64,000 bases of DNA from an uncultured Campylobacterota bacterium (GTDB lineage: Bacteria; Campylobacterota; Campylobacteria; Campylobacterales; Sulfurovaceae). The notes under the pieces were generated by a model. The model was not told where the DNA came from, made no database searches, and was given only the letters and a program-made list of their open reading frames with translations. Below are positions 1-64,000 of this stretch, piece after piece. The position numbers and the translations under genes are program-made. The first letter of the stretch is position 1, and the number at the start of each line of letters is the position of its first letter. Location of the stretch: assembly GCA_937141405.1 (NCBI GenBank), contig CAKZQQ010000005.1, positions 496,001 through 560,000 on the forward strand, read 5' to 3'.

Positions 1-743
1 GCTCTTTTGGAATAGATAACAACATCATTAAGAGCAACAAAAACTTCGCTAAATATCTTCATAAGTATCTGTTGTGAGTCTTGATCTTTGAAGTATATTC
101 CCTCTTTTGTAAGTGCGTTGATAAACTCTTTTTTATCAACATTCTCACCCTTTGCCTCACAATACATAGCATGTATTTTATCGAGCGAAAATTCTAAACT
201 TTTTGCGTAAAGATAATTACCATCTTTATAGACACTAATAAAGGCATCTTCTTCCATGAAATATATAAAAAGGTCTGTTCTGCCTTGTTGCAATATATCT
301 TTTTCATAAAGAATTTTATATAAAAGAGGTGCCGGAAATATAAGGTCAACATATTTAGCATCACTTACTATCTCACCATATAACTCGCGCAGTCTCTCCG
401 GTTTAGCGGCAAAAACATCAAAAAGTCTCTCTTCGCCTTCACTTGGAGACTCAAAATGGTCAATCACATATTCACTCGCTTGATCTAATCCTAACTCTTC
501 ATACGCCTTGTTCTCAATAGCACTATCAATATCTACATCATAAACTGATCTGCTTATACCTATCTTTGCAGAGATATAATCTCTATTAGATAGATAAGAT
601 GCCAAAAAGTTTGAAGTATTGAATGTTGGCTTGTTCTGCAGGCTAAGCTTATTAGACTTTAGAAGATAACTGTTTTTCGTATAAGGATTAACAGTTACGA
701 TCCTTGAGATAGACTTTCTCGATGAATCTTTTTTTGTAAACAT
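1..743 (-). CDS. Partial conserved protein of unknown function (3' end outside window)
   Basis: The reading frame is open from an ATG at 743 down to the window edge, giving at least 247 residues, so the C-terminus lies outside. A good ribosome site (GGGAAGGTGAAGG) sits just before the ATG and a TATAAT lies at 774-779. There is no signal peptide or clear membrane segment. The N-terminal 50 residues are polar and rich in Ser, Lys and Asn; the rest alternates acidic helices with strand-like stretches such as LFIYFMEEDAFISVYKDG. That pattern faintly recalls the actin-like fold of PilM/GspL proteins, but this is a guess without a diagnostic motif. It lies downstream of era on the same strand but has its own promoter-like box, so it may be transcribed separately from era. 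Confidence 0.75.
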   Translation of the reverse strand, partial: MFTKKDSSRKSISRIVTVNPYTKNSYLLKSNKLSLQNKPTFNTSNFLASYLSNRDYISAKIGISRSVYDVDIDSAIENKAYEELGLDQASEYVIDHFESPSEGEERLFDVFAAKPERLRELYGEIVSDAKYVDLIFPAPLLYKILYEKDILQQGRTDLFIYFMEEDAFISVYKDGNYLYAKSLEFSLDKIHAMYCEAKGENVDKKEFINALTKEGIYFKDQDSQQILMKIFSEVFVALNDVVIYSKR

Positions 744-773
744 CCTTCACCTTCCCTCTAGTTTATAAAAAAA

Positions 774-779
774 TTATAT
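774..779 (-). promoter_or_regulatory. -10 box for the partial gene at the window start
   Basis: A perfect TATAAT on the minus strand lies 30 bases before the ATG at 743, inside a very AT-rich 104-base gap after era. No convincing -35 is visible, as is usual for vegetative promoters of this phylum. Confidence 0.45.
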
Positions 780-847
780 ATACTTTAATATTAAAACTTT
801 CTTAGAAAAATATAAAATTTTAAATAAATTAATTTTTTTTATTATAA

Positions 848-1771
848 TTAATCAATTATATATCCAAAATTTTCTAAGTCACCCCTGTTCTTACTCCACC
901 CTTTTTTTACTGTTACAAACAGCTCTAAAAAGCATTTTTTGCCCGATAACTTCTCGATAGATTCCCTTGCACTCTTCCCTATTCTTTTTATAGAGATGCC
1001 GCCTGCACCGATAATCATCCGCTTTTGTATATCTTTTTCTACGATTATTGTGGCACGAATCCTATCGATATCTTTTTGCTCATCAATTTTATCTATTATG
1101 ACATCACTTTCATAGGGAATCTCATCACTGATATTTTCAAAAATAGATTCTCGAATAAACTCTTTATAAATGGATCGCATATACTCCGTAGTAAGCATAT
1201 CATCATCATAAAGCCATGGTGAAGGCTCTAAATACTTGACTATTTCATCCAATAATTGGGTTTTTCCTATATTTTTCTTAATGGAAAATGGAATAATCGC
1301 CTCAAATTTATCTTGATATTTCTGATACATTGATAACTGCTTTAAGAGTTCTTCATTGCTGAGCCAATCAACTTTTGTCAAAAGCACGATATGTTTTGCT
1401 CTTTTTGATTCTTGAAGCTCTAAAAACTTCTCATACTCTTCTAAACTATCATTTGCCGGTGCTAAAAAAATGATGAGATCGCAGTCCCCCATCGCTTTAA
1501 GTGCTTCACCCAGCATAAATTGATTTAAGAGTTTCTCTTTTTTATGAATACCGGGCGTATCTACAAAAACAATCTGTGCCATATCGTGCGTGACAATGAT
1601 ATGCATTCTTTTTCTTGTTGCCTGTGCTTTTTTTGATACCATTGCAAGTTTCTCGCCGACCAGGTAGTTTAAAAGAGAACTTTTACCCGCATTTGGTCGA
1701 CCAACAACTGCCACAAAACCACATTTAGTTGCCTCTTTATTGTCTTCTTGTTTATCCAAAACTGTATCCAT
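848..1771 (-). CDS. era: GTPase Era
   Basis: Era is a Ras-like GTPase that binds the 3' end of 16S rRNA and helps 30S subunit maturation. The 307 residues carry the G1 loop GRPNAGKS (24-31), the G3 motif DTPG (71-74) and the G4 motif TKVD (132-135). A C-terminal KH RNA-binding domain spans roughly residues 225-305, with a Gly-rich turn (IGAGGISIKRIG). Length is normal for the family. The stop of hslU and the era start ATG share one base at 1771, so the two are translationally coupled in an rplI-hslV-hslU-era operon. Nothing unusual is seen in the motifs. Confidence 0.97.
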   Translation of the reverse strand: MDTVLDKQEDNKEATKCGFVAVVGRPNAGKSSLLNYLVGEKLAMVSKKAQATRKRMHIIVTHDMAQIVFVDTPGIHKKEKLLNQFMLGEALKAMGDCDLIIFLAPANDSLEEYEKFLELQESKRAKHIVLLTKVDWLSNEELLKQLSMYQKYQDKFEAIIPFSIKKNIGKTQLLDEIVKYLEPSPWLYDDDMLTTEYMRSIYKEFIRESIFENISDEIPYESDVIIDKIDEQKDIDRIRATIIVEKDIQKRMIIGAGGISIKRIGKSARESIEKLSGKKCFLELFVTVKKGWSKNRGDLENFGYIID

Positions 1772-3105
1772 TATAATATATATCGTGTACTATCTTCATC
1801 TTCTATTATAGTACTCACCTTCTCATCTACTAACGACTCATCCACTTTTATCTCATTGCCGCTATGCATATCAGCCTCAAAATTTATATCTTCTAAAACT
1901 TTTTCTACGACAGCATAAAGTCTTCTTGCGCCGATATCCTCTGTCTTCTCATTGGCACTCATCGCATAGAAAGCTATCTTTTTGAGTGCTGCCTCGGCAA
2001 ATACCAAGCGTACATCTTCAGAGCTTAAAAGTGCTTCATATTGCTTGATGAGTGAATTTTTAGGCTCAGTAAGTATCCTATAGAGCGCTTCTTCATCAAG
2101 GCTATTGAGCGTAACTTTAAGCGGAAAACGACCTTGAAGTTCGGGGATAAGATCACTCGGTTTGGCTAAATGAAATGCGCCTGCAGCTATAAAAAGGATA
2201 TGATCCGTTTTGATGACTCCAAGTTTTGTGTTGACGCTTGAACCCTCAACTATAGGCAACAGATCTCGCTGAACCCCCTCTTTGCTTGGGTCTTGTCTGC
2301 TCGTATTTGCAGAGGAGACTGCGATCTTGTCTATCTCGTCGATAAAGACGATACCACTCTTTTCAACGCGCTCTTTTGCAAGCTCTTTAATCGCCTCCAT
2401 ATCAAGAAGCTGGTCACTCGCCTCCTCTTTGAGTATCCTTTTTGCTTCTTTGATGCTTACCTCTTTTTCATTATTACCTTTATTTAAGCCTCCCATGACT
2501 TTGGCGATGGACTCTTGCAGATTCACCATTTGCGAAGGAAACATATCATCCATATCATTGTTGATTTGTTGTGGCGGCACTTTAATCTTGACGCGCATAG
2601 TATCAAGCTCTCCCTGCTCCAATCTTGTCTGCATCTTTGCAAATGATATTTCATATTCAGTTTTCTTTTGTTCGCTTGCGCCCATAGGCAATGGCGGGAT
2701 GAGCTTTTCTAAAATTTTATTTTCGACATATGCCTCAATCTTATCTCTATTTTTTTCATTCTCAATCTCTCTTGTGATTCGCAGGGAAATAGCTGCAAGA
2801 TCTCGAATCATAGACTCTACATCTCTCCCGACAAAACCAACCTCTGTATATTTACTTGCCTCAACTTTGATAAAAGGCATTTGCATCATCTGTGCAAGTC
2901 TTCTAGCAATCTCCGTCTTCCCTACACCTGTATTTCCTATCATGAGGATATTCTTAGGTATGATCTCGTCTTGAATTTCCGGCGGAAGCTTTAATCTTCT
3001 ATATCTATTTCTGAGTGCAACAGCGATGGTTTTTTTAGCATCTTTTTGCCCTATAACATATCTATCAAGATATGCCACGATCTCTTTTGGAGTTAAATTA
3101 TCCAA
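1771..3105 (-). CDS. hslU: HslU, ATPase subunit of the HslUV protease
   Basis: HslU is the AAA+ unfoldase that feeds substrates into HslV. Walker A is GNTGVGKT (residues 57-64 of the chosen protein), followed by the pore motif region (KYTEVGFVGRDVE) and a Walker B with FIDEIDKI. The C-terminal STRYIL tail is the type that inserts into HslV and activates it. The reading frame can be extended 30 codons upstream, but that extension would overlap hslV and has no homology-like content. I chose the TTG at 3105 because AAGGAG lies six bases before it and the protein then starts as DNLTPKEIV, the normal N-terminus. It follows hslV by 10 bases. Final length is 444 residues. Confidence 0.96.
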   Translation of the reverse strand: MDNLTPKEIVAYLDRYVIGQKDAKKTIAVALRNRYRRLKLPPEIQDEIIPKNILMIGNTGVGKTEIARRLAQMMQMPFIKVEASKYTEVGFVGRDVESMIRDLAAISLRITREIENEKNRDKIEAYVENKILEKLIPPLPMGASEQKKTEYEISFAKMQTRLEQGELDTMRVKIKVPPQQINNDMDDMFPSQMVNLQESIAKVMGGLNKGNNEKEVSIKEAKRILKEEASDQLLDMEAIKELAKERVEKSGIVFIDEIDKIAVSSANTSRQDPSKEGVQRDLLPIVEGSSVNTKLGVIKTDHILFIAAGAFHLAKPSDLIPELQGRFPLKVTLNSLDEEALYRILTEPKNSLIKQYEALLSSEDVRLVFAEAALKKIAFYAMSANEKTEDIGARRLYAVVEKVLEDINFEADMHSGNEIKVDESLVDEKVSTIIEDEDSTRYIL

Positions 3106-3115
3106 TACACGCTCC

Positions 3116-3649
3116 TTATTCGAGTTCCAATATAGATATATTGGTATTTGTATAGATGCAAAGCTCACCTGCAATTTTAAGTGACTCCTCCACAAGCTCT
3201 CTTGGCTTCAGGGTTGCATGTTTATGTAGAGCTCTAGCCGCACTGAGTGCATAGCTTCCACCACTTCCTATCGCTGCTATAGTTCCATCTTCAGGTTCGA
3301 CAACATCGCCTGTACCGCTAAGGATATAAAGATTATCTCTATCGAGTACCAACATCATCGCTTCGAGCTGTCTAAGTTGTTTGTCTTTTCTCCACATCTT
3401 TGAAAATGCAATGACAGACTTAAAGAGATCACCTTTTTTCTCTGTTAGAATATTCTCAAACATATCAAAAAGATTAAATGCGTCTGCAGTACTTCCGGCA
3501 AATCCTGCCAATATTTTTCCCTCATGGAGACTTCTTACTTTAGTTGCATTACTTTTAAGCACCGTGTTTCCAAATGTCACTTGCCCATCGCCGCCTATGA
3601 TTGCTTTGCCGTTGGCTCTATAGGCCAAGATGGTTGTTGCTTCAAACAT
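3116..3649 (-). CDS. hslV: HslV, threonine peptidase subunit of the HslUV protease
   Basis: HslV forms the proteasome-like double hexamer that degrades proteins unfolded by HslU. The N-terminus [11 protein letters not shown] contains the catalytic threonine (Thr5 of the precursor); the four preceding residues would be removed. GGDGQVTFG and SGTGDV are typical HslV signatures, and 177 residues is the normal length. It sits between rplI (2 bases upstream) and hslU (10 bases downstream), the standard Campylobacterota arrangement. A role in heat-stress proteolysis follows from the family. No regulatory element specific to it is seen. Confidence 0.97.
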
Positions 3650-3651
3650 CG

Positions 3652-4095
3652 TTATACTCCTACAACCTCTACTTTTATGCTCGCATGAATTCCATGGCCC
3701 AATTTAACATCAACCTCATGCACGCCGGTTGATTTGATTGCTTTATCAAGATGTATATTCTTTTTATCTAATTCTATATCGCACTGTGATTTGATCATAT
3801 TAGAGATGTCAGCATTGCCGACAGAGCCTTGTATGCCGATAGGTGCAGATGGTTTTTCTATCTTTATGATGCTTGATTCTAGCAATTTCTTTTCAGCTTC
3901 CAATCTTGCAATCTCCTCTTGCTCCTCTTTGAGCATTCTCTCTTTTTCACTATTCCAAGTTTCGACTACCTCTGGAGTTGCCAACTTCGCAAAACCTTTT
4001 GCTATCAAAAAATTTTGTCCGTATCCATCTTTAACCTCTTTAATCTCTCCGCTTTTGCCAAGTGACTTTACATCTTTAACTAACAATACTTTCAT
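3652..4095 (-). CDS. rplI: 50S ribosomal protein L9
   Basis: L9 binds domain V of 23S rRNA at the base of the L1 stalk and helps maintain reading frame. The N-terminal domain shows the classic [20 protein letters not shown] start, then a long charged connecting helix (residues 48-75, rich in Glu and Lys) and a C-terminal domain ending VEVVGV. At 147 residues it is full length. It is the first gene of the rplI-hslV-hslU-era run. An AAAGGA ribosome site lies upstream and a TAAAAT box on the minus strand lies a few tens of bases further, in the 110-base gap shared with the divergent peptidase gene. Confidence 0.97.
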
Positions 4096-4205
4096 AAAAA
4101 AAATCCTTTAAAACAATTGTTCTATTTTAGCGAATTTTATATGAGTAGTGATTAAAAACTACTTTTAAGGAAAAATAAGCGATAGTAAACTAAAAAAGGT
4201 AACAA

Positions 4206-6164
4206 ATGTTTATAGAGTTCAAAGAGCCAAATTACACTACATTTATCTCAGAATTGAAAGATATCATAGCAAGATACAACAACACAGTAGATGAGATAGT
4301 AAAAAATGACTCAAAGAGCTACGCCGATACACTTAAAATCCTAGAAGAGCTTGACGAAGAGCTCTCGCTCTGCTTTACTCCTCTTTCACATCTCAACAGT
4401 GTATCAAATTCAAGTCAAACACAAAAAATATACGAAGAAGCGCTCCCGATTATTTCAAATTTCCACACAAAACTCTCACACAATAAGAAGCTCTATGAAA
4501 AGATAAAAAGCATTACAACAACAAAAGCTGATGAGCAAAGAGTGATTGATGAAGCGATCAAAGATTTTGAACTCGCCGGTGTAGATCTCGAAATGACAAA
4601 AAAGAGACGACTTGAAGAGATAGATATGAATCTCAGTAGTCTCTCAAATGAATTTTCTCAAAACTTACTCAATGCTACAAACGAATACACACTCACTATC
4701 GAGAATGAAAAAGATATAGAAGGCATCCCCGATTCAGCACTTGAACCGCTCAAAAAAGAGAGGGATGGCAAGATTGTCTATGAGTTCAATCTGCAAATGC
4801 CAAATTATATTGCCTATATGACCTACGGTCCAAATAGAACCTTGAGAGAAAAGCTCTACAAAGCTTACACCTCTAGAGCGCCTCAAAACGCTCAAATCAT
4901 CGATGCCATACTTCAACTCAGAGAAGAAGAAGCAAAGCTATTGGGTTTTACCAATTATGCCCAATATGCACTCAGCAAAAGAGATGCAAGCTCAAGCGAT
5001 GAAGTGATAGATTTTTTAGAAAAACTGATAGCAATCGCACAACCATTTGCCAAAAAAGAGTTTGAAGAGCTAAGCGCTTATGCAAAGAGTATTGATGCAT
5101 TAACACAACTTGAGAGTTATGATGTGGCATATTATGCACAAAAGCTACAACAAGAAAAGTTTGACTTTGATGAGAGGATAGTACAAGAGTATTTTGAACA
5201 AAGTAGTCTCTTAAAGGGACTACTTGAGACTGTCTCAAAACTCTTTGATATAGAATTTAAAGAGCTTGGACTCAAACTATGGCATCCTTGTGTTAAGGCA
5301 TATGATATCTATGAAGATGGAAAGTTAAGTGCGCGCATATATCTTGACCTTGAAGCAAGAAGTTCAAAAAGGGGCGGTGCGTGGATGCACGATTTTGAGA
5401 CACACTTTTTTGATGCAAAAGAAGAGAGAAAGCTAGCCTCAGCTTTTATCGTTTGTAATTTCTCTGCTGCCACAAAAGAGACGCCATCACTCCTAAGGCA
5501 CGATGATGTGGTAACTCTTTTTCATGAAATGGGACATGCGCTCCATCATCTACTAAGCAAAAATACACAAAGATCACTCTCAGGCATCAATGGGGTCGCC
5601 TGGGATGTTGTTGAATTTCCTTCACAATTTTTAGAAAATTTTGCCTACCAAAAAGATGTATTAAAAAGCATTGGCACGCACTATAAAAGCGGAGAGAGTA
5701 TCCCCGATTGGCTGATTGAGAAGATAGAGCAGACAAAGAATTTTCAAGCAGCCTCAGGATTATTGAGGCAAATAGAGTTTTCACTTTTTGATATCAAACT
5801 GCATCTCAAATACCACAACATCGAACAGACGCAGCATCTACTTGATGCTATACGCAAAGAGACTTCACTTATAAAGGTACCAGGCTACAATAAGTTTCAA
5901 AACTCCTTTGCGCACATCTTTGCAGGTGGCTATGCGGCAGGATACTACAGTTATAAATGGGCAGAGGTCCTCAGTGCAGATGCATTCATAGAGTGTTTGG
6001 ACGAAGATGGTCTCTTCAATACTCTTAAAGCGAAAGGATACAAAGAGCATATCCTCGCAAAAGGATCACTCAAAGAGATGCGTCATCTCTATAGGGAGTG
6101 GCTAGGTAAAGATCCCGATGTGGACAGCTTGGCAAAACTATATGGACTTACAAAGGATAGTTGA
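4206..6164 (+). CDS. prlC: M3-family oligopeptidase (oligopeptidase A / PrlC-like)
   Basis: This is a cytoplasmic zinc metallopeptidase that degrades short peptides, including cleaved signal peptides in relatives. The HExxH zinc site is HEMGH at residues 440-444, in the longer M3 signature TLFHEMGHALHH. The second zinc-ligand region (EFPSQFLENFAY) follows about 28 residues later, and a family-typical Gly/Tyr-rich segment (FAGGYAAGYYSYKW) lies near the C-terminus. The 652-residue length fits thimet-type oligopeptidases. There is no signal peptide. The stop overlaps the next ATG by one base, so the following membrane protein is probably co-translated. Assignment to PrlC rather than another M3 subgroup is by overall resemblance. 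Confidence 0.9.
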   Translation: MFIEFKEPNYTTFISELKDIIARYNNTVDEIVKNDSKSYADTLKILEELDEELSLCFTPLSHLNSVSNSSQTQKIYEEALPIISNFHTKLSHNKKLYEKIKSITTTKADEQRVIDEAIKDFELAGVDLEMTKKRRLEEIDMNLSSLSNEFSQNLLNATNEYTLTIENEKDIEGIPDSALEPLKKERDGKIVYEFNLQMPNYIAYMTYGPNRTLREKLYKAYTSRAPQNAQIIDAILQLREEEAKLLGFTNYAQYALSKRDASSSDEVIDFLEKLIAIAQPFAKKEFEELSAYAKSIDALTQLESYDVAYYAQKLQQEKFDFDERIVQEYFEQSSLLKGLLETVSKLFDIEFKELGLKLWHPCVKAYDIYEDGKLSARIYLDLEARSSKRGGAWMHDFETHFFDAKEERKLASAFIVCNFSAATKETPSLLRHDDVVTLFHEMGHALHHLLSKNTQRSLSGINGVAWDVVEFPSQFLENFAYQKDVLKSIGTHYKSGESIPDWLIEKIEQTKNFQAASGLLRQIEFSLFDIKLHLKYHNIEQTQHLLDAIRKETSLIKVPGYNKFQNSFAHIFAGGYAAGYYSYKWAEVLSADAFIECLDEDGLFNTLKAKGYKEHILAKGSLKEMRHLYREWLGKDPDVDSLAKLYGLTKDS

Positions 6165-6682
6165 TGAAAGAGTATCTGCCGATTGCGCTGATAATTTTTG
6201 CAATCTTTATCTTTATCTTTTTAGGGGCGCTCTACAGTCCTACTTTTAGCCAACAAAAAAGTTTTTTAGAGCTCTTTATGCTTCTTGGCGGTCTTCTCTT
6301 TGTTTTTAGCATGCTTGCTGTTGCCGTAATTCTTGGCTTTAGCTCATTTGCACTCTTTTTAACGATTTTTTTAGTTGCAGTGATGCTCCTTTTTGGCATA
6401 GAAGCCGTCCTCTTGATGGGAGTTACCATCTATGCTTTCTGGGGGCTTATCTTTACGATGCAGCTGCTTCTTTTTGATCACGATATCAAAACATCCAAAG
6501 AGTGGTTCCAAAGCAGATACACCAAAAAGAGTTTTGAGATAGAATTTTATGCATTTTATCCCCTGTTGGGTGCCATGTATATACTCATAGAGTATCTACC
6601 TGCGCTTATTTATAAAGATTCGATGCTCTCCTTTTCACCCAAAAGGGTACAAGAAAAAATGAACGATTTTTTGATAAAATAA
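6164..6682 (+). CDS. Small multi-pass membrane protein, unknown function
   Basis: I do not recognise the family. The 172-residue protein has about four hydrophobic segments: one at the N-terminus (residues 6-25), two or three between residues 38 and 105, and one near residues 130-145. A charged loop containing DHDIKTSKEWFQSRY lies between the last two. The first possible start is a TTG at 6161, but I prefer the ATG at 6164, which overlaps the prlC stop by one base and has AAAGGA seven bases upstream. It is likely co-expressed with the oligopeptidase before it and possibly with the M48 lipoprotein after it. Confidence 0.8.
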   Translation: MKEYLPIALIIFAIFIFIFLGALYSPTFSQQKSFLELFMLLGGLLFVFSMLAVAVILGFSSFALFLTIFLVAVMLLFGIEAVLLMGVTIYAFWGLIFTMQLLLFDHDIKTSKEWFQSRYTKKSFEIEFYAFYPLLGAMYILIEYLPALIYKDSMLSFSPKRVQEKMNDFLIK

Positions 6683-6710
6683 CTCAATAAATACAAGACA
6701 AAGGTTTACG

Positions 6711-7505
6711 ATGATGCGATATATACGGTATGGAATTCTCTCTTTAATTACTGCTTTGATCTTTATAGGGTGTAATGCAAAAGCGCCAATTACAGGCAGA
6801 AGTCAAATGATTATGATCTCTCCACAGCAAGAACTTGCTCTTGGAATGCAAAGTGCCAAACAGGTACTCAAAAAATCAAAATTAAGTAAAAATAGAAACT
6901 ATATCAATAGAGTCAACAGGGTCGGTAAAAAAATCGCGGCTGCCTCAGGACAGACAAATTATAAATGGAAATTTTATGTTATCGATGATCCTAAAACAGC
7001 AAATGCTTTTGTTCTTCCGGGCGGTCAAGTATTTTTCTATACAGGCATCTTAAAATATATGTCCAATGACGATGAGATCGCAGCCGTTATGGCACACGAA
7101 GTCGGCCATGCTCTTGCACGACATGCTGCTGAACGGATAAGCACACAACAGCTTGCCTCTTTGGGTGGGCAAATGCTCCAAATTGGTCTTGGGGCTAAGG
7201 GTGTGAGTGCCGGCAACACAAATGCGGTTATGCAAGCTTTTGGCATTGCAAGTCAACTTGGTGTTATATTGCCTTATTCTAGAACACAAGAGTATGAGGC
7301 AGATCATATAGGATTGGTTTTGGCAGCAAGAGCGGGATACAATCCAAACGGCGCACTCACCTTTTGGAAGAAATTTATGAAAAGTAACTCAAAAAGGTCA
7401 CCTGAATACTTCTCAACACACCCTAATCCTACAAATCGTATAGCAAGACTTAAAGCATTGATGCCGAAAGTAATGCCAATCTATGAGAAGAATAGAAGAA
7501 GATAA
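6711..7505 (+). CDS. M48-family zinc metallopeptidase lipoprotein (LoiP/BepA type)
   Basis: This is a probable periplasmic, outer-membrane-anchored protease for envelope protein quality control. The signal peptide ends in the lipobox FIGC, with Cys21 as the lipidated residue. The zinc site HEVGH is at residues 129-133 and the third ligand lies in the ExxAD-type motif QEYEAD (193-198). NAFVLPGGQVFFYTG is a typical M48 substrate-side strand. At 264 residues it lacks the TPR domain of BepA and so resembles LoiP/YcaL more. An AAAGG site lies six bases before the first of two adjacent ATG codons. A hairpin overlapping the stop codon probably ends transcription. Confidence 0.92.
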   Translation: MMRYIRYGILSLITALIFIGCNAKAPITGRSQMIMISPQQELALGMQSAKQVLKKSKLSKNRNYINRVNRVGKKIAAASGQTNYKWKFYVIDDPKTANAFVLPGGQVFFYTGILKYMSNDDEIAAVMAHEVGHALARHAAERISTQQLASLGGQMLQIGLGAKGVSAGNTNAVMQAFGIASQLGVILPYSRTQEYEADHIGLVLAARAGYNPNGALTFWKKFMKSNSKRSPEYFSTHPNPTNRIARLKALMPKVMPIYEKNRRR

Positions 7506-7521
7506 GAGAGCTTCTCTTATC
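7501..7521. terminator. Hairpin between convergent genes, probable bidirectional terminator
   Basis: A perfect 9-base-pair stem (GATAAGAGA / TCTCTTATC) with a 3-base loop overlaps the stop codon of the M48 peptidase gene and the stop of argG. Both sides are followed by T-rich, not uninterrupted T, sequence in the direction of transcription, so it is a plausible but imperfect terminator serving both genes. Confidence 0.55.
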
Positions 7522-8764
7522 ACTTTCTATTTGGTTGATTTTTCCCTTCAATGATGAGGCGAAGTGCGTTAAGCTTTATAAAGCCTTCCGCATCGGATTG
7601 ATCGTACACTTCATCCTCTTCAAATGTAGAGTGCGCTTCACTATAGAGTGAAATATCTGAACTTCGCCCTATCACAATCACATTGCCTTTATAGAGTTTG
7701 AGTTTGACTTCACCCTCAACATTCTCCTGTGTCTTATCGATAGCAGCTTGAAGCATTTTACGCTCCGGTGACCACCAATAGCCATTATAGATCAGTTTTG
7801 CATAGCGTGGCATAAGCTCATCTTTGAGATGTGCCTCTTCGCGATCGAGTGTGATAGATTCGATGGCTCTATGTGCTTTAAGCATAATCGTACCACCCGG
7901 TGTCTCATAACACCCTCTTGCTTTCATCCCAACATATCTATTTTCAACGATATCAATTCGGCCTATCCCATGCTTGTTGCCGTAATCATTAAGCGTTTTA
8001 AGCAGTGTTGCGGGCGACATCGCCTCGCCGTTTATGGCAATAGGATCACCATTTTTATAGCTTAGGGTGATGTATTCGGCTTCATCGGGCGCATCTTCAG
8101 GCGAACTCGTCCACAACCACATACTTTTTTCAGGTTCATTTGCAGGATTTTCAAGATGCAAGCCCTCGTAAGAGATATGGAGTAGATTTGCATCCATAGA
8201 GTATGGACTTATCTTTGGATTGCCATTTTCATCAAGATGTTTTTGAGATATCTCTATGCCGTTTTTCTTTGCATACGCTATCAATTTTTCTCTTGAATTA
8301 AGATCCCACTCTCTCCATGGAGCAATCACGGCGATATCAGGATTGAGTGCTAGATAGCCAAGTTCAAATCGTACTTGATCATTCCCCTTTCCGGTAGCTC
8401 CATGACTTACTGCATCAGCACCTGTTTGTTTGGCTATCTCGATCTGTTTCTTTGCGATAAGCGGTCTTGCTATCGAGGTTCCAAGGAGATATTCACCCTC
8501 ATAGATAGCGTTAGCTCTAAACATAGGAAATACAAAATCTTTGACAAATTCTTCCTTGAGATCAAGTATAAATATATTCTCAGGTTTTATGCCAAACTTT
8601 AATGCTTTCTCTCTAGCCGGCTCCACCTCTTCGCCCTGTCCAAGATCGGCTGTGAATGTAACAACCTCACATCCATACTCATCTTGCAGCCATTTAAGAA
8701 TAATACTCGTATCGAGCCCGCCACTATAAGCTAATACTGCTTTTTTAATATCTTTTTTTGCCAT
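7520..8764 (-). CDS. argG: Argininosuccinate synthase
   Basis: ArgG joins citrulline and aspartate with ATP in arginine synthesis. The N-terminal ATP pyrophosphatase loop AYSGGLDTS is present, followed by family stretches such as [16 protein letters not shown] and the C-terminal [11 protein letters not shown]. The frame stays open 50 codons further upstream, but that part overlaps the divergent gap and contains no family sequence. The ATG at 8764 gives the standard [16 protein letters not shown] start, has AAGGTG upstream and a TAAAAT box at 8799-8804. The resulting protein is 414 residues, slightly longer than usual. It is divergent from pdxJ. Confidence 0.96.
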
Positions 8765-8798
8765 ATATGACACCTTTTTATCGTAAATTAATTGAGAT

Positions 8799-8804
8799 AT
8801 TTTA
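8799..8804 (-). promoter_or_regulatory. -10 box of argG
   Basis: TAAAAT on the minus strand, 35 bases before the argG ATG. It defines the true argG start region and excludes the longer upstream reading frame. No arginine-repressor operator was recognised. Confidence 0.4.
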
Positions 8805-8856
8805 GCATAGTGTTGATTAAAAGGGTGCTCAAAATTTAGCCTAATTGCTTTTAAGA

Positions 8857-8862
8857 TATAAT
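8857..8862 (+). promoter_or_regulatory. -10 box of pdxJ-pdxA
   Basis: A perfect TATAAT lies 25 bases before the pdxJ ATG, leaving a short leader of about 20 bases that contains the GGAG ribosome site. A -35 box is not evident. Confidence 0.5.
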
Positions 8863-8887
8863 ATTGAAAATCTAAAAACGGAGTCTT

Positions 8888-9670
8888 ATGAAACTCGGAG
8901 TCAACATAGACCATATCGCTGTTCTAAGAGAAGCAAGACGTATCAATGATCCTGATCCGCTGCAGGCTATTGCTATATGCGAAAAAACAGATGCAGACCA
9001 GATTACCATCCATCTTCGAGAAGATCGTCGTCATATACAAGATAGTGATGTTGCCAAGATTCTCAAGGCATCAAAACTCCCTATCAACCTAGAGTGTGCC
9101 ATAGCACCGGAAATTATCGAGATCGCTTGCTCACTCAAGCCTCACCGCGCAACCATAGTTCCTGAAAAAAGAGAAGAGGTTACAACAGAGGGCGGGCTGG
9201 CACTTGAAGGGAATTTTAGTGCGATGCAAGAGGCTATTTTAAAGTTGCAAAAAAACGATATTGAAGTTTCTCTTTTTATAGATCCCGATAGTAGCAGTGT
9301 GCAATTAGCCAAAGACCTTGGAGCACAATGGGTGGAATTTCACACGGGAAAATATGCAAATATCTACGCTATGCTTTATGGCGGTTTGGCAAATTCCGAT
9401 CACTGTATCAAAGAGCTTAATTTACCAAAAAACGAACTTGAAATCATGTTAGCAGATGAGCTTAAAAATATCAAAACCGTAGCAAAAATTGCTTCATCAA
9501 TAGGTCTAAAAGTTGCCGCGGGTCATGGATTAAACTATCAAAATGTCAAAGATATAGCCAAAATTGATGAGATAGAAGAGCTCAATATAGGGCAGAGCAT
9601 CATAGCGCGCTCCATCTGGGTAGGACTTGAGACGGCAATCAAAGAGATGCAAGAGGCGATAAAACGATGA
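8888..9670 (+). CDS. pdxJ: Pyridoxine 5'-phosphate synthase
   Basis: PdxJ condenses 3-amino-2-oxopropyl phosphate with deoxyxylulose 5-phosphate to make pyridoxine 5'-phosphate in the DXP-dependent vitamin B6 pathway. The start [16 protein letters not shown] is diagnostic, as are [26 protein letters not shown] and the C-terminal [10 protein letters not shown] phosphate site. Length (260) is normal for the phylum. A GGAG site lies before the ATG. The last four bases overlap the pdxA start (ATGA), so the two steps of the same pathway are translated in a coupled manner. Confidence 0.97.
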
Positions 9671-10587
9671 AAAAAGTTGCTATTAGTCTTGGTGATTTAA
9701 ACGGTATCGGCATAGAGATAGCACTGAAAGCACACGATAGCATCAAAGAACTCATCGAGCCAATCTACTGCATAGATCAAGCCATGCTCACCCAAGCGGC
9801 CAATCTCCTTGGGCTAGATATACCGGATGATTTTAATGCAACCCAAAATGTAGGAGAGTCTTTTGATATAAAAGCCGGGAGCATAGCAAAAGAGAGTGGC
9901 GCCTACAGCTTTTCTTCATTTAAAAAAGCGGTTACATTGGCGCAAAACGGCGAGGTGGATGCTATCTGCACCCTACCGATCAACAAAAAAGCTTGGGAGC
10001 TTGCGGGCGTTAGATATAAAGGACACACCGATGCACTCAGGGATTTTACCAAACAAGATGCCATAATGATGCTTGGCTGTACGAAGCTGTATGTTGCTCT
10101 TTTTACAGAACATATACCACTTCAAAATGTAGCTTCAAAAATAACAAAAGAGCGTCTTGTGACCTTTTTAAACAATCTTGCTAAAAGCATACATCCAAAA
10201 AGCAAAGTCGGTGTACTTGGACTCAATCCACACGCAGGAGATAATGGCGTTTTAGGAGAGGAAGAAAATAGTATCCGTCAAGCCATTAAAGAGGCAAATG
10301 AAATCATCGGAAAAATCTTCTATGATGAAGATATCCTCGTGCCTGATATCGCTTTTACTCCCCATATCAGAGAGCGTTACAGCCATCTAGTTGCTATGTA
10401 TCATGATCAAGGCTTAGCACCGCTAAAAGCACTCTATTTTGAAGAGAGCATCAATGTCTCTCTCAATCTTCCATTTTTACGCACATCGGTTGATCACGGT
10501 ACTGCTTTTGATATTGCTTACAAAAAAGAGAGGGAGCTCAATACAAAAAGTTATATAAATGCGATTCAATACATTGCGATGACGTAA
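9667..10587 (+). CDS. pdxA: 4-hydroxythreonine-4-phosphate dehydrogenase
   Basis: PdxA oxidises 4-phosphohydroxy-threonine; the product decarboxylates to the amino-acetone phosphate that PdxJ uses. The protein shows SLGDLNGIGIEI at the N-terminus, the metal and substrate regions GHTDAL and HIRERYSHLVAMYHDQGLAPLK, and the C-terminal DHGTAFDIA motif. The 306 residues are slightly short compared with enterobacterial PdxA but typical of Campylobacterota. It overlaps pdxJ by four bases. It is followed by a convergent small gene after 23 bases, with no clear terminator between them. Confidence 0.96.
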   Translation: MKKVAISLGDLNGIGIEIALKAHDSIKELIEPIYCIDQAMLTQAANLLGLDIPDDFNATQNVGESFDIKAGSIAKESGAYSFSSFKKAVTLAQNGEVDAICTLPINKKAWELAGVRYKGHTDALRDFTKQDAIMMLGCTKLYVALFTEHIPLQNVASKITKERLVTFLNNLAKSIHPKSKVGVLGLNPHAGDNGVLGEEENSIRQAIKEANEIIGKIFYDEDILVPDIAFTPHIRERYSHLVAMYHDQGLAPLKALYFEESINVSLNLPFLRTSVDHGTAFDIAYKKERELNTKSYINAIQYIAMT

Positions 10588-10610
10588 AAAATTTTAGGAT
10601 AAGAGGCTAC

Positions 10611-10832
10611 TTAAAACAACCCTTCGCCTTCTTCTTCTATCTCACACTCATCATTCATTCTCTCGCTCAACTCATCCTTGCATCTTTTGCAAAGATAACG
10701 GTATGTGCTCATATCATAATAGACATCATCACCTTCACAAAGACTCTCATAGCACTGCCCGCAAACATTGGTGACTCGAAGTAGTATCTCTTTTGTAGCC
10801 TTTTGCTCCACAAAACAATTTTCACCACCCAT
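10611..10832 (-). CDS. Small four-cysteine (zinc-ribbon-like) protein
   Basis: The 73-residue product has two CxxC pairs, CGQC and CKRC (residues 24-27 and 49-52 approximately), separated by a Tyr-rich segment, and ends in a very acidic tail (EIEEEGEG). This is the layout of a zinc-ribbon or treble-clef fragment, but I cannot assign a function. The ATG at 10832 shares its last base with the stop of the upstream TPR protein, which suggests translational coupling and a role linked to that protein. No signal peptide is present. Confidence 0.75.
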   Translation of the reverse strand: MGGENCFVEQKATKEILLRVTNVCGQCYESLCEGDDVYYDMSTYRYLCKRCKDELSERMNDECEIEEEGEGLF

Positions 10833-11476
10833 TACGCTTCCTTTGAGTCAATCTTATCTATCATCGCTTGCGCCTCTTGAAGTCCGTCGTCAAGCTCAAG
10901 TGCTTTTTGGTAGTTCTGCCTTGCTTCATCAAGCTTTCCAAGATCATAAAGTGTATTTGCATAATTGAAAAAATGAGGTGCATAGTGAGCATCTAAAGAG
11001 ATTGCCTGTTTATGAGTTTCTATTGCCTTATCATCTTCGCCCAATTTGTGATATGTATTTGCAAGTGAACCAAATGCAAGATCATTTTTAGGCTCAAGTG
11101 CAATAATCTTCTCATAATAGACAACGGCTTGATTAAAATCCTCTTCTTGAATCGATACAAACCCTGCTCTTTGGAGCACTTCAACATTATTCTCATCGAG
11201 AATTAATGCACTTAAAATTGCCTTTTTTGCATCTTCAAAATTTTCTTTAGCTAGAGAATCATCTGCCATCTCCAAGAGCTCATCAAGTCTACTTTTTTCC
11301 ACTTTTGGCTCAGTAAAAATCTTATCAGGACGGCTGATTCCGCCTATCTGTTCATCGGGTAATTTTGCCTCATAGTCGATGCCTCTTTTTGGATAATCTC
11401 CACTAAAAAGCTTTTTGAAAAATATATAAAAAATAGTAACTGCGATTAGAAAAAGTGCTATTTGTGAAATGCCCAT
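10832..11476 (-). CDS. Membrane-anchored TPR protein
   Basis: One N-terminal transmembrane segment (about residues 4-20, LFLIAVTIFYIFFKKLF) is followed by a basic and then acidic linker and four to five tetratricopeptide repeats from residue 70 onward, for example NDLAFGSLANTYHKLGEDDK and the next copy with HFFNYANTLYDLGKLDEA. TPR arrays mediate protein contacts, so it is probably an inner-membrane scaffold with a cytoplasmic TPR domain. Two adjacent ATG codons exist; GGGAG lies only two bases from the first and five from the second, so I use the second (214 residues). The partner may be the CxxC protein encoded immediately downstream. Confidence 0.8.
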   Translation of the reverse strand: MGISQIALFLIAVTIFYIFFKKLFSGDYPKRGIDYEAKLPDEQIGGISRPDKIFTEPKVEKSRLDELLEMADDSLAKENFEDAKKAILSALILDENNVEVLQRAGFVSIQEEDFNQAVVYYEKIIALEPKNDLAFGSLANTYHKLGEDDKAIETHKQAISLDAHYAPHFFNYANTLYDLGKLDEARQNYQKALELDDGLQEAQAMIDKIDSKEA

Positions 11477-11534
11477 CATGTCTCCCTAGAGTTATAGTTT
11501 ATCATAGAATATTTTTACTTAATTATAGAAATAT

Positions 11535-11795
11535 TTACATCTGTGAGGCCAATGTTGTAATCGCCTCTTCAAGCAAATCTCTACTTGCATATCGAAACTC
11601 TTTGACTTCACCATTTTTAAAATGAAGAAAAATGGCAAAAGCAACAAGCTCCACCTTATCTTTTGAGAGTTTATCAAACCACTCTAGGCTCACCTGTGTC
11701 GTCTCTTGAGCTACACCTGTAAAAACAATAGCAGCCGGATAGAGCCTTGTTATATCACCACTCTCTATCTTATAATCTTCAAGCTCTAAAATCAT
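11535..11795 (-). CDS. Conserved small protein of unknown function
   Basis: An 86-residue acidic protein without signal peptide or membrane segment; it looks like a small alpha/beta fold (strands such as YPAAIVFTG and VAFAIFLHF). I do not recognise a domain. The frame could start at a TTG at 11801, but the ATG at 11795 is more credible because a perfect TATAAT on the minus strand (11802-11807) ends six bases before it. That spacing places the transcription start at or next to the ATG, so the message is probably leaderless; no ribosome site can fit in the gap. It is divergent from yqeY. Confidence 0.65.
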   Translation of the reverse strand: MILELEDYKIESGDITRLYPAAIVFTGVAQETTQVSLEWFDKLSKDKVELVAFAIFLHFKNGEVKEFRYASRDLLEEAITTLASQM

Positions 11796-11801
11796 AGTCA
11801 A

Positions 11802-11807
11802 ATTATA
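11802..11807 (-). promoter_or_regulatory. -10 box giving a leaderless transcript
   Basis: TATAAT on the minus strand, with only six bases between it and the ATG at 11795. The plus-strand TATAAT of yqeY begins two bases away on the other strand, so the two promoters are back to back. Confidence 0.5.
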
Positions 11808-11808
11808 G

Positions 11809-11814
11809 TATAAT
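11809..11814 (+). promoter_or_regulatory. -10 box of yqeY
   Basis: TATAAT on the plus strand, 31 bases before the yqeY ATG, with CGGAGGG as ribosome site in the leader. It almost touches the opposite-strand -10 box at 11802-11807. Confidence 0.5.
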
Positions 11815-11845
11815 CAAATAAAATCAGAGATAGTCGGAGGGCTTT

Positions 11846-12289
11846 ATGAGCATTAAAGATGAATTAAAAGAGAAGATCAAAGAAGCAATGAGAAGTAAAG
11901 ATATTGCCACAAGAGATACACTTAGAAATATACAAACTATGATAAAGCAAATTGAAGTAGATGAACGGCGTGAAATTGACGATAACGAAGCGACAAAACT
12001 TATCATAAAATATGCAAAACAGAGACAAGAAGCGATGGCACAATTTGAGGCAGCCTCCAGAGATGATCTTGTGCAAAAGGAGCAACTTGAACTTGATATA
12101 CTGAGCGAGTATCTTCCGAAGCAATTAAGCGAGGAAGAGCTCAAAATAAAACTCAAAGAGATTGTCGCTGAACTCGGTGCAACATCCATGAAAGATATGG
12201 GTAAAATAATGGCTAAGGCAAAAGAGTTCTTTGGTAACAGTGCTGATGGGAGCACCATAAACAAAATAGTAAAAGAGTTATTGAGCTAA
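11846..12289 (+). CDS. yqeY: GatB/YqeY domain protein
   Basis: The 147-residue protein is a stand-alone YqeY: an N-terminal helical part (MSIKDELKEKIKEAMRSKD, DTLRNIQTMIKQIEVDERR) and a C-terminal YqeY tail (YLPKQLSEEELK, then ATSMKDMGKIMAKAKEF). The C-terminal part matches the tail domain of GatB that contacts tRNA in the amidotransferase, but the function of free YqeY proteins is not settled. GGAGGG precedes the ATG by five bases. Transcription probably starts from the TATAAT at 11809-11814. It stands alone between divergent and convergent neighbours. Confidence 0.92.
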   Translation: MSIKDELKEKIKEAMRSKDIATRDTLRNIQTMIKQIEVDERREIDDNEATKLIIKYAKQRQEAMAQFEAASRDDLVQKEQLELDILSEYLPKQLSEEELKIKLKEIVAELGATSMKDMGKIMAKAKEFFGNSADGSTINKIVKELLS

Positions 12290-12727
12290 AGGTATATTGT
12301 AATTTTATCAACTTCATAAAAAGTGGCTTGACATACCAAGGGGAAGCTTTAACATAACTCCCTATCTCGCTCTATTTGATTATTAAGTAAAAATTGGATT
12401 ATTTGTCGTTATGCTTCATGAGAAGAAACATCAATGTTGCAATAAGCGCAATAGATGCTACATAGACTAAAGACTCTTTCGCATCAAAAATTTTTGGAGA
12501 GCTATTTTCGCCGCTTTGTCTTTTTATCTGTTTTTTCACAAGGTCACCCCTTTCAGAATTACAAAACACACTCTATTTCTCTTTTAACACTTTTTTGTAT
12601 TAAGTTTATCTATATATTACACTACAGCATTAACCCAAAAATGGAATTAATATTAATCAATTTTAATATAATGAAACTTAAAATAATATTAATCTATATC
12701 AATTAATAAACAAATTGGTTATATATA
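12290..12727. other. 438-base intergenic region between yqeY and trpC
   Basis: This is the largest gap in the window. It contains the small 46-residue gene at 12399-12539. The stretch 12600-12727 is extremely AT-rich, with many TAT/ATA and TTAAT runs, and could hold promoters or a curved-DNA region, but no defined site stands out. A plus-strand frame at 12455-12706 is not credible because it is antisense to the small gene and of AT-biased composition. Nothing tRNA-like or hairpin-like with a T run was found. Confidence 0.6.
12399..12539 (-). CDS. 46-residue single-pass membrane protein (below usual gene-calling length)
   Basis: A GTG at 12539 opens a 46-codon frame ending TAA at 12399. A purine-rich AAAGGGGTGA site precedes the GTG. 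The product has a basic N-terminus (MKKQIKRQSG), a short linker ending FDAKES, a hydrophobic segment of about 18 residues (LVYVASIALIATLMFLLM) and a short charged tail KHNDK. This is the layout of a small membrane peptide that often associates with a larger complex. I do not recognise it. Codon use is like that of neighbouring genes. The gap around it holds no other credible gene on either strand. Confidence 0.5.
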   Translation of the reverse strand: MKKQIKRQSGENSSPKIFDAKESLVYVASIALIATLMFLLMKHNDK

Positions 12728-13531
12728 TTATATATTTATATTATATTTAAGCGATTTAAGTGCTGCGGTTATATCTTTTTGCCTCATAAAATGCTCCCCT
12801 ACCAAGAATGCATCTGCACCGATTTTAGAGAGTTCTACTACCGTTTCATGATCATGGATTCCACTCTCAGCAACGATAATTTTTCCATTTGGGATAAGTG
12901 GTATAAGCTGTTCACTCAAACTCATATCCATCTCAAATGTCTCAAGATTTCTATGATTGATACCTATGATATTGGCACCCGCAAACATCGCTTTTGTCAA
13001 ATCGCTCTTATCGTGAACTTCGACCAAAACCTCCAAGCCAAGATGAAGCGCATAATTGTAGAGCTCTTTAAGCTCTTTGCGACTCAATGCCGCTGCTATC
13101 AAAAGAACAAAATCTGCCCCATAAACTAAAGCTTCCAATAACTGATACCTATCGATGATAAAATCTTTTCTAAGCAAAGGTGGCTTCACATATCTTCTTA
13201 TATGAGCTAGATACTCGAGATTGCCTTTAAAATAGTGTGGCTCAGTGAGGACGGAAATGGCATCAGCACCTCCATCTTCGTACGCTTTTGCAATGTGTAG
13301 TGGATCAAAATCTTCCCTGATGATTCCTTTGCTAGGGCTTGCTTTTTTAACCTCAGCTATGATTCTATAGGGATTTTCAGGTGTAGATTTGAGTGCCGTT
13401 ATGACATCCTTTGGCATAAACGGATTGAAAGCGAGTGACCTTCCTAACCAATCTTCTGAGAACTCTTTTTTTCTCTTTTCGAGGTCATCTTTTGTTTTTT
13501 TGATTATCTCTTGCAGTATCTTTGGGGGCAT
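12728..13531 (-). CDS. trpC: Indole-3-glycerol phosphate synthase
   Basis: TrpC closes the indole ring in tryptophan synthesis from carboxyphenylamino-deoxyribulose phosphate. The TIM-barrel motifs are in place: [10 protein letters not shown] (substrate lysine and serine), [16 protein letters not shown]-like segment, [25 protein letters not shown] and AESGI followed by [10 protein letters not shown]. The length of 267 is normal. It is not next to other trp genes, which is common in Campylobacterota. It has its own TGG-TATAAT promoter at 13561-13566 in the 46-base gap after the TPR gene, and an AGAAGGAG ribosome site. Confidence 0.97.
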
Positions 13532-13560
13532 AGATTCCCACTCCTTCTATTTTGCGTAAA

Positions 13561-13566
13561 ATTATA
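13561..13566 (-). promoter_or_regulatory. Extended -10 promoter of trpC
   Basis: TTGGTATAAT on the minus strand (TGG extension plus TATAAT) lies 30 bases before the trpC ATG. It falls in the short gap behind the upstream TPR gene, so trpC can be transcribed independently. No trp attenuator-like hairpins or leader peptide are visible. Confidence 0.5.
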
Positions 13567-13577
13567 CCAAGGGTTAC

Positions 13578-14849
13578 TTATTGGCTCTTTTTGGGCTCGC
13601 TATTTGCTGCTTTATGGCATTTTTGTATGATAGCCCAGTGTGATTCGACTTCAGGTTCATTCGTGCCTGCGATATCAACAACATGTTTCATAACTCTATA
13701 TGCCTTATCGCAATCATGCAATTTATAAAAACCCCAAGCTAAAGAGTCAAGGTAGTAGTAGTTGGTGATATCTTTAAAGACAGCCCGTTTGACAGCACTC
13801 AAACCTTTTTTAATCTCGATATCATTATCGATAAGGGTATAGCCATAATAGTTCAGGTAGATAGCATCACTCACACCAAGGTCAAATGCTTTTTCAAAGT
13901 TGCCTATCACACTCTCAATCATCGCTTTATCTTTTTTATCTTTTGCACCCTCATAAATCATAATTGCTTTTTGTGCGATCCACTGCGGGTTATGATCTTT
14001 CGCATAAAACTTATCTAAAAGAGCAATAGCCTTATCATATTGCTCATCTTGTTTATAGAGATCAAAAAGATAGGTTTCGCCAATCTCATTTTTCTCCAAA
14101 AATCTTATGGCACCTTTTATATCTTTTCGTATAAAATAGGCTTGCAAAACTTTTTGAAGATAGTGCTCTGTATTAAGATTTTTATAGAGATTTTTAGTCG
14201 TTGCTATGATGGCATCCACATTCATATCTTTAGCATAGAGATCAAGAAGCTCCAAGCTAACAACCTCACTAAAACCATAATGTTTCTCATGCTCTTTAAG
14301 TAGATTTATCGCTTTTTGTCTCTGCATGAGAGGGTCATTATAGAGCGATGCAATACGTGCTATGATTTCATCATTTTTACTCTTTTTATACACATCCTCT
14401 AAAAGCTCAAGAGCTCTGATTGGTTTTTTAAGATAGAGCCATGCATTGGATGCTATTTCCAAATCCAATACATTATCTGATTTTGACAACAATATCCCAA
14501 TCTCTTTTTCAGCCCTCGCATACATACCTTGCGTTAGATACAATGAGAGTATCAGCCTGTGTGATTCGATATCATTTGGATTTTTCTTAATCCACCGCTC
14601 TAGTTCATTTAAATTTTCCTCGATATCTTTAGAGGCCATAAGTGAGAGAGATATCTTTTTAAACAGAAACTGTTTTGAGCCTGTCTCTTTGTAGAGCTTA
14701 TCAAAGATAGCATAACTCTCATTTGGTTCATTTCTTTGAGCATGCCAAAGAGCCCGCATGATAAGTTCATCTTCATTTGCAATCTTGCTATTTTCACCGC
14801 CAAAAAGGAGTGAAAGCGTAAAAATAGACAATAAAAATAGTTGTTTCAT
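13578..14849 (-). CDS. Exported TPR-type helical repeat protein
   Basis: A Sec signal peptide (MKQLFLLSIFTLSLLFGG) without a lipobox cysteine is followed by about 400 residues of helix-turn-helix repeats with TPR-like spacing, for example IESHRLILSLYLTQGMYARA and HNPQWIAQKAIMIYEGAKD. The protein is therefore probably periplasmic and works as a binding scaffold; the partner is unknown. The ATG at 14849 overlaps the stop of the YkgJ-like gene by four bases (ATGA); an in-frame codon five residues earlier is less likely. As I recall, the equivalent Campylobacter gene next to trpC is annotated as a lipoprotein, but no lipobox is seen here. Length 423. Confidence 0.85.
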   Translation of the reverse strand: MKQLFLLSIFTLSLLFGGENSKIANEDELIMRALWHAQRNEPNESYAIFDKLYKETGSKQFLFKKISLSLMASKDIEENLNELERWIKKNPNDIESHRLILSLYLTQGMYARAEKEIGILLSKSDNVLDLEIASNAWLYLKKPIRALELLEDVYKKSKNDEIIARIASLYNDPLMQRQKAINLLKEHEKHYGFSEVVSLELLDLYAKDMNVDAIIATTKNLYKNLNTEHYLQKVLQAYFIRKDIKGAIRFLEKNEIGETYLFDLYKQDEQYDKAIALLDKFYAKDHNPQWIAQKAIMIYEGAKDKKDKAMIESVIGNFEKAFDLGVSDAIYLNYYGYTLIDNDIEIKKGLSAVKRAVFKDITNYYYLDSLAWGFYKLHDCDKAYRVMKHVVDIAGTNEPEVESHWAIIQKCHKAANSEPKKSQ

Positions 14850-15217
14850 ATGATTCCCGGACACTGATTTCTTACCTCGTCTTTATCATTTTTAAATTGT
14901 TGCCAAAAAGGAAATGTTCTGCACTGATTGGGTCTTACATCGTAGATACTGCAACGATTGATTGACTCATCAAAAAATATACATGCATAGTCATCTTCAC
15001 TCAATTGTTTTTCCAATAACGAATACCTATGGCCGACCTTTTTAAGATATATTATAGCAAAATCCTCCAAACTGATAGATAATTTTTTTGCTATATTTTC
15101 CATCTCTTGATACTTTACCCAGATATATCCGCTCTCTCCTCTACAGCAATAGCCTCCACAGCTATCACACTTTGAGGCGTCAAAGCAAAAATCATACCCC
15201 TCTTCACTAATGATCAC
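14846..15217 (-). CDS. YkgJ-family cysteine-cluster protein
   Basis: The 123-residue protein has the family arrangement of conserved cysteines: CDSCGGYCC near residues 17-25, then CIFF, RCSIYDVRPNQCRTFPFW and a final CPG. These eight-cysteine proteins are thought to bind a metal, zinc or an iron-sulfur cluster; no enzymatic role is established. There is no signal peptide. The start overlaps the end of the methyltransferase gene by 11 bases and the stop overlaps the TPR gene, so three genes form a tight operon. Confidence 0.88.
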   Translation of the reverse strand: MIISEEGYDFCFDASKCDSCGGYCCRGESGYIWVKYQEMENIAKKLSISLEDFAIIYLKKVGHRYSLLEKQLSEDDYACIFFDESINRCSIYDVRPNQCRTFPFWQQFKNDKDEVRNQCPGII

Positions 15218-15917
15218 AATACTCCTTTTTTGCTTTTATACTATGTATCTTAGCATATCCAAAAGCCTCTTTTGCCTCTTGAAGATAATTGTTATCTTCA
15301 CCAAAAACGATAAAAGGCGACTCAACTTTAGTGGCTGATTTTGAATTGTGCCGACAAGCCAAAAAGACCAATTTTGAATCTCTATCTTTCTTTGAATGCA
15401 CAAATCGTATATGCTCAGCTCTGAGATGATACTTTTCAAGCAGACTCAACAAAGGAGGTATCTGTTTAGCATCATAACAAAAAAAGAATCTCCCCTTTGG
15501 CTTGAGTACTTTATGCACTTTGGCGATAAAATCTTCTAGTGGCATATGCGATGCGTGCCTTGATATCTCGATATTTTCATCAAAACTTTTTGTAGTACCT
15601 GTGGCATAAAAAGGAGGGTTTGAGACGACTATGTCAAACTTTCTATCCTCTTTAAGATCAAAAAAATCTTGATGCAGTGCCTCGACATCCAATGTGTTGA
15701 TGCTATAATTTATCTCTGCAAAGTCGATCATAGAACTCTGCTTATCAACAATATGTGCTTTGATGTCAAATTCTCTTGAGAGCACCAAGCCGACCACTCC
15801 GACTCCACAGCCCACATCAAGCATCTCGCCTTTTGGTTGAAATTTTGAGATAAAATGTATCAAGAAAATGGAATCACTATTGAAAGAATAACCACAATCA
15901 GACTGATAAACTATCAA
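15207..15917 (-). CDS. TrmN6/YfiC-like SAM-dependent methyltransferase
   Basis: This is a class I N6-adenine-type methyltransferase resembling the enzyme that methylates A37 of tRNA-Val in E. coli. Motif I is LDVGCGVGVVGL, and the catalytic N6-adenine motif NPPF is followed by YATG. The start YQSDCGYSFNSDSIFL matches the family N-terminus. The frame is open 22 codons further upstream, but I select the TTG at 15917, with AAAGGTG upstream and a TAAAAT box at 15938-15943; this gives 236 residues. It heads the operon with the YkgJ-like and TPR genes. The substrate is inferred from family resemblance. Confidence 0.85.
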   Translation of the reverse strand: MIVYQSDCGYSFNSDSIFLIHFISKFQPKGEMLDVGCGVGVVGLVLSREFDIKAHIVDKQSSMIDFAEINYSINTLDVEALHQDFFDLKEDRKFDIVVSNPPFYATGTTKSFDENIEISRHASHMPLEDFIAKVHKVLKPKGRFFFCYDAKQIPPLLSLLEKYHLRAEHIRFVHSKKDRDSKLVFLACRHNSKSATKVESPFIVFGEDNNYLQEAKEAFGYAKIHSIKAKKEYCDH

Positions 15918-15933
15918 AAAAGCACCTTTTTTA

Positions 15934-15961
15934 TTGAATTTTACAACAAAATTAGTATAAT
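15934..15961 (+). promoter_or_regulatory. Sigma-70-type promoter of bpt, predicted leaderless
   Basis: TTGAAT (15934-15939), 16-base spacer, then TATAAT (15956-15961). The ATG of bpt begins at 15969, only seven bases after the -10 box. Transcription would start at or within a base of the ATG, and no ribosome site exists in the short interval. Confidence 0.55.
15938..15943 (-). promoter_or_regulatory. -10 box of the methyltransferase operon
   Basis: TAAAAT on the minus strand, 21 bases before the TTG start at 15917. It lies inside the spacer of the opposite-strand bpt promoter, so the two divergent promoters physically overlap. Confidence 0.35.
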
Positions 15962-15968
15962 CGCGTTT

Positions 15969-16736
15969 ATGAATCCAAAACAAGACTCTAGATTGACACC
16001 GCCATCGACAGAATTTTCTATGTTGGACTATGAGTGTTCTTACTTACCCGGTAAAATTGTTAGAATGCACTATAGATATGTTTTTCAACCAAATAAAACA
16101 TTTCTCTCTGCTGTTATCAAAAGAGGTTGGAGAAGATTTGGAAAATTCTACTTTCATCCTGTTTGCGAAGGTTGCTATGAGTGCAAGAGTCTCCGCATTG
16201 ATGCAGATAACTTTACCCCAACTAAGAGTCAAAAGAAATCACAAAATAGAAACAAAGATACGCAAATAGTCATACAAAAACCAAGCATGACCAAACATCA
16301 TATCGAGCTTTACAATCGCTACCACCAATACAAGCAAGGCAGCAACGGATGGCGATATAAGGCGATAAGCTTTAGAGAATACTATGAAAACTTTGTTGAT
16401 GGCGCAGGTGATTTTGGAAGAGAAGTGCTCTACTATAGAGACGATAAACTCATCGGTGTTGATCTTATAGATATCATAGATGACGGAATCAGCTCTATAT
16501 ACTGCTATTATGACCCTGAGTATAGCCGTTACTCTCTTGGCACATTTTCACTACTCTATCAAGTAGAGTTGGCTCGTCAAATGCACTTGCGTTGGATATA
16601 TCTCGGGTATTGGGTTGAGGGGTGCAAGTCATTTGCATACAAAACAAACTACAATCCACAAGAGATACTCGATAACTTCCCGCCGCTAGAAAATAAACCG
16701 GAGTGGCGAGAGGCTAAAATCTCCGATCAAAACTAA
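15969..16736 (+). CDS. bpt: Aspartate/glutamate leucyltransferase (Bpt, N-end rule)
   Basis: Bpt transfers leucine from Leu-tRNA to proteins with N-terminal Asp or Glu, marking them for ClpS/ClpAP-type degradation. The start region ECSYLPGKIVRMHYRYVF and the cysteine motif FHPVCEGCYECKSLR are family hallmarks; later segments YYRDDKLIGVDLID and CYYDPEYSRYSLGTFSLLYQ match the acyltransferase fold. The frame extends 38 codons upstream, but the ATG at 15969 gives the usual N-terminus (255 residues). It sits seven bases after a TATAAT, implying a leaderless message. Its 3' end overlaps the convergent Slam-like gene by 23 bases. Confidence 0.92.
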   Translation: MNPKQDSRLTPPSTEFSMLDYECSYLPGKIVRMHYRYVFQPNKTFLSAVIKRGWRRFGKFYFHPVCEGCYECKSLRIDADNFTPTKSQKKSQNRNKDTQIVIQKPSMTKHHIELYNRYHQYKQGSNGWRYKAISFREYYENFVDGAGDFGREVLYYRDDKLIGVDLIDIIDDGISSIYCYYDPEYSRYSLGTFSLLYQVELARQMHLRWIYLGYWVEGCKSFAYKTNYNPQEILDNFPPLENKPEWREAKISDQN

Positions 16737-18138
16737 AATAGACTCTATTTTTATCGAATGCAAAGATGTTGATATTGCTTTTTACATGCGTATATTCAAA
16801 ATTTATCTTTGGCATCACACCCCAAAAATACCAATCACGCTTCCATAATGATAGATCATAACTATACTCTTTATCATGCCTTTGTATGCCATAAATATTT
16901 GGAGCATCATCATAGACTTTATTGGCATAATTCGCACTTATCTTAGTAGAAAATGCGAAGGGTATATCTTTTGCAAAACCTATCCTTATAGCACTTCTCG
17001 TGAATGACTCACTTCGCTCTTTTGCATGGTTATCATACTGATCAATACCGCCAAAAAGCATAAAACTCGGCGAAAAAGAGTACGATGCACCAAATGAACC
17101 AAAACTATACCATCCATCTAAAAAAGTGCGTTCATCATAACTGTTTTTCCCAAGCTCAACAGCAAAAGAATTTTGAAATTTACGACTCCATAGATAAGAG
17201 AGTGAAGTTCTTGCACCCCACGATTGGCTATAAGGATTGTTGCCAAAGAGACGCTTTTGGAAAAAAGGCATCAGTGTAAAACTCTTTGTAGCATCTTCCC
17301 ATCTATAGCCAAAAGAGGCCCTAGCGACAAAATCATTATACTCATCATACTCTTTATAAGTTTTTCCATACATACTCAAAGAGCTTACAAGCACATGATT
17401 GTCTTTGAGGTTGATATTTTTCTGCATCCACAAAGCGTACCCTACCCCTCTGTCATGTTTGGGTAAACTCTCTTCACTTCTCTCAAAAATCCAATTACCT
17501 AACTTCATATATTTATCACTGGAGGTTTCATTGATATTGTCATCGTCGATATAGTTCAAAGAGACACTCCATTGAAAATCATTTTTCTTCTGGATAGCGA
17601 GAGTGTATTGGTTGATAGTGCTTAGTATCTGCCGAGGAAGATAGGGAGTTGCTCTTAGTTTATCGAGCTGAAAGGAGGCTGCTTCATACTCCTTATTTCG
17701 GAAAAGAGCTTGCACGAGGTAGAGCCTCACGGGACCAAGCGTTCCATCCTTTTCAAGAAGTTGCCTATATCCGCTAATCGCATCTTTGTATCGGCCCTTT
17801 ACAAAAGCCAAACGACTCTTCGCATAGAGGAGCAAATTGTCATCTTTGATGGCAAGTGATTCATATAGTGGTATCAGATGCTCCACGATGCTCCACTGCC
17901 CTTTTTGAACCGATTGATCCAATATTTTGGAAAACAGCAGAGGATTTGCAAGCAGATCCTCATCGTTTAAAGCTATCTTTTGCTTTTTATGCACAGCAGA
18001 AAGAGCATCTTGCTTCTTCTGATAGAAAACCGTTTGCTCATTTGGTGTTTGAGTAAAATCAGGGATCAACACCTCTTGTCTCGCAAAAACCACTATCGTT
18101 GGCAATAAAAAGAGTAGAGCTATATACTTTCTATACAA
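16714..18138 (-). CDS. Slam-type surface lipoprotein assembly modulator (TPR + outer-membrane beta barrel)
   Basis: Slam proteins move specific lipoproteins through the outer membrane to the cell surface (type XI secretion). A signal peptide (residues 1-19, ending VVFA) is followed by a periplasmic helical domain to about residue 185 with TPR-like repeats (LLLYAKSRLAFVKGRYKDAI; VRLYLVQALFRNKEYEAASF). From about residue 188 come alternating amphipathic strands and short polar turns, with Asp-Asp-Asp and Tyr-rich loops. The protein ends in Phe (YFSFDRRF), the BAM-recognition signature. The 474-residue length and domain order fit the DUF560/Slam family. The two lipoprotein genes directly upstream are the expected cargo. 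The start is a TTG after GAGG with a short spacer. Family assignment is from architecture and motifs; a profile search would settle it. Confidence 0.75.
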   Translation of the reverse strand: MYRKYIALLFLLPTIVVFARQEVLIPDFTQTPNEQTVFYQKKQDALSAVHKKQKIALNDEDLLANPLLFSKILDQSVQKGQWSIVEHLIPLYESLAIKDDNLLLYAKSRLAFVKGRYKDAISGYRQLLEKDGTLGPVRLYLVQALFRNKEYEAASFQLDKLRATPYLPRQILSTINQYTLAIQKKNDFQWSVSLNYIDDDNINETSSDKYMKLGNWIFERSEESLPKHDRGVGYALWMQKNINLKDNHVLVSSLSMYGKTYKEYDEYNDFVARASFGYRWEDATKSFTLMPFFQKRLFGNNPYSQSWGARTSLSYLWSRKFQNSFAVELGKNSYDERTFLDGWYSFGSFGASYSFSPSFMLFGGIDQYDNHAKERSESFTRSAIRIGFAKDIPFAFSTKISANYANKVYDDAPNIYGIQRHDKEYSYDLSLWKRDWYFWGVMPKINFEYTHVKSNINIFAFDKNRVYFSFDRRF

Positions 18139-18160
18139 AAAACCTCAATTCAAAATATCA

Positions 18161-18187
18161 TAAAAGAATCTATAGTTAACAACCCTT
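18161..18187. repeat. Duplicated 3' flank, copy 1
   Basis: This stretch, just beyond the stop of the first lipoprotein gene, matches 19077-19103 beyond the second one. The first 15 bases (TAAAAGAATCTATAG) are identical and CCCTTTA follows at the same distance. It shows that the duplication that produced the two lipoprotein genes included sequence downstream of the stop codon. Confidence 0.6.
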
Positions 18188-18189
18188 TA

Positions 18190-18963
18190 TTAATCATTTT
18201 TTTGTGCACCAAAAGAAAATCCGAGAGCTCCATCTTCACTGTCACTAAGCACTCCTGTACCACCTAATTCTTCAGCATCGGGACCAAAAAAACTTCCGGA
18301 GAAAGTGCCGCCATTATTCCAAGAAGATGCTGTTGCAGTACCACTAAAATCACTTCCATCAATATCGCCGTCAAAGAATAAACTTTCACCAAATAATGCG
18401 GGACCTGCGTCTTGAAAACCTCCCTTGATTTTTTTATCGCCATAATTCACGTCAAATCCAATAGAAGCATCTTGAAACTGCCCACTAATTGATAAAGTAG
18501 TAAGATGCCCGGAGTATGATGCTGTGCCTACTGTAGGCATAGAGCTTGTCTTTTGCCCAACATAAAAGACTTCCCCATCAACATATCGTGGAGCTTCTGC
18601 TGCAGGAGTAATAGAGCTACCACTATAAGAGTAATATGTAGCAACAACACCAAATCTAGAATAGCTATAAGTAGTGCCACCAATATGTTTAGCAATGGCA
18701 CCTTCTGTTATATGAACAAATCCACCTATCGGCGTCGCTCCATCAAGAGTTACATCTACGGGTGTGCCTTGATAGTTATAAGTATATACTGCATCATCAC
18801 CGGTACCAACCACTGAAGCAACTCCCGCCTCTCCTCCTCCTTCTACTTCAAGCCCCGTATATGTCTGTGTGACCGCCGCAGGTGTTGCACTACCGCCACC
18901 GCCACCACATGCACTCAACATCATCATAACCATAGCTATAAGCATAATATTCAAAATTTTCAT
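18190..18963 (-). CDS. TbpB-like surface lipoprotein, paralogue A
   Basis: Probable Slam-exported surface lipoprotein. The signal peptide ends in the lipobox LSAC, with Cys19 lipidated, followed by a Gly-rich tether. Residues 140-152 (SSMPTVGTASYSG) form the first strand of a TbpB/hemophilin-like C-terminal beta barrel, which ends with GSFFGPDAEELGG (223-235), a motif characteristic of that superfamily; the N-terminal 100 residues are also strand-rich and likely form the ligand-binding handle. Size is 257 residues. It is paralogous to the next gene. A run of nine G residues occupies the ribosome-site position before the ATG. What it binds is unknown; haem, haemoproteins or metal carriers are ligands of known relatives. 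Confidence 0.8.
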   Translation of the reverse strand: MKILNIMLIAMVMMMLSACGGGGGSATPAAVTQTYTGLEVEGGGEAGVASVVGTGDDAVYTYNYQGTPVDVTLDGATPIGGFVHITEGAIAKHIGGTTYSYSRFGVVATYYSYSGSSITPAAEAPRYVDGEVFYVGQKTSSMPTVGTASYSGHLTTLSISGQFQDASIGFDVNYGDKKIKGGFQDAGPALFGESLFFDGDIDGSDFSGTATASSWNNGGTFSGSFFGPDAEELGGTGVLSDSEDGALGFSFGAQKND

Positions 18964-18969
18964 GATTAT

Positions 18970-18978
18970 CCCCCCCCC
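18970..18978 (-). repeat. G9 homopolymer in the ribosome-binding region of lipoprotein A
   Basis: Nine consecutive C on the plus strand read as G9 in the transcript, six bases before the ATG at 18963. It replaces a normal Shine-Dalgarno site; the paralogue has AAGGGAAA at the same place. Tracts of this length slip during replication in Campylobacter and Helicobacter, so the spacing and strength of translation initiation may vary between cells. Confidence 0.7.
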
Positions 18979-19076
18979 TATTTATATTTTTTATCAACTA
19001 TATAATATCACACACATCTTAAGATATTGTTAATATTATATAAATTTTTATTTATAATTCTTTTCTTAAAAAATTG

Positions 19077-19103
19077 TAAAAGAATCTATAGATAATAGCC
19101 CTT
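19077..19103. repeat. Duplicated 3' flank, copy 2
   Basis: Second copy of the post-stop sequence described at 18161-18187, running into the stop of lipoprotein B. Fifteen bases are identical and the CCCTTTA element is shared. No terminator hairpin of convincing strength forms in either copy. Confidence 0.6.
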
Positions 19104-19816
19104 TAGGGTTTTTTTGCGCCAAAAGAAAATCCAAAAGTTCCACCTCCATCATTAAAGGTTCCAGCTCCTCCTAGCTCTTCAGCATTGGGACCAAAAAAAC
19201 TTCCATGATACTCGCCTGCTATTGCAGCCCCGGACAACATAGTGCCACTAAAATCACTTCCAATAATACTATCCTCATCAAATGTCATAATTGTTCCGTC
19301 AAGAGTAGCATCTCCACTGATTGTTTTACCAGCATAATCTACAGTAAATGTAACGGTAGCATCGTTAAATTCTCCATCTTGCAAAGTAGTAAGATACCCG
19401 CCGTATGTTGCTGTACCTGTTGTAGGCATAGAACTTGTCTTTTGCCCAACATAAAAGACTTCTCCGTCGGTATATGTATCTCCTGGAGTAAAACCATCAA
19501 ATGAGGCAACAACACCAAATCTAGAATAACTATAAGTAGTACCGCCAATATGTCGAGCAATACCGCCACCTGTTGTATCGACAAATCCACCTATCGGCAG
19601 CGTTCCACTAAGAGTTACATCTACGGGTACACCATTAAAAAAATAAGTATATTCTTCATCTTCATTTACAGAAGCAACTCCCACCTCTCCTCCTGTTGCT
19701 GCATAGAGGCCCGTATATGTATCTGTGACCGCTGCGGGTGCAGCACCACCGCTACCACTGCATGCACTCAACACCAACCCAACGATAAACGCTATAATCA
19801 CATGGTAAATTTTCAT
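19103..19816 (-). CDS. TbpB-like surface lipoprotein, paralogue B
   Basis: Second probable Slam cargo (237 residues). The signal peptide ends in lipobox LSAC (Cys19), followed by a Ser/Gly/Ala tether. It shares long blocks with paralogue A: PVDVTL, PIGGFV, HIGGTTYSYSRFGVVA, DGEVFYVGQKTSSMPT and the barrel-end motif GSFFGPNAEELGG (205-217). Between the blocks, loops differ in length and sequence, as expected for exposed surfaces. Some shared blocks are almost identical at the DNA level, so the duplication is recent or maintained by gene conversion. AAGGGAAA precedes the ATG, without the G tract of its neighbour. It is the first gene of the lipoprotein B, lipoprotein A, Slam run. Confidence 0.8.
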   Translation of the reverse strand: MKIYHVIIAFIVGLVLSACSGSGGAAPAAVTDTYTGLYAATGGEVGVASVNEDEEYTYFFNGVPVDVTLSGTLPIGGFVDTTGGGIARHIGGTTYSYSRFGVVASFDGFTPGDTYTDGEVFYVGQKTSSMPTTGTATYGGYLTTLQDGEFNDATVTFTVDYAGKTISGDATLDGTIMTFDEDSIIGSDFSGTMLSGAAIAGEYHGSFFGPNAEELGGAGTFNDGGGTFGFSFGAKKP

Positions 19817-19914
19817 GCTATTTCCCTTATTGATATCATATCTAATAGTAAGATATTATCATCTATAACTTAAATTTTTATCTTAATGAATAATTTTTAT
19901 AAATTATTCTACTG

Positions 19915-21018
19915 TTATTTTAACTTTCTAACCCAATTATAAAAGAGTCTATCGGGATCAAGTCTTGCATCGATAGCTTTACCCGTAACGATGTGCTGTG
20001 CAAGTTCGCTTGCGCAATAAGGAGCAAAGACAAATCCTCTTGCACCCAATGCATTGTGCAGATAAATATTTGGGATATATCTCAAAGGATACCTTCTGCC
20101 ATCTAAGATATTTGGTGAGTTTTGGAGCATATACTCTACATCGATGATCTTGCCGACTGTTGGCGTATAGTCACGATTTGATGCTCGCATACCGCAATGC
20201 ATCCCCGTAAGCTCAAAATCGCTACTATCGATCAGGGAGGAGGCTTTCTCTAAAAGTCCCGCAACCGACTTCTCATCACAAGGTATCACCTCTTTGACAT
20301 CGAGCTCATGTGTTGCCCCTATCTTGATGACTCCATCAAAATTTGCAGATATTGAGATGTTTTTGTGCATAGAGAGATCAAGTTTGAATTGCGTTTTAAA
20401 ATCACCGCGATTGCCCCAGATACCCTTGATGCTCATATATCTTATATCAAGCAGATCCGTCTCATATCCTGTAGCAAGAACGATATTTTGAGCACTATAC
20501 TTACCGCATATCCAAAGATCATTCTCTTGATTAAGCTCTTTTATATCACTAAGCTCATACTCAATACCTTGTGCCATCTGCTCACAGATACTTGGATCAC
20601 AAATGCCTGCTTGGGGAAATAAAATCGCTTCAAAATCGCTTTGAATGCCAAGCTCTTTGAGCTTTTGAGGCGTATATATCTCATGCTCTAGCGTGATATA
20701 TCGTCTGTATGTCTCAAACTTTTGAGCATCTGTGGCATCTTTTGGGATGCGCAAGATACCACTTTGTAAAAAATGCTCACTAAAATGTTTGCTATAAAGT
20801 TCATAAGCAAAGAGAAAGGCTTCATCGCTGAGTTGTTTTATGGGCAGATCGATGCCCACTTTTGGAGAGAAAAAAGCACCCGCTGCCCCGCTTCCACCAC
20901 CGGCAATACCTTTTTTATCGACAAGCAATACATCTTGTCCGAGTTGCTTTAAAAAATAGGCTGTGCTACACCCTGCGATACCTGCACCGATAACGATGGT
21001 ATCATAGTGGTGTTTCAT
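19915..21018 (-). CDS. FAD-dependent oxidoreductase, MnmC C-terminal-domain-like
   Basis: A DadA/GlyOx-type flavoenzyme. The dinucleotide fold is at the N-terminus (VIGAGIAGCSTAYFL, then LVDKKGIAGGGSGAAGAFFSP) and the C-terminal FAD motif is NALGARGFVFAPYCASELAQ, which closely recalls the FAD domain of MnmC. That domain removes the carboxymethyl group from cmnm5U at tRNA position 34. No methyltransferase half is attached, so this would be a stand-alone MnmC2-like enzyme; an amino-acid oxidase is the alternative. It starts directly after the glyS stop (adjacent bases), a placement consistent with a translation-related role. Length 367. Confidence 0.7.
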   Translation of the reverse strand: MKHHYDTIVIGAGIAGCSTAYFLKQLGQDVLLVDKKGIAGGGSGAAGAFFSPKVGIDLPIKQLSDEAFLFAYELYSKHFSEHFLQSGILRIPKDATDAQKFETYRRYITLEHEIYTPQKLKELGIQSDFEAILFPQAGICDPSICEQMAQGIEYELSDIKELNQENDLWICGKYSAQNIVLATGYETDLLDIRYMSIKGIWGNRGDFKTQFKLDLSMHKNISISANFDGVIKIGATHELDVKEVIPCDEKSVAGLLEKASSLIDSSDFELTGMHCGMRASNRDYTPTVGKIIDVEYMLQNSPNILDGRRYPLRYIPNIYLHNALGARGFVFAPYCASELAQHIVTGKAIDARLDPDRLFYNWVRKLK

Positions 21019-23022
21019 CTATATAGTAATCTCTTTGATATCCGCGATCTCTTTGAAGCTATTGTAGATTTGTCCGATAGTCGCTTGGCGATTGACTTTT
21101 AAAGAGAGATTATCACTATTGACCATAACCTTATCGAAGTAGTTATCTAGAGAGTTTTTGAGTGAAAAAAGAGCCTTGAGGTTCTCTTCATAACTCCCAT
21201 AACTCTTTGAGGTTATCTCTTTGAACTCTCCATATAAGCTCTTCTCTTCATCAAGTTCAAATCTCCCCTCATCAACATTAAGACTCTCAACATCTTTTGA
21301 TATATTTGCCACCCTCTTAAATGTGATAGATATATCTTTAAAGTCAGCTCCGCTAACGATGCTATCTAATGCTTCGCATTTTTTAAATATCTTGACTATA
21401 TCGCTTTCGCCTGAACCCAATACCGCATTGAAGATAGAGGGATTCATATCCAAGCTTTTCAAGATTCTCTCCATCATAAAAGCTTTCAAATTCTCTAAAT
21501 CAAACTCTTGATATCCTGCTGAGAGCTCTTGTATCATCGCATCTATATCAAAAGGCAGGTCAAATTCTAAAACGACACGCACGATCCCGTTCACGGCTCG
21601 TCTTAGTGCAAAAGGATCCTTGGAGCCGGTTGGAATCTTACCGACACTAAAGAGACCGATGAGCGTATCAAGTTTTATAGACAGAGCAACGATAGCACTA
21701 AAAAGCGTGCTTGGAAGATCGCCCCCCTCGCCTACTGGCATATACTGCTCTTTGATTGCCAAACATACATCGCTATCAAGATTTAATGCTTTTGCATAGT
21801 AGTACCCCATAAGCCCTTGAAGTTCTGTAAATTCATAGACCATCTCACTTGTAAGGTCCGCTTTGGCGAGTCTGATGGCTTGGCTTATCTTTTTACCGTC
21901 AACACCGAATTTGTTTGCCAAATTGAGTGCGATTTTCTCTTCCCGCTCTATCTTGTCAGCAACAGTACCTAGCCCATCCATAAACTGCACAAGCTCAAGC
22001 CCGTCTGTTTTAAGTCCTCTTTTTAGGTCATTTTTATAGAAGAACATAGCATCACTAAGACGAGGCTTTAAAACCCTCTCATTACCAGAGATAACCTTGC
22101 TATAATCATCCGTTAAAGCATTGCTTACTACTACAAATTTATTTGAAAGTTTTCCCTCTTGAAATACGGGAAAATATCTTTGATTTTCTTTCATCGAAGT
22201 TATGATAACCTCCGGCGGAAGCTCAAGAAAAGAGAGATCGAAACTACCCAAAAGCGCTTTTGGATTTTCAGTGATTGCTACAACCTCTTCAAGTAAATCT
22301 TCATCTATCTCTATAGTAATACCGTTCTCTTTTTGAAGAGCATCAAACTCCTTGAGGATAAGCTCTCTTCTGCTCTTTGGGTTAAGTAATACATCTCCAT
22401 TTTTAAGGATATTCTCAAAATCACCTATCTTTAGAACCTCTTGTTTTTCAAAACTTTGCATTCTGTGCACATAGGTAAAATCACTACTTTTTACTCCAAA
22501 GAGTTCAGCATCCACAACTACATCATCAAGTCTCACTTGAAGCCATCGTATCGGTCTTATAAACTCATCGCTTCTGTTGCTCCATCGCATCATTTTCCCA
22601 AATGCCATAGAGCCTATCCACTCTTGTATCATATCTTCTAACAATAAAACAGTATCAACTCCCTCTTTTTTACTCTTGTAGTAAAGCACCTCTTTGCCTC
22701 TATCGACAATTGTGGAAAGCTGATCAAAATCAACGCCGCATTTAGCAGCAAAACCGGCTCCTGCTTTAGTTGGGACACCCTCTTTTACGGCTATCGTTAT
22801 GGGAGGACCAAAAAGCTCAATCTCTGCATCTGCTTGTTTGAGTGGCATGGCATTATGGATCAAAACTAACCGTCTAGGAGTATAGTAGAAGTGAAAATCA
22901 GACTCTAAAGAGTATTTTTGAAGTATATTTTTCCAAGATTGCTCGATCTCTTTTAGATTTTTAAGCAGTGGAATTGCCGGAAGTTCTTCAACTCCAATTT
23001 CTATAAGTAGCGGTTTTTTCAT
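21019..23022 (-). CDS. glyS: Glycyl-tRNA synthetase beta subunit
   Basis: GlyS is the large tRNA-binding subunit of the alpha2-beta2 glycyl-tRNA synthetase. The start KKPLLIEIGVEELPA is diagnostic, as are RWLQVRLDDVVV, PPEVIITSMKENQRYFPV, LSDAMFFYKNDLK and the C-terminal FDKVMVNSDNLSLKVNRQATIGQI, which resembles the anticodon-binding region. HD-type stretch and tRNA-body contacts lie in the middle. The 667-residue length is normal. The alpha subunit gene glyQ is not in the window. AGGGATC precedes the ATG. It shares an operon direction with leuDB, purU and trmL upstream. Confidence 0.97.
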   Translation of the reverse strand: MKKPLLIEIGVEELPAIPLLKNLKEIEQSWKNILQKYSLESDFHFYYTPRRLVLIHNAMPLKQADAEIELFGPPITIAVKEGVPTKAGAGFAAKCGVDFDQLSTIVDRGKEVLYYKSKKEGVDTVLLLEDMIQEWIGSMAFGKMMRWSNRSDEFIRPIRWLQVRLDDVVVDAELFGVKSSDFTYVHRMQSFEKQEVLKIGDFENILKNGDVLLNPKSRRELILKEFDALQKENGITIEIDEDLLEEVVAITENPKALLGSFDLSFLELPPEVIITSMKENQRYFPVFQEGKLSNKFVVVSNALTDDYSKVISGNERVLKPRLSDAMFFYKNDLKRGLKTDGLELVQFMDGLGTVADKIEREEKIALNLANKFGVDGKKISQAIRLAKADLTSEMVYEFTELQGLMGYYYAKALNLDSDVCLAIKEQYMPVGEGGDLPSTLFSAIVALSIKLDTLIGLFSVGKIPTGSKDPFALRRAVNGIVRVVLEFDLPFDIDAMIQELSAGYQEFDLENLKAFMMERILKSLDMNPSIFNAVLGSGESDIVKIFKKCEALDSIVSGADFKDISITFKRVANISKDVESLNVDEGRFELDEEKSLYGEFKEITSKSYGSYEENLKALFSLKNSLDNYFDKVMVNSDNLSLKVNRQATIGQIYNSFKEIADIKEITI

Positions 23023-23081
23023 AAATTTAGATCCCTAAAGAAAGATGAAAAGATTTTATCAAATCTTTACTAACGGCGCGT

Positions 23082-23222
23082 TTAGTCTTTATCCTCGTAG
23101 CTATCAAGCATATCTTTGCGCCGTCCTTTTTCATCAAACTTATTGCTATAGTAATTTCTCACGATAACAAATGTGATAAAAGCAAACAAAAATGCCGCGA
23201 TTATGTATAAAATATCCAACAT
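23082..23222 (-). CDS. 46-residue single-pass membrane protein
   Basis: The ATG at 23222 follows AAGGGG by seven bases, and gives a 46-residue product: a hydrophobic N-terminal segment of about 20 residues (ILYIIAAFLFAFITFVIVRN) and a strongly charged tail (DEKGRRKDMLDSYEDKD). The frame continues upstream into trmL but that part is not credible. It lies five bases after the trmL stop, hence likely co-expressed. The layout is like small membrane-anchored accessory peptides; I do not recognise a family. Confidence 0.7.
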   Translation of the reverse strand: MLDILYIIAAFLFAFITFVIVRNYYSNKFDEKGRRKDMLDSYEDKD

Positions 23223-23226
23223 ACTA

Positions 23227-23691
23227 CTACCCCTTAAAACTTTCAAAATTTTGTCTGATTGCCTCATAAGTGACGATCCCAACACTGAGCGCTAGGTTGA
23301 GACTGCGTCCCTCTTTGCCCATCGGAATCGTGATGCACTTTTGCTTGTAGGCATCAAGCAGACTCTCATCGATGCCACTCACTTCGGAGCCAAAAAAGAG
23401 AAAATCTCCGGGCGCAAAAGAGGCATCAAAATAGAGCTGTTCGCTCTTTGTCGTTGCAAAGTGAAAATTGTCTCTGCCCTTATATACCTCAAAAAAATCA
23501 TCAAGACTCTTATAGAGTTTTAGATCAAGCTTATGCCAATAGTCTAGCCCTGCTCTTTTTACCTCTTTATCCTCAATAGAAAACCCTAAAGGCTCGATGA
23601 GATGCAGTGTTGCTCCGATATTGACACAGAGCCTTCCGATGGTTCCCGTGTTGGGTGGAATCTGCGGATTGACTAAAACGATATTGAACAT
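23227..23691 (-). CDS. trmL: tRNA (cytidine/uridine-34-2'-O)-methyltransferase
   Basis: A SPOUT-class methyltransferase that modifies the wobble nucleotide of leucine tRNAs. The start NIVLVNPQIPPNTGTIGRLC is a family hallmark, with LHLIEPLGF close behind and the C-terminal knot motifs FLFFGSEVSGI, IPMGKEGRSLNLALSVGIVTYEA. The 154 residues are the normal TrmL length. The stop of purU and the trmL start share a base at 23691. It fits the local theme of tRNA charging and modification genes (glyS, mnmC2-like). Confidence 0.95.
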   Translation of the reverse strand: MFNIVLVNPQIPPNTGTIGRLCVNIGATLHLIEPLGFSIEDKEVKRAGLDYWHKLDLKLYKSLDDFFEVYKGRDNFHFATTKSEQLYFDASFAPGDFLFFGSEVSGIDESLLDAYKQKCITIPMGKEGRSLNLALSVGIVTYEAIRQNFESFKG

Positions 23692-24533
23692 TAAAAAACT
23701 ATCGTTTTGTTGCCGTTGATGAACACTCTATCGTTGAGTACGATTGCAAGTGCACGAGAAAGAACAATCTTCTCCACATCTTTTCCGGCACGTTGCATAT
23801 CACGCCAATTAAATCGATGATTTACAGGAATAACATCTTGAGCAATGATCGGTCCTTCATCGAGATCATCGGTTACAAAATGTGCAGTTGCCCCTATGAT
23901 CTTCACCCCTCGTTCATAAGCTTGCTTGTAAGGATTTGCACCAACAAAAGCAGGCAAGAAGGAGTGGTGGATGTTGATGATTTTTCCTCTATAGTTGTTG
24001 ACAAATGAAGCAGTGAGGATACGCATATATTTGGCTAAAACGATGTAATCAAACTCAAGATCACTGAGCACATTGTGCACCATCGTTTCATGCTCTTCAC
24101 GCTCAAGCCCCTCAGCACTCACACAATAATAAGGCACATCAAATCTTCGAACTAATCGCTCGAGATTATCATGATTTGAGATAACGGCAACGATCTGCGC
24201 GTCAAGCTCGCCATCGGCTTCTTTGATGAGGATATCACCAAGTGCATGCGACTCTTTTGTAGCAAAGATAACAATCTTTTTTGCGGCAGGCTCTATCACT
24301 TTTATATTTGAATTGAGTGGCAAAATAGCACTTATCTTCTCTTGAAGTTCTTTGGTATCAAAATCCCCTGCTACAACACTACGCATAAAAAATCTTTTGT
24401 TATCAGGGTCAACGAACTCTCTATTGCTCTCGATGTTTAAAAGGTTATCAAAAAAGACTTTTGATATCTTATAGACCAAACCCTTCTCATCGGGACAATC
24501 GATCAAAACTCTTGCATGCTTGCTTTCACTCAT
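23691..24533 (-). CDS. purU: Formyltetrahydrofolate deformylase
   Basis: PurU hydrolyses 10-formyl-tetrahydrofolate to formate and tetrahydrofolate, balancing one-carbon pools. An N-terminal ACT domain (about residues 6-85, VLIDCPDEKGLVYKISKVFF) precedes a formyltransferase domain with NIHHSFLPAFVGANPYKQA and the catalytic Asp region GATAHFVTDDLDEGPIIAQD. The 280-residue length is normal. It lies three bases after leuB. No glycine or methionine regulation is visible in the sequence. Confidence 0.96.
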   Translation of the reverse strand: MSESKHARVLIDCPDEKGLVYKISKVFFDNLLNIESNREFVDPDNKRFFMRSVVAGDFDTKELQEKISAILPLNSNIKVIEPAAKKIVIFATKESHALGDILIKEADGELDAQIVAVISNHDNLERLVRRFDVPYYCVSAEGLEREEHETMVHNVLSDLEFDYIVLAKYMRILTASFVNNYRGKIINIHHSFLPAFVGANPYKQAYERGVKIIGATAHFVTDDLDEGPIIAQDVIPVNHRFNWRDMQRAGKDVEKIVLSRALAIVLNDRVFINGNKTIVF

Positions 24534-24536
24534 ATA

Positions 24537-25607
24537 TCAATCCTTTATATAAGATGCGATGACATCTCCCATTCGTGAACATGAACAGACCTCTTTTGCA
24601 CCATAAGCACTGATGTCTCCTGTACGATACCCATCTTTGAGACTCGTTTTGATAGCTGCATCAATCATATCGGCCGCTTTACTCTCGCCTAATGAATAGC
24701 GTAACATCATAGAAACACTTGAGATAGTTGCAAGCGGATTGGCGACATTTTGACCTGCGATATCAGGAGCCGAACCATGAATCGGCTCGAAAAGTCCCAC
24801 TTTCGCTCCGGTACTAGCACTTGGAAGAAGCCCGATAGAACCACTGAGCATACTCGCAGCATCTGAGAGAATATCACCAAATATATTGCCTGTGAGTATC
24901 ACATCAAACTGTTTTGGATTGCGGATAAGCTGCATAGCCGCATTATCAACATACATATGAGAGAGTTCAACTTCGGGGTACTCTTTTGCGATATCGATGA
25001 CGATATCACGCCAAAATTGACTCACCTCTAAGACATTTGCCTTATCAACAGAGCAGACTCTCTTGTCTCGCTTCATAGCGATCTCAAAAGCGACATGAGC
25101 AATCCGCTCAACCTCTTCTTTTGTATAGATCATCGTGTTGTATGCTTTATCTTCAAGCTGCTCTCTTGGCTGTCCAAAATAGATACCGCCCGTAAGCTCT
25201 CTAACAACCATGATATCTACGCCCTTAAGAACCTCTGACTTCAATGTCGAGGCATCAACAAGCTCATCATAAACCATAGCGGGACGCAAGTTAGCAAATG
25301 TACCCATATGCGCTCTGAGCCCCAAAAGTCCGCTCTCAGGTCTTAGGTGTCGCTCTAACGCATCCCATTTAGGACCGCCGATTGCTCCAAAAAGAACGGC
25401 ATCACAGAGCATTGCACTCTCTTTTGTCTCTACAGGAAGCGGAACACCCGTTGCATCGATAGCCTCTCCACCTAAAAGCATTCTTTTGTATTCAAAATTG
25501 ATATCAAAAACTTGCCCGACTTTATCGAGTACTTTTATCGCTTCATCAACTATCTCAGGACCGATACCATCCCCTTTTATAACACCGATATTATAATTTT
25601 TACTCAC
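24537..25607 (-). CDS. leuB: 3-isopropylmalate dehydrogenase
   Basis: LeuB oxidatively decarboxylates 3-isopropylmalate in leucine synthesis. Characteristic parts are [17 protein letters not shown], the isopropylmalate-specific [26 protein letters not shown], and the NAD site [19 protein letters not shown]. The 356-residue length is normal. Its ATG overlaps the leuD stop by four bases. With leuD it forms a partial leucine set; leuA and leuC are not in the window. Confidence 0.97.
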
Positions 25608-26095
25608 GCCTTTGCCCCTAACTCTTTTTTAGCAAATTTGATAAGCCCGCCAGCATCAACAAGACTTTGCATAAATTCAGGAATAGGGTTAAACTTATAG
25701 GCTTTATCTTGGGTGAGATTGATGATCTCTCCACTACTCATATCTATCTTGATTGTATCACCCTCATTTATTTCATTTGCTTCCGCAAGCTCAAATATCG
25801 GTAAGCCCATATTGAAAGCATTTCTATAAAATATTCGTGCAAAGGTCGGTGCTACAACAGCACTAATGCCGGCTGCTTTGAGTGCGATGGGTGCATGTTC
25901 TCTACTTGAACCGCATCCAAAATTTTCACCGGCAACGATGATATCGCCTCTCTTCATCTTTTTTACAAAATCAGGATCTGCATCTTCCATGACATATTTT
26001 GCGAGATGTTCAGGATCACTTGAGTTGAGATATCTTGCAGCTATAATGAGATCTGTATCCACATTATCTCCAAATTTCCAAACCTTTCCTTGCAC
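25604..26095 (-). CDS. leuD: 3-isopropylmalate dehydratase small subunit
   Basis: LeuD is the swivel-domain subunit that works with LeuC to isomerise isopropylmalate. The protein begins [22 protein letters not shown] and has [18 protein letters not shown] and [14 protein letters not shown], all diagnostic. The start codon is GTG at 26095, with AAGGA six bases before it; no in-frame ATG precedes it. The 163-residue length matches the short, archaeal-like LeuD form common in this phylum. A TATAAT promoter lies at 26124-26129. Confidence 0.96.
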
Positions 26096-26123
26096 ACTTA
26101 TTCCTTTTGACTAATTTTCGGCG

Positions 26124-26129
26124 ATTATA
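26124..26129 (-). promoter_or_regulatory. Extended -10 promoter of leuD
   Basis: TTGGGTATAATCGC on the minus strand, 28 bases before the GTG of leuD. The same 14 bases occur upstream of pyrH. It faces the rpoD promoter on the other strand. Confidence 0.5.
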
Positions 26130-26160
26130 CCCAATTTTACCAAAAAAGCCTCTTTTTTAA

Positions 26161-26189
26161 TTGTTTTGATCAGAAAATTTCGGTATAAT
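26161..26189 (+). promoter_or_regulatory. Sigma-70-type promoter of rpoD
   Basis: TTGTTT (26161-26166), a 17-base spacer and TATAAT (26184-26189) form the best two-element promoter in the window. The rpoD ATG follows 49 bases later, behind an AAGGAAA site. RpoD therefore likely drives its own transcription. Confidence 0.6.
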
Positions 26190-26238
26190 ACCCTCTTTAT
26201 AAAAACGCTGCAAAATCTTAACCAAGGAAATCACTCAT

Positions 26239-28113
26239 ATGCCTCAAAAAGACAGTATGACCCAAATAGAAGGTCTGATCAAATCTAAGAAAAAAGGTGA
26301 TGTACTTACATTCGAAAATATTGCAAAAGAGTTTATAAAACCTGTCACGCAAGCACAAGCAAAAAAGATAAAAAAACTTGCTGCTGAGAATAAAAAGCAG
26401 ATTATAAGTGCCTCAGAGTATGCACAATATATCACGGATAAACGAAGAGCAAAAAGAGAGAGTGATAGAAAAAAACTTATAGATGATAATAACGAAGATG
26501 AATTTGATCTCGCAAAAGAGAAAGAGCTTTTAGAGTGGAGTCGAAGTGATAGTCCTGTTAGGATGTATCTTAGAGAGATGGGCAAAATTCCACTCCTTAC
26601 AAAAGATGAAGAGGTTGACCTTAGTATCCAGATAGAAGAAGGCGAAGATATCATCTTGGATGCCATCTGCTCTGTGCCGTACCTTATTCAATACATTCTC
26701 AACTACAAAGAACCGCTTCTCAACAGAGAAAGACGCGTAAAAGAGCTCTTTAAAAACTTTGAAGATGCCGGCGACGAAGAGAGTGATAATGAAAATGATG
26801 ATGATAGCGACAATGAAAATGATGATGAAGAAGATAATACCGCTGCTGAAGTAAAAGATGACAAAAGAGTATTGCAGGTCGTCACAAGCTTTAACAATCT
26901 TGAAAAAGCAAAAAAAGATTGGGAAAGGGGAAGAAATGAGCTTCTCAAAATTTGTGATATCGAGGATGAAAATTCCGATAAACTCTTTTATGAGCGTCTC
27001 AAAGTAGCACAAAAAAAAGAGACACTTAAAAAAGCTCTCATAGAACTTGGGCCGACAAGTAAACTCATCAACGAACTTGTAAAAGCGATGGAAACAGCAC
27101 TTACAAGCGATGATAGTTTTGAAAAAGAGTTGAGCAGATTGGAGTATAAACTTCCACTTTTCAATGATACTTTGATCAAAAATCACCAAAAGATACTCAA
27201 AAATATCATCAATATGGATAAAGACGGCATCGCCTCTGCCGTTCCAGAAACGACAATGGTGAGTACCTATATGGAAATCAAAAAACTCTTCGAAACAAGA
27301 GAAGCGAGTAAGGGCGGTTTTGATCTTACGCCTGAGAAGCTCTCCGAGATACTCAATCAGATAAGACAAGGGAAAGAGAAGAGCGAACGCGCCAAAACGA
27401 GAATGGCAAAAAGTAACCTTAGACTTGTTGTCTCTATAGCCAAAAGATATACCAATAGAGGCTTGCCTTTCCTTGATCTTATCCAAGAGGGAAACATCGG
27501 GCTTATGAAAGCTGTTGATAAGTTTGAATATGAAAAAGGGTATAAGTTTTCAACCTATGCTACTTGGTGGATCAGACAAGCAATCAGTAGAGCTATCGCC
27601 GATCAAGCTAGAACTATCAGAATCCCTATCCATATGATAGAGACGATCAATAGAATCAACAAAATCATCAGAAAGCACCTTCAAGAGACGGGAAGCGAGC
27701 CTGATCTTGACACCATAGCGCAAGAAGTCGGACTCTCTGTTGATAAGGTCAAAAATGTTATCAAGATAACAAAAGAGCCTGTGAGTCTCGAGACTCCTGT
27801 CGGCGATGAAGACGATGGAAGATTTGGTGACTTTATCGAAGATAAAAATACTATAAGCCCTACAGAATCTGTCCTAAGAGATGATCTCAACAATCAGATA
27901 GACGATGTTCTTGATCAACTCAACGAAAGAGAAAAAGCCGTCATAAGAATGCGTTTTGGCTTACTCGATGACGAAAGTGATAGAACACTTGAAGAGATAG
28001 GCAAAGAGCTAAATGTAACACGTGAGAGAGTCAGACAAATAGAGTCTTCTGCTATCAAAAAACTTAAGCATCCAAAAGTCGGAAGAAAACTCAAAAACTA
28101 CATAGAAGAGTAG
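26239..28113 (+). CDS. rpoD: RNA polymerase primary sigma factor RpoD
   Basis: This is the vegetative sigma factor. Region 1.2-type sequence ([21 protein letters not shown]) starts near residue 101; region 2 includes [27 protein letters not shown] and the -10 recognition stretch [22 protein letters not shown]; region 4 ends with [20 protein letters not shown]. About residues 173-210, in the non-conserved region, hold an acidic low-complexity block made of Asp, Glu and Asn with near-repeats of DSDNENDDE. The 624-residue length is normal. cinA-like follows after one base, so the pair is probably co-transcribed. Confidence 0.97.
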
Positions 28114-28114
28114 T

Positions 28115-28858
28115 ATGCGCTTCTTTGCTCTTATAATCGGCACAGAGATACTCAATGACAGGAGGGAGGACAAACATCTCCCCTTTCTCAAAAAAGAGCT
28201 AGCAAACTACGGTTATAGCTTAGAGGGTGTCTTTTTTATCGCTGACAAGAGTGAACTTATCATCAACACTATAAACCTTGTTGCATCCATGAAAGATGCC
28301 GTATTGCTCTCTTTTGGCGGTATCGGATCAACTCCCGATGATCTTACGAGGGAGTGCGCGGCAATCGCACTTCGAGACGGCAATCTCTATGAACATGAAA
28401 AAGCAAAAGAGATCATAGAAGGTAAATTGGGCGAAAAAGCCTATCCGCATGCAATCAATATGGCACATCTTCCTAAAAAGAGTGACATCATAGACAATCC
28501 ATTTAACGGGATGCCGGCATTCTCTTTAGATAACCGTTTCTTCTTTATGCCCGGCTTTCCGGAGATGAGTCATCCTATGAGCAAAAAGATAATTGCTTCG
28601 CTTATCAAGGAGCCGAAAAAAACTTTTAGATACTCACTCACAGCACTCTGCAAAGAGAGTGAATTTATAGAGATTATGAAGCAGGTGCCAAGTGATGTTG
28701 AATGCTCTTCCCTGCCAAAAATCTATAGTGACGGACCACGTGCCGTACTCTCTGTGTCATCGGAAAATGAGCAGAGCGCTAAAGATACATTTGATAAGTT
28801 TATTATGCATCTCGATAAAAAGAATATTATCTATTCTCTTCGCGATGAAGAAGCATAA
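28115..28858 (+). CDS. CinA-like molybdopterin-binding-domain protein
   Basis: The 247-residue protein matches the N-terminal MoCF (MoaB/Mog-like) domain of CinA: ALIIGTEILND at the start, then LLSFGGIGSTPDDLTRECAA, and FFFMPGFPEM near the middle. The C-terminal deamidase domain of full CinA (NMN amidohydrolase) is absent. A role in pyridine-nucleotide salvage or in molybdopterin handling is possible; the family assignment does not decide. It starts one base after rpoD. Confidence 0.85.
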   Translation: MRFFALIIGTEILNDRREDKHLPFLKKELANYGYSLEGVFFIADKSELIINTINLVASMKDAVLLSFGGIGSTPDDLTRECAAIALRDGNLYEHEKAKEIIEGKLGEKAYPHAINMAHLPKKSDIIDNPFNGMPAFSLDNRFFFMPGFPEMSHPMSKKIIASLIKEPKKTFRYSLTALCKESEFIEIMKQVPSDVECSSLPKIYSDGPRAVLSVSSENEQSAKDTFDKFIMHLDKKNIIYSLRDEEA

Positions 28859-28925
28859 AGGATACAACAACTCTTTATCTATTTTATGCTAATATTGCGC
28901 AAATTTAATAGAGGAGCCTTCTAAT

Positions 28926-29444
28926 ATGAATATAGAAAAGATTGACCATGGAACATCTCCGGATGAGATAAAGGTCGTTATAGAAGTACCATTAAACTCA
29001 AATATAAAATATGAGATAGATAAAGATTCAGGTGCAGTTGAAGTTGATAGAGTTCTCTACTCTGCTATGCACTACCCTGCAAACTACGGGTTTATCCCAA
29101 ATACACTCTCTGATGACGGCGACCCTGCCGATGTGCTTGTATTGTGTGATTATACACTTCAAGCGGGCTCAGTTATCAAATGTAGACTTGTCGGTGTATT
29201 GCTCACAGAAGATGAGAGTGGTGGCGATGAAAAATTACTTGCTGTCCCTACAAATAAGATTGACCCAAGCTATGCCAATATCAACGATATAGATGATATC
29301 GCACCGCACAAACTCAGTAGAATCAAAAACTTTTTTGAAACATACAAGATGCTAGAGCCAAACAAATGGGTGAAAGTAGCAGGTTTTGAAGATAAAGCCT
29401 CTGCTGCAAAAATCGTAGAAAAAGCGATCAAAAACTACAAATAA
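28926..29444 (+). CDS. ppa: Inorganic pyrophosphatase
   Basis: Soluble family I pyrophosphatase, which pulls biosynthetic reactions forward by hydrolysing pyrophosphate. Family residues are clear: EVPLNSNIKYEIDKDSG, the metal site DGDPADVLVL and a later EDESGGDEKLLAVP, with YANINDIDDI. The length of 172 is normal. GAGGAG lies seven bases before the ATG. A weak hairpin follows the stop. It is monocistronic or the last gene after rpoD and the cinA-like gene. Confidence 0.97.
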   Translation: MNIEKIDHGTSPDEIKVVIEVPLNSNIKYEIDKDSGAVEVDRVLYSAMHYPANYGFIPNTLSDDGDPADVLVLCDYTLQAGSVIKCRLVGVLLTEDESGGDEKLLAVPTNKIDPSYANINDIDDIAPHKLSRIKNFFETYKMLEPNKWVKVAGFEDKASAAKIVEKAIKNYK

Positions 29445-29452
29445 TTCCCTAT

Positions 29453-29470
29453 CCTGAACTCTCGTTCGGG
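29453..29470 (+). terminator. Possible terminator after ppa
   Basis: CCTGAAC and GTTCGGG pair over seven positions (one G-T) around a 4-base loop, followed after a dozen bases by CTCTTATAAACTTTTTT. The T run is late, so the call is tentative. Confidence 0.3.
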
Positions 29471-29521
29471 GATATTATCGCAGCTCTTATAAACTTTTTT
29501 CTATATATTTAGAGATGATTA

Positions 29522-30661
29522 CTAGAGGTCGTCAATCTCTTTTGTTCTATTTATAAGATACTGCGTCACGCCATCAGCAATCCCTTGCGCGACCTTATCT
29601 TGGTATTGTGCATTAAAGAGTCGGATGCGATCCGTAGGATGTGTGATATACCCCACTTCGACCAATATAGAAGGACGACTAGCACCTACAAGTACCCAAA
29701 AAGGCGCATGTCTTACACCGCCGTCATATACCTTGTAATGAGGGGAGAGCGCTCCGAGCATATGGCTTTGCACATCGATAGCAAGTTTATTTGAAAGTAG
29801 TATTTTTGGACCTGAGAGCACGCTACTGAGTATCACATCTTTGCTTGTTTTATTTGTGCCTTGCAATACGGAAGCATTCTCCCTAGCGGCAACACCTTGA
29901 CTTCTAGAATCACGGGTATTTTGCAAAAAGAAAGTCTCTATGCCATGCAAGACATTGACACTCTTTTTAGGAGCGGCATTGGCGTGAATAGAGATGAATA
30001 TCTTTGCATTCTTCTTATCGGCAAGTTTTGTTCTTTGTCCAAGGGTCAAAAATCGATCATTTTCTCGCGTCAAATAGACAGTATAGCCGACCTTTTTGAG
30101 CTTTGCTTTAAGTCTTTTTGCGATAGCCAAAACAACATCTTTCTCTCTTTTACCTTGACTCATGGCACCGGGGTCTTTTCCGCCGTGACCCGGATCGATA
30201 ACGATTACTTCGCCTCTTATCATATCGGATATCGTTGCTTTTGGAGCAGGCTTATTTTTAACAGGGGCTACGCTGCCATTAAATGTTCCAAGTGCTTTTG
30301 GAATCGGGATGATGTACTGTCTAGGAGAGAGTGGCGAGATATACCCCACTATCCTCTCGGACTTCGGATTAGAAAGTACGACCCTTACAACATCTTTTCT
30401 AAACTGGGCAAATCTTATTTTGGAATTATTTTTTAAAGAAGCACCCGATTTACTATCTCTAAGCATAGTATTTTTTATATCATAGACAGAGCGCACAGGG
30501 CTTGTAAGCGCAAAAGATTTGATATCTTTGCTGCTTACTTTATCTCTAAAGTCCAATATAACGGCATCTCTATCTACTCTGATATCGTTGAGTATATTTT
30601 TAGCATATCCGAAAGAGAAAACGAGAACAAATATAAAAAATATCTTTACGAGGTATTTCAC
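29522..30661 (-). CDS. N-acetylmuramoyl-L-alanine amidase (AMIN + Amidase_3)
   Basis: A periplasmic zinc amidase that removes stem peptides from peptidoglycan and helps daughter cells separate. A signal peptide (residues 1-20) precedes an AMIN localisation domain (about 25-125). The catalytic domain has the first zinc motif VIDPGHGGKDPGA, the substrate strand KIFISIHANA and the late ligand region ILVEVGYITHPTD. Length is 379. It shares the direction of the genes down to trmB. The envC-like and ftsEX genes a few kilobases away are the likely activator system of this type of amidase. Confidence 0.94.
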   Translation of the reverse strand: MKYLVKIFFIFVLVFSFGYAKNILNDIRVDRDAVILDFRDKVSSKDIKSFALTSPVRSVYDIKNTMLRDSKSGASLKNNSKIRFAQFRKDVVRVVLSNPKSERIVGYISPLSPRQYIIPIPKALGTFNGSVAPVKNKPAPKATISDMIRGEVIVIDPGHGGKDPGAMSQGKREKDVVLAIAKRLKAKLKKVGYTVYLTRENDRFLTLGQRTKLADKKNAKIFISIHANAAPKKSVNVLHGIETFFLQNTRDSRSQGVAARENASVLQGTNKTSKDVILSSVLSGPKILLSNKLAIDVQSHMLGALSPHYKVYDGGVRHAPFWVLVGASRPSILVEVGYITHPTDRIRLFNAQYQDKVAQGIADGVTQYLINRTKEIDDL

Positions 30662-31762
30662 TTATCTCTTTTCTCCAAAAATGAGTTTTTTAAGCAGTTC
30701 TTTCACGCTAATAATCTCTTTGAGTTTGTATCCATTTGTGCCTGAAAAGAAGAGTCCTTTTTGAAGATCCCCATCGTAGGCATCACAAAGTCTATCGGCG
30801 ATACAATATCCAACAATCTTTGCCTCCTCTCCTCTATGGCAAGGAGCAACACAATTTGAGATACAGGCTACCTTTGGTGCTGTTCCCTCTTGGATTGTTT
30901 TGTGTAAATTCGTCTTAACACCTCTTGCAGGATAACCGACCGGTGATTTGAAAAGTTGTATATCTTCTTCTTTCGCATCAAGAATCGTCTGCTTAAAATT
31001 ATCACTTGCATCACACTCATGTGTTCCTATAAATCTTGTCCCCATCTGCACACCGCTTGCACCGAGATCAAACATTCTTTTGATATCTTCATGATCCCAG
31101 ATACCTCCGGCAGCAATCACCGGGAAATCACCCCACTCTTTTGCCTCTTCTACTATAGGTTGGATAAGATTTTCAAGCTGGTTCTCTTCAAGCAGGCACT
31201 CTTCATATTTAAAGCCTTGATGCCCGCCACTGAGTGGCCCCTCCACGATAACGGCATCGGGGAGTCTGTTATGATTTTTTTGCCATCTTTTACACAATAT
31301 CTTCAAGGCTTTAGCTGTTGAGACGATAGGCACGATCGCAACATCGGGAAAATCTTTCACACACTCAGGCAAACTCAAAGGAAGCCCTGCTCCTGTTATA
31401 ACGATATTTGCTCCTGCTTTACATGAATCGATAACAACTCTTTTATAATCATTGATAGCATACAATACATTCACAGCCAAAGGCTTCTCGCCACATATTT
31501 TTCTAGCATTTTTAAAGATCGCCTCAAGCGCCTTTGCAGAGTAGAAATTAATCGCATCAACCGGTCTTTTATCTGCTGCTAAATCTTTGGCATATTTTCT
31601 ATCCTTATATATGCCTGTTCCAACTGTGCTGATAACTCCGAGTGCGCCCTCTTTTGAGACTGCTCCTGCTAATCTATCCCAACTGATTCCGACACCCATT
31701 CCTCCTTGGATAATGGGTATATCAATTATATATTTTCCTATTTTCAATGGTGCGAATGTCAC
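30662..31762 (-). CDS. Nitronate monooxygenase-family flavoprotein
   Basis: An FMN-dependent TIM-barrel enzyme of the 2-nitropropane dioxygenase/FabK superfamily. The start PIIQGGMGVGISWDRLAGAV and GALGVIST are typical, with the phosphate-binding part IAAGGIWDHEDI and VQMGTRF. The C-terminus has a clustered cysteine stretch CISNCVAPCHRG and further cysteines, a feature of a distinct subgroup. The catalytic histidine region GGHQG is present. Its physiological substrate cannot be read from sequence. It ends one base before the amidase begins and overlaps tyrS by one base. Confidence 0.85.
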   Translation of the reverse strand: MTFAPLKIGKYIIDIPIIQGGMGVGISWDRLAGAVSKEGALGVISTVGTGIYKDRKYAKDLAADKRPVDAINFYSAKALEAIFKNARKICGEKPLAVNVLYAINDYKRVVIDSCKAGANIVITGAGLPLSLPECVKDFPDVAIVPIVSTAKALKILCKRWQKNHNRLPDAVIVEGPLSGGHQGFKYEECLLEENQLENLIQPIVEEAKEWGDFPVIAAGGIWDHEDIKRMFDLGASGVQMGTRFIGTHECDASDNFKQTILDAKEEDIQLFKSPVGYPARGVKTNLHKTIQEGTAPKVACISNCVAPCHRGEEAKIVGYCIADRLCDAYDGDLQKGLFFSGTNGYKLKEIISVKELLKKLIFGEKR

Positions 31763-32961
31763 TATTTTACCTCTATCTTTGCAAATTTTCTTTTTCCAAC
31801 TTGGATGACATATTCACCAACTTCTAGCTGAAGCTGAACATCATCAACCTTGTTTTGGTTCAGCTTAATGGCTCCTTGGATTATATCTCGTCTTGCTTGA
31901 GAAGTAGATGATTCGAGCTTTGCATCTACAAGCGCTTTACATATCCAAACAGGTCCATCCATCTCAAATTCCTCTATATCACTCGGGATTTGATTTGATT
32001 TGAAGACATTATCAAACTCCTCTTTGGCTTTAAGTGCTACTGCTTCATCGTAAAATCTCTGCGTCAGCTCAAGGGCAAGTGTCTCTTTTGCACTTTTGGG
32101 ATGTAAGCTTCCATCAGCAACCTCTTTTTGCATAGAAGCAATCTCGGCTAAACTCTTTGTGCTCAAAAGCTCATAATAACGCCACATAAGTTCATCGGAG
32201 ATAGAGAGCACTTTGGCGTAAATAGTGTTAGCATCTTCGGTGATGCCGATATAGTTATTTAAAGATTTACTCATCTTAGCAACTCCGTCTAGCCCTTCTA
32301 AGATAGGCATTGTTATCACCGCTTGCTCTTTACCTAGCTCATAAGTTCTCTGGAGATGTCTTCCCATGAGGAGATTAAATTTTTGATCTGTTCCGCCAAG
32401 CTCTATATCACTCTTAAGCTCAACACTATCATAGCCCTGTAAAAGTGGATATAAAAATTCGGATATGGATATGCTTTGATTGCTTTTATAACGCTTTTCA
32501 AAATCATCACGCTCGAGCATTCTTGCAACACTAAAGAGCGTACTAAGTCCCACTATACCTGTCGCACCAAGCTTGTCAAACCATTTTGAGTTGTAGTATA
32601 TCTCCGTTTTTGACCGATCCAAAATCAAAAATGCCTGCTCTTGGTATGTTTTTGCATTTGCAGCGATGGCATCGGAGCTCATCACTTTTCTTGTTTCGCT
32701 CTTACCTGTCGGATCGCCGATAGTTGCAGTAAAATCCCCTATGATAAGCTGCACTATTGCGCCGTGATTTTGAAATGTTTTGAGCTTTTGTAATAAGACG
32801 GTATGGCCAAGATGCAAATCGGCACCCGTAGGATCAAATCCTACTTTTACCGTATATGGCTTCCCCTCTTCATAATACCCCTTAAGAAGCTTTTTTATAT
32901 ATTCAAGATCGATGATCTCTGCTGCTCCTCTTTGGATCTCCTTTATTGCATTTTCAATCAA
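31762..32961 (-). CDS. tyrS: Tyrosyl-tRNA synthetase
   Basis: TyrS charges tRNA-Tyr. The HIGH-type motif is DLHLGHTVLL, the KMSKS motif is AKMSKSLNNYIG, and a C-terminal S4 RNA-binding domain ends the protein (ARRDIIQGAIKLNQNKV to about residue 395). The start codon is TTG at 32961, with AAGGAG seven bases upstream; the ATG in the spacer is out of frame. The 399-residue length matches the epsilonproteobacterial type. It follows spoT by 27 bases. Confidence 0.96.
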   Translation of the reverse strand: MIENAIKEIQRGAAEIIDLEYIKKLLKGYYEEGKPYTVKVGFDPTGADLHLGHTVLLQKLKTFQNHGAIVQLIIGDFTATIGDPTGKSETRKVMSSDAIAANAKTYQEQAFLILDRSKTEIYYNSKWFDKLGATGIVGLSTLFSVARMLERDDFEKRYKSNQSISISEFLYPLLQGYDSVELKSDIELGGTDQKFNLLMGRHLQRTYELGKEQAVITMPILEGLDGVAKMSKSLNNYIGITEDANTIYAKVLSISDELMWRYYELLSTKSLAEIASMQKEVADGSLHPKSAKETLALELTQRFYDEAVALKAKEEFDNVFKSNQIPSDIEEFEMDGPVWICKALVDAKLESSTSQARRDIIQGAIKLNQNKVDDVQLQLEVGEYVIQVGKRKFAKIEVK

Positions 32962-32988
32962 ACCATATCTCCTTTTTGTAATTTTATA

Positions 32989-35142
32989 TTATCCATTATA
33001 AGCATCATCTAGGCTTATAATCTCAATCAAATTAAACACTTTTTTTATTTTTGTTTCTAAATTTTTCTTTTTAGACTCTTTACTCTCTACTTCTATCTGA
33101 CAATACTCTGCCTCATCGATTTGATAAACGCTTAGCTCTATACTATTTATATTGAGCTCCATCTTAGAAAGCTTCGTAAGGAGTCTTGCGAGGGCTCCTT
33201 TTTGATTTTGCAATCCTATGATAAGTCTATAGTGATAATACTTACGCGCCTTCCATGTAACAAAGAGCATAGCATCGCCGTTATGCATCTTCTCATACGC
33301 TTTCTTGCAAAGTTTATGATGGATAGTTGCAGTATCTTTTTCAATAAATGCGACTACTTGATCATTTACTTTTGGATGACAGCAGTAGTCAAACTCAACA
33401 CTACTGACGCTTTTGTTCGTAAAAAAACTGAAGTTATCTATCTTCTTTATCGTAGGTTTTTTATACCCTTTTTTTAATATCTCCCAAAAACTTACCTCGC
33501 GCGCACCTATATGTGAAGCAATCTTTGGCAATATCTCTTTGAGGGAATCAAGCTGTGTTGCTACCCTGTAGACAGTATCGTTGTATCCCAACAAGGAGAC
33601 GATCTCAATGATATCTTTGAGCGATACATCAAAGATAGTTGCCAAGATGAGATATGCGGATGCTTGATCACTCTCTTTTATCCTTGCTTTACAAATGCTT
33701 TTTATCCCCTCTTTAGCGCGAGAAGTCTTCACGGCATTAATCCACGAGCAGTGCAGACTTACCTCTTGACCCCTAATGATGTTGATAATATCGCCGTTTT
33801 TCAACGGCGTTAAAAGTGAGGATTTCTCTTTATTGATAAGTGCATCTGTTGCTGTTGCACCAAGATGAGAGTGCACCTTATACGCAAAGTCTAACGCAAC
33901 TGAATCTTTTGGTAAAGTATAGTAATCGCCCTTGGGAGAAAAGACAGAGATATCTTCACTAAAGAGATCGCCCTTTGCAAGCTCATAAAACTCTTCAACT
34001 GATTCACTTTGATATTTTAGCGACTCAAGCCATTCAAGCTTTACAAGATTGATATCTCCTTTATATTTCCAGTGTGCTGCCACGCCATACTCAGCAAATT
34101 GATGCATCTTTTCTGTTCGTATCTGAACCTCGACGATACCCTCTTCGTCAAAAAGCATCGTATGGATAGTCTGGTATCCATTCTCTTTTGGCAGAGCTAT
34201 ATAGTCTTTAAATCTTGATATAAGCGGAGTAAAATTGAGGTGGATGGAGCCGAGTGCCTTATAGCAATCAAGCGGCTTCTTCAAGATAATTCTTACAGCC
34301 AATAGATCCAAAACTTCATCTATGCTAATCCCTTTTCTTTGCATCTTTTGATAGATAGAATAGTAATGTTTTACGCGACCCAATATCTCATATCTTTCTG
34401 CTTTAATGCCATCTTTTGCAAGCACGGTTTTAATCTTTGAGATGATGCTATTGAGTTTGAGCTGTAGGCCTTGTCTATTTGTTTCAATGTATCTATCTAT
34501 CTCTTTATAGTCATCGGGATAGATATAGAAAAAACTCAGATCTTCAAGTACATTTTTAACCCTTGAAATACCCAACCTATGAGCGATAGGAGCATAAACG
34601 ACGAGTGTCTCCTCGGCTATCCTTTTTTGCTTCTGGGCGGGCAAGGCATCAAGCGTGAGCATATTGTGGAGTCTATCACAAAGTTTGATAACAAGGACTC
34701 TTACATCGCTAATCGAAGCGATAAGCATCTTTCTAAATGAGAGTGCAGATTTTATCAACCTCTCGTCAGAATTTGAGGGAGCAAGCTCCTCGCCTCTTAT
34801 CTCTACAATTTTCGTAAGCCCTTCAACAAGTCTTGCTATATCTTTGCCGAAAGTCTCTTCTATGTCTTTAAGTTCACAAAGAGTATCTTCTACAACATCA
34901 TGCAAAAGTGCTGCTTGAACCATAATCTCGTCACTACTTATATGTGCTGTTATAGAGGCTGCTAAGATTGGGTGGATAACATAAGGTAGACCACTTGCTC
35001 TCGTTTGTCCTGTGTGAGACTCTTTAGCGAGCTCCAATGCCTTCTTTGTTGCATCAGACATTGAGGGGAGGCAAGATAATAAAAAATTATCCGCCTCCTC
35101 GATAGTCGTTATATCTTTGACTTTATCTAGAAAATCCTTCAA
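32989..35142 (-). CDS. spoT: Bifunctional (p)ppGpp synthetase/hydrolase
   Basis: A RelA/SpoT homologue that makes and degrades the stringent-response alarmone. The HD hydrolase motif is LLHDVVEDT (residues 79-87). The synthetase domain includes RVKHYYSIYQKMQ and LPKENGYQTIHT. A TGS domain (ISVFSPKGDYYTLP onward) and a C-terminal ACT domain (LIIGLQNQKGALARLLTKLS) follow. The 717-residue length is normal, and this phylum usually has only one such long enzyme. It lies five bases after rpoZ, whose product modulates the RNA polymerase response to ppGpp. Confidence 0.96.
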   Translation of the reverse strand: MKDFLDKVKDITTIEEADNFLLSCLPSMSDATKKALELAKESHTGQTRASGLPYVIHPILAASITAHISSDEIMVQAALLHDVVEDTLCELKDIEETFGKDIARLVEGLTKIVEIRGEELAPSNSDERLIKSALSFRKMLIASISDVRVLVIKLCDRLHNMLTLDALPAQKQKRIAEETLVVYAPIAHRLGISRVKNVLEDLSFFYIYPDDYKEIDRYIETNRQGLQLKLNSIISKIKTVLAKDGIKAERYEILGRVKHYYSIYQKMQRKGISIDEVLDLLAVRIILKKPLDCYKALGSIHLNFTPLISRFKDYIALPKENGYQTIHTMLFDEEGIVEVQIRTEKMHQFAEYGVAAHWKYKGDINLVKLEWLESLKYQSESVEEFYELAKGDLFSEDISVFSPKGDYYTLPKDSVALDFAYKVHSHLGATATDALINKEKSSLLTPLKNGDIINIIRGQEVSLHCSWINAVKTSRAKEGIKSICKARIKESDQASAYLILATIFDVSLKDIIEIVSLLGYNDTVYRVATQLDSLKEILPKIASHIGAREVSFWEILKKGYKKPTIKKIDNFSFFTNKSVSSVEFDYCCHPKVNDQVVAFIEKDTATIHHKLCKKAYEKMHNGDAMLFVTWKARKYYHYRLIIGLQNQKGALARLLTKLSKMELNINSIELSVYQIDEAEYCQIEVESKESKKKNLETKIKKVFNLIEIISLDDAYNG

Positions 35143-35147
35143 GGGTT

Positions 35148-35360
35148 TTACCCTTCGTATTCGATCTCTATCTTTCCTTCAGCTATCTCACGAAGTGCTA
35201 TATCGGCATATTTTAATTTACTTATATCGATATCCAAAAGTGGCTTCGCGCCGTTAGCTAACTCTTCTGCCCTTTTCCCTACTGCGCTTGCCAAAAGATA
35301 TCTATCTTGAGCGGTTCTCTCTAAAGCTTTTGCTGTTATTTGTTCAATTCTTGCTTGCAT
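35148..35360 (-). CDS. rpoZ: RNA polymerase omega subunit
   Basis: Omega helps assemble the beta' subunit and forms part of a ppGpp site on RNA polymerase. The 70-residue protein starts [14 protein letters not shown] and contains [19 protein letters not shown], which matches the conserved omega core. It lies between pyrH (18 bases upstream) and spoT (5 bases downstream). Pairing of rpoZ with spoT is common across proteobacteria. Confidence 0.94.
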
Positions 35361-35378
35361 TGTATTCCTTTTTATTTT

Positions 35379-36095
<717 letters not shown>

Positions 36096-36113
36096 TCATT
36101 GATATTTATCGCG

Positions 36114-36119
36114 ATTATA
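36114..36119 (-). promoter_or_regulatory. Extended -10 promoter of pyrH
   Basis: TTGGGTATAATCGC on the minus strand, 28 bases before the GTG of pyrH. It is identical over 14 bases to the leuD promoter and at the same distance from the start codon. Confidence 0.5.
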
Positions 36120-36151
36120 CCCAAATATCATTTAGTGAGTGTTGAAAATGT

Positions 36152-37450
36152 TTAAACTCGGATCAATTTTGCCGGATCAATATGAAAAGAATCTTTTGTT
36201 GCCTCAAAAATGAGCTTACTTGCAACCTTGCCAACAACATAACCCCGTTTGATGCGAACCCCTGTTTTAATAGTTGGCGCAATCTTTGAAAGTCCTGCAT
36301 AAATCGTGTGCATATTATTATCATGTGCGATAACAACGACATTGCCTAACATACTACTCTCACCTGCAAAGACTACTTTACCGTGCAGTACATTTTTGAC
36401 ATTAACATCTCTTGAGGGTGCTTTGAGTGTGATTGATTCGTTAAAAACTTTTATCTTATAGATAGGATCAACATATGTGCCAAATTTTTTGACAATCCTT
36501 GCATTATCAATAGGTGAGATTGTTTTGGAACCACTATATTTATATATTTTATGGGGCTTATAAGAAGAGTTGACTTGTCTTACTTTTTTGCTCGGTTGTG
36601 AATCTTCTATAGAGCTAAGATCAACATTCCCTCCTTTTTCTCTCGCACTGCTTAGCTGTTCCCTGAGTCTCTTTTTTCTCTCTTCTTCTGATCTGATAGC
36701 TGCCAATCGCATCTCTTCTCGGCGTTTTGCCTCTGCTACCTCTTTGTTGCGTATGATGTTAAGTTTTGAGAGTGTTGCGCGAAGTGAATTTTGCTCTTTT
36801 TGGGCATCTTCTAGCTGTTTCTTATATGCACGCTCATCCCTCTCTAGTAGTGCTAAAGCGTTATTTTTCTTATCTTTTTTTGCCACAAGAGTCTCTTTCA
36901 TCTTCAATATCTTTGCCAATGACTCTTTGTTGCGTTCTAAGTTTTTAAGCTGATTTTTCTTTTGTGCTTCTAAGCGGCGTATATCAGAGTTAAGCTCGGC
37001 TAAAACCTTTTGATTGTGTATTTTGTATCCCTTGTATATCTCTGTAAGCATCACCGAATCCACACTTGATTCACCGATCCTCTCAATAGCAAATGAGATA
37101 GAAAACTGCTCAGCCAAGAGTGCGATAAAATCAGCACGCTTCTTCTCGATACTCTTTTGAGTCTCTGCCATTTTTATTTTACTCTGCTCGATCTCGCTTT
37201 TAAGTCTTGCAGACTCTTGTGCTGTTTTTTTATATTCTCGAGAGAGCTTTGAGATATCTTGATCTAGCAAATCAATCTCTTTTTCGGCCTTAGCAATATC
37301 CTTAGCAATGTCTTCTAAACGATCATTTAATCTTTCGTTTTTAAGTGAGCTTTTTTGCAACTCTTTTTTTGACTGCTCAATCTTTTGAGTAGTGGAAGCA
37401 CTAAAAAGAAGTACGCAAGAGAAAAAAAGACCAAAAATTACAACTTTCAC
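36152..37450 (-). CDS. EnvC-like murein hydrolase activator (coiled coil + degenerate LytM domain)
   Basis: EnvC-type proteins are recruited by FtsEX and activate cell-separation amidases. A signal peptide (residues 1-20) precedes a long coiled coil (about 22-270), rich in Glu, Lys, Leu and Arg. The C-terminal LytM/M23 domain (about 310-432) has VKKFGTYVDPIYKIKVFNES, and GNVVVIAHDNNMHTIYAGL where active enzymes have the zinc-binding HxH. Key zinc ligands appear missing, as in EnvC, so an activator role is more likely than direct hydrolysis. It overlaps ftsX by four bases, supporting a shared function. Confidence 0.88.
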   Translation of the reverse strand: MKVVIFGLFFSCVLLFSASTTQKIEQSKKELQKSSLKNERLNDRLEDIAKDIAKAEKEIDLLDQDISKLSREYKKTAQESARLKSEIEQSKIKMAETQKSIEKKRADFIALLAEQFSISFAIERIGESSVDSVMLTEIYKGYKIHNQKVLAELNSDIRRLEAQKKNQLKNLERNKESLAKILKMKETLVAKKDKKNNALALLERDERAYKKQLEDAQKEQNSLRATLSKLNIIRNKEVAEAKRREEMRLAAIRSEEERKKRLREQLSSAREKGGNVDLSSIEDSQPSKKVRQVNSSYKPHKIYKYSGSKTISPIDNARIVKKFGTYVDPIYKIKVFNESITLKAPSRDVNVKNVLHGKVVFAGESSMLGNVVVIAHDNNMHTIYAGLSKIAPTIKTGVRIKRGYVVGKVASKLIFEATKDSFHIDPAKLIRV

Positions 37451-38262
37451 TCCTCATTCTCCTTAATCCCTAGGACAACACTAAAAACAGAGATAATAAC
37501 AATAAAAACAGAGCTTGCCAAAAGAATGGCGATGTCTTTGAGCTGAAAAAGCATCTCTTTTTGCTCGATCATGATATTGACCCCGCTTGAACCTGCCCAT
37601 ATAAATCGCAAATAGGAGAAAAATATCACGATTAATAATGTTGCGATAAAGGCATCACTCAAAGCTACTCTAAAAAGCACACCGCTTCTTAGCATCAAAG
37701 GGGCACCGAATATCTCCATCACCTGTATCCTCTGCCGATGCTTATAGCCCCATATCTCCATCTGTTTTATCACCAAAAAGAGACTCACAAGTACCATAAA
37801 AAATATAAAAACTTTGAGTGTAAATTTGATAAAACTAAAGAGCCTGTATTTGGAATAATAACTATCTCCAAAAGTTTCAACCCTTTTAATATCAGTACTT
37901 TTTAAAAGAGATTTTTTTATCTTCTCTATCGAATCCATATCTACATATTTTTCAAGTTTAAGCGTGTAAAAATAGGGAAGTGCTTTGAGGATATCTTCTA
38001 CATCTTTTTTGCTTTGGTTTGAAGATATCTGTTTGATTATCTCACTTTTATCTATCCTGCTACTTTCAGATATCTCTGCATTGAGTTTTTTAAACTCTTG
38101 GGTATTCATCTCTTTTTTTGTAATCGCGAGCATCGAATATCCATCTCTCAATGCAGCTTCATAATTGCTTGTCATACGATCAAATACCAGATAAAAATCA
38201 ATCCCGAGAAGTATCGCCATCATTGGCAATATAAACATAAGGTGCTCTTTAATGTATTTCAT
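37447..38262 (-). CDS. ftsX: Cell division protein FtsX
   Basis: FtsX is the membrane partner of FtsE. There are four transmembrane segments: one at the N-terminus (about 8-27), and three in the C-terminal half (about 150-175, 200-225 and 245-265). The roughly 110-residue extracytoplasmic loop after the first segment would contact the EnvC-like protein. I start at the ATG at 38262, with a strong GGAGGTG upstream; this gives 271 residues and a 14-base overlap with ftsE. A slightly earlier start is less well supported. Confidence 0.9.
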   Translation of the reverse strand: MKYIKEHLMFILPMMAILLGIDFYLVFDRMTSNYEAALRDGYSMLAITKKEMNTQEFKKLNAEISESSRIDKSEIIKQISSNQSKKDVEDILKALPYFYTLKLEKYVDMDSIEKIKKSLLKSTDIKRVETFGDSYYSKYRLFSFIKFTLKVFIFFMVLVSLFLVIKQMEIWGYKHRQRIQVMEIFGAPLMLRSGVLFRVALSDAFIATLLIVIFFSYLRFIWAGSSGVNIMIEQKEMLFQLKDIAILLASSVFIVIISVFSVVLGIKENEE

Positions 38263-38923
38263 ACACACCTCCGTCTTCTATCGTAAAATGTCTATATGGT
38301 AGTGAAAAAACTGTTGGTATCTTATGGGTCACTACAAGTACTGTCGTCTCGAGTTGCGAGCATGCATTTTCCAAAAGGTCCCATATAACACCCGATGAGT
38401 AGTCATCCAAGTTTCCTGTCGGCTCATCTGCTAAAATTATAAGCGGAGTTTTAGCCAAGGCTCTAGCAACACCGACACGCTGTTGCTCCCCACCACTTAA
38501 CTCCAGAGGAAACCTGTTGGCATGCTCTGAGAGCTTCACATGCTTCAGTAATCTTTGTGCTTGTGTCTTTTGTACATCAAGAGAGAAGCCTGCTATCATA
38601 AGCGGTAAAACAACATTTTTTGCCACATTCCACTCATTGATGAGCTTATAATCTTGAAAAATAATGCCTATATGCGTCCTAAGCTCTTGGAGTTTTTTTC
38701 TAGGAATTGCTTTCATCTCCAATCCACCTACCATCAAACTCCCGTCTGTTGGTTGGAGATTGCCGTAGAAAGATTTTAGAAGTGTTGACTTACCGCTACC
38801 GCTTCTTCCAGTGATAAATACAAACTCTCCTCTTTTGACGGAAAATTTTGCATTTTGGATTATCTTCTTTTTTCCTTCATCATAGGAGAGACTTAAATTC
38901 TCAGCATGAATGACATTCGCCAT
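38249..38923 (-). CDS. ftsE: Cell division ATP-binding protein FtsE
   Basis: FtsE is the ABC-type ATPase of the FtsEX complex, which transmits a cytoplasmic signal to periplasmic murein hydrolases. Walker A is GRSGSGKST, the signature is LSGGEQQRVGVARAL and Walker B is LIILADEPTGNLD, with a switch His in VVTHKI. The 224-residue length is normal. It overlaps trmB by 23 bases at its start and ftsX at its end, so all are expressed together. Confidence 0.96.
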   Translation of the reverse strand: MANVIHAENLSLSYDEGKKKIIQNAKFSVKRGEFVFITGRSGSGKSTLLKSFYGNLQPTDGSLMVGGLEMKAIPRKKLQELRTHIGIIFQDYKLINEWNVAKNVVLPLMIAGFSLDVQKTQAQRLLKHVKLSEHANRFPLELSGGEQQRVGVARALAKTPLIILADEPTGNLDDYSSGVIWDLLENACSQLETTVLVVTHKIPTVFSLPYRHFTIEDGGVYEIH

Positions 38924-40097
38924 TTAAAAACTCCTTCATAGCATTATGGGCTGACATATTTGCACTTGAGCCTATGGGTTCATAAGGATAATAAGTGCTC
39001 TCTTTTTCCGATATCAAAATATACTTTTGTTCCGGTTTGGCAAAATCTCCAAAAGCACATCTTACTAAAAATGTATCTTCTGCTATCGTATAATATCGCT
39101 CAAAATGAAAAAAATAACCATCTCTAACTTGGGGCTTTTTTGGTAGATTTTGCATCATATTTTTATTATATCTTAAATCACAAAAAGAAAAACTGTATAC
39201 GCTCTTTTTTTCCTCTGAATCTTCATCACAGAAAAGTGTAAGATCATAAATATTTTTCTCTTGAAGAAGCCATCTCGCTTCATATTTACTCACGATTGGC
39301 AAAGTATGATTTTTTTTAACTTCAAATCTACATCGGCTTGGCATACTAAAAACCTCAAAAGCATACTCATAATATTTCTGACTATCTGTTCTGAGCTCTA
39401 AGGCACCCTCTTTTTTGAGCACACGCAAGCTCTCGTTTATAAAATCCTCACCAATCACTCTTCTATGTGGCTTCTTATCCCAAGGTACCGGAAAATGTAC
39501 ATAAATATTTGCACAAATATTCGAAGGGAGTATCTCCAAAAAAAGTCGAGCATCATAGTTAACAACAAAGATATTTTTTAGCCCTTGTATCTCTATCTGC
39601 TTTAGAAGCTGACTTGCAGAGGGAGTATGTATCTCCAACCCTATAAAAAGTTTTTGAGGATTGTTTTTTGCTTGATAGAGGATATGCCGCCCACTTCCAA
39701 AGCCAACTTCAACTGCCACCTCACTAAAAGATGTCTCAAAATCGATAAAATCCTCGATTTTTTTATAGTACGCTGAGGCAAAAAGCGGTGAGCGTTTCTC
39801 TTTTTTATTTTCAATGTTTGATTCAACAACATCTAGCTCTAAAGCCTTGGCGCAAAGCTCTATGGACTCTTTGAGTGTTGTGAGATTGAGTGGTCTTGTT
39901 GTTTTATCGTATTTTAATAGCGCCCCGTTTTTCACTTTTTTATAGAGGAGAAAAAAATGCTCATCCTTATGCTCGATTGCCAAAAGTGCCTCATCCCTCT
40001 CTAGAGAAGTTGCGACAAATTTTATGATCTTACCACCCTTTTCTGCTCTTTTTTTTACTGCATCAATACCTATATCTTCTACTCTAATATGTGGCAT
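38901..40097 (-). CDS. trmB: tRNA (guanine-N7-)-methyltransferase
   Basis: TrmB methylates G46 of tRNA. The SAM site is VEVGFGSGRHILYQA, followed by IGLEIHTPSASQLL and the catalytic-site region VHFPVPWDKKPHRRV, then LELRTDSQKYYEYAFEV. At 398 residues it is far longer than the 240-residue enterobacterial enzyme: about 125 residues are added at the N-terminus and a further domain at the C-terminus, as seen in other Campylobacterota. The extra domains have no recognised function. It overlaps the pseudouridine synthase gene by 14 bases. Confidence 0.93.
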   Translation of the reverse strand: MPHIRVEDIGIDAVKKRAEKGGKIIKFVATSLERDEALLAIEHKDEHFFLLYKKVKNGALLKYDKTTRPLNLTTLKESIELCAKALELDVVESNIENKKEKRSPLFASAYYKKIEDFIDFETSFSEVAVEVGFGSGRHILYQAKNNPQKLFIGLEIHTPSASQLLKQIEIQGLKNIFVVNYDARLFLEILPSNICANIYVHFPVPWDKKPHRRVIGEDFINESLRVLKKEGALELRTDSQKYYEYAFEVFSMPSRCRFEVKKNHTLPIVSKYEARWLLQEKNIYDLTLFCDEDSEEKKSVYSFSFCDLRYNKNMMQNLPKKPQVRDGYFFHFERYYTIAEDTFLVRCAFGDFAKPEQKYILISEKESTYYPYEPIGSSANMSAHNAMKEFLNGECHSC

Positions 40098-41037
40098 TGA
40101 AAACCTCTTTTATCGCCTCTTTTTCAATCATCTTAAACGCATCCTCACCAAACTCTTTTTGGATGTATCTCTGCATATCCTCAAAAAGCGGTGCTTCAAA
40201 CTCCATCATCTCTCCACTTGCGGGATGCCTAAAATAGAGCGCTCTAGCATGCAAAAAAACTCTTGGCATATCTGCACCTCTATATCCATAGAGCGTATCA
40301 CCTAAAATGTGCCTGCCAAGATGGGCAAGATGTACCCTAATCTGATGTGTTCTTCCTGTAAATAGTTTTGCTGCTATCAGCTCTTGTTGATTACTGCTCT
40401 GCCTAATCTTTACAAAAGAGCTCTTTGCGCTCTTGCCATCCTCTACGACACCCATTTTGAGTCTATTTGAAGGACTTCTGCCAATGGGTGCTGAGAGTAT
40501 CGTTGACTCTTTGAGCGGATAATCGATGATAGCGATATAGTATCTTCCCATACTTTTATCTTCAAGCTGCAAACTCAAAGCCTCGTGTGCCTCATTTGTC
40601 TTAGCCACAACCAAAGCTCCTGTAGTCTCTTTGTCAATCCTATGCACTATCCCATGACGCTCTTCTCCGCTAATCGTTGAGAGCGAGATGCCTTTATGAA
40701 TCAACCAATCAACCAGCGTAGGCTCTTTTACACTTGGAGCAGGATGCACGACAAGTCCGCTTGGCTTATTGATGACAAGCAGATGTTCATCTTCGTAGAT
40801 GATAGCAACATCAAAATCTACGCTAACATCTTTTCGCTCTTCAGGCTCAACGATTTTATACTCTATAGCATCACTTTGAGATACTTTTTGACTTGTTTTA
40901 GTGATAATTTTGCCATTAACCTTTACAAGCTCTTTTTCTATGAGCTTTTCAACCTGATTGCGACTCACATCCATATGTGCTGAGAGCACCTTATCTAGAC
41001 GACCGCTCTGTGAAGGATAAAATGACTCTACACTCAT
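40084..41037 (-). CDS. RluA/RluD-family 23S rRNA pseudouridine synthase
   Basis: An N-terminal S4 RNA-binding domain (about residues 12-75) precedes the catalytic domain, with HRIDKETTGALVVAKT containing the catalytic Asp, and GRTHQIRVHLAHLGRHILGDTLYG toward the C-terminus. The 317-residue length fits RluD-type enzymes, which modify helix 69 of 23S rRNA, though the exact target cannot be read from sequence. It overlaps the preceding ttcA-like gene by four bases and trmB by 14, forming an RNA-modification cluster. Confidence 0.92.
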   Translation of the reverse strand: MSVESFYPSQSGRLDKVLSAHMDVSRNQVEKLIEKELVKVNGKIITKTSQKVSQSDAIEYKIVEPEERKDVSVDFDVAIIYEDEHLLVINKPSGLVVHPAPSVKEPTLVDWLIHKGISLSTISGEERHGIVHRIDKETTGALVVAKTNEAHEALSLQLEDKSMGRYYIAIIDYPLKESTILSAPIGRSPSNRLKMGVVEDGKSAKSSFVKIRQSSNQQELIAAKLFTGRTHQIRVHLAHLGRHILGDTLYGYRGADMPRVFLHARALYFRHPASGEMMEFEAPLFEDMQRYIQKEFGEDAFKMIEKEAIKEVFNATY

Positions 41038-41813
41038 ACATCATCCCTCTGCCATCGTGATGGATCTAAAAGAGTGTCATCATGGATATGCTCAAAAGAT
41101 GCTTGTATCATTTTAAAGATATTTTTTTGTTTGCTCTCCATCTCTTTAAGCCACTCTTTCGTCGCCTCTCTTGCATGAGGCATTTTAACATTTTTCATCA
41201 TCGCAGGGCATGCTTCATCCCCGATTGTTTGAAGATTATTGTCATCGGCAAATGCACGAAGCTGTGACTCTCTTGCAAGGATAAGTGGACGGATGAGATG
41301 AACGCCTCTTTTTGTTTTATATATGGGTGCTAAGCTTCTTATAGAGCCGTTATAGAACATATTCATAAAGAAACTCTCCACAGCATCATCAAAATGGTGG
41401 CCAAGCGCTATCTTGTTAAAACCGTTTTGTTCAGCATAGGTATAGAGTGCACCTCTTCGCATCCGTGAAAAATAGCTACAAAACGAACTATTTTCTCTAA
41501 TGGTATCGTTTGATATCTCAAAAATATTTGTCTCATAGACATGATGTGTTATCTCATGCTCTAGGCAGTGCTGATGCAAAAGATCATAATTCTCACCCGG
41601 CATTCCATAGCTCACTGTACACGCTTCAAATGCAAATTTAAAAGGTGCATGGCGCTCTATATGCTTAAGAAGATGAATCAAAGTAAGCGAATCTTTACCG
41701 CCACTAAAGCCGACTAAAACTTTATCACCCTCCTGTATGAGCTTATAGGTTGCATTTGTTTTGCCTGCCGTGCGCAGAAGTTTTTTACTGATATTGATTT
41801 TTTTATCTTGCAA
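41034..41813 (-). CDS. TtcA-like tRNA 2-thiolation enzyme with altered cysteine motif
   Basis: TtcA adds sulfur to C32 of tRNA using a [4Fe-4S] cluster. The ATP pyrophosphatase loop is SGGKDS (residues 37-42). In TtcA two cysteines of a CxxC motif and a later Cys bind the cluster. Here the motif reads FCSYFSRMRRG: Cys112 is kept but the second position is Phe115. The later Cys is kept in EACPAM (Cys202). The remaining sequence, including IALGHHFDDAVESFFMN, is typical. The gene may therefore encode a variant with a different cluster ligand or substrate. It overlaps the previous gene by 11 bases. Confidence 0.85.
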   Translation of the reverse strand: MQDKKINISKKLLRTAGKTNATYKLIQEGDKVLVGFSGGKDSLTLIHLLKHIERHAPFKFAFEACTVSYGMPGENYDLLHQHCLEHEITHHVYETNIFEISNDTIRENSSFCSYFSRMRRGALYTYAEQNGFNKIALGHHFDDAVESFFMNMFYNGSIRSLAPIYKTKRGVHLIRPLILARESQLRAFADDNNLQTIGDEACPAMMKNVKMPHAREATKEWLKEMESKQKNIFKMIQASFEHIHDDTLLDPSRWQRDDV

Positions 41814-42882
41814 TGTTTTCTAGCCTATAAGGAAAATTTGGATTTTTATATTTTTCTAGCAAATTATAAGGAATAACGAATGGCTCTTCACAGCATCGCA
41901 TAGCTCTAGCAAAAATAGGTGTAATAGCTAAACCCTCCTTAGTTGCATGCCATGAAGGAAAATCCCACACCTCCTCATCTGCATAATCACAATCATCCGC
42001 ATCAAACTTCTCATTTAGATCCCATCCTTGAGACTGAAAAACTAATTTTTTTATCATTGGGGCGAAATGCTCGTTTCTGTATTTCGCATGAGCACTAAAT
42101 GCTTCATCACCATCTCCTCGTGTGTATTTGGGTGGCGTAACATCAAAAGCTAAAATCTCATCTATCTCATACCTTTTACCGCTTTTAAGTGCAATCAAAT
42201 TACCGTGTGATCCAAAATCGGGATGCGCGCCACCGCAATAATAACTCTGAAAACTACTAATAGATATAAAATTATCACTTAAAAACTCTACTGTGTTCGA
42301 GGAATTTTCCATACCGCTCCCATAAGTATATGGACTAGCGCATGTTAAATAATTTATAGCAAGCATTTTTTGCTCTTCTTCAAGCCTTTGATTAAGTTTT
42401 TGATATTTATTAGTATCAGATTTTACTCTTGGATACTCAATGTCGCTATGCGTCTCCTCCATCCATATAATCTGCTTTTTATCTATGCTTTTTTCAATCT
42501 TTGATTGCTTAAATGCAAGATGATTTTCTCTATATTTTGTATAGCAATGCGGTGCGATTTTGAGTGAAACTTGTAGTGAATTTTTGCTGTTTTGATGCCA
42601 ACCTCCAGTAAGCTTGTCTCCAATCTTGGTAAGTATAAAATGCTCCTCTTCTTTGCCTTCTCGGTGATCTAAATCGATTTTATATCTATTTTCGCTTACA
42701 TCACATTCACCCATTGCTATATCCATTAATTGTGAATCATAATAATAACGCATACTGCATGTGTCACCATAGTCTGATAGCAAGATATGAATACCTAAAT
42801 TTCCGAGCTTGCCATAAGCTTGGATATCATCGGCACTTATAGAGATGATCCCAAAAAGAAACCCTAAAAAAACTCTTTTCAA
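41803..42882 (-). CDS. Exported DUF3298-like protein of unknown function
   Basis: The protein has a signal peptide (MKRVFLGFLFGIISISA) and 359 residues. The middle section resembles the RsiV/DUF3298-type fold: FISISSFQSYYCGGAHPDFG, then a strand with LIALKSGKRYEIDEI, and the C-terminal GLAITPIFARAM followed by FVIPYNLLEKY. Such domains occur in periplasmic or secreted proteins that may sense or bind lysozyme-like or cell-wall components; the function here is unknown. The several cysteines suggest disulfides. It overlaps mtnN by four bases and the ttcA-like gene by 11, so it is embedded in a conserved housekeeping run. Confidence 0.7.
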   Translation of the reverse strand: MKRVFLGFLFGIISISADDIQAYGKLGNLGIHILLSDYGDTCSMRYYYDSQLMDIAMGECDVSENRYKIDLDHREGKEEEHFILTKIGDKLTGGWHQNSKNSLQVSLKIAPHCYTKYRENHLAFKQSKIEKSIDKKQIIWMEETHSDIEYPRVKSDTNKYQKLNQRLEEEQKMLAINYLTCASPYTYGSGMENSSNTVEFLSDNFISISSFQSYYCGGAHPDFGSHGNLIALKSGKRYEIDEILAFDVTPPKYTRGDGDEAFSAHAKYRNEHFAPMIKKLVFQSQGWDLNEKFDADDCDYADEEVWDFPSWHATKEGLAITPIFARAMRCCEEPFVIPYNLLEKYKNPNFPYRLENIAR

Positions 42883-43565
42883 ATCTTTTCCACCATATGC
42901 ATGATAAAATCAGCACTTATCTTTGCGCTACTCTCTAAAAAAGCATCAAAATCAAATCCAGCATCATCATCAGCACTATCGCTTATAGCACGAAGGATAA
43001 AAAACGGTACATTAAGTGCATTACAAACGACTGCCACACTTGCACCTTCCATCTCAAGAGCATGGGCATTAAATGTATCTTTAACCCAATTTTTTCTATC
43101 ACTGCATGCTACAAATTGATCTCCTGTGGCGATAACACCCTCTTTGAGCACAATACCCTTTTCTTTAGCGACCTCTTTTGCTATATCGCGTAGTTTCACA
43201 TCACTCACGATGCAGACATCACCCTCAGGAACAAAACCGTACGGATGTCCAAAAGCGGTGATATCAAGATCATGTTGACACAAACCATCAGCGATGATAA
43301 GATCGCCGACTTTCAAATCTTCATGAATCGCCCCTGCAACACCTGAAAAAAGCAATGCTTCACAACCGAACTTCTCTATAAGAAGCGTGGCAGTAAGTGC
43401 TGAAAAGACTTTGCCGATCTTCGAGTATGCAATAACTACATCTTTACCTCTATACTTACACTCATAATAGACATTATTAGCATAGCTTACCGCCTTTGCT
43501 TCTTCCATATAAGAGAGAAGTGGTTCTATCTCCTCTTGCATCGCTCCTAAAATTGCTATTTTCAT
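42879..43565 (-). CDS. mtnN: MTA/SAH nucleosidase, probable aminofutalosine hydrolase
   Basis: Cleaves adenine from methylthioadenosine and S-adenosylhomocysteine. In Campylobacter and Helicobacter the same enzyme also hydrolyses 6-amino-6-deoxyfutalosine in menaquinone synthesis, and this is likely here too. Family motifs: IAILGAMQEEIEPLL, LLFSGVAGAIHEDL, VGDLIIADGLCQHD, ALEMEGASVA and the catalytic Asp segment RAISDSADD. The ATG at 43565 overlaps the fabD stop by one base; a TTG one codon earlier is less likely. Length 228. Confidence 0.95.
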   Translation of the reverse strand: MKIAILGAMQEEIEPLLSYMEEAKAVSYANNVYYECKYRGKDVVIAYSKIGKVFSALTATLLIEKFGCEALLFSGVAGAIHEDLKVGDLIIADGLCQHDLDITAFGHPYGFVPEGDVCIVSDVKLRDIAKEVAKEKGIVLKEGVIATGDQFVACSDRKNWVKDTFNAHALEMEGASVAVVCNALNVPFFILRAISDSADDDAGFDFDAFLESSAKISADFIMHMVEKI

Positions 43566-44503
43566 CAAAGCTCTTTGAGTGCGTCTATGGTTGCTTCAAG
43601 AGATGCCATATCGCTTACATTAAAATGGGGTTTTGTTGTTGAATTTTTATTTAAACCTTTAAGAACATTTCCATGTCCAAACTCTATATAACAATCGACC
43701 ATATCGTCAATATTTTTTACAGATTGTTTGTAAAGCACAGGCATTACAAGTTGTTTTGGTAAAAGCTCAAGCGCCTCAGTTTTTGTACTGTAAGGTTTTG
43801 CCGTAACATTTGAGACAACCGGAGCCACAAAACTATCTTTGAGCATTTGAGAAAGTTTTGCCTCAAGAGGCTCTGTGGCACTATCTAAAAGCGGGCAATG
43901 CGAAGCAACAGACATATTGAGTAACATCGCTCTTTTTGCTCCGGCACCCTTAAGCACATCTACTAGCTCTTCAAGGTCTTTTTTGATACCGGCGATAACA
44001 ATCTGACCATCACTATTATAATTGACTGCCCAAACTTGCTTGCCCCCTTCTCTTGCCTTTTTACAAACATCTTCCACAACATCATCTTCAAGTCCAAGCG
44101 AAACCAACATACCAACCTCTTGTTTTGAACAAGCATCACTCATCAACTTGCCACGAAGATTAACAAGCTCAACCGCATCAATCGCGTCGATAGCTCCACT
44201 TGCCACAAGAGCACTAAACTCACCCAATGAATGCCCCATAGTAAGCGCAGGAACAATACCTGTTTTTTGCGTAAAAAGTCTATTTGCAATAGCACTGATC
44301 AAAAGAATTGCGGGTTGTGTAAATTCTGTTTGCGCCAAATTTTCATTTTCAGTAAATAGAAGAGTTTCAAAATCAATCCCCGTTCTCTCTTTTGCAACGG
44401 CAAACATCTCTTTTGCTTCACTTGAATTTTCAAAAAAATCTTTTCCCATGTTCAGGGCTTGTGAACCTTGCCCCGGAAATACAAATGCACATTTTAGAGA
44501 CAT
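43565..44503 (-). CDS. fabD: Malonyl-CoA:ACP transacylase
   Basis: FabD loads malonate on acyl carrier protein for fatty-acid synthesis. The start CAFVFPGQGSQALNMGKDFF is diagnostic; the nucleophile elbow is MGHSLGEFSALVASGA, and the second catalytic region ASHCPLLDSA with PVVSNVTAKPY follows. The 312-residue length is normal. It is the first gene of a run into mtnN. A TACAAT box lies 36 bases upstream and AAAGGAT precedes the ATG. Confidence 0.97.
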   Translation of the reverse strand: MSLKCAFVFPGQGSQALNMGKDFFENSSEAKEMFAVAKERTGIDFETLLFTENENLAQTEFTQPAILLISAIANRLFTQKTGIVPALTMGHSLGEFSALVASGAIDAIDAVELVNLRGKLMSDACSKQEVGMLVSLGLEDDVVEDVCKKAREGGKQVWAVNYNSDGQIVIAGIKKDLEELVDVLKGAGAKRAMLLNMSVASHCPLLDSATEPLEAKLSQMLKDSFVAPVVSNVTAKPYSTKTEALELLPKQLVMPVLYKQSVKNIDDMVDCYIEFGHGNVLKGLNKNSTTKPHFNVSDMASLEATIDALKEL

Positions 44504-44538
44504 ATAACTATCCTTTTGTTATTAAAAATTATCTTGAT

Positions 44539-44544
44539 ATTGTA
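44539..44544 (-). promoter_or_regulatory. -10 box of fabD
   Basis: TACAAT on the minus strand, 36 bases before the fabD ATG, in the 100-base gap after slyD. Confidence 0.4.
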
Positions 44545-44603
44545 GCATGCAAAGGGTAAAAAGGGGATTTTAAAAAGTGGGGGTAGCGGGCGAAAGCCCT
44601 TGA

Positions 44604-45122
44604 TTAGTGACAGCTACCTCCGCCACAACAGCTACCTTCGCTATGATCATCACAACAAGCAACTTGACCAGAAAGAGCTTCATCATCTGTCGCTGCTCTC
44701 ACATCAGCTATAGTTATTGCAAACAAGAGATCTTTTCCGGCTAAAGGATGATTAAAATCAACCGTAACAGTCTCATCATCAAAAGATTTTACAGCTACTT
44801 GAACTGTTTGTCCATTTTCACCTTGACCATGAAGGACCATGCCCTCTTTGAGATCAATCCCGGCAAATTGTTCTTTTGGTAAAACTTGGACAGCATCAGG
44901 ATTTAACTCTCCGTAAGCTTCACCTGCTTTTACTGTTATAGAACTGCTCTCGCCTTTTTTCATGCCGATAATTTGGCTCTCAAGACCAGGAATTATATGT
45001 CCTTTTCCTGTGATAAATTCCAAAGGAGTGCCGCCTTTATTTGAGTCGATTACTTCACTTCCGCCGGCTTCTGTTAGCTCGTATTCGATACCGACTACGC
45101 AGTTTTTCTCTTCTATCTTCAT
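44604..45122 (-). CDS. slyD: SlyD-type FKBP peptidyl-prolyl isomerase with Cys/His-rich tail
   Basis: SlyD combines an FKBP isomerase domain with an inserted chaperone flap and a metal-binding tail used in nickel handling for hydrogenase. The start VVGIEYELTEAGG, the segment PLEFITGKGHIIPGLESQI and the long insert in the middle fit SlyD. The last 20 residues have the metal-binding pattern CCDDHSEGSCCGGGSCH, with five Cys and two His, shorter than in E. coli. This would serve nickel or zinc storage. A TAAAAT promoter is at 45156-45161. Length 172. Confidence 0.93.
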   Translation of the reverse strand: MKIEEKNCVVGIEYELTEAGGSEVIDSNKGGTPLEFITGKGHIIPGLESQIIGMKKGESSSITVKAGEAYGELNPDAVQVLPKEQFAGIDLKEGMVLHGQGENGQTVQVAVKSFDDETVTVDFNHPLAGKDLLFAITIADVRAATDDEALSGQVACCDDHSEGSCCGGGSCH

Positions 45123-45155
45123 ATTGTATTCTCCCGATTATTTAGTATAGATGTC

Positions 45156-45161
45156 ATTTTA
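45156..45161 (-). promoter_or_regulatory. -10 box of slyD
   Basis: TAAAAT on the minus strand, 34 bases before the slyD ATG, with CGGGAG as ribosome site in the leader. Confidence 0.4.
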
Positions 45162-45235
45162 GCCAAGCAAGCTTTAGCAGGGCTTATCCAAATAGTGTAG
45201 TAAATTACTTTTTGTGATCTTTATATTTTCTCTTG

Positions 45236-45967
45236 TTAAAGCGAGTTTAATCTCTTTTTTGCAATATTTGCACTATGTTTATTGGGGTATTTGGCAACGA
45301 CTGCATCATAAAAAAGCTTAGCTTGAGATTTATCATTAGTATTCTCTAATGATATCCCGGTATGCAGTAGAAGCGTATCCATATAGCTTGCATCATCATC
45401 CATGCCAACGCTTTTTTTATAATAAAATATAGCATCTTTATACTCTTTGGTATAGTAGGATATCTCGCCGAGATAATAGTTTGATTCTGCACTCTTATAT
45501 CCATTCTTATCTACTCTACTAAAGAGCTCTTTTGCATCTTTATACTTCATATTTCTATAAGAAGTTACTGCCTTTCCAAAAAGCTCTTTATTGCTCGCAG
45601 AGGACTCTTTTGGTGTCTCTTTCTTAGCCGGTGATGTCACGACGGGATTTGTATTTTTTTTACCTAATGCTTTGTAGAATTCATCTTTTTTGACATAGTT
45701 TTGATTAATCTCATCAATCATTGCAGCCAACTCTTTTAGAAGCTTACTTTGATCTGCTGATGAGCCGTTTTGTTCCACGGAAGAGAGTTCTGATAGCTTT
45801 GCATTAATCCCTTCAAGCACAGTAGTTAATCCATCGAGTCTATTATTTTGTTCAATAATTTTTTGCTCAAGCTCGTAGATTCTTGTCTCGTTTCTTTGCA
45901 CATTATCGTCCAAAGAACTCGCCGAGAGGAACAACGGCACAAAGAGTAAAAGGTTTAAATATCGCAT
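45236..45967 (-). CDS. cpoB: CpoB/YbgF-like Tol-Pal coordinating protein
   Basis: CpoB links Tol-Pal to peptidoglycan synthesis at the septum. A signal peptide (RYLNLLLFVPLFLSASS) is followed by a coiled coil (about residues 20-105, NETRIYELEQKIIEQNNRLDG) and a C-terminal TPR domain (FGKAVTSYRNMKYKDAKELF; SNYYLGEISYYTKEYKDAI). The frame extends upstream through pal, but the ATG at 45967, preceded by AGGGGG, gives the correct start and 243 residues. It is the last gene of the atp-tol transcript. Confidence 0.9.
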   Translation of the reverse strand: MRYLNLLLFVPLFLSASSLDDNVQRNETRIYELEQKIIEQNNRLDGLTTVLEGINAKLSELSSVEQNGSSADQSKLLKELAAMIDEINQNYVKKDEFYKALGKKNTNPVVTSPAKKETPKESSASNKELFGKAVTSYRNMKYKDAKELFSRVDKNGYKSAESNYYLGEISYYTKEYKDAIFYYKKSVGMDDDASYMDTLLLHTGISLENTNDKSQAKLFYDAVVAKYPNKHSANIAKKRLNSL

Positions 45968-45977
45968 GCGATACCCC

Positions 45978-46502
45978 CTATCTTGAAACTCTAAGATCCA
46001 CTCTTCTGTTTCTAGAATAGCATATCTCTGTCGGTTCATTACATACCGGGCTACTCTCGCCGAGACTAACAAGAACAAATTTATCTTCACTTATCCCTTT
46101 AGATACTAGTGCCTCTTTAACAGCTTTCGCTCTTTTAAGACCAAGTGCGTAGTTATACTCATCTGTTCCAAACTCATCACAATTACCTTCAATTTTTATC
46201 TGAGAGCCGCCTATGTTTTCGATATTTTCTGCATTTTTGGCGATATAACTATACATATCACTCTCGACATTATAGGCTCCAAATGAAAAGTAGATACTTT
46301 GAAAACCGTCGCTACTACTGTTGTATCTTCCATCTATCATAGCACCGTTTGGAGAAGAAATACCGCTACCATCTGCCGTGCTTACACTCTCACCATTAAA
46401 GCCGGTTGCATCACTCACATTGCCAGAAAGATTTGGAGCCTTTTGTGCACAACCTCCGAGTAGAACTAAAATAGTTATAGATAAGATTAGATTTTTTTTC
46501 AT
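45978..46502 (-). CDS. pal: Peptidoglycan-associated lipoprotein Pal
   Basis: Pal anchors the outer membrane to peptidoglycan and works with TolB. The lipobox is LGGC (Cys18). The C-terminal OmpA-like domain includes QIKIEGNCDEFGTDEYNYAL and KRAKAVKEALVSKGI, then YSRNRRVDLRV, which hold the diaminopimelate-binding residues. The 174-residue length is normal. It lies 48 bases after tolB; it may have an internal promoter, but none is clear. Confidence 0.96.
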   Translation of the reverse strand: MKKNLILSITILVLLGGCAQKAPNLSGNVSDATGFNGESVSTADGSGISSPNGAMIDGRYNSSSDGFQSIYFSFGAYNVESDMYSYIAKNAENIENIGGSQIKIEGNCDEFGTDEYNYALGLKRAKAVKEALVSKGISEDKFVLVSLGESSPVCNEPTEICYSRNRRVDLRVSR

Positions 46503-46550
46503 TGTGTTCCTTTTTGATATTTTGAGATATTATAGCATTAGTAATATTAT

Positions 46551-47804
46551 TTACCAATCAATTGATTGGACTTTTTTTCCACCTAAAGAAAAGAGCTCAC
46601 TCTGTTTTGTTTCAAGATTGATATAGCCTATCTGACTCCCATTTCTTGAATTTTTTACAAACAACACAACCTTGCCGTTCGTTGAAAATCTTGGATATTG
46701 ATTTTCACCTGAGGCAGTCAAAGGATAGATATTGCCGCCGTTAGAGTTTGCAAGATAAAGATTGAAAGTATTGCCACTAGACGCACTTGATGTCTCTCTT
46801 GAAGCATAGACTATCTTGCCCCCAAAAGCATCACATTGGTTGTTGTTTTTCCCGCGATTCACAACAGGAACAACCGAAGAACCGTTGATTGATTGTTTGA
46901 AAATATTTGCATATCCTAGTCTGTTAGAGACAAAAACTATCCTACTCTCATCATCAACATATCTTCCGCCGACATCGATACCGCCAAAGTTTGTAATGCG
47001 TTTTTTTGCGCCACTCATAACATCAATCTCATAGATATCCGGTTGACCCTCAGGCGCCATAGTTGCCAATATCTTTTCGCCGTTTTTACTCACATCTGAG
47101 CAGACTAACATTCCTGCTGATGTAGCTATAGCATCTTTTTTACCATTGTAGATGTTGAGTCTATAGAGCGTTGGTAACTTTCCTGAAAAAGAGGTATAGT
47201 AGAAACTTTTTTGATCTTTATCGCCCCATTTTGGAAAGAGGTTCAATCCGCCTTTTATGATTGTCTTTTGATAATTGAAAGTATAATCAGCTAAGACTAT
47301 CTCGCTTTTTCTAGGCTCTGTATATCTTGAGAAGATAACATATCTATTGATCCACTCGATACTCTCAAGTTTAAGAGCATCATTGATATCACTGATCGCT
47401 TTATGCGCTAAAAACGGATATTTAGATTGGCTATTCATATTGTAACTTTTTTGAAATATAGCACTCCCGTTAGAAGCATTATAAAGAGCAACATAGAGAC
47501 TGAGTCCTGCTTCAGTGGTGAGTTTATATTTGAGGATATATTGATAGGATTTTAGATTAGCCGGAATAACCGTAGAGTGAAAATCACCTTGAATTTTTTC
47601 TTTACTTGGAAGAAAGTGGCCACTCACCTTCATGTCCGCAAGAAGTATAGAGTAAAATGTATCTCCCTTTGAGCCTCCAAGCGAATCATTCGCCTCTATG
47701 ATAGCGATACTTTTTCTCGCATCACCACCTTTTTCTATGCTAAACTTAGCATCTGCACTGAAAATAAAAGAACTTACAAACAAAAATATTAAAAATTTTT
47801 TCAA
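46551..47804 (-). CDS. tolB: Tol-Pal translocation protein TolB
   Basis: TolB is a periplasmic beta-propeller that binds Pal. A signal peptide (residues 1-19) is followed by an N-terminal alpha/beta domain (to about 165) and propeller blades with the repeated GKxPxLYxxN-type and DIYEIDVMSGAKKRIT, FVSNRLGYANIF motifs. The 417-residue length is normal. It starts two bases after the tolA-like gene, in the Tol-Pal cluster following atpC. Confidence 0.95.
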   Translation of the reverse strand: MKKFLIFLFVSSFIFSADAKFSIEKGGDARKSIAIIEANDSLGGSKGDTFYSILLADMKVSGHFLPSKEKIQGDFHSTVIPANLKSYQYILKYKLTTEAGLSLYVALYNASNGSAIFQKSYNMNSQSKYPFLAHKAISDINDALKLESIEWINRYVIFSRYTEPRKSEIVLADYTFNYQKTIIKGGLNLFPKWGDKDQKSFYYTSFSGKLPTLYRLNIYNGKKDAIATSAGMLVCSDVSKNGEKILATMAPEGQPDIYEIDVMSGAKKRITNFGGIDVGGRYVDDESRIVFVSNRLGYANIFKQSINGSSVVPVVNRGKNNNQCDAFGGKIVYASRETSSASSGNTFNLYLANSNGGNIYPLTASGENQYPRFSTNGKVVLFVKNSRNGSQIGYINLETKQSELFSLGGKKVQSIDW

Positions 47805-47806
47805 AA

Positions 47807-48619
47807 CTATTCCTTTGCGATAAATTTGACATCAATTACTAAAGACCGAGGAGCACTATGTGCACCCAATCCAACCTTTTGAAGACTCTTGAGATATTGT
47901 ATCAGTCCTTCATTGAAAGCTTGATTATTTGAGCCCCCTTTGAGTCTAAATGTAAAATCACCTGTAGGCTTGATAACGAACTCCACATTTGCCGTCTCTC
48001 CCTTAAATTCACCCTGTTCACCCCACTGCGAGAGGCGCTCTTTTACTTTTGCAATATATGCATCCTCTATGCCACTTTGGGCATCTTCTTCGATCTCTTG
48101 AGCCTCTTTGAGTCTATCCATAGCACTTTTTTTTGGCTCTTGTTTGACCTCTTTTGGTTCACTTACCTCTATGATATTTGGCTTTTTAACCTCTTTATTT
48201 TCAGGCTTTTTTTCTGTTTTAACATCTTTAAAAAGATCATTTGTATCGACTACTTTCAGGGTCTCTTTTTTTGGCTTTGGCTCTTCTTTTTTAGGTTTTG
48301 GTTCTTCTTTTTTAGGCACAACTTTTTTTATCTCTTTTGGTTTTGCTATCGGTTTTTGTATCTCTTTTTTTACTACTTTTGGGGTCTCTTTTTTTGGTTT
48401 TGGCTCTTCTTTTTTAGGTTTAGGTTGCTCTTTTGGTTTTGGCTCAACCTTAGGCTGAGGAGAGTTGAGGGAAACCGATATCTTTTTTTGATCTTTTTTA
48501 ACATAATTTTTTGCCTCATCACTCTCATGATGGTTAAAATAGTATATAAGTGAAAAAAGTGTGAGGAGGTATATGCAAATAGCAGCTACTGCACTTACCC
48601 AAGATCTATGCTCTGTCAT
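47807..48619 (-). CDS. tolA: TolA/TonB-like envelope-spanning protein
   Basis: One N-terminal transmembrane segment (about residues 9-28) is followed by a long Pro/Lys/Glu-rich rod (about 50-180) with repeats of KPKKEEPKPKKE, which can reach across the periplasm. The C-terminal domain (about 185-270) resembles a TolA/TonB C-terminal domain, with IAKVKERLSQW and VEFVIKPTGDFTFRLKGGS. Place in the cluster, between tolR and tolB, argues for TolA. The repeat DNA is imperfect but long, so rod length may vary between strains. Confidence 0.9.
   Translation of the reverse strand: MTEHRSWVSAVAAICIYLLTLFSLIYYFNHHESDEAKNYVKKDQKKISVSLNSPQPKVEPKPKEQPKPKKEEPKPKKETPKVVKKEIQKPIAKPKEIKKVVPKKEEPKPKKEEPKPKKETLKVVDTNDLFKDVKTEKKPENKEVKKPNIIEVSEPKEVKQEPKKSAMDRLKEAQEIEEDAQSGIEDAYIAKVKERLSQWGEQGEFKGETANVEFVIKPTGDFTFRLKGGSNNQAFNEGLIQYLKSLQKVGLGAHSAPRSLVIDVKFIAKE
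48259..48450. repeat. Imperfect short tandem repeats in the tolA rod
   Basis: Several near copies of a unit encoding EPKPKKE (plus strand TTTTTTGGTTTTGGCTCTTC and variants) occur here. They encode the Pro/Lys/Glu rod of the TolA-like protein. Units differ at silent positions, so slippage is less likely than with perfect repeats. Confidence 0.5.
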
Positions 48620-49005
48620 TTTGTCATCAACGATACATTTGCAAAACCGGCTTGCTTTATAACTCCAAGCATGCGCATAACATCTTTATAGGGTAACTGC
48701 TCATCTGCGTAGATATATATCTCTGATTGTTTATCTATATCTTTTGAAAAGAGAGTAAAATCATCGGCAAATGTATCAAGTTTATACTCTGATTTTTTAT
48801 CGATACTGATACTTTTATCGCTACTTAGGACGACATCAATGCTTTTAAGCTTTTTAGCTGCAACACTTTTTGAGCCATCAGGCAGTGTTATTGTCTCTTG
48901 AAATGTAATCGTAGGTGCAGTTATCATAAGTATCGCCATAAGCACTAACATCACATCAACAAGTGGCGTAATATTTAGATCCGGATCATCATCCCAACTA
49001 AACAT
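48616..49005 (-). CDS. tolR: TolR/ExbD-type membrane protein
   Basis: TolR works with TolQ to use the proton gradient for Tol-Pal action. The protein starts FSWDDDPDLNITPLVDVMLVL, with the conserved Asp in the single transmembrane segment, followed by a short periplasmic domain (to residue 129). It overlaps the tolA-like gene by four bases and follows tolQ by one base. The ExbD alternative is not excluded by sequence, but the gene order favours Tol. Confidence 0.93.
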   Translation of the reverse strand: MFSWDDDPDLNITPLVDVMLVLMAILMITAPTITFQETITLPDGSKSVAAKKLKSIDVVLSSDKSISIDKKSEYKLDTFADDFTLFSKDIDKQSEIYIYADEQLPYKDVMRMLGVIKQAGFANVSLMTK

Positions 49006-49006
49006 T

Positions 49007-49594
49007 TTAGCTCTCCTGATTGAGGTTCGATAACACCATTTTTGATTGAGATGAGAGTAATGAGCTCAACTCGTACGCTTTTCTTTTGAGAATAAGGTGG
49101 AAACTATAGGCAAAAATTGCTACAAGTATCCCTGCAGCTGTTGCTATAAGTGCTTCCGAGATCGCAGGAGCAACAACACCAAGCGAAGCACTGCTTTGTG
49201 ATCCGAGTGTACTAAAAGTTTCAAGTATCCCTACAACTGTTCCAAAAAGACCGATAAACGGAGAGGTTGATGCCATGATTGAAAGGAGTGTAAGATATTT
49301 CGTTGATTGGCGCACCATATCAGAGGATGCAGCTTCGAGTATATCTATATTTGGTTTACTGACTTTGGCTATATAGCTATAAAGCAATGATTTTTTACTA
49401 ACATTAAGAGAGCGTGCCATATAGAGATCTTTTAGAGAGTTCTTCTCGATCTCGAGCCTTTTTGAAAGCACTACAAATCTATCAAAAAAGGCCCAAAATG
49501 TTACAATGAAATAAGTGGAGAGGACGAGCAATACAAAAATGGTGATTGCACTGCTCTGAGATAGATAATGAAAAAAAGTTTCAAAAAATCCCAA
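49007..49594 (-). CDS. tolQ: TolQ/ExbB-type proton channel protein
   Basis: Three transmembrane segments (about residues 17-37, 105-128 and 143-165) with the family cores SIMASTSPFIGLFGTVVGILETF and ISEALIATAAGILVAIFAY. This subunit forms the proton path that drives TolA. The 195-residue length is normal. It starts five bases after atpC, so the Tol operon is fused to the ATP synthase operon, as in Campylobacter. Confidence 0.94.
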   Translation of the reverse strand: MGFFETFFHYLSQSSAITIFVLLVLSTYFIVTFWAFFDRFVVLSKRLEIEKNSLKDLYMARSLNVSKKSLLYSYIAKVSKPNIDILEAASSDMVRQSTKYLTLLSIMASTSPFIGLFGTVVGILETFSTLGSQSSASLGVVAPAISEALIATAAGILVAIFAYSFHLILKRKAYELSSLLSSQSKMVLSNLNQES

Positions 49595-49599
49595 TGACT

Positions 49600-49980
49600 T
49601 TAGCCTTTTATCTTTTCTATTTTACTTACTGCTGTAGCTATCGTTGCATTGGTAGTTTCAGCACTTTTGAGAAGTTCTTTAGCCTCTTCGATAGCAGCAG
49701 CTATCTCATTATCATCGCCGGAAATAGCAACAGCACCATCCACGATACAAAGCGTCTTCTCTTCATCAACTTTAACATAACCGGAGTTAATCGCTACGGC
49801 TATCTCTTTGCTCTCGACAGTATCGATGACTATAACACCGGTATCAAGAAGCGATACCAAAGTAGCATGCCCTGCTAATACACCAAACTCACCTTCACTC
49901 CCCGGGAGGGTTACTTGCTTGACATTATTATCAAAAATAACACCACCGGGTGTGACAATTTCAAGCTTGAAAAATTCCAT
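49600..49980 (-). CDS. atpC: ATP synthase epsilon subunit
   Basis: Epsilon is the inhibitory central-stalk subunit. FKLEIVTPGGVIFDNNVKQV and LPGSEGEFGVLAGHATLVSLL are family signatures; the last third forms the regulatory helical hairpin. The 126-residue length is normal. It is 9 bases after atpD and is followed directly by tolQ. Confidence 0.96.
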   Translation of the reverse strand: MEFFKLEIVTPGGVIFDNNVKQVTLPGSEGEFGVLAGHATLVSLLDTGVIVIDTVESKEIAVAINSGYVKVDEEKTLCIVDGAVAISGDDNEIAAAIEEAKELLKSAETTNATIATAVSKIEKIKG

Positions 49981-49989
49981 TCATTACCC

Positions 49990-51417
<1,428 letters not shown>

Positions 51418-52308
51418 TTATTTCATTGATTCCACACCACTGATGATCTCTATGAGCTCAGTAGTAATGGCTTCTTGTCTTGCTTTATTATAAGATATAG
51501 TGAGTCTATTAACCATATCTTTCGCATTGTTTGTCGCTGCATCCATCGCCTGCATTCTAGCACTATGCTCTGCAGCAAGTGAATCTATAAGTGCATAATA
51601 GATGGAAAACTCTATATATCTTTTTACCAAATCTTCGAGTAGTGTATCATTGTCATCGGGCTCCAACTCAAGATCTGATGGAGAACACGATTCGCCGATA
51701 CCAAGTTGACTTGGGTCGATAGGAAGCAGTTGATTTTCTCTGATCGCTTGCGTAATCATATTTACATAACCGTTATTGACCAAAACAACTCTCTGCGTTT
51801 TCCCTGCTATAAAATCCGAAGCTACCTCATGTATAAACTCTGAAGATTTTTCAAACTCAGGTGATGAGCTCAGTCCTGCGATTTGATCAAGCATATCGAT
51901 TGCATTAAATCTATAATAGTCGATTCCTTTTCTTCCAATCGCTCTAAGTCTAACCTCTGCGCCCTCTTCTTTATACTTAGCAATCAATCTATTGACTCTC
52001 TTTATCGTTTGAGAGTTAAAGCCACCGCATAAACCTTTGTCAGCTGTGACAAAAACGACATCAACAACCTTTGGATTCTCTATATTTTTAAAATATGGAG
52101 TATCTGATAAGCTTGATTCACTTTCACACATCTTTTGTGCAATCTCGTTTATAAGCTCATTGAGTTTAGCGGCATATACTTTAGATTTCTTAGCTAGCTC
52201 TTCAGTTCTTCGTAGCTTTGCAGAAGATACGAGTTTCATCGCACGCGTTGTTTTTTGCGTGTTCTTAACACTCTTAATCTTGCGCTGAATATCTTTTAAA
52301 CTTGCCAT
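51418..52308 (-). CDS. atpG: ATP synthase gamma subunit
   Basis: Gamma is the rotating central shaft. The N-terminal coiled-coil helix (DIQRKIKSVKNTQKTTRAMK), the DKGLCGGFNSQ motif and the C-terminal helix ending ITTELIEIISGVESM are all present. The 296-residue length is normal. It lies 21 bases before atpD. Confidence 0.97.
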   Translation of the reverse strand: MASLKDIQRKIKSVKNTQKTTRAMKLVSSAKLRRTEELAKKSKVYAAKLNELINEIAQKMCESESSLSDTPYFKNIENPKVVDVVFVTADKGLCGGFNSQTIKRVNRLIAKYKEEGAEVRLRAIGRKGIDYYRFNAIDMLDQIAGLSSSPEFEKSSEFIHEVASDFIAGKTQRVVLVNNGYVNMITQAIRENQLLPIDPSQLGIGESCSPSDLELEPDDNDTLLEDLVKRYIEFSIYYALIDSLAAEHSARMQAMDAATNNAKDMVNRLTISYNKARQEAITTELIEIISGVESMK

Positions 52309-52320
52309 ATTTTTTTACCT

Positions 52321-53835
52321 TTAAGCCGAAAAAGATTCTTTAAAATCTGCTATAGCTTTTTTAAGTGCTTCTTCGCTTTCGTCTGTTATTTTTTGTGCCG
52401 TTCTGATATCATCCAATACTGAAGCGTATTTTGAATCCATAAACACATAGAGTTCGCTCTCAAATTTTGTGATAGAAGATACAGGAATATCATCAAGATA
52501 TCCTTTTGTACCTGCAAATATCATTGCAACTTGCTTCTCGATTGGGATCGGAGAGTATGGCCCTTGTTTTAACACTTCAACCATTCTTTGCCCACGCTCA
52601 AGCTGTGCACGACTATGCTCATCAAGGTCACTTGCAAACTGTGCAAATGCTTGCAATTCTCTAAATGAAGCAAGGTCAAGTCTGAGTGTTCCTGAAACTT
52701 GTTTTGTTGCTTTGATTTGAGCAGCACCACCAACACGAGAAACTGAAAGACCGACATTAATAGCAGGTCTGATACCTGAGTTGAAGAGGTCAGTTTCAAG
52801 GAATATCTGACCATCAGTAATCGAGATAACATTAGTTGGAATATATGCAGAAACATCGCCCGCTTGTGTTTCAATGATAGGGAAAGCCGTGATTGAACCT
52901 GCTCCTAGCTCATCATTGAGTTTTGCTGCACGCTCGAGAAGTCTTGAGTGAAGATAGAAAACATCTCCGGGATACGCTTCACGACCCGGAGGACGTCTTA
53001 GGATAAGTGACATCTCTCTATAAGCTACCGCATGTTTGGAAAGATCATCATAGAATATAACTGCATGTTTGCCGTTATCTCTAAAATATTCTGCCATAGT
53101 GACACCTGCATACGGTGCAAGGAATTGCAGTGCTGCTGATTCTGAAGCGCCTGCATTAACAATAATTGTATAATCCATCGCACCATGCTCTTCTAGTTTT
53201 TTCACGATTGCAGCAACAGTTGACTGTTTTTGACCGATTGCAACATAAATACAAACAACATCTTGACCTTTTTGGTTGATGATTGTATCGATCGCTAGCG
53301 TTGTCTTTCCTGTTTGTCTATCACCGATGATAAGCTCTCTTTGTCCACGACCAACCGGTACAAGTGCATCGATAGCTTTAATACCGGTTTGGAGTGGTTC
53401 ATGAACTGATTTTCTTGCCATAATCCCCGGAGCTTTCTCTTCGATAAATCTCGATTCACTGCTCTCTACAACACCTTTACCGTCAAGTGGCTCACCAAGT
53501 GGGCTTACAACTCTCCCTTTAAGTCCATCTCCAACTGGAGTTTCTAGAAGGCTTCCTGTTCTTTTTACGCTCATACCCTCTTGGATGCCTGTAGTTGCAC
53601 CGAGAACAACTACACCTACACTTGATTCTTCAAGGTTAAGAACAATTCCTTGTTTAGAGTTTTCAAACTCAACTATTTCACCCGCCATTACATTGTTTAG
53701 ACCATAAACATTTGCAATTCCATCTGCAAGGCTTACTACTTTACCGACTTCATTGATATCGATATTGATCTCAAAATTCTCGATTCTCTCTTTGATTATC
53801 GAGCTTATCTCATCTGCTTTTAATTTCGTTGCCAC
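52321..53835 (-). CDS. atpA: ATP synthase alpha subunit
   Basis: The regulatory nucleotide-binding subunit of F1. Walker A is GDRQTGKT in [38 protein letters not shown] and [26 protein letters not shown] are typical. The arginine finger region follows in [12 protein letters not shown]. The 504-residue length is normal. It lies 14 bases after atpH. Confidence 0.98.
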
Positions 53836-53849
53836 TACTATACTCCTTT

Positions 53850-54383
53850 TTATAATGCTTTACTGATAAATTCAATCAACTGCTCTTTAACTCTCTCTTT
53901 TGAGAAGTTTACCTCAACACCAAGATCATCAACTACAACTTTGACCCCCTCATTCTCACCCTTTTGATAAGATAAGGAGACTTTTGATTGTGTATAATTT
54001 CCGATGGTATCTTCAAGTTCAGTTAGCTCTTTTTTATCAATTTTCTTTTTGCTAAACACAACTCCACTATAGGCATTTGCCTCTTTTTGGAGATGCGCAC
54101 CAAGCAATTTCGTTATATACGGTATCAACATCAATCTATTTTTCTCACCGAGAATATTGATAAGATTGACAAGATTGCTATCTAAAGATTTCCCCATTGC
54201 ATCTATGATAACTTGTGCTTTCTTTTTGCTCTCAATCATTGGTGATTTGAGCGTAGCAAGAAGCTCACTGTTGTTACATATCGCATCAGAAAGTGTAGAT
54301 AAAACTTTTTGATAATCCGATGGACTTGCATTTTTTGTTCCAAGAAGAGCTTTTGTATATCTGTTTGCTATTAACTCTTCCAT
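53850..54383 (-). CDS. atpH: ATP synthase delta subunit
   Basis: Delta connects the peripheral stalk to F1. The protein has the usual helical N-terminal domain ([10 protein letters not shown]) and a C-terminal domain ([39 protein letters not shown]). The sequence conservation of delta is low, but position and length (177) make the call firm. The ATG overlaps the atpF stop by one base. Confidence 0.94.
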
Positions 54384-54934
54384 TATGCCACCTTCCCTTT
54401 AAGGATATCTATAACTTTCTTTTCATCTATTTGGATATCACCGGATGTTATGTTTTCACTTAATATCTCACCAATAGTCTCTTTTGATTTTTTACGAGAC
54501 TCTAAAGATTGTTTTTCAGCATATTGCTTCTCAAGATACTCAAGATCAGAAAGATTTTGGCTCATGATATTATCAGAGAGCAGCATAGCCTCTTTTTTTG
54601 CATCCGCCACAATCTCTTTTGCCTTTTTTTGACTCTCTTTAAATTTGGCTTCAGCCTCTTTTTTTGCCTCTTTGGCAGCTTGAAGTCTCGCCTCTATCTC
54701 AGTAAGCTGTTTAGAGATGCCTGCTTTTCTATCTTTGAAAAAATTAATGATAAGATTTTTCGTAAGATAAACAAGCAACACCGCAAAGACAGTAAAGTTG
54801 AAAACTCTTGGCCAAAAATCACTCTCATATCCCGTCATCGCATAGTATTTACTATGACCACCCTCTGTACCTGATGCCAAAAGAATCATCGGCAACAAGA
54901 AAGAGACGGCTATAAATATATATCTTTTATTCAT
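54383..54934 (-). CDS. atpF: ATP synthase b subunit
   Basis: Peripheral-stalk subunit. It has an N-terminal hydrophobic signal-like stretch (RYIFIAVSFLLPMILLAS), then a second membrane segment (FTVFAVLLVYLTKNLIINFF) and a long charged coiled coil. Two N-terminal hydrophobic stretches, with the first possibly cleaved, are typical of b in this phylum. The length is 183. It lies 8 bases after the b' gene. Confidence 0.94.
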   Translation of the reverse strand: MNKRYIFIAVSFLLPMILLASGTEGGHSKYYAMTGYESDFWPRVFNFTVFAVLLVYLTKNLIINFFKDRKAGISKQLTEIEARLQAAKEAKKEAEAKFKESQKKAKEIVADAKKEAMLLSDNIMSQNLSDLEYLEKQYAEKQSLESRKKSKETIGEILSENITSGDIQIDEKKVIDILKGKVA

Positions 54935-54942
54935 CCTACCTC

Positions 54943-55365
54943 CTACAGCTTGCTAAATTTAGCTTTTAGGGATTCTTTAAATAGAGGAAGTTGGGAAAGA
55001 ATTGAGTTCTTTAACTCTCGTTGCTCTTTACCTAATTCGTCTAAAAACTTATTGTAAGATGACTCTAACTCGTTTTGTTTTGCTTCTAATTTGCTTTGGG
55101 CAATGTTTTTTGCCTCGTCTATAGCTTTTTGTCTTATCGTGGCAGCTTCACTCTTCGCTTCATTGATGATTTCATTTGATTTCATATAAAGTTCATCACT
55201 GTTTGAAGAGAGATTTTTTGATGCCTCAAGATCTTTAGCTATGGAGCTATCTCTTCTATCCATAAATTCTACAAGTGGTTTATATGCGATTTTATTTAAA
55301 AGATAGATAAGAAGCAAAAAGACAACCAAGACAAACAACATCAAGGGCTGGTGAATATCAAGCAT
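54943..55365 (-). CDS. atpF': ATP synthase b' subunit
   Basis: Second peripheral-stalk subunit. A single N-terminal membrane segment (LMLFVLVVFLLLIYLLNK) followed by a coiled coil that starts KPLVEFMDRRDSSIAKDLE, typical for b/b' proteins. The 140-residue length is normal. It is the first gene of the atp run, with a TAGAAT box 29-34 bases upstream. The a and c subunit genes are not in the window, as usual in Campylobacterota. Confidence 0.95.
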   Translation of the reverse strand: MLDIHQPLMLFVLVVFLLLIYLLNKIAYKPLVEFMDRRDSSIAKDLEASKNLSSNSDELYMKSNEIINEAKSEAATIRQKAIDEAKNIAQSKLEAKQNELESSYNKFLDELGKEQRELKNSILSQLPLFKESLKAKFSKL

Positions 55366-55393
55366 GTCTACTCCTATTATAATTTTCGGAGAT

Positions 55394-55399
55394 ATTCTA
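55394..55399 (-). promoter_or_regulatory. -10 box of the atp-tol operon
   Basis: TGGTAGAAT on the minus strand (extended -10 with TAGAAT) lies in the 66-base gap between parB and the b' gene, about 29 bases before the ATG. A second TATAAT sits nearer the ATG and overlaps the AGGAG site, so it is less likely to be the -10. Confidence 0.4.
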
Positions 55400-55431
55400 C
55401 CACTTAAGGGTTGATAACTAGGTTAATTATT

Positions 55432-56301
55432 TTATTTTTTTAACATTTGGATAAAATTTTGAAACTCTTTTTCGCTTTTAAAAACAATTTCTAATTTATT
55501 TTTTTTGATTCTATAATCAAACTCTGACAAAACCATAAGTTCTTTTGATAATTTCTCTATCTCAAACTTGTCACTTTTAGCAGGGGTGCTCTTTTTCTTA
55601 CCGCTCTCTTTGAGTTTTTGCACCATAAGTTCAGCTTGTCTTACGCTCAGTTTTTGACCGATGATTGTGTTAAGCGCAAGTTTTTGCATATCATTATCCA
55701 GAGAGACGAGCACTTTAGCATGTCCTTGGGAGAGTTTTTCAGAGACAATGGCCTCTTGGACGTCATCTATGAGATTGAGCAATCTCAATGTATTGGTAAT
55801 CTGCGATCTACTTTTATGAACGATATTGGAGAGTTCATCATGTGTTATATTGTGCACTTCTATAAGCTCAGAATAGGACTTAGCAAGCTCTATAGCGTTG
55901 AGATTTTCTCTTTGAATATTTTCGATAAGCGCTAATTCTCTCAGCCTAATATCATCTATATCTACGCTAGCAATGATTGCTTTTATCTTATCGATACCTG
56001 CAATCTTATGCGCTCTAAGTCGTCGCTCACCGGCCACTAAGATATAGCCATCTATCTTTGATATAACGACGATAGGTTGCAGGAGTCCATGCTCTTTGAT
56101 TGAGCCTGCCAAATCATGAAGTGCCTCTTCATCAAAATGTTTTCTTGGTTGATACGGATTTGGAGCAATAAGTGATATATCAATATCTTCTATAGTATCT
56201 TGTGTCTTATCTATACTAAGATTTTCAACAAAAGATTGGTCTCTAGAGTATGCCTCTTCTACCTCTTCAAGTATTGCTCCTAGATTTCTGCCTAATGCCA
56301 T
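55432..56301 (-). CDS. parB: Chromosome partitioning protein ParB
   Basis: ParB binds parS and spreads on DNA for chromosome segregation. The CTPase box GERRLRAHKIAG is clear, preceded by NPYQPRKHFDEEALHDLAGSIKEHGLLQPIVV and followed by LIENIQRENLNAIE. The helix-turn-helix is LSNIVHKSRSQITNTLRLL. The C-terminal dimerisation region ends FQNFIQMLKK. The length is 289. It lies three bases after parA. Confidence 0.96.
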   Translation of the reverse strand: MALGRNLGAILEEVEEAYSRDQSFVENLSIDKTQDTIEDIDISLIAPNPYQPRKHFDEEALHDLAGSIKEHGLLQPIVVISKIDGYILVAGERRLRAHKIAGIDKIKAIIASVDIDDIRLRELALIENIQRENLNAIELAKSYSELIEVHNITHDELSNIVHKSRSQITNTLRLLNLIDDVQEAIVSEKLSQGHAKVLVSLDNDMQKLALNTIIGQKLSVRQAELMVQKLKESGKKKSTPAKSDKFEIEKLSKELMVLSEFDYRIKKNKLEIVFKSEKEFQNFIQMLKK

Positions 56302-56304
56302 ATA

Positions 56305-57093
56305 TCAAGCTCCTACTATGATAGCTTTTGCTAAATCTTCATATGCTATCGAGCCTTTTGACCCACTTGCGTATTCGGTAACCGGCTTACCAAAACTCGG
56401 ACTCTCTGCTATCCTTACATTTCTAGGTACTACGATGCACTCTTTGCTTTTTTTAAGCCTAAAGAGTTGATCTTTAAAATGGTGAGTAAGATCACTAAGT
56501 ACCTGCTTGGAGAGATTATTTTGTGTTGAGAACATAGTCGGCAAAAAGCCTTTAATTTTAAGCGTAGGATTAATCGTCTTCTTAAGAAGACTTACCGTAT
56601 TCAATAGTTGTGCTAACCCCTCAAGTGCAAAAAATTCACACTGAATAGGGATAATAACAGAATCAGATGCACTTAAAGCATTGATAGTAATCGGTCCCAA
56701 TGCCGGTGGTGAATCTATGATGATATAATCATACTCACCAACAATATCCTTGATCTTATCTTTTAAGATCAGCTCTCTATCTTTTTTGCCGGCATTATAA
56801 TACTCTTTTTCTATACCCACTAAACCTATATTTGAGGGCGCCAAATCAAGATTTTTTATAGAGCTTTTGAGAATGACTTCTGATATCTTCTTTGAGCCTA
56901 TAAGCGTATGGTAGATATTGAACTCATAATCACTTCTACTAAAGCCTAAACTTGTCGTCGCATTTGATTGCGGATCGATATCTATGAGAAGAACTTTTTT
57001 GTTATTACCGGCAAGTGATGCCGATAGATTGACAGCTGTTGTTGTTTTTCCCACGCCACCTTTTTGATTGGCAATACATATGATTTCACTCAT
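56305..57093 (-). CDS. parA: Chromosome partitioning ATPase ParA
   Basis: ParA uses ATP-dependent DNA binding to pull ParB-parS complexes. The deviant Walker A is NQKGGVGKTTTAVNLSASL, with IDIDPQSNATTSLG and the Walker B in YDYIIIDSPPALGPITINAL. The length of 262 is normal. It overlaps birA by four bases. Confidence 0.97.
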   Translation of the reverse strand: MSEIICIANQKGGVGKTTTAVNLSASLAGNNKKVLLIDIDPQSNATTSLGFSRSDYEFNIYHTLIGSKKISEVILKSSIKNLDLAPSNIGLVGIEKEYYNAGKKDRELILKDKIKDIVGEYDYIIIDSPPALGPITINALSASDSVIIPIQCEFFALEGLAQLLNTVSLLKKTINPTLKIKGFLPTMFSTQNNLSKQVLSDLTHHFKDQLFRLKKSKECIVVPRNVRIAESPSFGKPVTEYASGSKGSIAYEDLAKAIIVGA

Positions 57094-57728
57094 CTTAGAC
57101 TATACACCCTCTCGTTATTTATGATTATTGATCCATCCTCGCACAATTGCGCACCAGACAAGCTCTCTTCATAGTTATTGATATGAACATAACTATTTTT
57201 GTACTTCTCAAATTCTATCTGATATTTTATAAATATTTGCTTCCATGAGTACATTTTTTTTAGCTCTTTTATATACTCTTGTAATATATCTAGGGGGTCA
57301 ACCGCAACTCCTAAGCACCCATAGGTGGAGTGAGGGGCTTTAATGATATTAACACCTATGCCGCATATAATATTATTTTCTATTTTTTTTGTGATAACTC
57401 CACCTATCTTCTTGTCATTTCTATAGAGATCATTGGGCCATTTCATATATAGTTCGGATGAATACTTACTCAAAAGCTCTTTCATAATATATGCAAAATA
57501 TATCGAAGCTGATTCGATTTTAAGATCTTTTGGAAGCATTTTAAAGGGAAGCGCAAAAGAGAAAAAAAGATTGCCACTACTTCCTATCCATTCGTTATCT
57601 CTACTGCCCACACCGCTGTTTTGCTCTTTAGCTATCACGGCAATGGGGGCTTGCAGCTTCCCTTTTGCAAGTGCATCCACAAGATAAGTCTGTGTAGAAT
57701 CTAAGCTATCAAATGAGAGTATCTCCAA
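57090..57728 (-). CDS. birA: Biotin-[acetyl-CoA-carboxylase] ligase, catalytic domain only
   Basis: BirA attaches biotin to the carboxyl carrier protein. The protein has EQNSGVGSRDNEWIGSSGNLFFSFAL and KWPNDLYRNDKKIGGVITK, with GIGVNI, which bind biotinyl-AMP. There is no N-terminal helix-turn-helix, so it cannot act as a biotin repressor of the E. coli type. The length is 212. Its start overlaps fmt by 20 bases. Confidence 0.94.
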   Translation of the reverse strand: MEILSFDSLDSTQTYLVDALAKGKLQAPIAVIAKEQNSGVGSRDNEWIGSSGNLFFSFALPFKMLPKDLKIESASIYFAYIMKELLSKYSSELYMKWPNDLYRNDKKIGGVITKKIENNIICGIGVNIIKAPHSTYGCLGVAVDPLDILQEYIKELKKMYSWKQIFIKYQIEFEKYKNSYVHINNYEESLSGAQLCEDGSIIINNERVYSLR

Positions 57729-58620
57729 CTTTTAACCCCCTTCCAACACAGTATGCTTTGGCGCTCATCGCTTTTTTTGATGGCGGCTGTAGCGCTTTAA
57801 GCTCTAGCGCCCCCTCCTTGCAACCGACTATGATACTTGTCTCATCTATTGATAATATCTCGCCTTTAACAGTATTGCTATAACCATTGGCAACATCTAT
57901 CTCAAGTAGCTTTAAACCATTCTCTAGAAAAACACCCGGCCATCCAAAAAATGCTCTAAACTTTGCATACACATCAGAAGCATTATCAAAGTCGACCACA
58001 CCATCTGTTTTTTTGACTTTTTTACAGTGCGTAGAGGTAGCATCTACTTGCTCAAGAGGATTGATCTGTTCAAATGTGCTCAATACCTCAAGTGTAAGCT
58101 TTGCGGCACAGATGCTCAATCTTCCCGTTAAATCACCCACAACCATATCATGAGGAATCTCAAAATATCTCAATCCAAGCACGGGACCACTATCTAACCC
58201 CTCCTCCATAAGCATAGCAGTGATGCCCGTAAACCTATCTTGATTGAGCAGAGTTTGCTGGATAGGACTTGCACCTCTATAGAGAGGTAAGAGTGAGGCA
58301 TGAAGATTTATGCATGGAGCGATATCGAGTATCACGCGAGGGAGCATCTGTCCAAACGCAGCCACAACGATAAAGTCAGGCTTTGCATTCTCTATCGCCT
58401 CTTTTATGCCTGCTTCTTTGAGATTTTGTGGTTGTAAAGTAGGCAAACCGTACTCAAGAGCAAGAGTTTTAACCGCACTCGGAGATAGCTCTTGCTTTCG
58501 TCCTACCGGTCGATCTGGCTGCGTAATGATAAGAGGGAGTTCAAATGTTTGATCTTTGATAATATATTCGAGTATCACTTTTGCATAGTGCGGTGTTCCC
58601 ATATATACTACTCTTTTCAT
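57709..58620 (-). CDS. fmt: Methionyl-tRNA formyltransferase
   Basis: Fmt formylates the initiator Met-tRNA. RVVYMGTPHYAKVILEY, the catalytic Asn/His/Ser segment INLHASLLPLYRGASPIQ, and ITAMLMEEGLDSGPVL are all typical, followed by a C-terminal OB-fold domain. The 303-residue length is normal. GGAGG precedes the ATG. It is the first gene of the fmt-birA-parA-parB run. Confidence 0.96.
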   Translation of the reverse strand: MKRVVYMGTPHYAKVILEYIIKDQTFELPLIITQPDRPVGRKQELSPSAVKTLALEYGLPTLQPQNLKEAGIKEAIENAKPDFIVVAAFGQMLPRVILDIAPCINLHASLLPLYRGASPIQQTLLNQDRFTGITAMLMEEGLDSGPVLGLRYFEIPHDMVVGDLTGRLSICAAKLTLEVLSTFEQINPLEQVDATSTHCKKVKKTDGVVDFDNASDVYAKFRAFFGWPGVFLENGLKLLEIDVANGYSNTVKGEILSIDETSIIVGCKEGALELKALQPPSKKAMSAKAYCVGRGLKVGDTLI

Positions 58621-58744
58621 ATCGCCTCCATTTTAAAAATAACATAGTAACATAAAGTAGATTTAAGTGTTGCATATAATGTTTTTACTTCAAATTATTT
58701 ATAAATTAATTCAATAAATAAGCAAAATAATTTTATATATTTGC

Positions 58745-58750
58745 TATAAT
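58745..58750 (+). promoter_or_regulatory. -10 box of the small membrane protein gene at 58778
   Basis: TATAAT lies 27 bases before the ATG, with AAGGAAA in the leader. It lies in a 157-base AT-rich gap shared with the divergent fmt gene. Confidence 0.5.
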
Positions 58751-58777
58751 TACCGATACCAAAAACAAGGAAATTCT

Positions 58778-59038
58778 ATGCAAGAAGAAACACAATACGC
58801 CCCAATGACGCTTGGAGACTGGCTCTTAACACTCCTTATAACCATGATACCGCTTGTAGGTTTTATCATGATACTCGTATGGGCTTTTAAGCCAAATGTA
58901 AATGTATGCAAAGCTAATTGGGCAAAAGCTCTTTTAATCTTCATGGTTGCATTAACTGTACTTATGATGCTCTTCGGTTCTGCATTTGTCGCTATGCTTC
59001 CTCAAGGAAATCCGGAATTAATGGGTATGCCTAACTAA
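58778..59038 (+). CDS. Two-pass small membrane protein, unknown function
   Basis: The 86-residue protein has two transmembrane segments (about residues 12-36 and 47-72) joined by a short basic loop (KPNVNVCKANWAKA). The pattern MTLGDWLLTLLITMIPLVGF is common in a widespread family of uncharacterised small membrane proteins in which the loop has NxNRxNWARA-like sequence. No function can be inferred. It is monocistronic: its own TATAAT lies upstream and a strong hairpin terminator downstream. Confidence 0.8.
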   Translation: MQEETQYAPMTLGDWLLTLLITMIPLVGFIMILVWAFKPNVNVCKANWAKALLIFMVALTVLMMLFGSAFVAMLPQGNPELMGMPN

Positions 59039-59046
59039 CTACTAAA

Positions 59047-59074
59047 GATAACCTAGGTCATAACCTAGGTTATC
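59047..59074 (+). terminator. Strong hairpin terminator
   Basis: A perfect 12-base-pair stem (GATAACCTAGGT / ACCTAGGTTATC) with a CATA loop, followed by GCTCTTCTCTTTTTTA. It lies nine bases after the stop of the small membrane protein gene and 20 bases before the convergent LysE gene stop, so it may act in both directions. Confidence 0.7.
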
Positions 59075-59093
59075 GCTCTTCTCTTTTTTATAT

Positions 59094-59708
59094 CTACTCT
59101 AAAATCATTGCAATAGTGACATACAGCAGATAGACACCAAATCCAAAAAGAATAAAAGCAGCAATCAAAGATACCTTACTATAAAAACTCTGCGACAATC
59201 TATGTTTTGTCCTATGTATAATATAAGGCATAATCGTTATCCAAGAAAGGATAGCTGTAATCATTCCAAAAATAATCAAAAATCTATACTCGTCTTTTGA
59301 AACCACAAATACAGAAACACTTGTCCAAAAAGCTATGGTGTAGGGATTAAGGAGTGTAAGCAGATAACCACTTATATATGTTCTGAGCATCCTCCCTTTT
59401 AATACATCCCTCTTTAGCTCATAAATAGACTCATCTCTTTTTGCAAATAAACTATAGGCGAGATATATCAAAAAAGCGCTTCCAAAAAATCCAAGTATTT
59501 TTAAAAGAATGCTTTCTTGCAAAAATGATCCGAGCCCCAAAGTCAAAAGTAAGATATAACACAGATCAGCGCTGAGTGCTCCAAGACCCGTTGCAACAGC
59601 TAGAGCATAACTTTTGAGTGCTCTGTTCATGATAAGTATATTGATGGGGCCTAGCGGAACAGCAGCGCCGGCGCCAAGCAAAAATCCTTGCAAAAAAGAG
59701 CTAAACAT
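59094..59708 (-). CDS. LysE/RhtB-family amino-acid exporter
   Basis: A six-helix inner-membrane exporter. The start FLLGAGAAVPLGPINILIMNRALK carries the conserved PLGPxN motif of the family, and LLTLLNPYTIAFW is the second family motif, after which further membrane segments follow to the end. The 204-residue length is normal. Substrate (lysine, threonine or homoserine lactone types) cannot be told. GAGAGG lies seven bases before the ATG. Confidence 0.9.
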   Translation of the reverse strand: MFSSFLQGFLLGAGAAVPLGPINILIMNRALKSYALAVATGLGALSADLCYILLLTLGLGSFLQESILLKILGFFGSAFLIYLAYSLFAKRDESIYELKRDVLKGRMLRTYISGYLLTLLNPYTIAFWTSVSVFVVSKDEYRFLIIFGMITAILSWITIMPYIIHRTKHRLSQSFYSKVSLIAAFILFGFGVYLLYVTIAMILE

Positions 59709-59814
59709 AAGCTAAGCCTCTCATTATAACCGCCTTTGTAATCTTATAGGCAGTATCATAACCTTAAATTGCTTTGTTTGATAAATATTTTATTATTACT
59801 TAATGCCTTTGCGA

Positions 59815-59820
59815 TACAAT
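59815..59820 (+). promoter_or_regulatory. -10 box of the gene at 59868
   Basis: GCGATACAAT contains a TACAAT box 47 bases before the ATG, in the 159-base gap shared with the divergent LysE gene. Confidence 0.35.
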
Positions 59821-59867
59821 GCTATCACTATATCGGATAAATAAATTCACTACACAAGGATGGTTGT

Positions 59868-60398
59868 ATGAAAAAGATACTACTTGGCTTACTGATCCTT
59901 CTCGCTGTTGGTGCGGGAGCACTTTTCTTTCTTAACGGCAAAGATACGTATGCAAACAACACCTCTACTGCTACGCTTAGCGATGGCGTTAATATCGGCT
60001 CCAAGATTGACTATATGCTTTTTGATCAGTTTGGCAAATCGCATACACTTGATGATTCTACAAAAACACTTATCCTCGTCTTTGCTAAAGGTACGGGCCA
60101 TACCGTCAAAGAGTATTTAGGCTCTCAAAGTGCTGATTATCTTGCACTTCATAAAGCGACATTTGTCGCCGATATTAGCCCTATGCCCGTAGTCATTCGC
60201 AACACTTTCGCATTGCCTGATCTCAAAACACAACCCTATAGTGTCAACCTCATCCTCGATCAAACAATCGCAGATGCTTTTAAAAAAGGATCTAAGGTTG
60301 ATGGTATTACCATCGTCACACTCAACAATAAAACGGTAGAAAAGGTTGCGTTTGTTGAAGATGCCGAAGCTCTTAAAACGATTATTGAGCAAAATTGA
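59868..60398 (+). CDS. Exported thioredoxin-fold-like protein lacking cysteines
   Basis: A signal or anchor segment (KKILLGLLILLAVGAGALFF) precedes about 150 residues with a thioredoxin-like strand pattern: IDYMLFDQFGKSHTL, then KTLILVFAKGTGHTVKEYLG, MPVVIRNTFALPDLK and NLILDQTIADAFKK. No cysteine occurs in the mature part, so it is not a redox enzyme; the fold may be used for binding. I do not recognise the family. AAGGATGG lies before the ATG. It converges with and overlaps the next gene's 3' end by 17 bases. Confidence 0.7.
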   Translation: MKKILLGLLILLAVGAGALFFLNGKDTYANNTSTATLSDGVNIGSKIDYMLFDQFGKSHTLDDSTKTLILVFAKGTGHTVKEYLGSQSADYLALHKATFVADISPMPVVIRNTFALPDLKTQPYSVNLILDQTIADAFKKGSKVDGITIVTLNNKTVEKVAFVEDAEALKTIIEQN

Positions 60399-60810
60399 CA
60401 AAGAGTGGCATCAAACTCATAAAAATTATAAAGAAAACAAGCGGAGTTAATAGGCTCAAAAGAGATACCTTGAGTAGAAAATAGAGATTGAGACGATACT
60501 CATGCAAAGAAAAATAAAGCAGGTTGATTGCAAAAGTACTCAAAGTATAAATCAAAATCATAACACCACCATCAAATGTACCAAAAATAAGCATCATACA
60601 TACCACCTCTAAAAAACCAATAAGATAAAAATAGTAGAGCTTTTTGGAGTGAATCTTGAAAAAATAATTCATCACAAGATATTTAAGATATGGAACAAGC
60701 AAAAAAACGGTGCCTAAAGCGCCAAGAAAATAGACAGCACCCTCGGCGGTCACATAAGCAAACAAAAAACTCGGAATAAAAAAGATAGGTAAAAAATAAT
60801 ATCGACGCAC
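60382..60810 (-). CDS. Four-pass membrane protein, unknown function
   Basis: The 142-residue protein contains about four hydrophobic segments, at residues 5-40, 60-80, 82-100 and 113-138, with few charges between them. No family motif is recognised. It begins directly at the end of the M48 peptidase gene (one-base overlap at 60810), so it probably belongs with the lemA-M48 pair as a third gene of the operon. Confidence 0.7.
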   Translation of the reverse strand: MRRYYFLPIFFIPSFLFAYVTAEGAVYFLGALGTVFLLVPYLKYLVMNYFFKIHSKKLYYFYLIGFLEVVCMMLIFGTFDGGVMILIYTLSTFAINLLYFSLHEYRLNLYFLLKVSLLSLLTPLVFFIIFMSLMPLFVNFAQ

Positions 60811-62732
60811 TATGCGCTCTTTTCTAACTTAAACTCATAAGGTAAAGGGACTTGCATCAACTGCGCAACAGCGTGTACAAATGTATTTTCCACAATAGAT
60901 ATCTCACCGTCTATCTTTACACTATAGAGAACTCCTTCAAATATCCGCTCAGCCACACCCGGTTTTGCCTTCTCTATTGCCTGTATGGATTTGATAAAAA
61001 GATCATGCGTAATCTGCTCTCGCGGACGGTATTGAAGTGCACCGGCATACATCGCTTTTTTGACCTTAGCAAAAGCCTCTTGGGCTTTTATCTCGTCATC
61101 ATATTGCGCTTGAATAAGCATAGAGATAAGTACCTCAACCTCTTGTTTTAGAGCACCAAGATGTGAATGTGAACTTTTACTTACTTTGCGAATGCCAAGA
61201 TGTATCTCAAGTGGACGCTCTATGATATACTGCAGGCTCCACTCAAACAATGAGACTTCATTATCAATTCCTATAAAAGCCTCCATGATCGTTTTAAAGT
61301 GTTGATACTGCTGGATGGAGAGACTCTTAAGCGCATTTAATCCAAGTGAAACAACCAAAGCACTCTCTTTTTTCAATTCTGTATGTGATTCGCTTAGAAA
61401 ACTTGCAAACTCAAGCAAAAGATAACGATTCTCTTTTTGGAGAATATCAAAAAGCTCTTTTTTGTAAGCAGCATCATAAAATAGAGATAAAATGACCGCC
61501 TGGGCACCCAAAGGGTCATTGAGACGATCCAATATCTTAGTATCTAAAGCTTCTATCTCTTTATGTACCTGCTCTACCTCTTCTTCTTTCACTTGCCCGA
61601 CATGCATCATGGTAGTAGCCATTGCACCCTGGATAATGCGCTCTTTTTTCTCTTTCTCTACTTCTTTTTTGAGCTCTTTTTCTCTTTTCTTTTGAACACT
61701 GCTTTTCTTTTCCGGATAGTGCGGGATCTCTCCGTCCCAATACGGCTCTATCTTTTTGATGCGATCAAATAAAGGGGGATGCGTCGCCATAAGTGAACCA
61801 AAGAACGAACTCACCCCTTCGGCAAAATAGAGATGACTATAGGTTGCAGCAGCCGGAGCTTGAAGTTTGGAATTATAATGCATGATCTTTTTAAGTGCAT
61901 TTGCAATACCTTGTGGATATCGTGTATATTGCACTGCTGTTGCATCTGCAAGATATTCGCGCTTTCGACTCACATTGGCTTTGATGAGTGAACCAAAAAA
62001 AGTACCGACATAACCGATGACAAGAAGTCCGACAGCAAAAAGAATGATATAGGCTCCACCGCCTCCTTTTTTACTGCTTGATATCCTCACTCTCGACATA
62101 GAACGTAAGATAGTCCAACCTGTAAGCCCGATGAGCAATATCCCATGCAAAAGTGCAGTGAGCTGCAAGTTAAGACGCATATCTCCATTGAAGATATGGC
62201 TAAACTCATGGGCGATAACCCCTTGAAGCTCATTACGGTCAAGCTTCTCTACTGCACCTCTTGTGACACCTATTACTGCATCATCAAAGCTCAATCCTGC
62301 TGCAAAAGCATTGATAGAATCTTCATCCAAAAGATAAACAGCAGGCACCGAGATACCCGCAGCAATCGATATCTCCTCAACAACATTTAAAAGTACACGC
62401 TCTTGCGCGGTTGCACTATTATAATTGAGCTGATTGCCACCAAGTCCAAGGGCTACATTTTTACCGCCTGAAGAGAGGGTTAGATATTTATACAATGAAC
62501 CTATAGCCACAAAAGCAACAACACCCAATGCGATCTCTACAATCGTTTTATTTTCCATATATCTCAAAGGATCACTAAAGAAAACCACCAAGGGAATATG
62601 TATAGCACTAGCATACAATCCCATCAAAAAAAGCAGTACTATTGCTATAAGTGCTAAGACAGCCAAAACAAAAAGAACGACAAGGTAAAAAGTATGTTGC
62701 CGTGCTTTTTTCTGTTGCTCAAAAAAATTCAT
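60810..62732 (-). CDS. HtpX-like M48 membrane metallopeptidase with large C-terminal extension
   Basis: Two N-terminal transmembrane segments (about 15-40 and 65-85) precede the zinc site HEFSH (residues 175-179) in GVIAHEFSHIFNGD and a further membrane hairpin near 195-245. The third ligand region is KREYLADATAVQYTR. After the peptidase domain come a highly charged linker (about residues 345-370, KKREKELKKEVEKEKKE) and a helical domain to residue 640, ending with a TerB-like acidic motif (SVKIDGEISIVENTFVH). Ordinary HtpX is about 290 residues, so the C-terminal half is an addition. It follows lemA by 10 bases, a common pairing. Substrate unknown. Confidence 0.85.
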   Translation of the reverse strand: MNFFEQQKKARQHTFYLVVLFVLAVLALIAIVLLFLMGLYASAIHIPLVVFFSDPLRYMENKTIVEIALGVVAFVAIGSLYKYLTLSSGGKNVALGLGGNQLNYNSATAQERVLLNVVEEISIAAGISVPAVYLLDEDSINAFAAGLSFDDAVIGVTRGAVEKLDRNELQGVIAHEFSHIFNGDMRLNLQLTALLHGILLIGLTGWTILRSMSRVRISSSKKGGGGAYIILFAVGLLVIGYVGTFFGSLIKANVSRKREYLADATAVQYTRYPQGIANALKKIMHYNSKLQAPAAATYSHLYFAEGVSSFFGSLMATHPPLFDRIKKIEPYWDGEIPHYPEKKSSVQKKREKELKKEVEKEKKERIIQGAMATTMMHVGQVKEEEVEQVHKEIEALDTKILDRLNDPLGAQAVILSLFYDAAYKKELFDILQKENRYLLLEFASFLSESHTELKKESALVVSLGLNALKSLSIQQYQHFKTIMEAFIGIDNEVSLFEWSLQYIIERPLEIHLGIRKVSKSSHSHLGALKQEVEVLISMLIQAQYDDEIKAQEAFAKVKKAMYAGALQYRPREQITHDLFIKSIQAIEKAKPGVAERIFEGVLYSVKIDGEISIVENTFVHAVAQLMQVPLPYEFKLEKSA

Positions 62733-62742
62733 CTAAGAGTGA

Positions 62743-63330
62743 CTAAAAACTAACTTTAGGCGCGGCTTGTATAGCTTGCGAATCTTCAAACTCCAACATC
62801 TTAGCATCACTTGTAAATCCAAACAATCCCGTAAATAAGTTTTGAGGAAATGATTGACGATAAGTGTTAAATGCGAGCACAAAATCATTATAGGCTTGAC
62901 GCGCATAACTGATGCGATTCTCTGTTGTTGAGAGCTCTTCACTCAACTGCATCATATTTTCATTGGCTTTGAGTTCCGGATAGGCTTCCATCACAAAGCT
63001 CATCTTGCTCATAGCACCCGCTAGTCCCTGCTCTGCTTGGTTAAATTCGCTTACAGCCTTAGCATCATCCGAATGCCCTTTCATTTGTGCCAAAGAACTT
63101 GACGCTTCATTACGCGCTGCGATGACTGCTTCGAGTGTCTCTTTCTCATGCGCCATATATTTCTTTGCAACCTCTATAAGATTTGGGATGAGATCATAAC
63201 GGCGTTTGAGCTGCACCTCTATCTGTGCAAAACCGTTATCTATCTGATTTTTCTTTGCAACCAATCCATTATAGATAGCAACAACATATAACGCTACTAC
63301 AACTATGATACCCAATACAACATAACCCAT
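62743..63330 (-). CDS. lemA: LemA-family membrane protein
   Basis: LemA proteins have an N-terminal membrane helix (GYVVLGIIVVVALYVVAIYNGLV) and a helical-bundle domain. Family motifs are QIDNGFAQIEVQLKRRYDLIPNL, ARNEASSS and ENRISYARQAYNDFVLAFNTYRQSFP. The frame starts eight codons earlier with an ATG, but the ATG at 63330 has AAGGAG seven bases upstream and gives 195 residues. It pairs with the M48 peptidase gene downstream, as in many bacteria. The molecular role of LemA is not established. Confidence 0.93.
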   Translation of the reverse strand: MGYVVLGIIVVVALYVVAIYNGLVAKKNQIDNGFAQIEVQLKRRYDLIPNLIEVAKKYMAHEKETLEAVIAARNEASSSLAQMKGHSDDAKAVSEFNQAEQGLAGAMSKMSFVMEAYPELKANENMMQLSEELSTTENRISYARQAYNDFVLAFNTYRQSFPQNLFTGLFGFTSDAKMLEFEDSQAIQAAPKVSF

Positions 63331-63453
63331 AATCACTCTCCTTGCCTTTTTCATTTATAATAGCATATTTATAATAAATATTAATGTAAAAGTTCAATTG
63401 TGGTGTATATATGATACTGCTCCAATCAGAGAGATACATTTATTTCAAAATGA

Positions 63454-63459
63454 TATAAT
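63454..63459 (+). promoter_or_regulatory. -10 box of the Sel1-repeat lipoprotein gene
   Basis: TATAAT lies 25 bases before the ATG at 63484, with AAGGAAG as ribosome site. Confidence 0.5.
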
Positions 63460-63483
63460 AAAACAAAAAAAGGAAGTAAGCCG

Positions 63484-64000
63484 ATGAGGATATGGAGTTT
63501 TGTAACTATAGGAATGTTATGTTTTGGCATGATGGGATGCTCTGAAGATTCAAAAAAAGATACGAATTTATCGAAAAGTACGGAAGAGACACCAACTTTT
63601 ATAAAAGAGTTGGAAGAGAAATGCAACGATAACGACTATGAGGCGTGCACTGATTTAGCCATTGATTATGATTATGGGGATGGCGTTGCGCAAGATATGA
63701 ACAAAGCTGCTCAATTCTATCAAAAAGGGTGTGACGGTGGAGATTTGCTAGGATGTAATAATCTTGGAATACTTTATGAGGATGGTGAAGGTGTAGAAAA
63801 AGATGCCTCTAAATCGGCTCAGCTCTATAAAATAGCTTGTGATGGCGATTATGCTCTTGGTTGTTATAATCTAGGGATATTGTATGATGATGGCACAGGA
63901 GTAGAGCAAGACAAATCTAAAGCTATCGATTTATATAAAGTAGCTTGTGAAGGTGGTGAGCCTCTAGGATGCAATAATCTAGGAGTTATGTATTATAACG
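63484..64000 (+). CDS. Partial Sel1-repeat lipoprotein (Hcp-like); continues past window end
   Basis: The frame is open from an ATG at 63484 to the window edge (172 complete codons). The signal peptide ends in the lipobox MMGC (about Cys19). From about residue 40, Sel1/TPR-like repeats of 36 residues begin, each with paired cysteines: CNDNDYEACTDLAIDYDYGD, then GCDGGDLLGCNNLGILYEDG, ACDGDYALGCYNLGILYDDG and ACEGGEPLGCNNLGVMYY. The Cys pair spacing matches Helicobacter cysteine-rich proteins, whose paired cysteines form disulfides. The number of repeats beyond the edge is unknown. It would be periplasmic or surface-associated; function not inferable. Confidence 0.88.
   Translation, partial: MRIWSFVTIGMLCFGMMGCSEDSKKDTNLSKSTEETPTFIKELEEKCNDNDYEACTDLAIDYDYGDGVAQDMNKAAQFYQKGCDGGDLLGCNNLGILYEDGEGVEKDASKSAQLYKIACDGDYALGCYNLGILYDDGTGVEQDKSKAIDLYKVACEGGEPLGCNNLGVMYYN

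Follow-up and report, generated by a model that had tools for sequence, protein, structure and literature searches.

A Slam (type XI secretion) cassette, putatively gained by horizontal transfer, with two tandem cargo lipoproteins in an uncultured Campylobacterota bacterium

We analysed a 64,000-nucleotide stretch of DNA (the window) from the assembly of an uncultured Campylobacterota bacterium, a genome of 1.75 Mb that is 98% complete. Three open reading frames occupy positions 16714-19816, all on the reverse strand and in the order cargo 2, cargo 1, slam (Table 1), with gaps of 139 nt between the two cargo genes and 51 nt between cargo 1 and slam. The slam gene starts with a TTG codon, has GAGG upstream, and encodes a protein with a hydrophobic, signal-peptide-like N-terminus (read by eye) and phenylalanine as its last residue. 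Both cargo proteins have an LSAC lipobox at residues 16-19 and carry the motifs GTASYSG/GTATYGG and GSFFGPDAEELGG/GSFFGPNAEELGG. The positions of the open reading frames, the lipoboxes, the motifs and the terminal phenylalanine were all as the original prediction had described them. The flanking bpt gene, which is convergent with slam, was found in 10 of the 11 genomes of the genus. The genome encodes one SlipAM protein and exactly two proteins that match the TbpB_B_D profile, and these two are the cargoes.

Table 1. Features of the slam locus and its flanking genes (positions in the window).
Feature	Position	Strand	Description and basis
slam	16714..18138	-	474 aa, predicted type XI secretion outer-membrane translocon; profiles, AlphaFold2 (AF2) model, tree
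cargo 1	18190..18963	-	257 aa, LSAC, predicted handle domain and C-terminal 8-stranded barrel; TbpB_B_D, AF2, VIA
cargo 2	19103..19816	-	237 aa, LSAC, cargo 1 paralogue; TbpB_B_D, FHBP_C, BLASTP
G9 homopolymer	18970..18978	-	6 nt upstream of cargo 1 ATG, Shine-Dalgarno position; candidate slippage (phase-variation) tract
accessory cassette	16737..19914	.	insertion separating bpt from the FAD oxidoreductase gene; flanks compared in genus
bpt (leucyl/arginyl-tRNA-protein transferase-like)	15855..16736	+	flanking gene, outside the system; match from 15969
FAD-dependent oxidoreductase gene	19915..21018	-	flanking gene, outside the system

The slam product matches the Pfam SlipAM profile (PF04575, DUF560) over residues 190-474 with 206.8 bits (E = 6.6e-61; cut-off 22) and the TPR_Slam profile (PF24575) over residues 56-157 with 92.3 bits (E = 3e-26; cut-off 35.2). 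An AlphaFold2 model built from 14 Slam sequences (mean pLDDT 83.5) has TPR helices at residues 59-185 and 14 long strands at residues 189-472, and 14 is the number of barrel strands expected for a Slam. The profiles and the predicted fold confirm that 16714-18138 encodes a true Slam, the outer-membrane protein of type XI secretion, as had been proposed. A sequence search of the PDB with the Slam alone as query returned just TPR designs and chance matches, and viral contigs scanned with the Slam protein gave no match.

Both lipoproteins had been predicted to be of the TbpB type, and both match the TbpB_B_D profile (61.1 bits, 2e-16, for cargo 1 and 47.1 bits, 4.3e-12, for cargo 2; cut-off 26). 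The FHBP_C profile (cut-off 28.1) gives 26.4 bits for cargo 1 and 35.3 bits for cargo 2, and the N-terminal half has no match in either. The equivalog cut-off of the NCBIfam slam_lipo model NF041636 (80 bits) was not reached by the cargoes (68.7 and 71.2 bits), which weighs against reading the locus as a Slam cassette. The two cargoes are 57% identical in a BLASTP alignment. An AlphaFold2 model of cargo 1, built from 13 cargo sequences, has a confident 8-stranded barrel at residues 147-255 and an N-terminal handle half of low confidence. Compared by VIA-align, this model resembles the TbpB C-lobe (5kkx; Z 18.6, rmsd 3.4 over 200 residues), HpuA (Z 18.2) and the Acinetobacter baumannii hemophilin HphA (Z 18.0), the range for cargo 1 against these three being 17.9-18.6, and Z is about 15 for fHbp. 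A profile of the cargo family recovers both TbpB (1.3e-33) and hemophilin 8glo (4e-25). Each cargo is a single handle-barrel unit of ~240 aa and has one lobe where TbpB has two. Taken with the predicted fold, which is like that of TbpB, HpuA and hemophilin as anticipated, the profile matches support the prediction that both genes upstream of slam encode TbpB-fold lipoprotein cargoes dedicated to it.

The same cargo-slam order occurs in Erwinia, Silvania, Leclercia, Enterobacter and Pseudomonas schmalbachii, and two cargoes are present in Stenoxybacter. A tblastn search of plasmids with cargo 1 gave no match, so relatives of the cargo were located through slam. In the pairs of Erwinia sp. E602 (on a plasmid), Silvania, Leclercia, Enterobacter sp. 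ENT03 and P. schmalbachii, a ~250-aa lipoprotein of the same fold family lies directly upstream of slam with no TonB receptor noted adjacent, and these slams form the sister clade in our tree. They differ from the locus described here in that slam is 31-36% identical, there is one cargo rather than two, the phylum is another and the cargo has no equivalent of His93 of cargo 1. The Slam1-TbpB and Slam2-HpuA systems of Neisseria meningitidis share the combination of TPR domain and 14-stranded barrel, and the barrel of the present cargoes is homologous to the TbpB C-lobe and HpuA; in contrast, the cargoes here are single-lobed, no TbpA/HpuB receptor is adjacent and no Skp was found in the host.

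In four genomes of the genus (L047, L048, L051, L053) bpt and the FAD oxidoreductase gene are directly adjacent, and in three others (L049, L050, L052) the interval holds restriction-modification or methyltransferase-like genes. The bpt-FAD junction thus takes up variable genes, the Slam cassette among them, and the cassette is accessory. To place slam, we used an alignment of Slam proteins to search the genomes of 84,980 species. The first match was a sister locus (94%) in the Campylobacterales MAG ZodW_Metabat.188 (G066), in keeping with the campylobacterotal host that had been proposed from the DNA. It was followed by gammaproteobacterial and neisserial proteins, the best from P. schmalbachii (36%); that the nearest relatives beyond the sister are only 31-36% identical weighs against our reading of the locus. 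In a maximum-likelihood tree the window and sister slams are paired (100/100), the pair joins a Pseudomonas/Enterobacterales group of cargo-Slam systems (95/89), and it is split from the other campylobacterotal SlipAM proteins (100/100); the branch leading to the pair is long (1.29). Among 397 Campylobacterota genomes, a count separate from the family search in which the sister surfaced, only this genome has a SlipAM match above 100 bits, the next being 91.5. The empty sites in four genomes of the genus, the nesting of slam among Gammaproteobacteria and the lack of another strong Slam among the 397 genomes suggest that the cassette was likely gained by horizontal transfer, apparently from Proteobacteria. 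Transfer is the simplest reading when set against loss in most relatives.

Between the window and the sister lineage, dS is 0.20 for slam and 0.91, 0.52 and 0.96 for bpt, the FAD gene and glyS. Along the locus, sequence identity is highest inside slam (0.92-0.97) and drops at its ends. The low dS relative to the flanking genes, together with this identity peak, suggests that the two lineages exchanged slam recently. The dN/dS ratio is 0.42-0.57 for cargo pairs and about 0.1 for slam and the flanks; judged by these rates, the cargo diverged fast while slam was apparently exchanged. The cargo duplication is in tandem, with a unit of about 850-916 nt including flanking DNA, and the sister has one cargo. 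The 5' end of the sister slam is broken by a 2-nt deletion, an observation that weighs against a working system and that is perhaps an assembly error in the MAG.

Profile, fold, synteny and phylogeny agree with the original prediction of a Slam system with two dedicated cargoes, and no computational result refuted it. The locus is very probably a Slam (type XI secretion) cassette gained by horizontal transfer, with a single translocon and two cargo lipoproteins that arose by tandem duplication. The alternative that slam encodes a TPR-barrel protein of another kind, such as a polysaccharide exporter like BcsC or PelB or a porin, standing beside unrelated lipoproteins, would fit a Foldseek comparison of the slam model with the PDB, in which the best matches were BcsC, PelB, OmpG and FadL, with no Slam structure among the matches listed. 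However, the two family profiles already refute it, the neighbouring genes bear the barrel of Slam cargo and the gene pair is kept across Gammaproteobacteria, which leaves this alternative scarcely credible.

Vertical descent of a native campylobacterotal type XI system that was lost in most relatives would be in line with the divergent SlipAM proteins with barrel-bearing partners that Campylobacterota possess. It is nevertheless quite unlikely, given that the window slam groups with gammaproteobacterial slams and apart from those campylobacterotal proteins, that four genus mates have empty sites and that slam is so much less diverged between the two species than the genes around it (dS 0.20 against 0.5-0.96). 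A decaying, non-functional locus could account for the frameshift in the sister slam and for the elevated dN/dS of the cargo. We consider decay very improbable, as the genes in the window are intact, slam is under purifying selection (dN/dS about 0.1), and the cargo ratios are below 1 with the motifs retained.

In the Slam cassette that we propose, Sec would export both cargoes, which would be lipidated at Cys19 and then passed along the Lol pathway to the outer membrane. Slam, through its TPR domain and its 14-stranded barrel, would recognise the C-terminal 8-stranded barrel of the cargo and move the protein to the cell surface, where the N-terminal handle domain of the cargo would bind a ligand. 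Both of these related proteins are thus probably displayed on the cell surface. In Escherichia coli and N. meningitidis, translocation of TbpB by Slam requires Skp (PMC9090332). The OmpH/Skp profile PF03938 has no match in this genome and reaches its cut-off in none of 150 Campylobacterota genomes; the cut-off is passed in E. coli and in five further controls. We treat Skp as an accessory rather than a defining trait of Slam systems; the absence of a recognisable Skp weighs against our reading of the locus. A holdase that has diverged from Skp, or one unrelated to it, may take its place. Since no recognisable Skp occurs in the 150 sampled genomes, this Slam-cargo pair makes it testable whether Slam needs Skp itself or any holdase for unfolded cargo.

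Since the TbpB C-lobe, HpuA and hemophilin are tied in Z, the fold alone does not choose the ligand. Haem, another porphyrin or another iron compound is our leading guess ahead of adhesion or exclusion functions, a tentative one; the environmental source of ligand named in the original prediction is likewise a guess. A narrower version of the Slam reading, in which the cargoes are hemophilin-type haemophores, is possible although doubtful. The hemophilins of A. baumannii, Haemophilus haemolyticus, Vibrio harveyi and Stenotrophomonas maltophilia share with the cargoes a single handle-plus-barrel architecture (Z about 17-18) and one aligned histidine. This is His93 of cargo 1, the sole histidine invariant across the three campylobacterotal cargoes, which aligns without gaps to His64 of V. 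harveyi HphA with a modest posterior at that position. In A. baumannii HphA the haem ligands are H43 and H106 (PMC8560813), and by extrapolation from the chain numbering His93 and V. harveyi His64 would occupy the position of H106. The genome also encodes 11 TonB-dependent receptor barrels, all outside the window. Against the haemophore version, the cargoes lack an equivalent of H43 and so the two-histidine pair of HphA, the closest gammaproteobacterial relatives have no counterpart of His93, and TbpB and HpuA fit the fold equally well. HphA is secreted, unlike the lipoprotein cargoes here, and the locus contains neither a haem oxygenase or other haem gene nor a receptor. A haem-specific assignment was rejected for the TonB receptors: nearly all of the eight that were scanned with profiles (of the 11) fell below curated cut-offs, and one passed a generic siderophore-receptor model only.

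The original prediction held that the absence of an adjacent TonB receptor sets the locus apart. There is indeed none in the window, which differs in this from the loci of pathogens, but such an absence is usual for this branch: the closest gammaproteobacterial pairs likewise have none evident, so the feature is not distinctive. Open reading frames read by eye beside six cargo-slam pairs (L055, L060, L061, L063, L065, L067) include no evident receptor gene.

Slam-type exporters are known and studied mainly in animal-associated Proteobacteria. The present locus adds to a family already known, and the type of export is not new; it extends this route to a free-living member of the Campylobacterota, a relative of Campylobacter, gives direct evidence that Slam export travels as a small cassette, and offers a minimal, receptor-free system for learning what Slam cargoes bind outside hosts. 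Two features are unusual, namely that the cassette is a cross-phylum one and that Skp is missing, and we put forward the haem reading and a role for the poly-G tract as hypotheses. Slam-related sequences were earlier reported in all proteobacterial clades of that time, epsilonproteobacteria included, with none in Campylobacter (PMC5449769). The neighbourhoods of those epsilonproteobacterial homologues were left out there and their cargo was not described. The cargoes are also like the haemophilin-like group 2 cargo (PMC12282271), which is mostly lipidated handle-barrel cargo of the cluster 1 type; the terms 'epsilon' and 'Campylobacter' are absent from the text of that paper. A full-text literature search for DUF560 and Campylobacterota, with subscription journals mostly outside its scope, found no paper.

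The G9 tract overlaps the expected ribosome-binding site of cargo 1; neither cargo 2 nor the sister cargo has such a tract. In Campylobacter, slippage in poly-G tracts is known to act as a switch. For cargo 1, phase variation by a change of frame was rejected on account of an in-frame stop upstream and the lack of a start codon between; the tract cannot alter the reading frame, so any effect would come only through the 5' UTR. The length of nine is known from one assembly and shows no variation there. The genome has four G tracts of at least 9, and the three others (C3:75019, C5:375942, C5:417095) are intergenic and near gene ends, with none before a start codon, and poly-G therefore does not clearly mark contingency loci in this genome. 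From its position, phase variation of cargo 1 through G9 is conceivable at rather long odds. More speculative still is the combined proposal that a cross-phylum type XI system works without Skp, with another holdase or none, and has one of its two surface cargoes made phase-variable by G9 in the ribosome-binding site, which would amount to an antigen-variation-like surface system in a free-living member of the Campylobacterota. Within the window, G9 is the sole G/C run of at least 7, and the expected number of runs of at least 9 is about 0.02.

We identified a three-gene operon in other Campylobacterota genomes encoding a FecR-domain protein, whose C-terminus is formed by a TbpB_B_D barrel, a divergent SlipAM/TPR outer-membrane protein and a CHASE2 protein. 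The protein combining the FecR domain and TbpB_B_D scored above both Pfam cut-offs at loci L121 and L122, and more weakly at L123 and L124. At L121, the SlipAM domain of the outer-membrane protein scored 28.8 bits and the profile assignment of the CHASE2 protein was made. The operon is native-looking in Campylobacterota and possibly represents a type XI system with a signalling-type protein as its cargo. A literature search on this operon returned no matching paper, and it probably exceeds the Slam cassette of the window in novelty.

Coordinates of the three-gene operon in other Campylobacterota genomes
Feature	Locus	Coordinates
Three-gene operon	L121	362-6499
Three-gene operon	L122	933-6904
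Three-gene operon	L123	1662-6499
Three-gene operon	L124	3-4325

The junction between bpt and the FAD oxidoreductase gene, where the window cassette lies, looks like a recurrent insertion site because restriction-endonuclease or DNA-methyltransferase-like genes occupy it in other species (genus-mate genomes L049, L050 and L052). Within the cassette, a G9 tract (window 18970-18978) occupies the ribosome-binding-site position of cargo 1; the genome has three further G tracts of at least nine, all intergenic. An imperfect palindrome (window 18999-19042; 22+22 nt, 77% complementary) lies 5' of cargo 1 and is AT-rich; a regulator site is here indistinguishable from an effect of base composition.

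The slam reading frame of the sister MAG (L059:6001-7420) is broken close to its 5' end by a 2-nt deletion, which may be either real decay or an assembly error. A cargo match with partial profile coverage adjoins a slam in Leclercia adecarboxylata (L103:4851-5567), and this cargo looks broken.
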